This document shows positions 1-33,108 of a DNA stretch of 33,108 bases, piece after piece. Made by a program: the position numbers and the translations under genes. The notes under the pieces are model-generated. The model made no database searches and had not been told where the DNA came from. It was given only the letters and a program-made list of their open reading frames with translations. Position 1 is the stretch's first letter; every line of letters begins with the position of its first letter. The stretch spans positions 1 to 33,108 of IMG/VR virus record IMGVR_UViG_3300008448_000352; one strand, written 5' to 3'. The DNA comes from a virus.

Positions 1-2
1 AG

Positions 3-3000
3 ATAGATACTCTTACTTATGCATTAAATAACTTTGGTGATCCTGCTAACTTATCTAAACCTACTGGTTTGATTAAGTATCACATGGAGACGTCGAAGTT
101 CTTGTCATTTGAGGACAAACTATTGACAACACAGGATGATAGTAAATCAGCTACCGAACCTACGAAAAACGAATTCGAAGCGAAATCGGGTAACGAACAA
201 TCGATGCAGGCATTGGCCTCTCCTGTTCTCCTATATACTATCTATAGTTTATACTCCTATGATAAAGACGGTGAAGTTAATACTAACCTACTAGGGTTCC
301 CTGAACTTGCTGACTTCAATAGGTCATGGAATCGTATAGTAAACGTTACTGACGGTTCCCGTAACATCAATGATGTCTATGCTAAGTTAAAGGCCGCAGA
401 GAATGACTACCCTGTTATCAAGCAATTCTTGAGCAAGGTAGGTTCTCCTGATACACTAGACGGTGCTAGCCAAGGTCTATGGAGTGAGATCAATAAAGTT
501 CTTACTATGTCTCGTGTTCCCCTTGCTATTTTTAGTACAGAGGTTACCCGATCAAGAGTTAAGACAGATCCTTCTGATCCTAACGATAGAGGTAAGTATA
601 CCGTATCCGTAGAGTTTAGACCTACAATTGCCGGAGGTGAATACCGTAAGGTAGGTATGCGTTGGGATAGCGACTTCGCTATGCGTCCTCCTGATGACTT
701 TGTAAGAGTTAACCCTATTAGTAATACTAATGAGTTAATGATAGACAAGGTTCTAGAGAAGTTCAAGTTCGTTAACGAGAATAACGTATTTGAATTTATG
801 GCAGCAATCGGTATGCCTCTAGAGGATAACAAGACAGTTCTTGCTGCGTTAAAGGATCGTGATACCGGTATCCTAAAAGATATTCGCGATATCCACTTTA
901 CTTTAGAAAGAATTAACGAGTATAATGTTAAGTTCAGTAAGGGTAATCCTATTGCTATCTATAGTCCAACCGATATTGTAAAAGACCACTTCCGTAAAAT
1001 GGATGACGGTAAAGTTAGACCTAGAACAAGCGATAAAACAATTAACGCATCACTAGCTGGTTCTTCTAACAAGTATCAAAGTATACAGAAGTTCCACTTA
1101 AAGTGGTCAGATGATTTCTCTGATACTACAGTGTCTAACGCTGAAGGAGAAAACCAATACGAAAAGTCTAAGCGTTCTACAGTAATTAATAACATCGAAG
1201 ATATTAATGCTGCTAACAATCTTATCGAACTTACTCAAGAAGGTATAACTGATGGTCAGGACGGTTCAATGAATCACCTGGATATTGGCCGTAATCCTTT
1301 CATGAAGACATCTATGTTTATGGATGCTATATTCGATGAGAAAGGAAATAAAAGATCTACTAGTAGTTTTGGTAAAAAGACTATTGCAGGATTCCAGTTA
1401 TTGAATATGGCCGGTACAAGTGTACAGGTTAAACAGATTAAAGGAATTATAGATAGATCAGGTGTTGCATCCTCTGCGGCGGATGATACTACTAAGACAA
1501 TGCAGGATTACTACATGATGATGCTTTACGGAGTATCAGAAGCCGTAAGACATGCCGATAAGAGTACTACGTATTTATACCGTCTAATGCAAGCAGATCC
1601 TAAACGCAATCACTTGATTGAGTTAATAGATTTTGCAAACGTACGTGAAGAAGGTATGCCGTCATTAGGACGTACAAAGTTTGTAGGACAGATGGTAAAA
1701 TACTTGTCATCTGAATACGAGCGTATCCAAAAACTTAAAGATGGAGATGAAGCGGGTACTACTATTGTAGGTAAATCTACTTATGCAGAAGAGGGCTCGA
1801 CATTCAAAATATTTGATAAAATCCTTAGTACGGAAACCAAAGCAGCATTACAAAAATATAGAAGTAGATCTTTAGGTAATCCTATTCGTACATCTGAACA
1901 ATTCTTAGAGCAACTTGATAAAGACACTGAACTTAAGAATACGGTAGAACAGGAGATTAGTGCATACTTGACACAAAAAGTTAAAGACTTTACTAGTAGA
2001 ACTGAGAACCTAAAACTATTTAGTAAGGCTTCTTTAGTAGAACCTGTTATTAGAAAAGTTGCAGGAAGTTCTACTGAGTACTATAGTAACATGTCTCAAG
2101 AACGTAAGAATCAAATTGCAGACTCTCTTGCAGAAGCATACATCGCAAACTCATGGTTACAAAACTACGAGACAGTGTTGATGTTCTACGGAGATCCTGC
2201 TTTATATAAAGATGCAGACGACTTCTTCAAACGTGATGCTGGTATCAGTGCGACTGGAGATACTCCACGTACAGATGTGTACATGCAGAACTATATCAAT
2301 AAAGGATTAAGTGAGATCAGTTATGCTGCTAAAAAAGGAATTGCTCCTAAGCAGTGGGGGCATACCATGAACTCTGCGGTATTACAAGACGTTAATACCA
2401 GATCTACTTATATTAATGAGTATAAAGACGAGGCAATTAAAAAAGAGAAAGCGCGTCTTAACAAAATAAATGCATCTAAAGAAGTAATTGACGAGGCGGT
2501 TAAAAAGATCGAAGATCGTTTTGAAGAGGCCTATGGTAAAATGACAGAGGGTGACGGACAAGGTTGGATAAACTTTGACGCATACCGTTCTTTATTGAAG
2601 TCAATGAACAAGTGGTCAAGTTACCAAGAAGCTCTTTATAGAAAAGTTGTAAGCGGCGAATCTGTAGATACTGCGGAAGTACTACAATTCTTCCCGGTTA
2701 AAAAGATGCAGTATTGGGGAGTACTTAAGACAGGAGGTTTACCTGTATACGGTTTCCACAAGTTCTCATTGATGCCTATGATCCCTACTTTAGTAGAGGG
2801 AACAGGATTAGGATATCTTCAGTTAAGTATGTTAAAGCAAGGAATAGATTATGCTTTATTGCAGTCAGGTTCTAAGATTAACACAATTACTAAAGACGGT
2901 ACTGTAGATAAATTCTATAATGACAATTCACAACATGCAGGTGAAAGAACTCTAGCAATAGCAGATCCTGGATATACCTTTACGAAGAACACTATCTTCA

Positions 3001-6000
3001 CTAAGTATTTTAAAGATCAGTTAGAGGTACACGATCACTTCTCAAATAAAGTTACATTCTCTACTCAAATGCGTAAGCTTATTGAAGAGGGTCTAATGGA
3101 AGACGGAGTTCCATCTGATTGGAAACCAGAAATTCTAGGCGCCGAAGAGAGAGTAGAAGCATGGGAAAAGGCAGACGATAAAGAAAAATTAAAGTCTGTT
3201 AACTATAGAAAGATCTTAGTCTACGAATCTAATATTAATAAACTTGTAGAACTTAAGAAAGAACAACTTAAAAAGGAGATTGGTACCGATAAAAAGGCGC
3301 TAGTTAAATTTATAAAAAAAGAACTTGAGCGTAGCGATAAGATGTCAGAGCATGAACTAGAGTTCATCGACTATGATGCTTATACTAACGACCTTAAGAA
3401 TGCATTAGAACTTTCCTTATCTGTTGACCAGATAGAAAAGTTATTGGTAGGTATTGTGCAAAAACGTATTATCTCACAAAAGGTACGAGGCGAAGCATTA
3501 GTACAAGTATCTAACGTAGGTTTTGATAAGTTCGGATTCAATTTCGAAAAACCTACTGAAGCAGAGATTGCTAGATACGGAAGAGATGACCTACCTTTCT
3601 ATAAAACAAACATGTCTAGATGGGAGGAGTATCTTGAAAGAACTTTCCCTGGTGTAGATAATAAAAAGACACGCAGTGAAATGCGTGATAAGATGCCTAA
3701 GGATTTTGCATCCGGCGCTATGAAAGTTAAGATTGCACTACAGGGTGATTTCAAAAAGTTATTGAACCTACCTGATGTACTTCAACTTTCAGTAGATAAA
3801 AACATAACCAGACTTCAAGCTTTAAATCAATTAATTAAAGACGAGAATTGGTTAGACGGACGTACAGATCCTATCTTCAAGGCAGCATTTGCACAGTTAA
3901 ATAGTACTAAGGGTGATACAAAACTATTTGTATTAAAGTCAGAACTTACCGATGATATCAAAGCATTATTAACTCCTGATACTAAAGGCGGTCTAAGAGA
4001 GAAAGGTAAAGATTACTATGGTATTAAAGTACTTGGTGATTACTATACCCACAAGACTCTTAAATCTGCAGATGGAGATAACCTAGATATCATCGTAGTA
4101 GATTCTGCAGAAGATGCACAACGTCAACTTGACGAGTACATCAAAGGTGGTGCTAAACAATTCGTGGATGTAAGTCCCGTAGACATAATGGGATCAAGCA
4201 AGAGAGATCTTATTACAATGGCAGCTGCACGTATTCCGGTACAAGGTCTTAACTCTATGGAATTCATGGAGGTGTACGAGTTCTTACCAGAAGCAGCAGG
4301 TAATATTGTAATTCTTCCTGCAGAGATTGTAGCTAAGTCAGGTGGTGACTTTGACATCGATAAGATGTTTACTATTATGCCTAACATCATTAGCAACTTT
4401 AGAACTGAATCTGACGAAACACTTAACGAACTTGAAAAAGAATTCGGTAGAAGAATTGATCGTAAAGAGATCAAGGCCATCGAAGATAAATTTGAGAACG
4501 AGGAAGAACTTACCGAAGAAGAAGAGAATATCATTAACTATATAAATGAATTCGGTAAGGGGGAATTTTACGTAGGACTAGCTAAAGGTAATAATGTAAA
4601 AGGTGTTGAGAATCAGTTACTTAAGAATACAGTAGGTATCCTTTCTATGCCTGATAACTTCAGCAGTCTTGTTACACCTAACGGTATTGACATCATTAAA
4701 CCTGCGGCCGATGACATGGCAGAAGCAGTACGTGGTGAAAAGAAAGGATCTAAAGCGTCTCCAACTGAAATCTTTGAATTAGAGAGAAACTTATATAAGC
4801 ATCAATCTAATAATATTGGTAAGACTATCTTAGGTATCATTGCGGTAAACAACACATTCAATGTAATATTCAATCGTGTTGGTATGCGTATGTCCGCTAA
4901 AAGAGTTATTACTGAGACAGAAGAAGGGCCTACACTTATGGATCAAGTTTTATACTTGCCACATAATACCATTAACGGTAACATCTCATTGTCTGGTGCA
5001 TATGCTGCTGACCAAGCTACACGTATATCTGACGTAATCAACCAAATGATTAACGGAGCGGTAGACGTTGCGAAAGATGCATGGATCTTTGATATCCAAG
5101 GTAACAAGGAAGTAATATCATCTTTGATCTTCTTACTACAAGCAGGTGTTCCTGTTGACCAGGCTATCTACTTTGTATCACAACCATTAGTTCGTGAGTA
5201 CATTAAACTAACTAGACAAAACAAAAGTAAGTTTAGTGTACCATTGGTAGATAAAGACTTTGGTACATATGCTCGTACTACTGCTAGAGATAAGATACTA
5301 ACTGATCCTAAATATGGATTTGGTTTTACAGAGTCGGATCTTTTAGGTAAGAAAAAGAGAGGTTCAGGCCTTGATAAAACAACTGTATTTGCAGCGTTAG
5401 ATCCTATTGCTAGAAACGGAAACTTTGATAAAGATGTTTTAAAGGCTAACGTATCTGACAAAACTACCTATAGTGATAACGACCGTGCGGCATTTGCGCA
5501 CTTTGTTCAAATCCAGGAGATGGCTAATCACATTACTGCGGTTACCCAAGGATTAAACTTCGATACTACTAAAACGTCAACGTTATTTGATGCAAGAGCA
5601 AAACTTGCAAACCTTGCAACATTGGGTAATGGTGTACCTGAGGATGTAATCCAAAAGATTATAAACGAATCACCTATTGGAGCATTTAAGATTCAGGACT
5701 TTATCAGCGAGCAGTATCACAAGTTGTTCCCATTGAGAGATAGCAATACAGTGTACTCATATATGGAGATGCTTTACGTTAGACAACCTGACGGTAGAAC
5801 ACCTATTAGTGATATCAAGAAAGCACTAGGACTTAAGAGTGGAAGAGAGGGTGATGAAAAGTTCCAAAGATTATTTAGAAATGATCTTATATCTTTCATA
5901 TTCCAATCAAGCTACTATAAGTTTGATCCTAACTCTAAAGTATACAAAGGCAAAGACACTAGCTTTGATATCCAAGAGTCTGGACCTTTAACTAGAGGCG

Positions 6001-9000
6001 CCGTAGTAAAAGACGGAAAGTTATATATTGATATTAAAACACTTAAGAATCAATACTCTACAGGCGTATATGCTATTGATATTCCTGTAAGCGGTGAATC
6101 ATCATGGAAAAACTTATCTGCACCTGTAGCTAAGGAAACATTCCAAAACGAAAATCAGTATGTGCAGTTTGTATACGAAAGAGAAACACTTAGAAGTTAT
6201 CCTGAAAACAGTTTCGAGAATATTTCTAAGACTAAGGAGTATGCAAAGTACATTAAAGAAAGTGCAAAGACCGGAGAGAGTGCTGCATTTAGAGCCTATG
6301 AAAGCGTACTTCGTGACAGAGCCCTAGATAATTTAAATTTCCACGGTCATCTATTTAATGGACCAAGAGCATATGCTCGTCAAGTACTAGACTTGAAAGT
6401 AACTAACCCTGGTTTATTTAAGAAGTATGCTATACTAGACAACTTAGAAGGTAAGACTTTGGAATCACAGTCAAACCTTAAGTTCTCAAACACAATGTTA
6501 AAAGGTGATGATTATAGTATCTATGCTCAGAACCTTAAGGATCTTGCTAATGAATCTATTAAAAAGTCCAACGATCCTGCTGAGAACTTAAGAATATCTA
6601 AACTATTCCAGAAGTTTCCATTGTATGCATTCTTACAATCAGGTGTAGATACTAGTAGTAGCTACAGTATGGTTAGAGCGGTATCAAGTACTGACATGCT
6701 TTCTTTAACTAAAGAACCGTACGAGAACTTCTTAGATATCTTAAGCACTGAAGAAGCTATAGTTCAACTTGATATATATCAAGAGTTGTTTATGAATCAG
6801 TATAGCACTGAAAATAAATACAATGCTAACAAGATTAAGAACTACGTTCCTACTGAAGATGTATTAAAGTATAGACAACTAAAAGAAGTATACAACCTTG
6901 ACCCTAGCGTAGGAGTAGAAGTATCTAACGTTGTAGATGATGAGTCTACGATGGATACAGACTTAGATGAAGTACCTAGTCGTAGCATCAGTATTAATGA
7001 TGTTAATATTGACTTAGGTAGAATCGGTATTGATTTCACTCCTAACGATCAACAGGTTGACGCTTTAGATAAAATTGGAAAATTCCTAGATAGCGACGAG
7101 ACTGAATTTACTTTAATGGGATATGCGGGTACCGGTAAAACTAGTATTACTAAAATCTTATTAGAGTACTTGAGAAAAGAAAATCTAAGTGTAACTATGA
7201 CTGCCCCTACCAATAAGGCAAAAACAGTTATGACTAGCGTTGCGGGAAAAAATGCTAAGACTATATTTAAAGCATTAGGTCTAAAACCACTGGCTGACGC
7301 TAATGAACTAGATTTAAATAATTTAGTATTTGACCCAAACCCAAATGTTAAATTTAAGAGTGACGTTCTTATTGTAGATGAAACATCTTTCGTTTCCGAC
7401 GGATTACACGAAGTAATTAAGTTTATTGCGGAAACAGCAGATGCTAAAATTATTTATATAGGTGATCCTGCACAGCTGAAACCACCTAAACAAAATACTA
7501 TATCGGATACCTTTAATATTAAAAACAAAGTTGAGTTAACTAAAGTAGAAAGACAAGCCGGTTCTAATCCATTAGGTCCTATACTAGATGGTATTAGATC
7601 TAACATTAACGGAGACAAAGATAGTTTTGAACACAAGTCTGCTATACAAGGAAATGAAGGTATTGTATTTACAGATAGCAGTGAGAAATTTATCGAGAAT
7701 GCTGTTAAAGCATTTACCTCTGATAACTTTAAGAAAAATAAAAACTTTGTTAGAATTGTAACATATCTGAACGAACGAATTCCTGAATTAAATAGAGATA
7801 TTCGTGCGGCGTTGGGATATACTCAAGAGTATGTACCCGGTGAATTACTGATGGCCTATACAAATTTAGGACGGAATAGAAGTGGTGACTATGATATCAC
7901 TAACTCTATGGACTATGTTGTAAGTAGCGTAAAATATGTTCAAGAAAAAGATGTAACTGGTTATTATACTGGCCAGGCTCTTATGGTCTCAGGATATGAC
8001 CTTGTAGTACAGGATCTAAATAATCCTAAAGAAGCGCCTGTTAAGATATTCATGTTAGCTAAGGACAATCCTCCTAGTGTATTTGCAGAGTTAGGTAAAG
8101 TTGCAGAAGCACTCTACAAAGAAGCAAATCTATCTAACAGGTATGATGAATATAATTCATTCCTTCGTAGCATAGGATCGCCACGTGATATAGTATCAGG
8201 TAGTAGAAAAATATTTAGTAAAGTGTTTGACTACGCATATACTCATAGTATACACAAATCACAAGGTAGTACTTATACAAACATCTTTGTTGACTTCCCT
8301 TCAATTGAAAACGGTACATATCTATCAAATCAGGATAAGAACCAACTTAAATATGTTGCGTTATCTAGAGCGACTAACATGGCGTATGTAATGTCTAAAG
8401 GAGCACAAGGTTTATCTCCAGATATAGATTGGAACATGCCGTTCAATTCTATGAAGCAAACACCTAGAGCTATTATAAGTGCTAAGACAACTGCTACTGA
8501 AAAACAAAAAGAGGATCTAAAAACTTTAGATAAAGTAAGTGTAGTTCGCGATCCCCTAACAGGAATCAATTACTTTAAGTATGTGACCTTGGACAAAGTT
8601 CCCGTAGCAGGAATATTTAATGAATCTTTCATGGAGTTACTTAAAGCAGATTACCCTAATGGATTATTCATACGTAATGAAGCAGTAGATGGCGGTAACA
8701 GTACCGGTAACAATACTGCATTCAGAGATATGGGTAACCAATCTATGGGTATCTTCAGTAAGAAAGGAACTAATCCTGCTAAAATTGGGGCTCCTAAGAT
8801 TACCAATGACGGATGGACTGACGCTACACTAGAGGAAAACAAAAAGTACATAGACGAAAGTATACAGAATATACTTAAGGAAATGGAAAAGAATCCAGGT
8901 ATGTATCCTGTGTTTGACTTCAATGGTTATGGTCAATACCTCATTGGGTATAACGAACTATCTCCATTCAGTGCAACTAGACCTTACGAACCGGTAGGAA

Positions 9001-9170
9001 AAGAAACATTCCTTTACTTATCGGAACAATTATTCCGTAACTTTGGATACATCAATCCCCACTACATGGAGTTCACGCAAGGTAAGAAAACCATACAGCA
9101 AATGTCTCCAGTAAGTGATGAAGAGTTAATTGAAAACTTTAAACAGTGTTATAAAAATAGTACAAAATGA
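3..9170 (+). CDS. Giant virion-type RNA polymerase fused to an SF1 helicase (5' partial)
   Basis: The reading frame is open to the left edge, so the true start lies outside the window. Numbering here counts the TTG codon at 69 as residue 1. The RNA polymerase core is recognised from the metal-binding loop GGDFDIDKM (D1427, D1429, D1431), preceded by RIPVQGLNS, the phage counterpart of the beta-prime NADFDGD region. An upstream segment with HKFSLMP and SGSKI (lysines near 898 and 936) fits the second double-psi beta-barrel. A full helicase follows: Walker A GYAGTGKT (2351-2358), IVDETSF (D2437, E2438), GDPAQLKPP (from 2465), HKSQGSTY (from 2729) and VALSRATN (from 2763, R2767). This resembles RecD2/Dda-type SF1B enzymes. 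Residues 1-870, 1450-2330 and 2800-3033 have no family I recognise. In crAss-like phages such polymerases are packaged and transcribe early genes in the host. The polymerase call is firm; a helicase within the same chain is directly visible; its role is inferred. Confidence 0.9.
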   Translation: MDTLTYALNNFGDPANLSKPTGLIKYHMETSKFLSFEDKLLTTQDDSKSATEPTKNEFEAKSGNEQSMQALASPVLLYTIYSLYSYDKDGEVNTNLLGFPELADFNRSWNRIVNVTDGSRNINDVYAKLKAAENDYPVIKQFLSKVGSPDTLDGASQGLWSEINKVLTMSRVPLAIFSTEVTRSRVKTDPSDPNDRGKYTVSVEFRPTIAGGEYRKVGMRWDSDFAMRPPDDFVRVNPISNTNELMIDKVLEKFKFVNENNVFEFMAAIGMPLEDNKTVLAALKDRDTGILKDIRDIHFTLERINEYNVKFSKGNPIAIYSPTDIVKDHFRKMDDGKVRPRTSDKTINASLAGSSNKYQSIQKFHLKWSDDFSDTTVSNAEGENQYEKSKRSTVINNIEDINAANNLIELTQEGITDGQDGSMNHLDIGRNPFMKTSMFMDAIFDEKGNKRSTSSFGKKTIAGFQLLNMAGTSVQVKQIKGIIDRSGVASSAADDTTKTMQDYYMMMLYGVSEAVRHADKSTTYLYRLMQADPKRNHLIELIDFANVREEGMPSLGRTKFVGQMVKYLSSEYERIQKLKDGDEAGTTIVGKSTYAEEGSTFKIFDKILSTETKAALQKYRSRSLGNPIRTSEQFLEQLDKDTELKNTVEQEISAYLTQKVKDFTSRTENLKLFSKASLVEPVIRKVAGSSTEYYSNMSQERKNQIADSLAEAYIANSWLQNYETVLMFYGDPALYKDADDFFKRDAGISATGDTPRTDVYMQNYINKGLSEISYAAKKGIAPKQWGHTMNSAVLQDVNTRSTYINEYKDEAIKKEKARLNKINASKEVIDEAVKKIEDRFEEAYGKMTEGDGQGWINFDAYRSLLKSMNKWSSYQEALYRKVVSGESVDTAEVLQFFPVKKMQYWGVLKTGGLPVYGFHKFSLMPMIPTLVEGTGLGYLQLSMLKQGIDYALLQSGSKINTITKDGTVDKFYNDNSQHAGERTLAIADPGYTFTKNTIFTKYFKDQLEVHDHFSNKVTFSTQMRKLIEEGLMEDGVPSDWKPEILGAEERVEAWEKADDKEKLKSVNYRKILVYESNINKLVELKKEQLKKEIGTDKKALVKFIKKELERSDKMSEHELEFIDYDAYTNDLKNALELSLSVDQIEKLLVGIVQKRIISQKVRGEALVQVSNVGFDKFGFNFEKPTEAEIARYGRDDLPFYKTNMSRWEEYLERTFPGVDNKKTRSEMRDKMPKDFASGAMKVKIALQGDFKKLLNLPDVLQLSVDKNITRLQALNQLIKDENWLDGRTDPIFKAAFAQLNSTKGDTKLFVLKSELTDDIKALLTPDTKGGLREKGKDYYGIKVLGDYYTHKTLKSADGDNLDIIVVDSAEDAQRQLDEYIKGGAKQFVDVSPVDIMGSSKRDLITMAAARIPVQGLNSMEFMEVYEFLPEAAGNIVILPAEIVAKSGGDFDIDKMFTIMPNIISNFRTESDETLNELEKEFGRRIDRKEIKAIEDKFENEEELTEEEENIINYINEFGKGEFYVGLAKGNNVKGVENQLLKNTVGILSMPDNFSSLVTPNGIDIIKPAADDMAEAVRGEKKGSKASPTEIFELERNLYKHQSNNIGKTILGIIAVNNTFNVIFNRVGMRMSAKRVITETEEGPTLMDQVLYLPHNTINGNISLSGAYAADQATRISDVINQMINGAVDVAKDAWIFDIQGNKEVISSLIFLLQAGVPVDQAIYFVSQPLVREYIKLTRQNKSKFSVPLVDKDFGTYARTTARDKILTDPKYGFGFTESDLLGKKKRGSGLDKTTVFAALDPIARNGNFDKDVLKANVSDKTTYSDNDRAAFAHFVQIQEMANHITAVTQGLNFDTTKTSTLFDARAKLANLATLGNGVPEDVIQKIINESPIGAFKIQDFISEQYHKLFPLRDSNTVYSYMEMLYVRQPDGRTPISDIKKALGLKSGREGDEKFQRLFRNDLISFIFQSSYYKFDPNSKVYKGKDTSFDIQESGPLTRGAVVKDGKLYIDIKTLKNQYSTGVYAIDIPVSGESSWKNLSAPVAKETFQNENQYVQFVYERETLRSYPENSFENISKTKEYAKYIKESAKTGESAAFRAYESVLRDRALDNLNFHGHLFNGPRAYARQVLDLKVTNPGLFKKYAILDNLEGKTLESQSNLKFSNTMLKGDDYSIYAQNLKDLANESIKKSNDPAENLRISKLFQKFPLYAFLQSGVDTSSSYSMVRAVSSTDMLSLTKEPYENFLDILSTEEAIVQLDIYQELFMNQYSTENKYNANKIKNYVPTEDVLKYRQLKEVYNLDPSVGVEVSNVVDDESTMDTDLDEVPSRSISINDVNIDLGRIGIDFTPNDQQVDALDKIGKFLDSDETEFTLMGYAGTGKTSITKILLEYLRKENLSVTMTAPTNKAKTVMTSVAGKNAKTIFKALGLKPLADANELDLNNLVFDPNPNVKFKSDVLIVDETSFVSDGLHEVIKFIAETADAKIIYIGDPAQLKPPKQNTISDTFNIKNKVELTKVERQAGSNPLGPILDGIRSNINGDKDSFEHKSAIQGNEGIVFTDSSEKFIENAVKAFTSDNFKKNKNFVRIVTYLNERIPELNRDIRAALGYTQEYVPGELLMAYTNLGRNRSGDYDITNSMDYVVSSVKYVQEKDVTGYYTGQALMVSGYDLVVQDLNNPKEAPVKIFMLAKDNPPSVFAELGKVAEALYKEANLSNRYDEYNSFLRSIGSPRDIVSGSRKIFSKVFDYAYTHSIHKSQGSTYTNIFVDFPSIENGTYLSNQDKNQLKYVALSRATNMAYVMSKGAQGLSPDIDWNMPFNSMKQTPRAIISAKTTATEKQKEDLKTLDKVSVVRDPLTGINYFKYVTLDKVPVAGIFNESFMELLKADYPNGLFIRNEAVDGGNSTGNNTAFRDMGNQSMGIFSKKGTNPAKIGAPKITNDGWTDATLEENKKYIDESIQNILKEMEKNPGMYPVFDFNGYGQYLIGYNELSPFSATRPYEPVGKETFLYLSEQLFRNFGYINPHYMEFTQGKKTIQQMSPVSDEELIENFKQCYKNSTK

Positions 9171-12100
9171 TAGCTTGTCCATTACCTAATTCTCTAGATC
9201 CTCTTATCCAACATGCCAAAGACATGGGTATGGGTTTTAACGCCAATACCGAAGTCATGCGTGCGTTCATGATGGTCAATCGTAATCTAGAGGCGGGTGC
9301 CGAACCTGTTATACCAACAATAGAAGAGTTTGATGAAATCATGGAAATGACTAATCAATGGACGGCAGCTAACAAGAATGTAGTAGAGACGAATGCTTAT
9401 AATGGATTTGCTCCTTCAGTAGGAGCATTCCCTGAGTATCAGTATTTAAAAAAACCTTTGACCCTAGATCTTGCTACACAGGAACAACTAAAGGCTAATT
9501 CTACTCTTAGCAATTTTGCAAACACACTAAGTGCAAACTTAAATGTGCCTTACCAATTTATCACCGCAGAAGAAGCTAAAGAACTTACTCGTGGTGTTAA
9601 TGTTTGGAAAGGACAACCTGGATTCTTTCTAGGAGATACTGTTTACTTAATACCGGAACTCGTTACAGAGAAGACGGTATTCCACGAATTCGCTCACCCT
9701 TTAGTAAGGGCTATACGCGTTAACAATCCTAAGTTATTCGCAAACCTTGTGTCTCAACTTATGGCTACAACAAAAGGTATAGAGTTAATGCAAGCGGCCG
9801 CATTAGGTTATCCTGAAGATTTAGATCCAAATGATCCTGTTATTATGGAGGAGGCATTGGTAATGTCATTAACCAAATCGGCTACAGATAGAGAAGACTC
9901 TGCGTTTAATAAATTTATTAAGAACTTATTATTTGCATTACGTCAGATCCTAAGAAAAGTATTCGGTGAAGTAGGGGAGAAAGTTAAAGTAGATAAGTTA
10001 GATGCTAACACAACGATTGATCAACTAGCAGACATGTTAGTTCTTAATCAGTTTGAAATAAATCCGTCGGAAATATCTCGAGAAGATTTAGCAGCATACT
10101 TGACAGACGTTAATACGTATGTAGAAACAATGAAGAGTTTCAGTAAGAATGATCTTCAGGCTACTACTAACCTGTTCTTTGAAATGATTAAGAAGCAAAT
10201 TAGACTTCTTAAGAAAAACGAAGACTATAAAGGACTTGAAGCAATTCTAAAAGATGCGTTTGATAGACCTGACTTAAAAGAAATTTATACTAATCTTGCG
10301 CCGTATCAAAACATAACTATCTTCTTAAAGAACGAAGCTAGCCGTATTGAGAATGATGCGGAGTTTGCACGTCAACATGTTGAAGCTCTTATCCAAAGTT
10401 TGCTTCGTACTAAGTATATGATTCAAAGATTAAATTCGTCATTACTTAAGATATCTAAAGAGCCCAACGATCCTAATAACATTGCGACAGTATTCTATTA
10501 CAATAACGTAATTAACTACTGGTCAAACTTTGTTGGTGAATTCCAAAAGACTTTAACTGAAAACGTTAAAAGAGGAGAATTAGATGAGGACAGTCCAATA
10601 TTTGAATTAGTATCAAGTATTATGGGACAAGTTCAGAATGCCGAGAAATATACAGGTACAATCTACAAAGAGGGTGTATCCCAAATTCTAGCAGAGACTT
10701 TGGAACCGATGCAACAGAATATTGATGATCGATTCAATAGAGAGTTGGAAAGACTTACAAAGAAAAATGCACCTCAGTATGTCATAGATGATTTAATGTA
10801 TGACTACTATGGTATGAAAGGAGACTTACTCAAAGACTACCTTGCTTTAAAAGAAAGGGTAGACAAAGGAGAAACTTTAACTGCTGCGGAAAATAAAAAC
10901 TGGGAAGTACTAAAAAGAGAAAGCTTTATAAAAGGAGCATACCTTAACAAGGAGAAGATGGATTATCTTCTTACCGGTAAACTAGGAGATGCTCATGCTC
11001 TTAACTCTTTCTTAGAGGGTTACATGTATAACCAAGACCCTGTTGTATTTGGATTTGCAACGTTTGTTAAAAATAAAATGACAGACGTGTTTACTAATAT
11101 GCAGGCAAAGGGAAATGCATTCCTAAAGGATGTAAAACCCTTGTTAGATAAAGCTGGTTACAATCAAGGTAATCCTGCAGAGTTCGGACGACGTGCCACA
11201 TTCCTTGATTCACGAGGAACAAGAAACGATTTAAATGTATTTGAAGAACAACAAGTTTATTCATTTCTTAATCCTTGGAAAAATTATCGCCTAGAAATGG
11301 ATAAGCTTAATTATGAAATTGAAGAAGCAACATCTCTAGCGTTACAAACAGGTAATGACGAAGGTGTTATTGCTCTTAAATTAAAGAAGCAAAAGTTTGA
11401 AAGAGAGTATTTTAAAATGCCTTTCAAACAAGGTTACTACGATAGATACGATATCTTTAAAAGAGGTGAGAATGATATAGTAGGTGAGAAGGCCGAAGGA
11501 CTTCGTAATGAATTATTAGCGCGTATTCAAATGTTAACCACAGGTATCAACAAACAATCGGATGCCGAAAGAAGTGATGCCAAGGATGATTTGGATACAT
11601 TGTGGAGAGAGTACCGTCAGTTGCACTCTAATTACACAGTGACCGGACAACTGAAAGATGAAGAAGGTATTGCAATTGCAACACGACTGAGAGAATTTAG
11701 AAATGCTTCTCGTGATTTATACACAGATACATTACTACCAGATCTATTCCGTCACTCATTAGCAGCATACGAACAGTATCTTATAGATCAAAATTATGCT
11801 AAGGGTAGTTTACCTTACCTTAAATTGAGAAAGGTATGGATAGATAAGAACACTCGCATTAAAATTAGCGACAAGTTCTACGAGGATCGCCAAAAGATTT
11901 TGGATGCGATCAAAGAGATTATGGATAAACTACCTAAAGACATTAAGGTAGATGCAGATATTTCAGAATTAAATGAGAAGTTACTTCAGTTGATGAATCC
12001 TTATCGTGATGAGGATATGCAACCAGAAGGAACGGCAATGGATGTTGGAAATATTAGAGAGATTAAGAAGGTTCAGAATTTAATTGAGATTGCTAAACAA

Positions 12101-14902
12101 AACCTACCTAAGGCTACTGGTTTAACAAGTATTGAACATGCCGAGGTATCAGCGTACTTTGCTAAGTTAAAAGAAGGTATCAAACCTACTGCGGCAGAAA
12201 GATCTAGAGTAAATGAATTACTTGCAAAGAAAACTAGAGATGGTTTATCTGCAGAAGATAAAAAGACTTTATACGAAAAGTATGATGAGTTAGCAGAAAT
12301 TCAAGAGTCTCTCCCTACAGATTATTATTTGGACGTAATGAACAACTACATGAGTCTTGTAGATTTGGAATACGTTAAAGATAATTTCGGATTTAAGGAT
12401 ATAGATGTTTCTACTGCGAAAGACGTATTGACTGAAGAGTTCTATAATGATGTTATATCAACTAATCCGGAATTCAAAGATTGGTTTGATGCTAACCACA
12501 CAATGCGTAAAGCATTTAACAAGGAAGGTGAAGAGTATATTAAAATAGAAAGAGTAAAGGCGTGGAGTGTCGTTAGACCGAAGGACCCTAGTTATTTAGA
12601 GTTACATGAGTTTGTTAACTCAGATGGAGTTTTAGAAACTATCCCATCAATACCTAATATGACTTACTATAAGAGAGAGGTTAAGGATGAATATATAAAT
12701 CCTGAGGTAACACTACTCGAAGCACTAGAGATGGGTGATATTACATTAGCAACAGTAGATGCAAAAGGTCAACCCTTACCAAGACTTGATGTAGCCGATA
12801 AGAGATTTATTAATGAAGACTACTTTAAAATAAAAGAGAGTGATCCTGCATTATTTGCTGCGGTAAATGCGTTAATGAAATGGCATCTTACTTTCCAAAA
12901 AGGAAATCCTGCGCCATCTCGTTTAGGACTTGACATACCTAGATTTATGAAAGAAGGTCACGAGTCAAGACTTACAACGTTTAGCGTAGAAGGTAGAGTA
13001 GAAAATCCTATTAGTAGTTGGGTAAAAAGAATGAGAGCATTCTTTACTGCACCTGCACCAGATGACTATGATCGTGGATTTAACTATAAGGACCAGGAGA
13101 CATTAGTTAAAGGAGATTTATTTGATGATCAGTTTGCAGGAATTCCTGTAACCGGTTTATCTAAGTTAGATTATAAAGATGTATCTCTTGATTTAACTCA
13201 GGGTATCTTGCGTTACGGAATGTCTACAGAAAAACAAAGAGCATTAATTGCAATGAATCCTGTAGCAAGAGCATTGCAACATGTTGTTCGCGAAAACACA
13301 CCGAGGGCAGTTGTTGACATAACAGAGTTAAACAAACGCATGCAAAGTAATAACTCTATTGGTAAGGCTTATCATACAATTAAAGCAATACGTAAGGGTG
13401 AGATATCCGTAAGAGAAAAAGCAATTAGTAACTTTATAGAAAGAGAATTTGAAGGTAAGTTAAACACAGGGGTAATCGGTGGTGATGCAGATAATAAGTG
13501 GGTTCACAAATTTGTAAATAACATTATGAAGGCATCGGCCTTTGGTTACTTTGCTTTGAACCTTCCGTCTTCTATTAAGAACTCTATGGACTTGCGTAGA
13601 CAATCTTTGCTTCAAGCAGCCGGAGGTAAATACTTTAACCACGTTAACTACTCTAAGGGAGTACTGTGGTCTAATAAAGTAACCTGGGAAATCAGTGCGG
13701 AGATATATAAGTTTGGACCTAAGTCTCATGATACTCAGTTAGTTGAACTATTCGATGCGATGCAAGGTCGTTTCGAAGATAAGTTTGCGGAGCATGGTTC
13801 TAGATCATTTAGTAAAGATGCATTAGGTAGTCTATCATGGATGACCAGCTTTAGAAAATGGATGGAGTTAAACTCAACCCTATCTATTTTCGGAGCAATG
13901 ATGTATCATGAAAAATCAGTAGACCGTGTAGTAGACGGTAAGAAAATGAGAATCTCTTACATGGATGCATGGGAAACTGTAGATGGTCAGATCAGACTTA
14001 AAGAAGGTGTAGACCCGGCATGGGGTATAGGAGGTGTTAAGTTTAAAGCATTTAAGAATAGAGTGCAGGGCGTAACAAATAACCTTGCCGGTTCTTTTGC
14101 AAAATTTGAATACTCAGAAGCAGATAGATATATAGCATTCCGTTTTGCTACAGCATTCAAACGTTGGTTCCTACGCATGTTCATGAACAGATGGCAACAC
14201 AGAGGTTCAATCTGGAAAGGTACTGCACGATCTAGATATGATGCAGCGGTAGGAGACACAGCAATGGGATTCCACTTAGAAGCATTACGCGCAGTATTTA
14301 AGATATTAAAGACTAAAGGAAACTACGTTAATTTTGTAAAGGATAGTGAGAAAGCGGCGATAATGAGTACAATTATGGACGTATTTTATGTTATGTTATT
14401 GCATATGGCAATCACAATGTTGTTTGACTTTGATGAAGACGACGAAGATAAGTTTGCTAAACTTCGTGAAAAATCAGGACCTCTTCCATTCCTTGGAGTA
14501 GCAGAAGGTCAGGATGAATTTAAACTAGGAGGATGGTTATCTAACCACGCTTTGTTATTGTCAATGCAATTAAAGAATGAATCATTACAGTGGTTACCAA
14601 TTCCAGGTTACGGTTTCCAAAACTACATGGATATGCTAAATATGAAATCGGTAGCAATGACTAATACATTCGATAACTTTAAAAAGATTAGTATTGGTCT
14701 TATTGATCATGCGGGTCACAACTTATTTGGTACCGACGATTCTAAAGCGTACTTCGATCAAAAAGAAGGACCTTATGAATGGATGCAAGAAGGTGGATCT
14801 AAAGTACTTACGTATACCGGTCGTGTATTCGGTATTACAGGTAAGGACGTAGATCCCGCACTTGGAGTAACTAGTCTAGTAAAGGGACAGAACTGGAGAT
14901 AA
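9167..14902 (+). CDS. Giant 1,911-aa protein with zincin metallopeptidase motif, probable virion cargo
   Basis: The start ATG overlaps the stop of the polymerase gene as ATGA, so the two are probably translationally coupled. Residues 173-178 read HEFAHP, an HExxH zinc site, and an acidic EEAL pair at 228-231 could supply the third ligand as in gluzincins; this is the only catalytic motif I can support. Much of residues 300-1300 is charged, Lys/Glu-rich and predicted helical from composition. Near 1734-1755 a hydrophobic stretch (DVFYVMLLHMAITMLF) is followed by an acidic DFDEDDEDK run and may be a membrane segment. Large proteins encoded beside the polymerase in crAss-like phages are ejected cargo, so a role in DNA delivery or in processing the neighbouring giant chain is plausible, but it is inference. 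The coding region itself is certain from its length. Confidence 0.85.
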   Translation: MIACPLPNSLDPLIQHAKDMGMGFNANTEVMRAFMMVNRNLEAGAEPVIPTIEEFDEIMEMTNQWTAANKNVVETNAYNGFAPSVGAFPEYQYLKKPLTLDLATQEQLKANSTLSNFANTLSANLNVPYQFITAEEAKELTRGVNVWKGQPGFFLGDTVYLIPELVTEKTVFHEFAHPLVRAIRVNNPKLFANLVSQLMATTKGIELMQAAALGYPEDLDPNDPVIMEEALVMSLTKSATDREDSAFNKFIKNLLFALRQILRKVFGEVGEKVKVDKLDANTTIDQLADMLVLNQFEINPSEISREDLAAYLTDVNTYVETMKSFSKNDLQATTNLFFEMIKKQIRLLKKNEDYKGLEAILKDAFDRPDLKEIYTNLAPYQNITIFLKNEASRIENDAEFARQHVEALIQSLLRTKYMIQRLNSSLLKISKEPNDPNNIATVFYYNNVINYWSNFVGEFQKTLTENVKRGELDEDSPIFELVSSIMGQVQNAEKYTGTIYKEGVSQILAETLEPMQQNIDDRFNRELERLTKKNAPQYVIDDLMYDYYGMKGDLLKDYLALKERVDKGETLTAAENKNWEVLKRESFIKGAYLNKEKMDYLLTGKLGDAHALNSFLEGYMYNQDPVVFGFATFVKNKMTDVFTNMQAKGNAFLKDVKPLLDKAGYNQGNPAEFGRRATFLDSRGTRNDLNVFEEQQVYSFLNPWKNYRLEMDKLNYEIEEATSLALQTGNDEGVIALKLKKQKFEREYFKMPFKQGYYDRYDIFKRGENDIVGEKAEGLRNELLARIQMLTTGINKQSDAERSDAKDDLDTLWREYRQLHSNYTVTGQLKDEEGIAIATRLREFRNASRDLYTDTLLPDLFRHSLAAYEQYLIDQNYAKGSLPYLKLRKVWIDKNTRIKISDKFYEDRQKILDAIKEIMDKLPKDIKVDADISELNEKLLQLMNPYRDEDMQPEGTAMDVGNIREIKKVQNLIEIAKQNLPKATGLTSIEHAEVSAYFAKLKEGIKPTAAERSRVNELLAKKTRDGLSAEDKKTLYEKYDELAEIQESLPTDYYLDVMNNYMSLVDLEYVKDNFGFKDIDVSTAKDVLTEEFYNDVISTNPEFKDWFDANHTMRKAFNKEGEEYIKIERVKAWSVVRPKDPSYLELHEFVNSDGVLETIPSIPNMTYYKREVKDEYINPEVTLLEALEMGDITLATVDAKGQPLPRLDVADKRFINEDYFKIKESDPALFAAVNALMKWHLTFQKGNPAPSRLGLDIPRFMKEGHESRLTTFSVEGRVENPISSWVKRMRAFFTAPAPDDYDRGFNYKDQETLVKGDLFDDQFAGIPVTGLSKLDYKDVSLDLTQGILRYGMSTEKQRALIAMNPVARALQHVVRENTPRAVVDITELNKRMQSNNSIGKAYHTIKAIRKGEISVREKAISNFIEREFEGKLNTGVIGGDADNKWVHKFVNNIMKASAFGYFALNLPSSIKNSMDLRRQSLLQAAGGKYFNHVNYSKGVLWSNKVTWEISAEIYKFGPKSHDTQLVELFDAMQGRFEDKFAEHGSRSFSKDALGSLSWMTSFRKWMELNSTLSIFGAMMYHEKSVDRVVDGKKMRISYMDAWETVDGQIRLKEGVDPAWGIGGVKFKAFKNRVQGVTNNLAGSFAKFEYSEADRYIAFRFATAFKRWFLRMFMNRWQHRGSIWKGTARSRYDAAVGDTAMGFHLEALRAVFKILKTKGNYVNFVKDSEKAAIMSTIMDVFYVMLLHMAITMLFDFDEDDEDKFAKLREKSGPLPFLGVAEGQDEFKLGGWLSNHALLLSMQLKNESLQWLPIPGYGFQNYMDMLNMKSVAMTNTFDNFKKISIGLIDHAGHNLFGTDDSKAYFDQKEGPYEWMQEGGSKVLTYTGRVFGITGKDVDPALGVTSLVKGQNWR

Positions 14903-14919
14903 TTTATTATATTTGATAT

Positions 14920-15465
14920 ATGAAAGCATACTCATACGTAGAATTAGAAAACGAGTTTAAGAGACTTGGTTACTCTTGGTCACAGTTCCACATTATTGGA
15001 GTAAGATCAAAGGCTAATGAAAAGAATAAGTTTGATGATAACATCTACTTAGTCAATGGACCTATTATGTTCCGTTATACCTGCACTACTAACCCTGGCA
15101 CACACTGGTTGAAGAACTTGTTGAACCCAAAAGGTACAGCAGTATTGAAACCAGGACAATATGTCGACACTTGGAAATTAGGCTTACATCAGGGTAAGTA
15201 CGAGGCATTAGTACAACGTAAGCCTGTTACAGTATACCGTGATGGGGATAAAGATGATACCGCTGAAGAACAAGGAAAAGAGGATACAGGTCTATTTGGT
15301 ATTAATATACACCGTGCTAACGCATCTGCTATCTCTAGCATCATTGATAAGTGGTCAGCAGGTTGTCAAGTTCTTAACAATCCAAAGGAGTTTGCGCAAT
15401 TATTAGATTACTGTAAGAAGTCTAAGAAAGATTTCTTTACTTATACCCTGTTAAGAGAGTTCTAA
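14920..15465 (+). CDS. Endolysin with YkuD-like (L,D-transpeptidase fold) active site
   Basis: This 181-aa protein has GINIHRA (H131) followed 15 residues later by SAGCQV (C149). The spacing matches the YkuD signature H-x(14-17)-[ST]-x-G-C, whose Cys is the nucleophile acting on peptidoglycan stem peptides. An upstream His (H90) and a GTHW motif (60-63) are also present. No signal peptide or membrane segment is visible, so it would need a holin to reach the cell wall, and the next gene looks like one. The ATG lies 17 bases after the previous gene, preceded by AT-rich sequence without a Shine-Dalgarno site. The family call rests on the motif; the cleavage specificity (carboxypeptidase, endopeptidase or transpeptidase-like) cannot be told from the sequence. 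A muramidase or zinc amidase is unlikely because their motifs are absent. Confidence 0.7.
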   Translation: MKAYSYVELENEFKRLGYSWSQFHIIGVRSKANEKNKFDDNIYLVNGPIMFRYTCTTNPGTHWLKNLLNPKGTAVLKPGQYVDTWKLGLHQGKYEALVQRKPVTVYRDGDKDDTAEEQGKEDTGLFGINIHRANASAISSIIDKWSAGCQVLNNPKEFAQLLDYCKKSKKDFFTYTLLREF

Positions 15466-15746
15466 TGAAGAAGTGGATACTATCTATACTAAGCAGAGAC
15501 GGAGACCAAAGTTCTAAAAGACTTGTAGGCCTGTACTGCATTGCTACAGGATCAGCCTTGGCGTGGATAGCTACGTTCTCAGATTACAAAACCCCGGAGT
15601 ACATGTATAACACCATCATGTTTATAGGCGGCGGGGTATTTGTTGGTACAATGATCGAGGGAGTATTTACTCAGAAAATGAATATACCTTTTAAATCCAA
15701 AGAAGATGCCGTTGACACCCAGCCAAATGAAGAAACTATACAGTGA
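15465..15746 (+). CDS. Holin-like two-TM membrane protein
   Basis: A 93-aa protein with a short basic N-terminus, two hydrophobic segments at about 19-37 and 48-67, and a hydrophilic acidic C-terminal tail. This size and topology suit a phage holin, which forms lesions in the inner membrane and times release of the endolysin. It starts inside the stop of the endolysin gene (TAATG) and overlaps the next gene, so the cassette endolysin-holin-spanin is compact. I assign the role from size, topology and position; I do not recognise a specific holin family by sequence. Confidence 0.65.
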   Translation: MKKWILSILSRDGDQSSKRLVGLYCIATGSALAWIATFSDYKTPEYMYNTIMFIGGGVFVGTMIEGVFTQKMNIPFKSKEDAVDTQPNEETIQ

Positions 15747-16077
15747 AATTGCTGTAATAGTTGTAATACTTATAGTAGGACTCACTATAGGTATTCTTTT
15801 GTATAAGAATAAAGTAAAAGATGTTAAGATAGAAGATCTTAAACGTCAGGCATATTCGGATTCCGTAAGAGATAGTATTATTATAGACTCTCTGGAGTTT
15901 AAAATATTACAAGATAGTTTGCATATAGTTGATATTCAACGAGTTAACCATATAAATAACATAAACAAACAAGATGATAAAGACAAAGGCTCTCGCGACA
16001 TTGTTATTGCTATTATCCCTAACGCAACTGACGAACAACGTGACCGTATATGGTCAGCTTACTCCCCAAAGAATTAA
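15727..16077 (+). CDS. Rz-like inner-membrane spanin
   Basis: I chose the ATG at 15727 because it puts a transmembrane anchor (IAVIVVILIVGLTIGILLY) right behind the short N-terminus MKKLYSE; an in-frame ATG at 15706 would add seven residues and lengthen the overlap with the holin gene. The product is 116 aa. After the anchor comes a charged, helix-prone region of the kind found in i-spanins, which span the periplasm and help fuse the two membranes in the last step of lysis. The 3' end overlaps the following ORF by 104 bases in another frame, as in Rz/Rz1 pairs. The assignment comes from topology and position, not from sequence similarity. Confidence 0.55.
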   Translation: MKKLYSEIAVIVVILIVGLTIGILLYKNKVKDVKIEDLKRQAYSDSVRDSIIIDSLEFKILQDSLHIVDIQRVNHINNINKQDDKDKGSRDIVIAIIPNATDEQRDRIWSAYSPKN

Positions 16078-16438
16078 CTGGAATGGTACCAAAGGTATCT
16101 TCTTCACAGATCAACAAGAGGAAGTCTTGCTTAAATCTATTGTGGACTATGACTACCTGCAGAAAAGTATTGCAAGAAAAGACGAAATCATCAAGACTTA
16201 TGAGCTCCGTATCCTTGATAAAGAATACGAGATCAAGAAGGCCGGTGAATACCTTACTGATGCAAACCAGAGAACAACAGATTGCTTGGATCACAATGCA
16301 AAGTTACAGTCGGACCTCCTAATGACCCGAGATTCTCTACGCACGTCTAATGGAAACTTGGGCGTTGCTAGAAGAAATAATTGGATATTCGGAGGAATCT
16401 CCGTATTTTTATTAAGTATACTTATCTTAACGAATTAA
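15974..16438 (+). CDS. Secreted spanin-like protein with signal sequence, coiled coil and C-terminal TM
   Basis: The 154-aa product has an N-terminal hydrophobic signal (LATLLLLLSL) with a plausible cleavage region around VYGQ, a central charged coiled-coil-like stretch (about residues 55-125, with EIIKTYELRILDKEYEIKKA) and a C-terminal transmembrane helix (WIFGGISVFLLSILIL). The gene begins 104 bases before the end of the Rz-like gene, in the +1 frame. This layout resembles a unimolecular spanin, tethered at one end to the inner membrane. However, the signal region contains no cysteine, so no lipobox exists and outer-membrane attachment by lipid is not supported. It could instead be a partner of the Rz-like protein or another membrane-linking lysis factor. 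The next gene starts in its stop codon (TAATG). Confidence 0.55.
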   Translation: MIKTKALATLLLLLSLTQLTNNVTVYGQLTPQRINWNGTKGIFFTDQQEEVLLKSIVDYDYLQKSIARKDEIIKTYELRILDKEYEIKKAGEYLTDANQRTTDCLDHNAKLQSDLLMTRDSLRTSNGNLGVARRNNWIFGGISVFLLSILILTN

Positions 16439-16584
16439 TGGATAATAATTATCAGTTTCTTAGAGCACAGGTTAAAGCGTTTCACCCGCAGTGGTCGGAT
16501 GAACAAGTAGATAATGAATGCAAAAAGATACTAGCCGGCGAAAGCGAGGACGCAGACGACGGTTGTTTATACTGCGGATCTTAA
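16438..16584 (+). CDS. Small 48-aa acidic protein with C-terminal CxxC
   Basis: The start ATG shares its A with the stop codon of the upstream gene (TAATG); a longer in-frame reading from 16381 would lie inside the spanin-like gene and is not needed. The product is acidic, with QWSDEQVDNECKKIL followed by an acidic linker and the ending DDGCLYCGS. The CxxC pair could bind a metal or form a disulfide, but with only two adjacent cysteines no zinc-finger class can be named. Function unknown. The coding call rests on coupling to the upstream gene and on the tight packing. Confidence 0.6.
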   Translation: MDNNYQFLRAQVKAFHPQWSDEQVDNECKKILAGESEDADDGCLYCGS

Positions 16585-16597
16585 ATAACATAATATA

Positions 16598-16930
16598 ATG
16601 GCAAAGAAGCATTTGAAAAAGGCGCAGAAAGGTGGTGGAGCAATACCAATAGGGCAAATGAAACCTAAACCTAAACAAGCGCGCCCTCAAAGCACTACAA
16701 AATACCAAGTTGTAGATGATGGTGCTCTTGGTAATAAAACAGGATGGGGTATAAAAATGAGACCTACGCCTATCTCAAGTGATTCACTTGCAAAAGAAAT
16801 AATGCAGGAGAATCTTAAACCAAAACCTTCTTCAATTTATAGACCAGGTCCAAAAAAAGATAGACTTGAAGAAATTAGAAGTAAATACCCACAGTTAAAA
16901 AAAGGTGGCTCTATTAAAAAAAAGAAATAA
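16598..16930 (+). CDS. Small basic protein with KAQ-type N-tag and GGSIKKKK C-tag (copy 1)
   Basis: A 110-aa, Lys-, Pro- and Gly-rich protein with low-complexity, probably disordered sequence. It starts MAKKHLKKAQKGG and ends LKKGGSIKKKK. The N-terminal tag recurs in the next two genes and the C-terminal tag in the third, while the middles differ (here KPKPKQARPQ and PKPSSIYRPGPKK). I recall similar short KAQ-x-G-starting proteins from crAss-like phage genomes, but I cannot name a function. High charge suggests binding to DNA or packing inside the capsid; this is inference. The gene begins 13 bases after its neighbour, with an AT-rich leader. Confidence 0.7.
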   Translation: MAKKHLKKAQKGGGAIPIGQMKPKPKQARPQSTTKYQVVDDGALGNKTGWGIKMRPTPISSDSLAKEIMQENLKPKPSSIYRPGPKKDRLEEIRSKYPQLKKGGSIKKKK

Positions 16931-16932
16931 AC

Positions 16933-17283
16933 ATGGCAAAGAAATTACCAAAAGCACAGAGAGGTATTGATCCCGGGTTTTCTCAACCTGGTAGAAGCAC
17001 TCGTCGTCCAAATGATCCAGGTATGTCTAGACCTGGTACAAATATTCCTAATAACGACCCTGGTTTTGCAAGAGGTTCTAAGAAGGATTTTATAAGAGGT
17101 GTATCAGAAGGTATAATAGATAGCGCTAAACCTAAAAGACCAGAACCTAAAACAATGGACGAGTTACTTAAGTATCTTAACGAAAACAGAACATATGAAG
17201 AGTCTATAAGACAACTAAAAAAAGGTGGTCCGGTTACAGCATTAGATCAAGTTCAACGTATGCACTCTAAAAATAAAAAATAA
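16933..17283 (+). CDS. Small basic protein with KAQ-type N-tag (copy 2)
   Basis: This 116-aa protein starts MAKKLPKAQRG and begins only two bases after the previous stop. Its first half has an internal repeat with the pattern DPGFxxPG/DPGMSRPG: DPGFSQPGRSTRRPN, DPGMSRPGTNIPNN and then DPGFARG. The second half is charged and ends LKKGGPVTALDQVQRM plus a basic tail, a diverged form of the C-terminal tag of copies 1 and 3. No membrane segment or catalytic motif is visible. Function unknown; its grouping with copies 1 and 3 is directly visible from the shared ends. Confidence 0.7.
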   Translation: MAKKLPKAQRGIDPGFSQPGRSTRRPNDPGMSRPGTNIPNNDPGFARGSKKDFIRGVSEGIIDSAKPKRPEPKTMDELLKYLNENRTYEESIRQLKKGGPVTALDQVQRMHSKNKK

Positions 17284-17287
17284 AACA

Positions 17288-17614
17288 ATGGCAAAAAAAT
17301 TAGCAAAAGCGCAATTTGGTAGAGAAGTTACCAAAAGCAGTTATAAAGTTCCTAAGTCGGACGGAAGTTATAAAAGAGTAAACTCTAAAGTTGTTAGCAA
17401 CAAAGAAGGTGATATCACAAAAGTTAAAACAAGAACTACAACTTACGGACCTACAGGGGAAAGAGAAGGTAAATTGTCGTCATATGAGAACAGAGGTACA
17501 ACAGTTAGAAAACAAAAATATTCACCTGACTCTAATAAACCTACCTCTACACGCACAAGAGTTGGAATTATCCCTGCTAAAAAAACCGGCGGTTCCATTA
17601 AAAAGAAAAAGTAA
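17288..17614 (+). CDS. Small basic protein with KAQ-type N-tag and GGSIKKKK C-tag (copy 3)
   Basis: A 108-aa protein starting MAKKLAKAQFG and ending KKTGGSIKKKK. The middle is rich in Lys, Thr, Ser and Tyr (SYKVPKSDGSYKRVNSK) with an alternating pattern that could form beta structure or remain disordered. It begins four bases after copy 2 and its stop overlaps the start of the next gene (TAATG). The GGSIKKKK ending is shared with copy 1 although the two middles do not align, so the ends look like modular tags. Function unknown; a virion-associated or nucleic-acid-binding role is a guess from charge. Confidence 0.7.
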   Translation: MAKKLAKAQFGREVTKSSYKVPKSDGSYKRVNSKVVSNKEGDITKVKTRTTTYGPTGEREGKLSSYENRGTTVRKQKYSPDSNKPTSTRTRVGIIPAKKTGGSIKKKK

Positions 17615-17757
17615 TGGCTAAAGTAAATGTAGCGAAAGGTAGCTATGCTCCCAAGGGGACTAAAGTTAGTCGCCCTGGGATAATAGCCAAAACTAAAACT
17701 AGTAGACTAAAGTCTTCTAAGAATTATAAGAAAGCATATAGAGGTCAGGGACGTTAA
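17614..17757 (+). CDS. Very small basic protein (47 aa), last gene of the plus-strand block
   Basis: The ATG overlaps the stop of copy 3 (TAATG). The product, MAKVNVAKGSYAPKG then TKVSRPGIIAKTK and ending KKAYRGQGR, is strongly basic with no hydrophobic segment. Its MAK start recalls the three preceding proteins but it lacks the full KAQ-x-G tag and the GGSIKKKK end. Its stop codon TAA overlaps the stop of the convergent minus-strand gene (shared TTAA at 17754-17757). Codons 13-22 lie in a long hairpin. It is too short for a similarity call; coupling to copy 3 and the absence of other coding sequence here support it. Confidence 0.6.
   Translation: MAKVNVAKGSYAPKGTKVSRPGIIAKTKTSRLKSSKNYKKAYRGQGR
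17650..17679. other. Imperfect 14-bp inverted repeat at the convergence point
   Basis: The arms 17650-17663 (CCCAAGGGGACTAA) and 17666-17679 (TTAGTCGCCCTGGG) pair at 12 of 14 positions around a two-base loop, or a slightly wider one if the last pair opens. It sits inside the last plus-strand gene, about 75 bases before the convergent stop codons. No T-run follows on either strand, so it is not a classical intrinsic terminator. It might slow or end transcription from either side, or act as an RNA end. Only the pairing is seen; any role is inference. Confidence 0.45.
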
Positions 17758-18137
17758 ACTCCCAAGATCTTTTTAATGTTAGGCTTGAAGTACTCAGGCC
17801 CCTTTAAGATTTTTCCATCCTCTCTGTAGATAGGTTTGCCATCGGCACCCAACTTACTCATATTAGACATGTGAATTTCTTTAAACACTTCTTCAATTTT
17901 GTTTTGAAGTCCGTGTTTAAGAATCGTTCCGTAAATAATATATAACTGATCACCGAGAGCATCAGCAATGTCCACCAAATTACTTTCGCGGACTGCTTCA
18001 ATATACTCACCGGTTTCCTCAGACAATAACGTATAACGTAGTTCACCTTGTTTAATTGAACCAACAGTTGGGATCTTAGCATCTTTCTGATCAAAGGCAA
18101 TGTGGAATTCCTCCACCATTTTTATATACTCTCTCAT
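17754..18137 (-). CDS. MazG-like nucleotide pyrophosphohydrolase
   Basis: This 127-aa protein has the all-alpha NTP pyrophosphohydrolase signature: LLSEETGEY with E40, E41 and E44, then VDIADALGDQLYIIYG with D56, D59 and D63, which together bind magnesium. Enzymes of this MazG/PRA-PH superfamily hydrolyse (d)NTPs to monophosphates and pyrophosphate; phage versions are thought to adjust nucleotide pools or alarmone levels. It is a single-domain form. It is the last gene of the minus-strand block, 13 bases after its neighbour, and its stop overlaps that of the convergent plus-strand gene. The substrate cannot be told from the sequence. Confidence 0.8.
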   Translation of the reverse strand: MREYIKMVEEFHIAFDQKDAKIPTVGSIKQGELRYTLLSEETGEYIEAVRESNLVDIADALGDQLYIIYGTILKHGLQNKIEEVFKEIHMSNMSKLGADGKPIYREDGKILKGPEYFKPNIKKILGV

Positions 18138-18150
18138 TTACAATTTACAA

Positions 18151-18663
18151 TTAATACCCGCGCTCTTCGCCGGGGGAATGATTATATTTAATCTTGTCTA
18201 TATCATTATCGCTACCATTATTAGCAGCCATTTTAACTAGACCTAACATGTCTGTGTTCTTAGTGTAGTCACTAGTCCACATAGACAATCTATCCACAGA
18301 CTTATTATAGAGTTTAGCCTTAGTATACGCCTCTTTAAGTTTACAGTGCGTCTCACCTTGTTGATTTAACATAGCTTCCAGTAAGATAAGGTAATTAATT
18401 ACATCACCAATCTTTTCGGATACCACCGTAGGATCTACAGGTTTATTCTCAGCTACTATATCTTTAATAGAAACTAAATGCTTAGTCATATAACTCCATA
18501 ACACTTCAGATGATGTGCCGTGGAGGGATAATCCCCCCGCAGCTTCATCAAAGTTTCTGAATACATTATCATCTTTAGCGTATTCTTTATGCTTAGTCAG
18601 TAAAGACTGTCGTATAAGGTCAATACGCTTTTCTACTCTCTTAGTGAAGTCTTCTCTTTTCAT
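18151..18663 (-). CDS. DUF1599/Nmad1-like protein, relative of MazG-type pyrophosphohydrolases
   Basis: The 170-aa protein contains KHKEYAKDDNVFRNFDEAAG near the N-terminus and VSEKIGDVINYLILLEAML at about 81-99. This helical E..D pattern with a conserved NxF/NF segment matches, from memory, the DUF1599/Nmad1 group within the all-alpha NTP-PPase superfamily. Those proteins are linked to nucleotide metabolism or base modification in phages. The C-terminal third (about 110-170) is charged and not recognised. It overlaps the upstream gene by ATGA and lies next to the MazG-like gene, so two related nucleotide enzymes may act together. The superfamily is likely, the exact family less sure. Confidence 0.55.
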   Translation of the reverse strand: MKREDFTKRVEKRIDLIRQSLLTKHKEYAKDDNVFRNFDEAAGGLSLHGTSSEVLWSYMTKHLVSIKDIVAENKPVDPTVVSEKIGDVINYLILLEAMLNQQGETHCKLKEAYTKAKLYNKSVDRLSMWTSDYTKNTDMLGLVKMAANNGSDNDIDKIKYNHSPGEERGY

Positions 18664-19652
18664 AGATCGGGTAGGTCAAACGTTGGTAAATTTTGTTCCC
18701 CAAAGTTAACAAAATCATCAGCATCTTTCTCTACTTTTTCTTCACTTTTATCCTCATCTGTGTACATATGAATGAGTACTTCATCAGACATAGGTTCTTG
18801 CATAGATTCTATAGGACGTTCCTCATTCATAATCTCGTCGATAACATCTAGGATGCTCAACTGACTATTAATTGCTTCTTGTACATCCTGTGAAGTTATT
18901 GTTTCCTTTGTAACCATCTGAGTTATAGCAGTTAATCCAAAGTAAGCAGTAATAAAGTTATGAGTATCGGATTGATTCTCAAACCAGTTTTTAGGATGTG
19001 ACATACGTAATGCAGTAGCTACATAATTGTAGAAGTTCCATGCGTTATCCCATGTCAAGTTATCCAATAGTGCAACTTCGTTAACTATCTGGTCGCGTAC
19101 CGTAGATACCTGCTCCTTATTAAGGATCTCCTTCTCAATAAACATACGACCTATTAGTTCCGAATAGGTTCTAATGCTAGCCGTTTGATTAATAAGGATA
19201 TCTCGTGAAGCAACAAGATCTGCATAGTGAACATTGGCCATATTCAATTGAGTCTGAATCATTTGGATTGCTTCCTCATCTGCTTTACCCGTATGTTTTC
19301 TAGCGTAACTAGATATGTTACCGGCGAAGATATAGTTACCAGTTTTTGGTATATATACACCGATACCACACTTAAATCTCATAGACTTGTCATACGAGTT
19401 ACCCCATACAAACATCATCTTCATATCGGGATCAGTCCCTTGATCTAGGATATATATCCCGTTTGCAACATTACCGCCAATACTTGCACGGTATAATTCT
19501 GATTCTACATTAAAGCCACGCTTATCAAGTTCTTCATGAACTTTGTCTATAATAGACTTGTGACTAATAGGAGTATAACGCCCCCCGTGATTGGGAAGCG
19601 CTACACTTTCTAAGTACTCGCGGGTAATACCCGTTGGAATTCTTTTACTCAT
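18660..19652 (-). CDS. DUF932-like protein
   Basis: A 330-aa protein whose segment MRFKCGIGVYIPKTGNYIFA (91-110), followed by SSYARKHTG, resembles the core of the DUF932 phage/plasmid-like family, in which a conserved strand-rich region precedes an R-x-H-T motif. Residues 280-330 are acidic and low in complexity (EDKSEEKVEKDADD) and end NLPTFDLPDL, an acidic tail of the kind that often mediates protein contacts. The start ATG overlaps the polymerase stop (TAATG). DUF932 proteins have no settled function but are common in replication regions of phages and plasmids. The match is by eye, so moderate. Confidence 0.5.
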   Translation of the reverse strand: MSKRIPTGITREYLESVALPNHGGRYTPISHKSIIDKVHEELDKRGFNVESELYRASIGGNVANGIYILDQGTDPDMKMMFVWGNSYDKSMRFKCGIGVYIPKTGNYIFAGNISSYARKHTGKADEEAIQMIQTQLNMANVHYADLVASRDILINQTASIRTYSELIGRMFIEKEILNKEQVSTVRDQIVNEVALLDNLTWDNAWNFYNYVATALRMSHPKNWFENQSDTHNFITAYFGLTAITQMVTKETITSQDVQEAINSQLSILDVIDEIMNEERPIESMQEPMSDEVLIHMYTDEDKSEEKVEKDADDFVNFGEQNLPTFDLPDL

Positions 19653-21643
19653 TAGAATAAACTTAATTGTGATTTTTCTTTAGTCTTGGAAATATTCTCA
19701 ATCTCCTTGTAGATGTTGTCGATATAGTAATCATCATTGACATCATACTCTGACCAATTCTTTTGTTGGTATACATTCATTGCTGTCTGCATCCAACGTC
19801 CTGATTCAATCTGAATCTCCCTAGCATCGGCAACATTACGCTTGATTATCTTACATCCTTTATTGGATATATAATATCTCACGATCTTTTGCAGAACCGT
19901 ATCCTGTCTCTTACCTTTAACGAAACAAGTTTCGATAAACTTCCAATCCCCCTTTGCTTTGATGCCTCCGCAATAGTCTAGGATATTCCTATTTGCAGAT
20001 AGAAACTTCTCGGGTATTACGTCGTGTACAAAGTAATTGTAGATAGCTTTAGGTATAATCAAGAAGGACTTGTTCTTGTGTAATGCTAGATCAGTAAACT
20101 CAAATCTACCTTTGCATTTAGTCGGCGCATAGAGATACCTTCCTTCCACTTCCTTGAAGACGTGGTGTGGAAACTTTGCCTTCAGAGAATCATGCTCCTC
20201 TTTGGTAACCTCTTTGGATTTAAATACAGCGATATAGTTATTAACATCGGCCAGTATCATCTTCTGATATTGATCGTGTTCTAATTGTAAGTTAGTTAAC
20301 TTCTCCCACTCTGCACAAATTGCAAGATACTTGTCTTTATAACTAGCTGGAATCATCATCTCAAGACCATCTGTATTTTGCATTAGTGGTATGCTCCCCG
20401 GTATTCCTTCTGATAGCATCTCATATAACATAGTCAGACTTAACTGACCGTTAATGGTAATGCGCATAGTAAACTCGGGGTCATATAGGAAACTGTTAAC
20501 GTCGTTACTCAAACCATATGTACTGTTCAATATAATCTTAAACACATAGTTCTTCGGATCTTTCTTCGGAATCTTCTTTCTCTCTTCAAAGAACCATTCA
20601 TACTGATCGCAGAATTCTTTTTGTGGAATATGCGCCGGCGCCCAACCATTACGAATAGCAAGGTTTGGGTAGAAACTAGTAACGTCAGACGTCATTATAA
20701 TCATACCATCCTTTGCTTCGTATACTCCTGCACTTTTAGCACCGTGCAATCCACCAAGACCGTAATCAGTACGAACACCTTTGTGTGTAACAGAATATTT
20801 AAATCCACCTTTAGTCTCTTGGGTATCAATAGTAAGTGTATTAAACTTCTCGAGTAGAGAGTTAAACTCTTTACGTTTAAACTTTATATACGGAAGTATA
20901 ATATCCTTAACTATGATCTGCTCACGGTTAGTTCTCAACTGCTTAAGTTCATACGGTTTGATACCAGTCTTCTTACTTAAGAAATACAAGAACAGTTCCT
21001 TTGATATCCTCGGTTCAGATGCACTATACAGGTTAATGTTATATTCATTCGTAAGAGATCTTCTTAATGCAATCTGTTCCTTACTCAGTAACAAGATAGC
21101 CTTAGTAGACTCCACATCATTCACACAATAACTTATAACCGTATCTAGTTCATCCTCAGTGTTTATCATAGTACTGTGATGTATCGGCATCTCTTGAATG
21201 TTGTGCCAATCCATTGAGAACTGAATCCATTTCAAGCTAGATCTTTTAGCTTTATTGTCCCAGTGATTAAGTCTAAACACATCTATTTGGGGTACACTAA
21301 GGTATTTCTCAGAATACTTTGGGAACTCCTCGTTGTTACTTCTGCTAATAGTTTCTTGTGCCTGTAAGTATAATGCATATGCAATCCTTTCCGGGTCAAT
21401 GTTGATCAGGTCATGTCCTTCCTTAATCAGGAATTCAGTGATCTGCGAGTCAAAGTTTAAACCGTTGTAGGATATATGCCATTCCTTATTAGAGGCATTT
21501 GAATTAATAAAGTTTAGTAACTCAAGATAATCATTCCTAAGTTTATGTACTACAAAGACTTTCGTTTCCTCAGTTTTATAGTGTTGAAACACCGCAACAA
21601 AACAGTTGATCAGTGTCTCATAGTCCATTACCCAGTGATTCAT
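19652..21643 (-). CDS. Family B DNA polymerase with 3'-5' exonuclease
   Basis: This 663-aa protein carries the exonuclease motifs MDYET (D7, E9), SYNGLNFDSQ (N60, D65) and YCVNDVEST (Y172, D176). The polymerase motifs follow: A, TSDVTSFYPN (D320); B, KIILNSTYGLSND (K369, N373, Y376, G377); and C, MQNTDGLEM (423-426). A GLGGLHGAKS segment (295-304) fits the link between the two activities. It is shorter than cellular family B enzymes and similar in size to other small phage ones. Motif C reads NTD rather than DTD, a variant I have seen in other gut phage polymerases. It is expected to replicate the phage genome. A strong terminator lies 12 bases upstream of its ATG, so it needs read-through or its own promoter; the leader TTTTTATCTCT has no Shine-Dalgarno site. 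Confidence 0.92.
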   Translation of the reverse strand: MNHWVMDYETLINCFVAVFQHYKTEETKVFVVHKLRNDYLELLNFINSNASNKEWHISYNGLNFDSQITEFLIKEGHDLINIDPERIAYALYLQAQETISRSNNEEFPKYSEKYLSVPQIDVFRLNHWDNKAKRSSLKWIQFSMDWHNIQEMPIHHSTMINTEDELDTVISYCVNDVESTKAILLLSKEQIALRRSLTNEYNINLYSASEPRISKELFLYFLSKKTGIKPYELKQLRTNREQIIVKDIILPYIKFKRKEFNSLLEKFNTLTIDTQETKGGFKYSVTHKGVRTDYGLGGLHGAKSAGVYEAKDGMIIMTSDVTSFYPNLAIRNGWAPAHIPQKEFCDQYEWFFEERKKIPKKDPKNYVFKIILNSTYGLSNDVNSFLYDPEFTMRITINGQLSLTMLYEMLSEGIPGSIPLMQNTDGLEMMIPASYKDKYLAICAEWEKLTNLQLEHDQYQKMILADVNNYIAVFKSKEVTKEEHDSLKAKFPHHVFKEVEGRYLYAPTKCKGRFEFTDLALHKNKSFLIIPKAIYNYFVHDVIPEKFLSANRNILDYCGGIKAKGDWKFIETCFVKGKRQDTVLQKIVRYYISNKGCKIIKRNVADAREIQIESGRWMQTAMNVYQQKNWSEYDVNDDYYIDNIYKEIENISKTKEKSQLSLF

Positions 21644-21655
21644 AGAGATAAAAAT

Positions 21656-21671
21656 GGGGGATCACTCCCCC
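21656..21671 (-). terminator. Intrinsic terminator between the 137-aa gene and the DNA polymerase
   Basis: On the minus strand the sequence is AAAGGGGGAGTGATCCCCCATTTTTA: a perfect six-pair G/C-rich stem with a four-base loop, then five T. It lies just after the 137-aa gene and just before the polymerase start, so it should end most transcripts of the former and limit expression of the latter. Confidence 0.8.
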
Positions 21672-21697
21672 TTTATTACGGTTATTTTAGTTAAGAT

Positions 21698-22111
21698 TTA
21701 GACTTTCATCATCTGTTGTAACCCTTCAGGAAGCGCCTCAGTAACTGCAGGTGCCGCATCTAAATAAGTAACAATGTCAAATGAATCCGCATTTACCGCA
21801 AATGCTTTAACAAAATCAATAATCTCTTGACGCTCCTCGATATAATACTCGTGGTATGTCTCTAATGTACGACGCTCTTGTTTGTATGGATTACCATCTT
21901 TAGCAGGAGTCTTACGCAATTCATTATCACCATTAGGATCAATCTTCGGTAGCATGTGGAAAGTATCCTTCTTATTGTTACCAACAAGGGCTAACACTTT
22001 AACACCACCATCGTAAATACCCTCAACGAATGCTGCATCCGAAGTAGTAGGTATTAATTTAAAAGTTTTTCCTCCCTTCCATGTGGAGGTAATTAACATC
22101 ATGTTTTTCAT
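21698..22111 (-). CDS. Conserved crAss-like hypothetical protein, 137 aa
   Basis: The protein begins MKNMMLITSTWKGGKTFKLI and contains a middle segment, FHMLPKIDPNGD, followed by KQERRTLETYHEYYIEERQE, then FAVNADSFD. It ends in a short LPEGLQQMMKV tail. I recall similar proteins in replication blocks of crAss-like phages but no function. No catalytic motif or membrane segment is visible; the GGKT near the N-terminus is not part of a proper Walker A. The gene is isolated: a 25-base AT-rich gap with a promoter-like element precedes it and a strong terminator follows. This suggests separate, perhaps abundant, expression, as expected for a stoichiometric DNA-binding or accessory factor. Confidence 0.75.
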   Translation of the reverse strand: MKNMMLITSTWKGGKTFKLIPTTSDAAFVEGIYDGGVKVLALVGNNKKDTFHMLPKIDPNGDNELRKTPAKDGNPYKQERRTLETYHEYYIEERQEIIDFVKAFAVNADSFDIVTYLDAAPAVTEALPEGLQQMMKV

Positions 22112-22128
22112 AACTTGGTTTTAAGTTT

Positions 22129-22136
22129 CAAATATA
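22129..22136 (-). promoter_or_regulatory. Possible Bacteroidota-type -7 element (TATATTTG)
   Basis: On the minus strand TATATTTG matches the Bacteroidota -7 consensus TAnnTTTG and ends 17 bases before the ATG of the 137-aa gene. A TTTG sits upstream but with an 11-base gap, shorter than the usual spacing to the -33 element, so the match is partial. The location in one of the few gaps, with a terminator after the gene, is what makes it worth listing. Confidence 0.3.
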
Positions 22137-22697
22137 CTAGAAAATTCCAAAGAGTTCACTCTCTTTTATTTTTGCCGTTAGATTTTCTTTATCCATATTG
22201 GGTTTAGAACACAACTGACCTACCTTCTGCAACACTTTAACATTCACTGCCAGTAGATCTGCGTAGTTGTGAAAATACCTTTCAGGATATAGATAACTCA
22301 TAACGTGCTCCTTATTCGCGGTGCTCGTAGAAAAGAAGTCAATGATTCTATCCTTAGTCTTATCTTTAATGTTACTGTAGGATCCGTTAACGAAACACTC
22401 CCAGTCATCTTTATAATCGCTAAGATTAAAAACATAGGCTCCCGTACCGTCTTCGAGATCATAGTAACTATCAAAGAATTTGTTACCCAGTAGGTGAGTC
22501 TTTTCAAACTTCTTAAACTCCTCGTCTTCACGTAGAGTATAAGTACATACTAGTTTACATTCATTCGATAGCACTACATCATCCCAAGAGATGTAACTCT
22601 CTAATGGCGTAGCACCCGAACCCCTCCTTATGTTTAGTAAGGGATACAGAAATATCCGGGACTTTTGGATATACTCTTTGGTGAGAGTTTTAATCAT
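22137..22697 (-). CDS. Hypothetical protein, 186 aa
   Basis: I do not recognise this protein. It starts MIKTLTKEYIQKSRIFLYPL, has a central LVCTYTLREDEEFKKFEKTH region, a VFNLSDYKDDWECFVNGSYS segment and a helix-rich C-terminal half ending KIKESELFGIF. It looks soluble, mixed alpha/beta, without signal peptide or known catalytic motif. It begins five bases after the PDDEXK nuclease gene, so the two probably share a transcript. It ends with TAG, which shows that this codon is a true stop here. Confidence 0.65.
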   Translation of the reverse strand: MIKTLTKEYIQKSRIFLYPLLNIRRGSGATPLESYISWDDVVLSNECKLVCTYTLREDEEFKKFEKTHLLGNKFFDSYYDLEDGTGAYVFNLSDYKDDWECFVNGSYSNIKDKTKDRIIDFFSTSTANKEHVMSYLYPERYFHNYADLLAVNVKVLQKVGQLCSKPNMDKENLTAKIKESELFGIF

Positions 22698-22702
22698 ACA
22701 GG

Positions 22703-23674
22703 TTAAAGAATTACATTACCTACCTCATACTCATAAGGTAAGTCATATTTTCTATTTGTGTAATGATAGTCTGCAATTTTCATTACCTCATCGAGTTTAT
22801 CCATCCAGGTATTAAGAGTTACAGTACTAACTTCAAATGCATAACACTGGGTGAGTTTATCAACCACTATGAAATGAAACTTAATCTTATAGTCACTTAA
22901 CTCAGGATGGTTTGCTCTTACTAATCTACAGTACACTGCAGCTTGCAACCAGTACTTATAATATTCTATGGTCTCCGGGAAATCTTGTAGCAGTTTTCCA
23001 CTAGTCTTAAGGTCATTAATGTAAATCACTTTGGCCCCATGATCAACATTGATGTTATCTACAAAACCTCTGAGACCAAATCCGTATTGTGTATCCATTA
23101 CAAGAGGCACCTCGCTTTGACTATCGGGGCTACCGATGTTTAGCAAACTTGTAATTTTAGTATTGGATCTCACAATGTCGGCATAGCCTTTTACTCTTGC
23201 CAGGGTGTCTTCATCTATAACAGTTTTGTCACCCTTTGTAGTTAAGAATTCATAGTAACTTTTACTTGCGTCAGTAACTACTTTCTCAACTCTTTGCGCA
23301 TCAGTCTTGAGACTCTGATACAGATTAATATCTTGCAGTATGTACAGGATATCATCTTCTAATTGTTCCAAAGATAAATCAAGATTGTTAGTAGCCAAAG
23401 CTTTTGCAAAGACTTTATCAACAACATTCTTAATGCTGTCACCCGGCAAATTCACCGGGGACACCACATACTTATCATAGAACTTATCTTCCTCTAGGAG
23501 AAGACAGTGAAGCAAGCTACCTTCAACCAGGTGCTGCTCCATCTTGTCCTCTCTTTGGTTTAAGATGTAATGCTTATAGAAAGCACTTGGGGCAAACAAT
23601 AACTTGTTAAACCCGGAATAACTAAAGTGAAACTTCTTGTTGTAGAAGTTCTCCTCCGCTTGGAAATCTATCAT
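22703..23674 (-). CDS. PDDEXK (RecB/Cas4-like) exonuclease
   Basis: The 323-aa protein has the order of motifs of RecB-type nucleases: a helical N-terminus with SYSGFNKLLFAPSAFYKHYI, GSLLHCLLLE (H56), SEVPLVM (E188), GLRGFVDNI (D206), YINDLKTSG (D221, K223) and YYKYWLQAAVY (Q244). D206 and D221-x-K223 form the PD-(D/E)xK metal site. It probably degrades DNA ends or makes single strands for recombination with the Sak4-like ATPase, or breaks down host DNA. The start at 23674 overlaps the upstream gene by 53 bases; the next Met (M45) would remove conserved N-terminal sequence, so the long overlap is likely real. Confidence 0.82.
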   Translation of the reverse strand: MIDFQAEENFYNKKFHFSYSGFNKLLFAPSAFYKHYILNQREDKMEQHLVEGSLLHCLLLEEDKFYDKYVVSPVNLPGDSIKNVVDKVFAKALATNNLDLSLEQLEDDILYILQDINLYQSLKTDAQRVEKVVTDASKSYYEFLTTKGDKTVIDEDTLARVKGYADIVRSNTKITSLLNIGSPDSQSEVPLVMDTQYGFGLRGFVDNINVDHGAKVIYINDLKTSGKLLQDFPETIEYYKYWLQAAVYCRLVRANHPELSDYKIKFHFIVVDKLTQCYAFEVSTVTLNTWMDKLDEVMKIADYHYTNRKYDLPYEYEVGNVIL

Positions 23675-24758
23675 CTTGCTTGTTTAAAATTTTATCTATC
23701 TTAACTTGAACTTCAGGCTTTAATCTAATTTCTACAACATCAAAGTTGCTACTAAAAGTTCTAGACTCCTCTAATATACTGGCCTTAACTGTATCTAATA
23801 GTTCTTGGGTCAGTAACCCTTTCTCTATAGATACATCTAAGATAGCATCCTTATCCCAGCGATACTTGCTATAACCAAGCCAGTTAAGTAGGGACTTAAA
23901 GGCCACACTGTTTCTATACTTCTGATTATAAATAGTGTTGCCACCAAATTCCTCAAGTAGTAATGCCAAGTATACAAAGCTTTTCTCATAGTTACATCCG
24001 GCCATAATAGTCATAGCAACTAAGTGATTATCCTTGTCCATACTTTTAAGCATAGTCTGTAAGGATTCAAATGCATCTCTATCAATAACGGTATCACCAA
24101 TTAAGTTATTAAACTCTTCTTGTGAATAAACATTACTGAAGTTCTTAGCATCTAGGAGATAGTCATCTGTAATAGTTGATATCCAACTACCTTGTAGACT
24201 ACCGCTAATAAAAGAAGCACCTGTTAAGCGTGCTGCATTACCATTATATTGTTTAATTCTAGTAGGATTACTATGATTAGTTATATAAAGAGGTTCTACA
24301 AGAGCTTTATTTACAATAACATATTTACCTGTAAAATTGTTAATGATATCCGTAAGACGTTGTTTATCGACACCTTGCAAAAAACCATTAATAAAAGATA
24401 TCATATCAGATGTCTCAGCATAGTATAAGTGGTCTTTGCGTATACCTGATTCTACAGAATCAATACTGGCAATGATAACATCTGCGGTAGCCCTATCTCT
24501 AACGGTCTTAATCTTTCTCTCCTCCAAGAAAGGCTTGGCCTTATCTCTAGGAATACTGCACTTAGGTGCAAAATATATTGTTTTTACATTAGTAAGATCT
24601 AATTTCTTACCCTCAACACTTTGTTTAAAAGGTTTAAGATAATTAGCATCATTCCAGCGGTGATAAGTAAATGTACCATCAGCGTCTATTAATACATTGC
24701 TGGTTACAAGTTCTAACTGATTATTAATTACAGTTAGTGTTAGTTGTTCTTTTATCAT
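23622..24758 (-). CDS. Hypothetical protein, 378 aa, paralog of the next gene upstream
   Basis: Function unknown. It shares its layout with the 369-aa protein encoded just upstream: KTIYFAPKCSIPRDKAKPFL with later ATADVIIAS matches KGYVVPGCKYTVGQLKDIAK with later LKADFFIS. Similarly, DRDAFESLQTMLKSMDKDNH and MAGCNYEKSFVYLALLLEE match DDMFNALNSMLNSSHDDK and IYNCNYAASMYYIYRLLED. The first shared block looks like a BRCT-like or Rossmann-like sheet segment, but this is only an impression. The second is helical with a conserved Cys-Asn-Tyr. No catalytic motif is apparent. It starts two bases after its paralog and overlaps the nuclease gene by 53 bases. Confidence 0.65.
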   Translation of the reverse strand: MIKEQLTLTVINNQLELVTSNVLIDADGTFTYHRWNDANYLKPFKQSVEGKKLDLTNVKTIYFAPKCSIPRDKAKPFLEERKIKTVRDRATADVIIASIDSVESGIRKDHLYYAETSDMISFINGFLQGVDKQRLTDIINNFTGKYVIVNKALVEPLYITNHSNPTRIKQYNGNAARLTGASFISGSLQGSWISTITDDYLLDAKNFSNVYSQEEFNNLIGDTVIDRDAFESLQTMLKSMDKDNHLVAMTIMAGCNYEKSFVYLALLLEEFGGNTIYNQKYRNSVAFKSLLNWLGYSKYRWDKDAILDVSIEKGLLTQELLDTVKASILEESRTFSSNFDVVEIRLKPEVQVKIDKILNKQDDRFPSGGELLQQEVSL

Positions 24759-24760
24759 AA

Positions 24761-25870
24761 TTAAAAAGGTAATGGAGGTTCAGGTTTAGGGTCTTCTTTA
24801 GGAGCCCTCTCCTGTAAATACTCCGTGTATGTCTTAATACAAAATGCTTCTATTCTAAAGAACTTCTGTTCATCTCTAGCAAGACCCGCATTTAGTTGAT
24901 GAAGTTTATCATTCACCATACGGTCATAGTTATCCTCGGTAAGGTAACCATAGTCATAGAAATGCTTGATGTCTTTAGGAAAGTCTAGATTTCTAACCCT
25001 ATGTGTATCAATCTTAGCATCAAATACTTTCCAGTTAGTATTACTCATACCAGTCTGAATATTATAGTAATGATCCTCAAGTAAACGGTAGATGTAATAC
25101 ATAGAAGCTGCATAGTTACAATTGTATATCATCTCTGCAGCAACGCACTTATCATCATGGCTACTATTAAGCATAGAGTTTAGAGCATTAAACATATCAT
25201 CGTCTATGACTAAGCGATCAATAGAATCAAAGATAAGATCTTCATCTACCACTGGTACTTTCTTAGCGAGTATCTGATATATTATCTCTACAGTTCTTGC
25301 ATGTAACAAGTTAAACTGTATATCATTACCGTGCAATGCAGACCAAGAATCATAATAGCTGTAGTATCTTCTTGAGAATAATACTGCTTTCTCGTCATCT
25401 CCTACAGACTCAAATCTTGATTTATATGCTACAAGTTTTGCTTTAGCAAACGCATCAGGTAGAACATAGGTACTACAAGTAACACCTGCACATATAAGAT
25501 TATCAGGAACCTGTTGATTCTGGTTACCGGTACTCTTTACATTCTTGTGACTAATAAAGAAGTCTGCCTTTAGAGGATCAGTAGTAATAGTAAACCCAGA
25601 GATCTTGGCTATATCTTTCAATTGACCCACAGTATATTTACAACCGGGTACAACATACCCTTTAGACTTAGGAGCTAGAGAAGGTAGCGCACCCCCTTTC
25701 AGGAGTGCACTAATCTTTTCTACTGAGTCTTCTTCTACACTATACATCCACTTATCTTCTGTTGGTTTGTCGCCTTTACCTAAAGACACGTAGCGGTATT
25801 TACCTTGAATAAACGGTAACTGTTTCAGCATTACATCTGTAACATTACCTAGACTCAAATCCATCTTCAT
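24761..25870 (-). CDS. Hypothetical protein, 369 aa, paralog of the next gene downstream
   Basis: This protein aligns by eye with the 378-aa product of the following gene in two blocks: one near residues 70-110 (VVPGCKYTVGQLKDIAKISG, then ADFFISH), the other near 225-270 (FNALNSMLNSSHDDK, then YNCNYAASMYYIYRLLED). Between them the two differ strongly. Its C-terminus is Pro/Glu-rich (APKEDPKPEPPLPF) and probably disordered. It overlaps the MoxR-type ATPase gene by one base (TAATG), which places the pair next to the MoxR/VWA module. It could be a client or adaptor of that module or a recombination accessory; neither is shown by the sequence. Confidence 0.65.
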   Translation of the reverse strand: MKMDLSLGNVTDVMLKQLPFIQGKYRYVSLGKGDKPTEDKWMYSVEEDSVEKISALLKGGALPSLAPKSKGYVVPGCKYTVGQLKDIAKISGFTITTDPLKADFFISHKNVKSTGNQNQQVPDNLICAGVTCSTYVLPDAFAKAKLVAYKSRFESVGDDEKAVLFSRRYYSYYDSWSALHGNDIQFNLLHARTVEIIYQILAKKVPVVDEDLIFDSIDRLVIDDDMFNALNSMLNSSHDDKCVAAEMIYNCNYAASMYYIYRLLEDHYYNIQTGMSNTNWKVFDAKIDTHRVRNLDFPKDIKHFYDYGYLTEDNYDRMVNDKLHQLNAGLARDEQKFFRIEAFCIKTYTEYLQERAPKEDPKPEPPLPF

Positions 25871-27063
25871 TACTTAACTGCAATAGCAGCGATTTGTGGG
25901 TTCAACATAAGTTTGGTAAACTTACCTTTGTTACCGTTTAAGATACCCTTGATAAGAGCATACTTAAGGTCATTGGTAAATATATCCTTATCAGTAATAA
26001 ACGCTGTGATACGGTCAATGATCTTCTGGTCTACCGTGTTATCAGTAGAATAGTGAACCGCATAGTTAGTAAAGCGTAACGCCATGATACTAGAGATATC
26101 TGCACGATAGTTCTCGTCCTTACCAATGGTGCCCATCAACTGACCCTTAACATATTCCCAACTGTTGTTAGTCAACATGTCTTTAGGAGTAACCAACTTA
26201 TCTAACTTGTTGTTAATGAACGTAGTAAATAGAGTAGCAAACTCGCTACCTACACTACCCTCGCCAATCATTTGAATCAATGGTAGGTTCTCTTCGAAGT
26301 TCTCAATGCTAGAGATACTGTTGAAGAAAGTAGTAATACTACGAGCATTAGTTGTCTGTGTAACCAACTCCGGGTGCATCAACAAGAAGTTAATACAGCG
26401 AGAATCGATTTCATTTTGTTCCGCCCAACGTGCCCAACAATCTACATCGAACTTCAAGTACGCCGTGATAAAGCGAGTCTTTTGCGCAGCATCCATAGAT
26501 GTTACTTGATAGTCTCCGTTATCAGGGTTACTGGTCAATACAATATGCCAATTGCTTGGTAACTCCCAAGAGATATACTTCTGACGGTCAATCAATTCCA
26601 TCGCCGCTTGGGTAAATCTTTGATCCGCACGACTATAGTCATCGAGGATTAAGATACCACCTTGTTCTTTACCTTGAATCCACTCTGGAGTAGCATAACC
26701 CATACGCTTCTCTCCGGTTGGAACATACTTATTCTGAATATACATCGGCATTACATTCTCAGGTACCCACTTGGCTACCTTCTTGCCGTCATCCGTAGTC
26801 TTCATTACTTCAAATTCCTTGATCGGGAAACCTGTAAGGTCACCCAACTCCTCGATCTGAGCAAGATTTAACTTAACTACATCTAGTCCTAACTCTTTAC
26901 CAATCTGCAAAATAGTGGTGGTCTTACCGATACCGGCCTCACCTTCGATATTAACAGCTACAGGAATCTTCCCGTTAGCTTGAATATGTTGATTATTCTT
27001 TACAATGTGACCGATAAAATCTTTTAGTTCGTCGGTGTTTAAGTTAACTTGATTTGCGCTCAT
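25870..27063 (-). CDS. MoxR-type AAA+ ATPase
   Basis: The 397-aa protein has Walker A GEAGIGKT (41-48), Walker B GGILILDDYSRAD (D141, D142), sensor 1 TSNPDNGDY (N179) and a following MDAAQKTRF segment with a likely arginine finger. The order and the inserted loop (81-130) fit the MoxR/AAA_5 group, whose members work as chaperones that remodel or insert metal into client proteins together with VWA-domain partners. Such a partner, with VWA and HExxH motifs, is encoded five bases upstream, so the two probably form one unit. The client is unknown; virion or replication proteins are possible. The enzyme class is secure, the role inferred. Confidence 0.85.
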   Translation of the reverse strand: MSANQVNLNTDELKDFIGHIVKNNQHIQANGKIPVAVNIEGEAGIGKTTTILQIGKELGLDVVKLNLAQIEELGDLTGFPIKEFEVMKTTDDGKKVAKWVPENVMPMYIQNKYVPTGEKRMGYATPEWIQGKEQGGILILDDYSRADQRFTQAAMELIDRQKYISWELPSNWHIVLTSNPDNGDYQVTSMDAAQKTRFITAYLKFDVDCWARWAEQNEIDSRCINFLLMHPELVTQTTNARSITTFFNSISSIENFEENLPLIQMIGEGSVGSEFATLFTTFINNKLDKLVTPKDMLTNNSWEYVKGQLMGTIGKDENYRADISSIMALRFTNYAVHYSTDNTVDQKIIDRITAFITDKDIFTNDLKYALIKGILNGNKGKFTKLMLNPQIAAIAVK

Positions 27064-27068
27064 AATAC

Positions 27069-28268
27069 TTAGTTTAATTTAATTTGTGGACCAGGTAGGT
27101 CTTTGTTTATACTTCCTCGGGTAGATATTACCCACAACATTTTGCCTCGTGGCTTTACAGAACAATCACATTCGCCATCAGTTAAATATATCAGACAGGT
27201 ATATTTATCTTGGCTCTCATTATACAATTCTAAAACTGGGTCAAAGTAAGTACCACCACGACCATGCACTTCTATCTTATCTCCCGCTTTATAGGGACCG
27301 ATATGACGGATGTGTGTATCACAGTGTACTACAGTAATATCTGCACCCGTCTTAGCGATATGGTCAATCTCGTGAAAGAACTCTTGTACCTCTGTATTAC
27401 TAACAGAAGCACTGGTGTCAATAGCAACTAAGATATGCTTGCGGTGTTTAATCTTAAGACCGGGGTTATCCTCGAATCTTTTATTAAACTTACGGCGTAA
27501 CTTCTTAGTAAATACTTTCTGACTACCCCCGGTAAAGCGTCTTAAGTATGCTTTCCAGTCAAACTTAGGTGGCTCACTATTATTTAGTCTATCCAATAGT
27601 GCTACAAGTTCTCCCGGTACATGACCACGAGACTTCTGTACTTGCTCTGCAATCTCCTTAAGTTGATGCTCCACTTGTTTCTGTACAAGTTTCTTTTCCG
27701 CTTCACTTAATTCATTGAATTCATCCCAAGTACTGTGATCAGGAACTTGATCGCCATCACCATAAGTTGGTTGACCTTGACCCATAGCCTTCATCATCTT
27801 CTCAAACTTACTAGTACCATCTCCATTATCTAACTGCTGTTGTAGTAAGTCATAATAAACTCTACAACCTGCTTTAGGTGGAAGGTTCATTGGAGCAAAC
27901 ATCTCATTATCGATTGTACATCCACCGTCGGGTAGATACATGCTATCAATATATTGATTGATCTCCAAGTCCATAGCTATGTTAGCTAGATTCTTATCTG
28001 CAAAGTCATTGTGTATAGTAAGATGGAAGAATGCAATATGCAATAACTCATGCTTCAGTAGACCAATGTGGTGCTCAGGACTTAGACTTTCCCAAAACTC
28101 TTCATTGATTGCCAACTGATAATTGATATTGTGTTTGCACACACCCGCCGTAGGAACACGTTTGCTCCATAACTTATTTAACCCAATGAGAAAGAGCCCA
28201 TAGAAGGGCTCCTTTAACATCAGTTCTTTACTAGCCTTCGCTAGACTTTCTTGTTTTGTAAACTTCAT
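27069..28268 (-). CDS. VWA-domain protein with N-terminal metallopeptidase-like (DUF2201-type) domain
   Basis: A 399-aa protein. The N-terminal domain has HELLHIAF (H73, E74, H77) followed by MDLEINQYID (99-108), the arrangement of DUF2201-type putative metallopeptidases. A Gly/Asp-rich linker (about 145-180) and a charged helix (185-215) follow. The C-terminal VWA domain carries a MIDAS: DTSAS (D284, S286, S288), GRGGTYFDP (T340) and LTDGECDC (D364). This domain pair commonly accompanies MoxR-type ATPases, and one is encoded directly downstream. The ATG overlaps the previous stop (ATGA). The protein may act as substrate adaptor for the ATPase; whether the HExxH site cleaves protein is unknown. 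Confidence 0.85.
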   Translation of the reverse strand: MKFTKQESLAKASKELMLKEPFYGLFLIGLNKLWSKRVPTAGVCKHNINYQLAINEEFWESLSPEHHIGLLKHELLHIAFFHLTIHNDFADKNLANIAMDLEINQYIDSMYLPDGGCTIDNEMFAPMNLPPKAGCRVYYDLLQQQLDNGDGTSKFEKMMKAMGQGQPTYGDGDQVPDHSTWDEFNELSEAEKKLVQKQVEHQLKEIAEQVQKSRGHVPGELVALLDRLNNSEPPKFDWKAYLRRFTGGSQKVFTKKLRRKFNKRFEDNPGLKIKHRKHILVAIDTSASVSNTEVQEFFHEIDHIAKTGADITVVHCDTHIRHIGPYKAGDKIEVHGRGGTYFDPVLELYNESQDKYTCLIYLTDGECDCSVKPRGKMLWVISTRGSINKDLPGPQIKLN

Positions 28269-28672
28269 TTACCTTTAGGTATTAATGTTAGTTGATACTT
28301 CTCCATAAATGTAAAACCAGCAACTTCTAATTGCTTCCTTAACTCATCTGAAAATCTGTTGATAAAGAATGCCATAGCAATTGGATCTATATTCTTATTG
28401 TCGTGCAAGACGTGATACATCTGATTCCAAGTTAACGCATTACCATAAGTAATACCGGTAAGTCCTTTTATCTTTTCTATAGTAGTCTCATCAAGAGCTA
28501 GATTTCTATACCCAGCTTCTTTGTACAACATAAGGATGTACGGTAGGTTAGCTTCAACATCTGAAGAATCAATAAGATTCTTAACTACAACCATGTTCTC
28601 TTTATCTAGAGATGTTGCCATAGACAACAAGTTCTTATACGTTACTTCGTCAAGTTTAAATACTTCTCCCAT
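28265..28672 (-). CDS. Hypothetical protein, 135 aa
   Basis: I do not recognise it. It is a helix-rich soluble protein, MGEVFKLDEVTYKNLLSMAT at the start, with LPYILMLYKEAGYRNLAL and WNQMYHVLHDN in the middle and the ending LTLIPKGK. It overlaps the VWA gene by ATGA, which suggests coupled expression with the MoxR/VWA module and a possible accessory role there. No motif or membrane segment is seen. Its length and its coding-type use of the frame support a real gene. Confidence 0.65.
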   Translation of the reverse strand: MGEVFKLDEVTYKNLLSMATSLDKENMVVVKNLIDSSDVEANLPYILMLYKEAGYRNLALDETTIEKIKGLTGITYGNALTWNQMYHVLHDNKNIDPIAMAFFINRFSDELRKQLEVAGFTFMEKYQLTLIPKGK

Positions 28673-28677
28673 TAGTC

Positions 28678-28800
28678 TTATTTTTTAAGTAATTCTTCAA
28701 GCTTATTTTCAAATTCATTTCTCATTTCATCTTCATCAAAGACTTTATTACCTGCATCATCTATATAATAATAGATACCTACTGTTATTTGATCTTCCAT
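28678..28800 (-). CDS. Small acidic protein, 40 aa
   Basis: The ATG shares a base with the stop of the DUF6915-like gene (TAATG) and the TAA ends five bases before the next start. The translation begins MEDQITVGIYYYIDDAGNKV and continues with an acidic helix ending EELLKK. It fills the only gap in this part of the block. A strand-rich start followed by a charged helix would suit a small regulator or inhibitor, but no family is recognised. Support comes from the exact coupling at both ends. Confidence 0.55.
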   Translation of the reverse strand: MEDQITVGIYYYIDDAGNKVFDEDEMRNEFENKLEELLKK

Positions 28801-29141
28801 TAGTCTTCAATTTTTAAAGTTTTTAACATCCATATTGGAGGGTTATTCATATTAGTGATCCACTCCTTTGCACTTGGTAAGTAACCATTGCAATCTTCTT
28901 TTACATGTTGCTCACCTACATAGCGAGTCATAACTTTTTTACCCTTAGAGTTAATGAAAAAGGGTCCGAAGACCCTCTCACATTCAAATATACCTTCACT
29001 GTGATGCCTAAATAATCTATGCATACTGTGACCATACCATCCTTTAGTTTCATCGAACCAATTATGGAGATGGAGGTATTCTTCAGGTTCACCGCCCCAC
29101 TTCTTAGCGGAACTGCGAGCATGATCATACGGATGCGCCAT
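28800..29141 (-). CDS. DUF6915-like protein
   Basis: I start the protein at the ATG at 29141, four codons inside the longest frame, because it overlaps the previous stop as TAATG and gives the family-like beginning MAHPYDHARSSAKKWGG. The 113-aa product has HLHNWFDETKGW, HRLFRHHSEGIFECERVFGP and TRYVGEQHVKED, many His/Asp/Glu residues that match, from memory, the DUF6915 family found in bacteria and phages. The His-rich pattern suggests a metal site or nuclease-like role, but no activity is known to me. It sits directly after a DUF6878-like gene. Confidence 0.7.
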   Translation of the reverse strand: MAHPYDHARSSAKKWGGEPEEYLHLHNWFDETKGWYGHSMHRLFRHHSEGIFECERVFGPFFINSKGKKVMTRYVGEQHVKEDCNGYLPSAKEWITNMNNPPIWMLKTLKIED

Positions 29142-29500
29142 TATTCTCCCCAATCTATGTTTACAAGATTAACAGAGCTATATGCATCAGCAAGACTCCT
29201 TACATAACCATCAACGTTTATTGTTGGCTCATCATCTTCAAAACTAATCATTACAGTACCGTAACCACCATCATTATTATACCAGTCATACTCATAATGA
29301 TCATGAAGTATACGATAAGCTAGGTCTTCAAGATCACCCTCAAACCTGTCGCTAAGGTCACCCCCATCTATATTATCTCCATGAAATTCTACATCTTCTA
29401 TCTGGCCAGAGTCTCCTCCGCCATCATATCTAATCTCTACACTTATTACACCTGCATCTTTTAATGCTGTGAATAACGTTGCTAATTTTAAACTTGCCAT
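29141..29500 (-). CDS. DUF6878-like acidic protein
   Basis: A 119-aa, very acidic protein with RYDGGGDSGQIEDVEF near residues 24-39, a segment I associate with DUF6878, and DHYEYDWYNNDGGYGTVMIS in the second half. The acidic surface is like that of DNA mimics or of proteins that bind basic partners. It begins one base after the GIY-YIG-like gene and its stop overlaps the DUF6915-like start. Function unknown; its pairing with DUF6915 suggests that the two act together or were acquired together. Confidence 0.6.
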   Translation of the reverse strand: MASLKLATLFTALKDAGVISVEIRYDGGGDSGQIEDVEFHGDNIDGGDLSDRFEGDLEDLAYRILHDHYEYDWYNNDGGYGTVMISFEDDEPTINVDGYVRSLADAYSSVNLVNIDWGE

Positions 29501-29501
29501 A

Positions 29502-29921
29502 TTACTTTTGTTTATAGAACCTTCCCAGTATGTTTGCGTTTAACCAGAAGTCTTTTTCTAGTACTTCACACATAAACTGGTACTTTACCTCTTGATAAGA
29601 AAGCTCCGTCTTGGAATAACATATCTTCAGGATAGTCCTTCTAATATCTACTCCCGCCTTGTGAGCCGCCTTAAGTTTTTCATTACTACTATAGTAGTTC
29701 TGATATACAATTTTTCTTACGCGCTTGTAAGTCTTCTTACGTTTATCCGTAGACAATGCCTTCTTAGAAAGCTTTGTCTTAACATCCGCAAAGAAGTTCT
29801 TCTTGCCTATGTAGGACATTCGCCTACCATCTAGAATAACATCCATCTGGTAGACAAACCCCACAGCACCATCAGGAATCATATCCTCGGTGAATTCTTT
29901 TAATTGGTAGATCCAACTCAT
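29502..29921 (-). CDS. GIY-YIG-like endonuclease
   Basis: The 139-aa protein has GAVGFVYQMDVILDGRRMSY with the following IGKKNFF, which corresponds to a GIY...YIG pair (here GFVY and SYIGKK). Next comes a basic stretch, then YQNYYSSNEKLKAAHKAG, RRTILKICY and a C-terminal LNANILGRF. This order matches phage GIY-YIG-type putative nucleases with the Y-x-S/N-L, I-L and N-x-I-x-G elements; E111 or E119 could be the metal-binding acid. It overlaps the primase gene by four bases. It may act in recombination or DNA processing; being part of the replication operon it is less likely a mobile homing enzyme. Family by eye. Confidence 0.6.
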   Translation of the reverse strand: MSWIYQLKEFTEDMIPDGAVGFVYQMDVILDGRRMSYIGKKNFFADVKTKLSKKALSTDKRKKTYKRVRKIVYQNYYSSNEKLKAAHKAGVDIRRTILKICYSKTELSYQEVKYQFMCEVLEKDFWLNANILGRFYKQK

Positions 29922-30895
29922 TTCTTTAGTGCTTCTTTTAATAACGGTTGTAGGAAGGTTCTTACCTTCTCTCTACCATATACTTTAACTGAATCGGACA
30001 GGTCCTTCTCAAGCTTTAGATGTACTGCAGGAAAACCAAAGTTGTCCTTATACTTTCTCATTGCTTTGACACCGGCATCATCGTTATCGAATAGGGTACA
30101 TATAGATTGATACTTAACTTTATATATGTCGATTACCTCTTGACGGATTGCAGTATTCTCACTGTCTGGTGCTACAACTTCCAGGTTGTATCCAAACTTT
30201 TTCAAACACATTGCATCCTTGAGGGAACTACATATAACTAAGTTAGGTACATCAAACTTTAACTGATCGGTACCCTGAACATAGTTCTTAACCTTAAGAA
30301 ACTTATGCTCCTGAACCTTAGGTTGATAGACTTTATAAATCTGTCCATCCTCTCTTGTATAACCATAGATATAATGACCCTTTATGTTTAGTTCATCAAT
30401 CACATGGTCCTCTTCTCTCTCCATCCTGTATGAGTCTAACGGTAAAACATTATACTCACTCAAGATATTAGAGTCTATACCAAACTGCATCCAGAAATCT
30501 GCATCCATTTTTGTCCACGCTCTTGTAGCATAGTCAGCTACCTGATAACTCGCGCGTTTCTTAAATGTATTTACAGAATACTCTCCCTTATTCTTAAGCA
30601 GGAATTCATTATAGTCTTCTATGATTTTATATATGGCACTGAGATAGTCAATGTTATATAGGTTCAGTACAAGATTTATATGATTGCCGCCCTTATCCGT
30701 AGAAAAATCCTTGTATAGATAATGATTATCCTTGTAATAAATACAAAAGCTTGGTGTGCGTTCTCCCGGGTTAAAGAGAGATTTAATTTTTACAGTTTGA
30801 CCAGTAAGTTTTTCTTCTAATTTACAATAAGCTTCGAATACCCATGTCTCAGGTACATCCGATATGTCGGATATCAAAAATCTAGTACTAATCAT
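29918..30895 (-). CDS. DnaG-type primase with Toprim domain
   Basis: This 325-aa protein has the DnaG layout. Residues 41-75 (NPGERTPSFCIYYKDNHYLY, then GGNHINLV) correspond to the CHC2 zinc-ribbon fold, but the usual metal-binding Cys/His residues are gone. The Toprim domain spans about 215-290 with LVICSSLKDAMCLKKFG (where the usual acidic residue before the turn is replaced by Ser) and LFDNDDAGVKAM (D270, D272). It should make RNA primers for the phage fork. It follows a UUCG-loop terminator and is coupled to the GIY-YIG-like gene by a four-base overlap. The missing ligands suggest a diverged enzyme that needs no zinc. Confidence 0.8.
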   Translation of the reverse strand: MISTRFLISDISDVPETWVFEAYCKLEEKLTGQTVKIKSLFNPGERTPSFCIYYKDNHYLYKDFSTDKGGNHINLVLNLYNIDYLSAIYKIIEDYNEFLLKNKGEYSVNTFKKRASYQVADYATRAWTKMDADFWMQFGIDSNILSEYNVLPLDSYRMEREEDHVIDELNIKGHYIYGYTREDGQIYKVYQPKVQEHKFLKVKNYVQGTDQLKFDVPNLVICSSLKDAMCLKKFGYNLEVVAPDSENTAIRQEVIDIYKVKYQSICTLFDNDDAGVKAMRKYKDNFGFPAVHLKLEKDLSDSVKVYGREKVRTFLQPLLKEALKK

Positions 30896-30909
30896 AAGGG
30901 TAAAATTAA

Positions 30910-30931
30910 GGGGGAATACGAATACTCCCCC
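30910..30931 (-). terminator. Intrinsic terminator with UUCG loop between SSB-like and primase genes
   Basis: The minus strand reads GGGGGAGTA-TTCG-TATTCCCCC, a nine-pair stem (one G-T wobble) closed by a TTCG tetraloop and followed by TTAATTTTA. It is placed right after the probable SSB gene and 15 bases before the primase start. It should make the SSB transcript abundant compared with the primase. Confidence 0.8.
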
Positions 30932-30942
30932 TGATAATTTTA

Positions 30943-31632
30943 TTATAATTCGAAATCACCCGCTACATCTGGTGTAGTCGCAGTGTTTTCACCGAAAGAG
31001 GCAACAGTTTCTGTCTTACTCTTCTTAATATGAACATCAGGATTAAACTTAACTACCTTACTGATAGCCTCATCAACAGACGCTGCTTCGTATGCAACAC
31101 CATCGCGAGACCACTTTGGTAAATACAAATCGTTATTTGTATAACCTTGTTTGTTTTGATACTCACGACCTGCAACACACATGCGTAAGAACTTACCGTT
31201 AAACGCTTTGTCTTTGTTCAATTGTGCAACCAAAGACTCGATGGTGTCATGCTTATTGTCTTGATCGTCCAACCAAGTTAGAATACCAAGGGCTTTGCAT
31301 AGATTGTGAACCGCCTTAACGATTTCCTCATCACGCTTGATAACAATACCGCTTTTAGTTTCACCATCTGCATAAGGGAATTCAGAGAATCTAATACGAC
31401 CCACCTGACCTTTGTAACGACCTTGCGTAGGGTCATCCTTGTCAATGAAGAAACCTTCGAAGTCGGCACCCATATCAGGACCTTCTACGTTTAGGATAAT
31501 GTTGTATGCCTCTTTCTTGTAAGGTACTGTATCCAAAATGATACTGTTTACTTTTACTACCTGTACACCAGGAGACAATGTCTTTGGAGTCGATGACCCG
31601 GATTCGCTTTTAATGTTTTTAGTGCTAATCAT
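30943..31632 (-). CDS. Probable single-stranded DNA-binding protein
   Basis: A 229-aa protein with strand-rich N-terminal two thirds (VQVVKVNSIILDTVPYKKEA, then FEGFFIDKDD and GQVGRIRFSEFPY) and a flexible Thr/Ser-rich C-terminus ending TTPDVAGDFEL. An acidic tip closing on a hydrophobic residue is typical of SSBs, which use it to contact replication partners. The position between a Sak4-like ATPase and the primase, followed at once by a strong terminator, fits a protein needed in large amounts. I do not see a textbook OB-fold signature, so the call rests on composition, tail and context. Confidence 0.6.
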   Translation of the reverse strand: MISTKNIKSESGSSTPKTLSPGVQVVKVNSIILDTVPYKKEAYNIILNVEGPDMGADFEGFFIDKDDPTQGRYKGQVGRIRFSEFPYADGETKSGIVIKRDEEIVKAVHNLCKALGILTWLDDQDNKHDTIESLVAQLNKDKAFNGKFLRMCVAGREYQNKQGYTNNDLYLPKWSRDGVAYEAASVDEAISKVVKFNPDVHIKKSKTETVASFGENTATTPDVAGDFEL

Positions 31633-31643
31633 TTTGTTAATTA

Positions 31644-32384
31644 TTAATCGATGTATACATTTTTCCAGTTAACTACTACCTTTTCATCTACAAGTTCAGA
31701 TAATTCTATCTCCTTGTTTCGTAGATGTTCGGGCCTTGCACCACATGATATCTCATCAGTGGTTTTAAAACTTAGTATGTTCTTATTACCGCGGCGAAAC
31801 AAATAACCAATTGCATCAGAGTTAGAACTAGCAATACGTTTAAGTTTACCAGTTAAATCTAAATCCAAAGAATTGAAATCGTTACCGTTCTTTTCTAATA
31901 AGGTGTCCTTAACGTGACCTACAAGTATAGTTCTCGGTGCCCAAGTCTTGATGTAATCAATAACTTTTGTGAATGCTTCCCTTAACCAGGGATATCCTGC
32001 ACCATTTGGTAGGTTAAGAATGCTACCGTATTTAGGCTTACCTTCAGTAGGCCAGTTCTTTCCCATCGGGGACTTTGTGTACAATAATTCAGCATAAGGA
32101 ATACACATCTCTTCTAATGCAGTGATGGTATCTACTGCTACATAAGTATACGGATTACCCGCTTCCTTAATTGCAGCACCGATATGCTTAATCTCTTCCA
32201 CACTACTAGCCTTAATCTTCATAGCGTCTACATAGTCGCTACCATTCTCAAGGTCTAGTATCAAACAGTTATCTAGTTGCGAAAGCACAGTAGTCTTACC
32301 GGCCTTTGGCTTACTAAATATAATCAGGTTCTTTGGACTCTTGTTAGTCGCCGGAACCTTGCTTGTAGGCAATTGAATCTCCAT
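31644..32384 (-). CDS. Sak4/RecA-like ATPase
   Basis: The 246-aa protein has Walker A SKPKAGKTT (24-32), an LILDLENGSD segment (41-50), Walker B YVAVDTITAL (D85) and later RTILVGHVKD, the RecA-fold pattern of AAA_24/Sak4 proteins. These bind single-stranded DNA and support strand annealing in phage recombination, usually with an SSB. The SSB-like gene lies 11 bases downstream. Length is usual for the family. No second domain or HExxH-like site is seen. The family call is fairly sure, activity inferred from relatives. Confidence 0.8.
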   Translation of the reverse strand: MEIQLPTSKVPATNKSPKNLIIFSKPKAGKTTVLSQLDNCLILDLENGSDYVDAMKIKASSVEEIKHIGAAIKEAGNPYTYVAVDTITALEEMCIPYAELLYTKSPMGKNWPTEGKPKYGSILNLPNGAGYPWLREAFTKVIDYIKTWAPRTILVGHVKDTLLEKNGNDFNSLDLDLTGKLKRIASSNSDAIGYLFRRGNKNILSFKTTDEISCGARPEHLRNKEIELSELVDEKVVVNWKNVYID

Positions 32385-32385
32385 G

Positions 32386-32922
32386 TTATTTAATTAAATC
32401 GTTTAACCATTTCTTCTTGCTAACAGGTTGCTTCAACATGATAGCGGCTAAATCTCTAATAGTAATCTGATCCAATGGTGCATCCTGATCAGGATCCATG
32501 ATCTCATCGAATCCGTCGAACACTAATTGCTTAGGTGCAACTTCTTCTTTAACAGATACATCTACCTTTTCCATCTCGGCAACTGGTATCAAGTATCTCT
32601 CATCAGCATTGGTATCCTTGTTAATTGCTTCATACTCCTCTTGCCAATAAGGATTATATCTCCACTTATATAGAGTTCTATTAGCATCATCTGGAACCAG
32701 GTCTCTGCTAACAAATTCTAAATAGAGATCGTAACCTTTACGAAGGTGACTAGGAAATAAACTAACATGCAATCCATCCTTACCGTATGGTCTATACGCT
32801 ATGGTAGGAACATATTGTTCGTCTAATGCTCCCGTAGAAGCAAGAACTTCTTTGTGATGTTCACGTAACTCGTTAATACGGGCACGTCTATCAACTGTTT
32901 TGTCTGTTGTTTTAATAGCCAT
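32386..32922 (-). CDS. Hypothetical protein, 178 aa
   Basis: Not recognised. The N-terminal half includes YRPYGKDGLHVSLFPSHLRK and DDANRTLYKWRYNPYWQEEY, rich in aromatic and basic residues. The middle is acidic (VFDGFDEIMDPDQDAPLD), and the end, DQITIRDLAAIMLKQPVSKK, is helical. Basic/aromatic sequence next to an acidic linker could mean a DNA-binding part with a partner-binding tail. It begins in the stop of the partial gene (TAATG) and ends one base before the Sak4-like gene, placing it in the recombination operon. Confidence 0.65.
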   Translation of the reverse strand: MAIKTTDKTVDRRARINELREHHKEVLASTGALDEQYVPTIAYRPYGKDGLHVSLFPSHLRKGYDLYLEFVSRDLVPDDANRTLYKWRYNPYWQEEYEAINKDTNADERYLIPVAEMEKVDVSVKEEVAPKQLVFDGFDEIMDPDQDAPLDQITIRDLAAIMLKQPVSKKKWLNDLIK

Positions 32923-33107
32923 TATCTTGTACTTAATCGTTTTTCTTGCGTAGGAGGTGCAGGTATCTCTACCACCCTCATCTTTTCAAATTCGCCTTTA
33001 AAGAAACTCATTCTAGTATCACCATTCCTACATTTCAGGAAGTGCATTACCATAATAGTTTCATCGTTAATGATATACCTGTCGGGTCCATAGTAACGGA
33101 TCTTAAA
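32922..33107 (-). CDS. Partial ORF, C-terminal 61 residues of an unknown protein
   Basis: The frame is open to the right edge, so the N-terminus lies outside the window. What is visible reads KIRYYGPDRYIINDETIMV, then MHFLKCRNGD and FEKMRVVEIPAPPTQEKRL before the stop. The stop overlaps the next start (TAATG), as elsewhere in this block. The fragment is strand-rich and then basic; it is too short to name a family. A replication or recombination role is suggested only by its neighbours. Confidence 0.6.
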   Translation of the reverse strand, partial: FKIRYYGPDRYIINDETIMVMHFLKCRNGDTRMSFFKGEFEKMRVVEIPAPPTQEKRLSTR

Positions 33108-33108
33108 G

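Follow-up and report, generated by a model that had tools for sequence, protein, structure and literature searches.

A Dda-type SF1B helicase fused to a crAss-type RNA polymerase occupies a region of variable content in related phages

In the human gut, crAss-like phages rank with the most abundant viruses, and they are also frequent in waters; the working of their giant virion RNA polymerase is still being elucidated. A 33,108-base stretch of phage DNA, the whole of IMG/VR virus record IMGVR_UViG_3300008448_000352 (hereafter the window), encodes a crAss-type polymerase with a helicase in the same chain, which raises the question of whether the helicase is a working part of the transcription machinery or an enzyme that the polymerase carries.

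A polymerase and a helicase in one open frame

The frame extends from position 3 to 9170 on the plus strand and comprises 3,055 codons without a stop, in agreement with the initial annotation, which had described an RNA polymerase and an SF1 helicase in one uninterrupted frame of more than 3,050 codons. Its 5′ end is open at the contig edge; judging from the 5′-complete relatives L014, L023, and L024, we estimate that the N-terminal ~950–1,750 residues are missing from the window. A single-sequence phmmer search matches the polymerase part to the virion RNA polymerase of phi14:2 (PDB 6vr4) with an E-value of 6.6e-27, and a profile of 24 relatives searched against the PDB returns 6vr4 as its sole match (E 2.1e-44). 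By phmmer and profile, the matches cover residues 788–970 (2364–2912, plus strand) and the catalytic region at residues 1407–1748 (4221–5246, plus strand); the profile matches are colinear over and on both sides of the catalytic region, with the two double-psi beta-barrels not separated. The DFDID metal-binding motif, which is invariant or near-invariant in the alignment of relatives, occupies residues 1449–1453 (4347–4361, plus strand); the initial annotation had recognized this loop and misplaced it by twenty residues, near residue 1429. The window protein thus carries, in a homologous context, the DxDxD catalytic loop that is a feature of crAss-type virion RNA polymerases. A predicted model of the catalytic end of the relative L019 resembles 6vr4 weakly overall (E 1.2e-7, TMq 0.33). 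Cellulophaga phage phi14:2 gp66 is a homologous single-chain enzyme of the same crAss type with the same DFDID loop; unlike its 2,194-residue chain, which has no helicase match, the window protein has an extra inserted module and a C-terminal domain that follows it. In another relative, L002 (cr108_1), the polymerase frame breaks exactly within the catalytic DxDxD at 14106–14397, one half ending at the start of the motif and the other opening with its remainder, with ~290 bases between them. This is the pattern that would be expected of an intron inserted at the active site.

The inserted module spans residues 2305–2841, approximately (6915–8525, plus strand), as delimited by BLASTP from its absence in the relatives L017 and L019 and by a low-confidence linker in the L019 model. 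Within it, an SF1B Dda-like helicase domain occupies residues 2331–2799 (6993–8399, plus strand), as identified by PHROG (PHROG 325, Dda-like, 1.6e-74), Pfam (AAA_30, 7.5e-22), and fold searches. The initial annotation had listed all main SF1 motifs at residues 2351–2767, and motifs I, Ia, II, III, IV, V, and VI are indeed intact, at residues 2373–2790 (7119–8372). On the plus strand, these include motif I (Walker A; GYAGTGKTS, 7119–7145), motif II (Walker B; VLIVDETS, 7365–7388), motif III (IYIGDPAQLKPP, 7452–7487), motif V (HSIHKSQGSTY, 8244–8276), and motif VI (YVALSRA, 8352–8372). The SF1 motifs are intact in every fused relative too. In an AlphaFold2 model of residues 2290–3055 (mean pLDDT 75.5), the best fold match of the helicase is T4 Dda (PDB 3upu; Foldseek E 8.3e-28; VIA Z 31.6 over 413 residues at 3.5 Å), followed by other Dda-type helicases and then RecD2 (VIA Z 27.5). 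Together with the match to 6vr4, the Dda matches bear out the reading that a single chain combines an RNA polymerase of the crAss (virion) type with a complete SF1B helicase of the Dda/RecD2 type. The window helicase shares the fold and all SF1 motifs of T4 Dda and, by analogy, is probably likewise a 5′–3′ ssDNA translocase. T4 Dda is synthesized after infection as an early protein of its own, whereas the window helicase sits inside a virion-type polymerase.

Beyond the insert, the chain resumes with a C-terminal alpha/beta domain (residues ~2842–3055; 8526–9167, plus strand) that is apparent from BLASTP and predicted models and is kept in the helicase-free sisters. Whole-model fold searches of the window tail were dominated by the helicase. 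This conserved domain may be a distant relative of DUF7831, since weak matches lie near it in L027, L044, and L060. A DUF7831 (PHROG 2072) module is present in 15 tails, for example those of L084, L087, L127, and L050.

Two further ideas about the insert were set aside. An intein or mobile intron origin finds no support in a Pfam scan of the frame, which detected neither a Hint-type intein domain nor a homing endonuclease; the identity of the insert as a helicase, kept under purifying selection in relatives, also counts against such an origin. Base composition does not mark the helicase as foreign, the G+C content being 0.346 in the insert and 0.371 in the polymerase part, and other lineages show no uniform trend.

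Two observations could point to an assembly chimera or to two genes joined by chance in a long frame: the window is a metagenomic fragment cut at its 5′ end, and the related locus L029 has a frame break inside its helicase. Five independently assembled contigs (L013, L016, L022, L023, and L024) are, however, colinear with the window along the frame, with the same order of parts at ~41–54% identity (BLASTP), so the frame is not an assembly join. The same architecture recurs in many contigs, drawn from different samples, as well as in the complete deposited genomes cr50_1 and cr118_1, which together with the colinear relatives rules out an assembly chimera. Close relatives have the fusion or, in the L019 record, no such helicase, and never two separate genes. 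Helicase dN/dS is 0.12–0.24 in five of six pairs, well below 1 and thus indicative of constraint, and 0.61 in one pair with few changes. An artefact is therefore vanishingly improbable: the fusion is real, and chance is excluded by far.

Distribution of the helicase among related polymerases

The initial annotation had suggested that such a fusion has no described precedent. It is, however, already present in two deposited gut crassvirus genomes of the Suoliviridae and in 18 further distinct polymerases, that of the window included. Both cr50_1 KNV26_gp059 (4,774 aa), labelled only ‘DNA helicase’, and cr118_1 KNV30_gp14 (4,946 aa), labelled ‘exonuclease V’, contain the DFDID and Walker A motifs in one frame. 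As in the window, polymerase and SF1 helicase share a frame with the helicase C-terminal, and the alignable polymerase segments are 21–25% identical to those of the window. In the literature, we found no description of a helicase fusion or of a variable region in crAss-like phages, which may nonetheless have been noticed earlier. The running text of Yutin et al. 2021 (PMC7886860) counts an SF1 helicase among the conserved genes and reports PDDEXK domains in transcription proteins, and does not mention a helicase fusion.

Two scans of IMG/VR with the polymerase region yielded 123 crAss-like phage loci, which comprise 108 distinct polymerase cores. The helicase is fused in 20 of the 108 and absent from 88. 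The tail from DFDID to the protein end measures 887–2,821 residues and is no longer than 1,050 in 25 of the 108; window-type proteins have tails of 1,606–1,648 residues, in which the helicase starts 880 to 902 residues after DFDID. Stand-alone crassvirus SF1 helicases (Carjivirus KP06_gp14, cr127_1 gp75; PHROG 325) belong to the same family at 27–31% identity. In contrast to the fused window helicase, they are encoded by separate genes of ~480–500 aa in the replication block, and in Carjivirus, cr3_1, cr127_1, and Rudgehvirus the stand-alone homologs adjoin genes for uracil-DNA glycosylase and DNA polymerase. A search of 50 records found a fused copy in ten, a stand-alone copy in three, and both in none, which does not establish mutual exclusion, as only 0.6 records with both would be expected and the difference is not significant. 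In the other 37 records, no Dda-type match rises above short P-loop matches, so the helicase function is dispensable.

Aligned by BLASTP with L017, to which it is 49% identical, the window protein falls into three blocks (residues 1–1295, 1389–2304, and 2842–3049). Window residues 1389–2304 correspond to L017 residues 2263–3127 and window residues 2842–3049 to L017 residues 3133–3336, so that the two blocks are adjacent in L017. The ~535 residues that include the helicase are absent from both L017 and L019, with the junction between L017 residues 3127 and 3133, while the rest of the protein is alignable to the window at 45–49% identity. L017 and L019 lie inside the helicase-bearing clade in a tree of 14 cores (IQ-TREE, support 96/95), and a topology that unites the eight helicase-bearing rows without these two is rejected (AU p 0.006); because of this nesting and this rejection, loss is the likelier direction, and the two have probably lost the helicase. 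Elsewhere, the 123.7-kb L019 record has a short P-loop match at most and no Dda-type helicase. An AlphaFold2 model of the L019 tail (mean pLDDT 78.4) places the junction near model residue 875, immediately behind a stretch with pLDDT below 50 (847–871) and between the helical part and the C-terminal alpha/beta domain. The insertion place of the helicase is thus predicted to be a flexible linker ~200 residues from the C-terminus.

Since the window is a fragment with no TerL or portal gene, the Crassvirales marker genes were read from the sister genome L019. Its TerL matched 128 phage records, mainly uncultured crAss, Bacteroides, Flavobacterium, and Cellulophaga phages, and its portal matches phi-crAss001 gp20 at 2.2e-20; single-query searches of this genome with the p-crAssphage TerL and MCP matched nothing. 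In both L019 and the window, the polymerase closes a plus-strand structural block; next come a ~1,900-aa gene and replication genes on the opposite strand, in that order. In L019, the gene upstream of the polymerase has no PDB match. The downstream gene of the window (9167–14902, plus strand; 1,911 aa), which directly follows the polymerase in most survey loci checked, has no Pfam or PHROG match; from its position, as in other crassviruses, its product is probably a second RNA-polymerase-associated virion protein. Relatives of this second protein often have an extra N-terminal ~550–850 residues (L034, L036, L054, L060, L063, L065, and others), which may be a variable module of its own. The minus strand of the window encodes a PD-(D/E)XK nuclease (22706–23674) and an AAA_24 (Sak4-like) protein (31647–32384), as is usual for a crAss-like replication block. 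The same block contains, at 27072–28268 on the minus strand, a DUF2201 putative metallopeptidase with a VWA-like domain, whose neighbors have no Pfam match; pairs of this metallopeptidase/VWA type often work with a MoxR-type ATPase. A search for a host signal in bacterial genomes gave one match, a 3.5-kb contig in a Bifidobacterium breve MAG, which is more likely stray phage DNA.

Contents of the variable region and their exchange

We scanned 58 longer helicase-free tails with Pfam and found 2OG-Fe(II) oxygenase (AlkB-like) domains in ten, cpYpsA SLOG in five, NADAR in four, ART-PolyVal in three (L050, L080, and L084), AAA_33 kinase in two, and DUF7831 in 15; PHROGs add DprA-like proteins and polynucleotide kinase. 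Scores above the Pfam curated cut-off were obtained for AlkB in L084, L086, L107, L118, L093, and L097, for SLOG in L077, L097, L108, L109, and L124, for NADAR in L067 and L097, and for ART in L080, with some others below it (e.g., AlkB in L027 and L067, ART in L050). All ten AlkB-like modules have retained the HxD motif for iron binding. Some modules are stacked: L097 has AlkB, SLOG, and NADAR, L080 has kinase and ART, and L083 has a DprA-like module and the helicase. Because the inserts are spread from ~760 to ~1,400 residues after DFDID rather than placed at one exact residue, and some stand in series, the ‘slot’ is a region. Six tails of 1,413–1,820 residues after DFDID (L038, L045, L048, L061, L131, and L072) have no clear Pfam or PHROG match and probably hold payloads of unrecognized type. 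NADAR is known to reverse guanine ADP-ribosylation (PMC11125620), and Iyer and colleagues predicted that domains of the NADAR, SLOG, and ART kinds act early in virus–host conflict (PMC5512222, PMC9503650).

Close pairs differ in these contents. Identity between L124 and L125 is 97.8% over a stretch of 3,246 residues and 97.4% over the final 193, and L124 alone has ~170 extra residues with a SLOG domain, at which the DNA flanks are 98.9% and 98.8% identical to L125. L101, which is without the helicase, is 82% identical over 3,049 residues to L105, which has it. L103 lacks a 445-residue AlkB-bearing piece of L108 (pair 83% identical), and L121 and L127 show a similar insert difference. On the polymerase tree (FastTree, 108 cores), the helicase trait changes seven times, with six of the changes forced by well supported branches. 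In the helicase tree (IQ-TREE, 29 rows), 18 of the 20 fused copies group together (94/91), with L104 and L105 apart. The polymerases of cr50_1 and cr118_1 are sisters (support 100), whereas their helicases belong to different branches in different halves of the fused group, and forcing these helicases together is rejected (AU p 5e-5). The helicase and polymerase trees conflict. The contrast in dS between core and helicase (0.10 and 0.63 for L046/L047, 0.12 and 0.50 for L078/L083) is as expected if helicase alleles had been replaced. A single origin of all fused helicases is not rejected (AU p 0.08), so the fusion in L104/L105 is only probably independent. These sequence comparisons indicate that exchange is recent and crosses lineages, with payloads gained, lost, and swapped between polymerase lineages.

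Short direct repeats at the insert ends were considered as a trace of exchange. Among six proteins tested, they exceed shuffled sequence only in L105, and we therefore claim no exchange mechanism. The L105 repeat is an imperfect direct repeat of 27 bases (25/27) at 740 to 775 and 900 to 940 residues after DFDID; it is well above shuffled sequence and flanks a stretch of the variable region ahead of the helicase.

Possible roles of the fused helicase

An architecture of exchangeable modules is very probable. We incline, with some reserve, to an overall reading in which a virion polymerase bears a variable payload near its C-terminus and the helicase is a delivered accessory. The payload lies in the flexible linker between the last helical polymerase domain and the ~200-residue C-terminal domain; here it is an intact Dda-family SF1B helicase, and in relatives the linker is empty or holds an AlkB-like dioxygenase, a SLOG/DprA-like module, NADAR, an ADP-ribosyltransferase, or a P-loop kinase. 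Polymerase proteins homologous to that of the window were found in phi-crAss001 virions by mass spectrometry (PMC10172136). This homology and the place of the gene suggest that the window protein is likewise packaged and injected; if so, its payload would enter the cell with the genome, ahead of any phage gene expression; such delivery of the payload with the virion is likely. The helicase, rather than being indispensable to the polymerase, would then serve as an early accessory factor on incoming DNA, a role that we consider plausible on balance, and it might clear bound proteins or defence complexes, open the template or R-loops, or help the first round of replication. The polymerase probably does not depend on the helicase, since it is missing from most relatives and was most likely lost in one lineage. 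Against the payload reading, some linker contents have no recognized domain, and the helicase is kept in several lineages under purifying selection, which could reflect a more specific partnership with the polymerase.

The initial annotation had proposed a built-in motor, in which the helicase would open promoters, pull DNA in, or clear the template and so couple entry to early transcription. Virion polymerases may prefer a single-stranded or denatured template, which the helicase would supply, and SF1 helicases, HelD for example, act together with cellular RNA polymerases. The physical fusion, the conserved C-terminal domain after the helicase, the Dda-type fold, and the intact motifs under purifying selection all speak for this idea; the absence of the helicase from 88 of 108 related polymerases, its probable loss from L017 and L019 in a protein otherwise alignable at 45–49%, the unrelated enzymes in the same region of other lineages, and the predicted flexibility of the linker make an integral transcription motor unlikely. 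A replication role is hinted at by the stand-alone helicases in the replication blocks of Intestiviridae and Crevaviridae. The fused enzyme, perhaps cleaved off, would do the replication or recombination job of its stand-alone homologs, with fusion serving only dosage or timing. The uracil-DNA glycosylase and DNA polymerase neighbors of those homologs favor this reading, as does, without significance, the lack of any record with both forms; yet the fused gene lies in the virion/transcription block rather than the replication block, 37 of 50 records have no Dda-type match, and the fused clade stays fused in many lineages, so we judge this explanation improbable, a little more so than the motor.

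The delivered-payload reading finds its nearest known concept in polyvalent proteins, large delivered or predicted-delivered proteins of phages and conjugative elements with varying effector domains, a group that includes the virion RNA polymerase of N4 with its fused metallopeptidase, ART, lysozyme, or PBECR domains (Iyer et al. 2017, PMC5512222, a paper that makes no mention of crAss phages). The tails of some relatives of the window protein likewise carry ART-PolyVal, and varying accessory enzyme domains are seen on a common polymerase backbone, whose delivery would complete the likeness. Unlike the N4 enzyme, which is of the T7 single-subunit type, the window backbone is an unrelated crAss-type polymerase, and the contents of crAss-type polymerases vary far more over short distances. 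A Pfam scan of the window protein detects helicase-related domains only; because the hallmark domains (ART-PolyVal, metallopeptidase) are absent from it, we describe it as working like a polyvalent protein and do not file it as one.

The helicase–polymerase fusion was thus already present, unremarked, in deposited genomes, and the exchangeable variable region is an addition beyond the initial annotation. Gene-by-gene annotation misses the payload enzymes because the proteins that contain them are labelled ‘DNA helicase’, ‘exonuclease V’, or ‘hypothetical’. Natural presence/absence pairs (the window clade and L017/L019, L124/L125, L101/L105) offer comparisons for the contribution of a tethered enzyme. 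The balance tips slightly toward a payload bay fed by recombination, in which counter-defence, repair, and DNA-handling enzymes (helicase, AlkB, NADAR, SLOG, ART, and kinase) would arrive ready-made at the incoming genome, tethered to the first-injected polymerase. If the payload reading is true, it indicates where crAss-like phages keep early counter-defence enzymes, and their polymerase may double as a vehicle that brings helper enzymes into the host.
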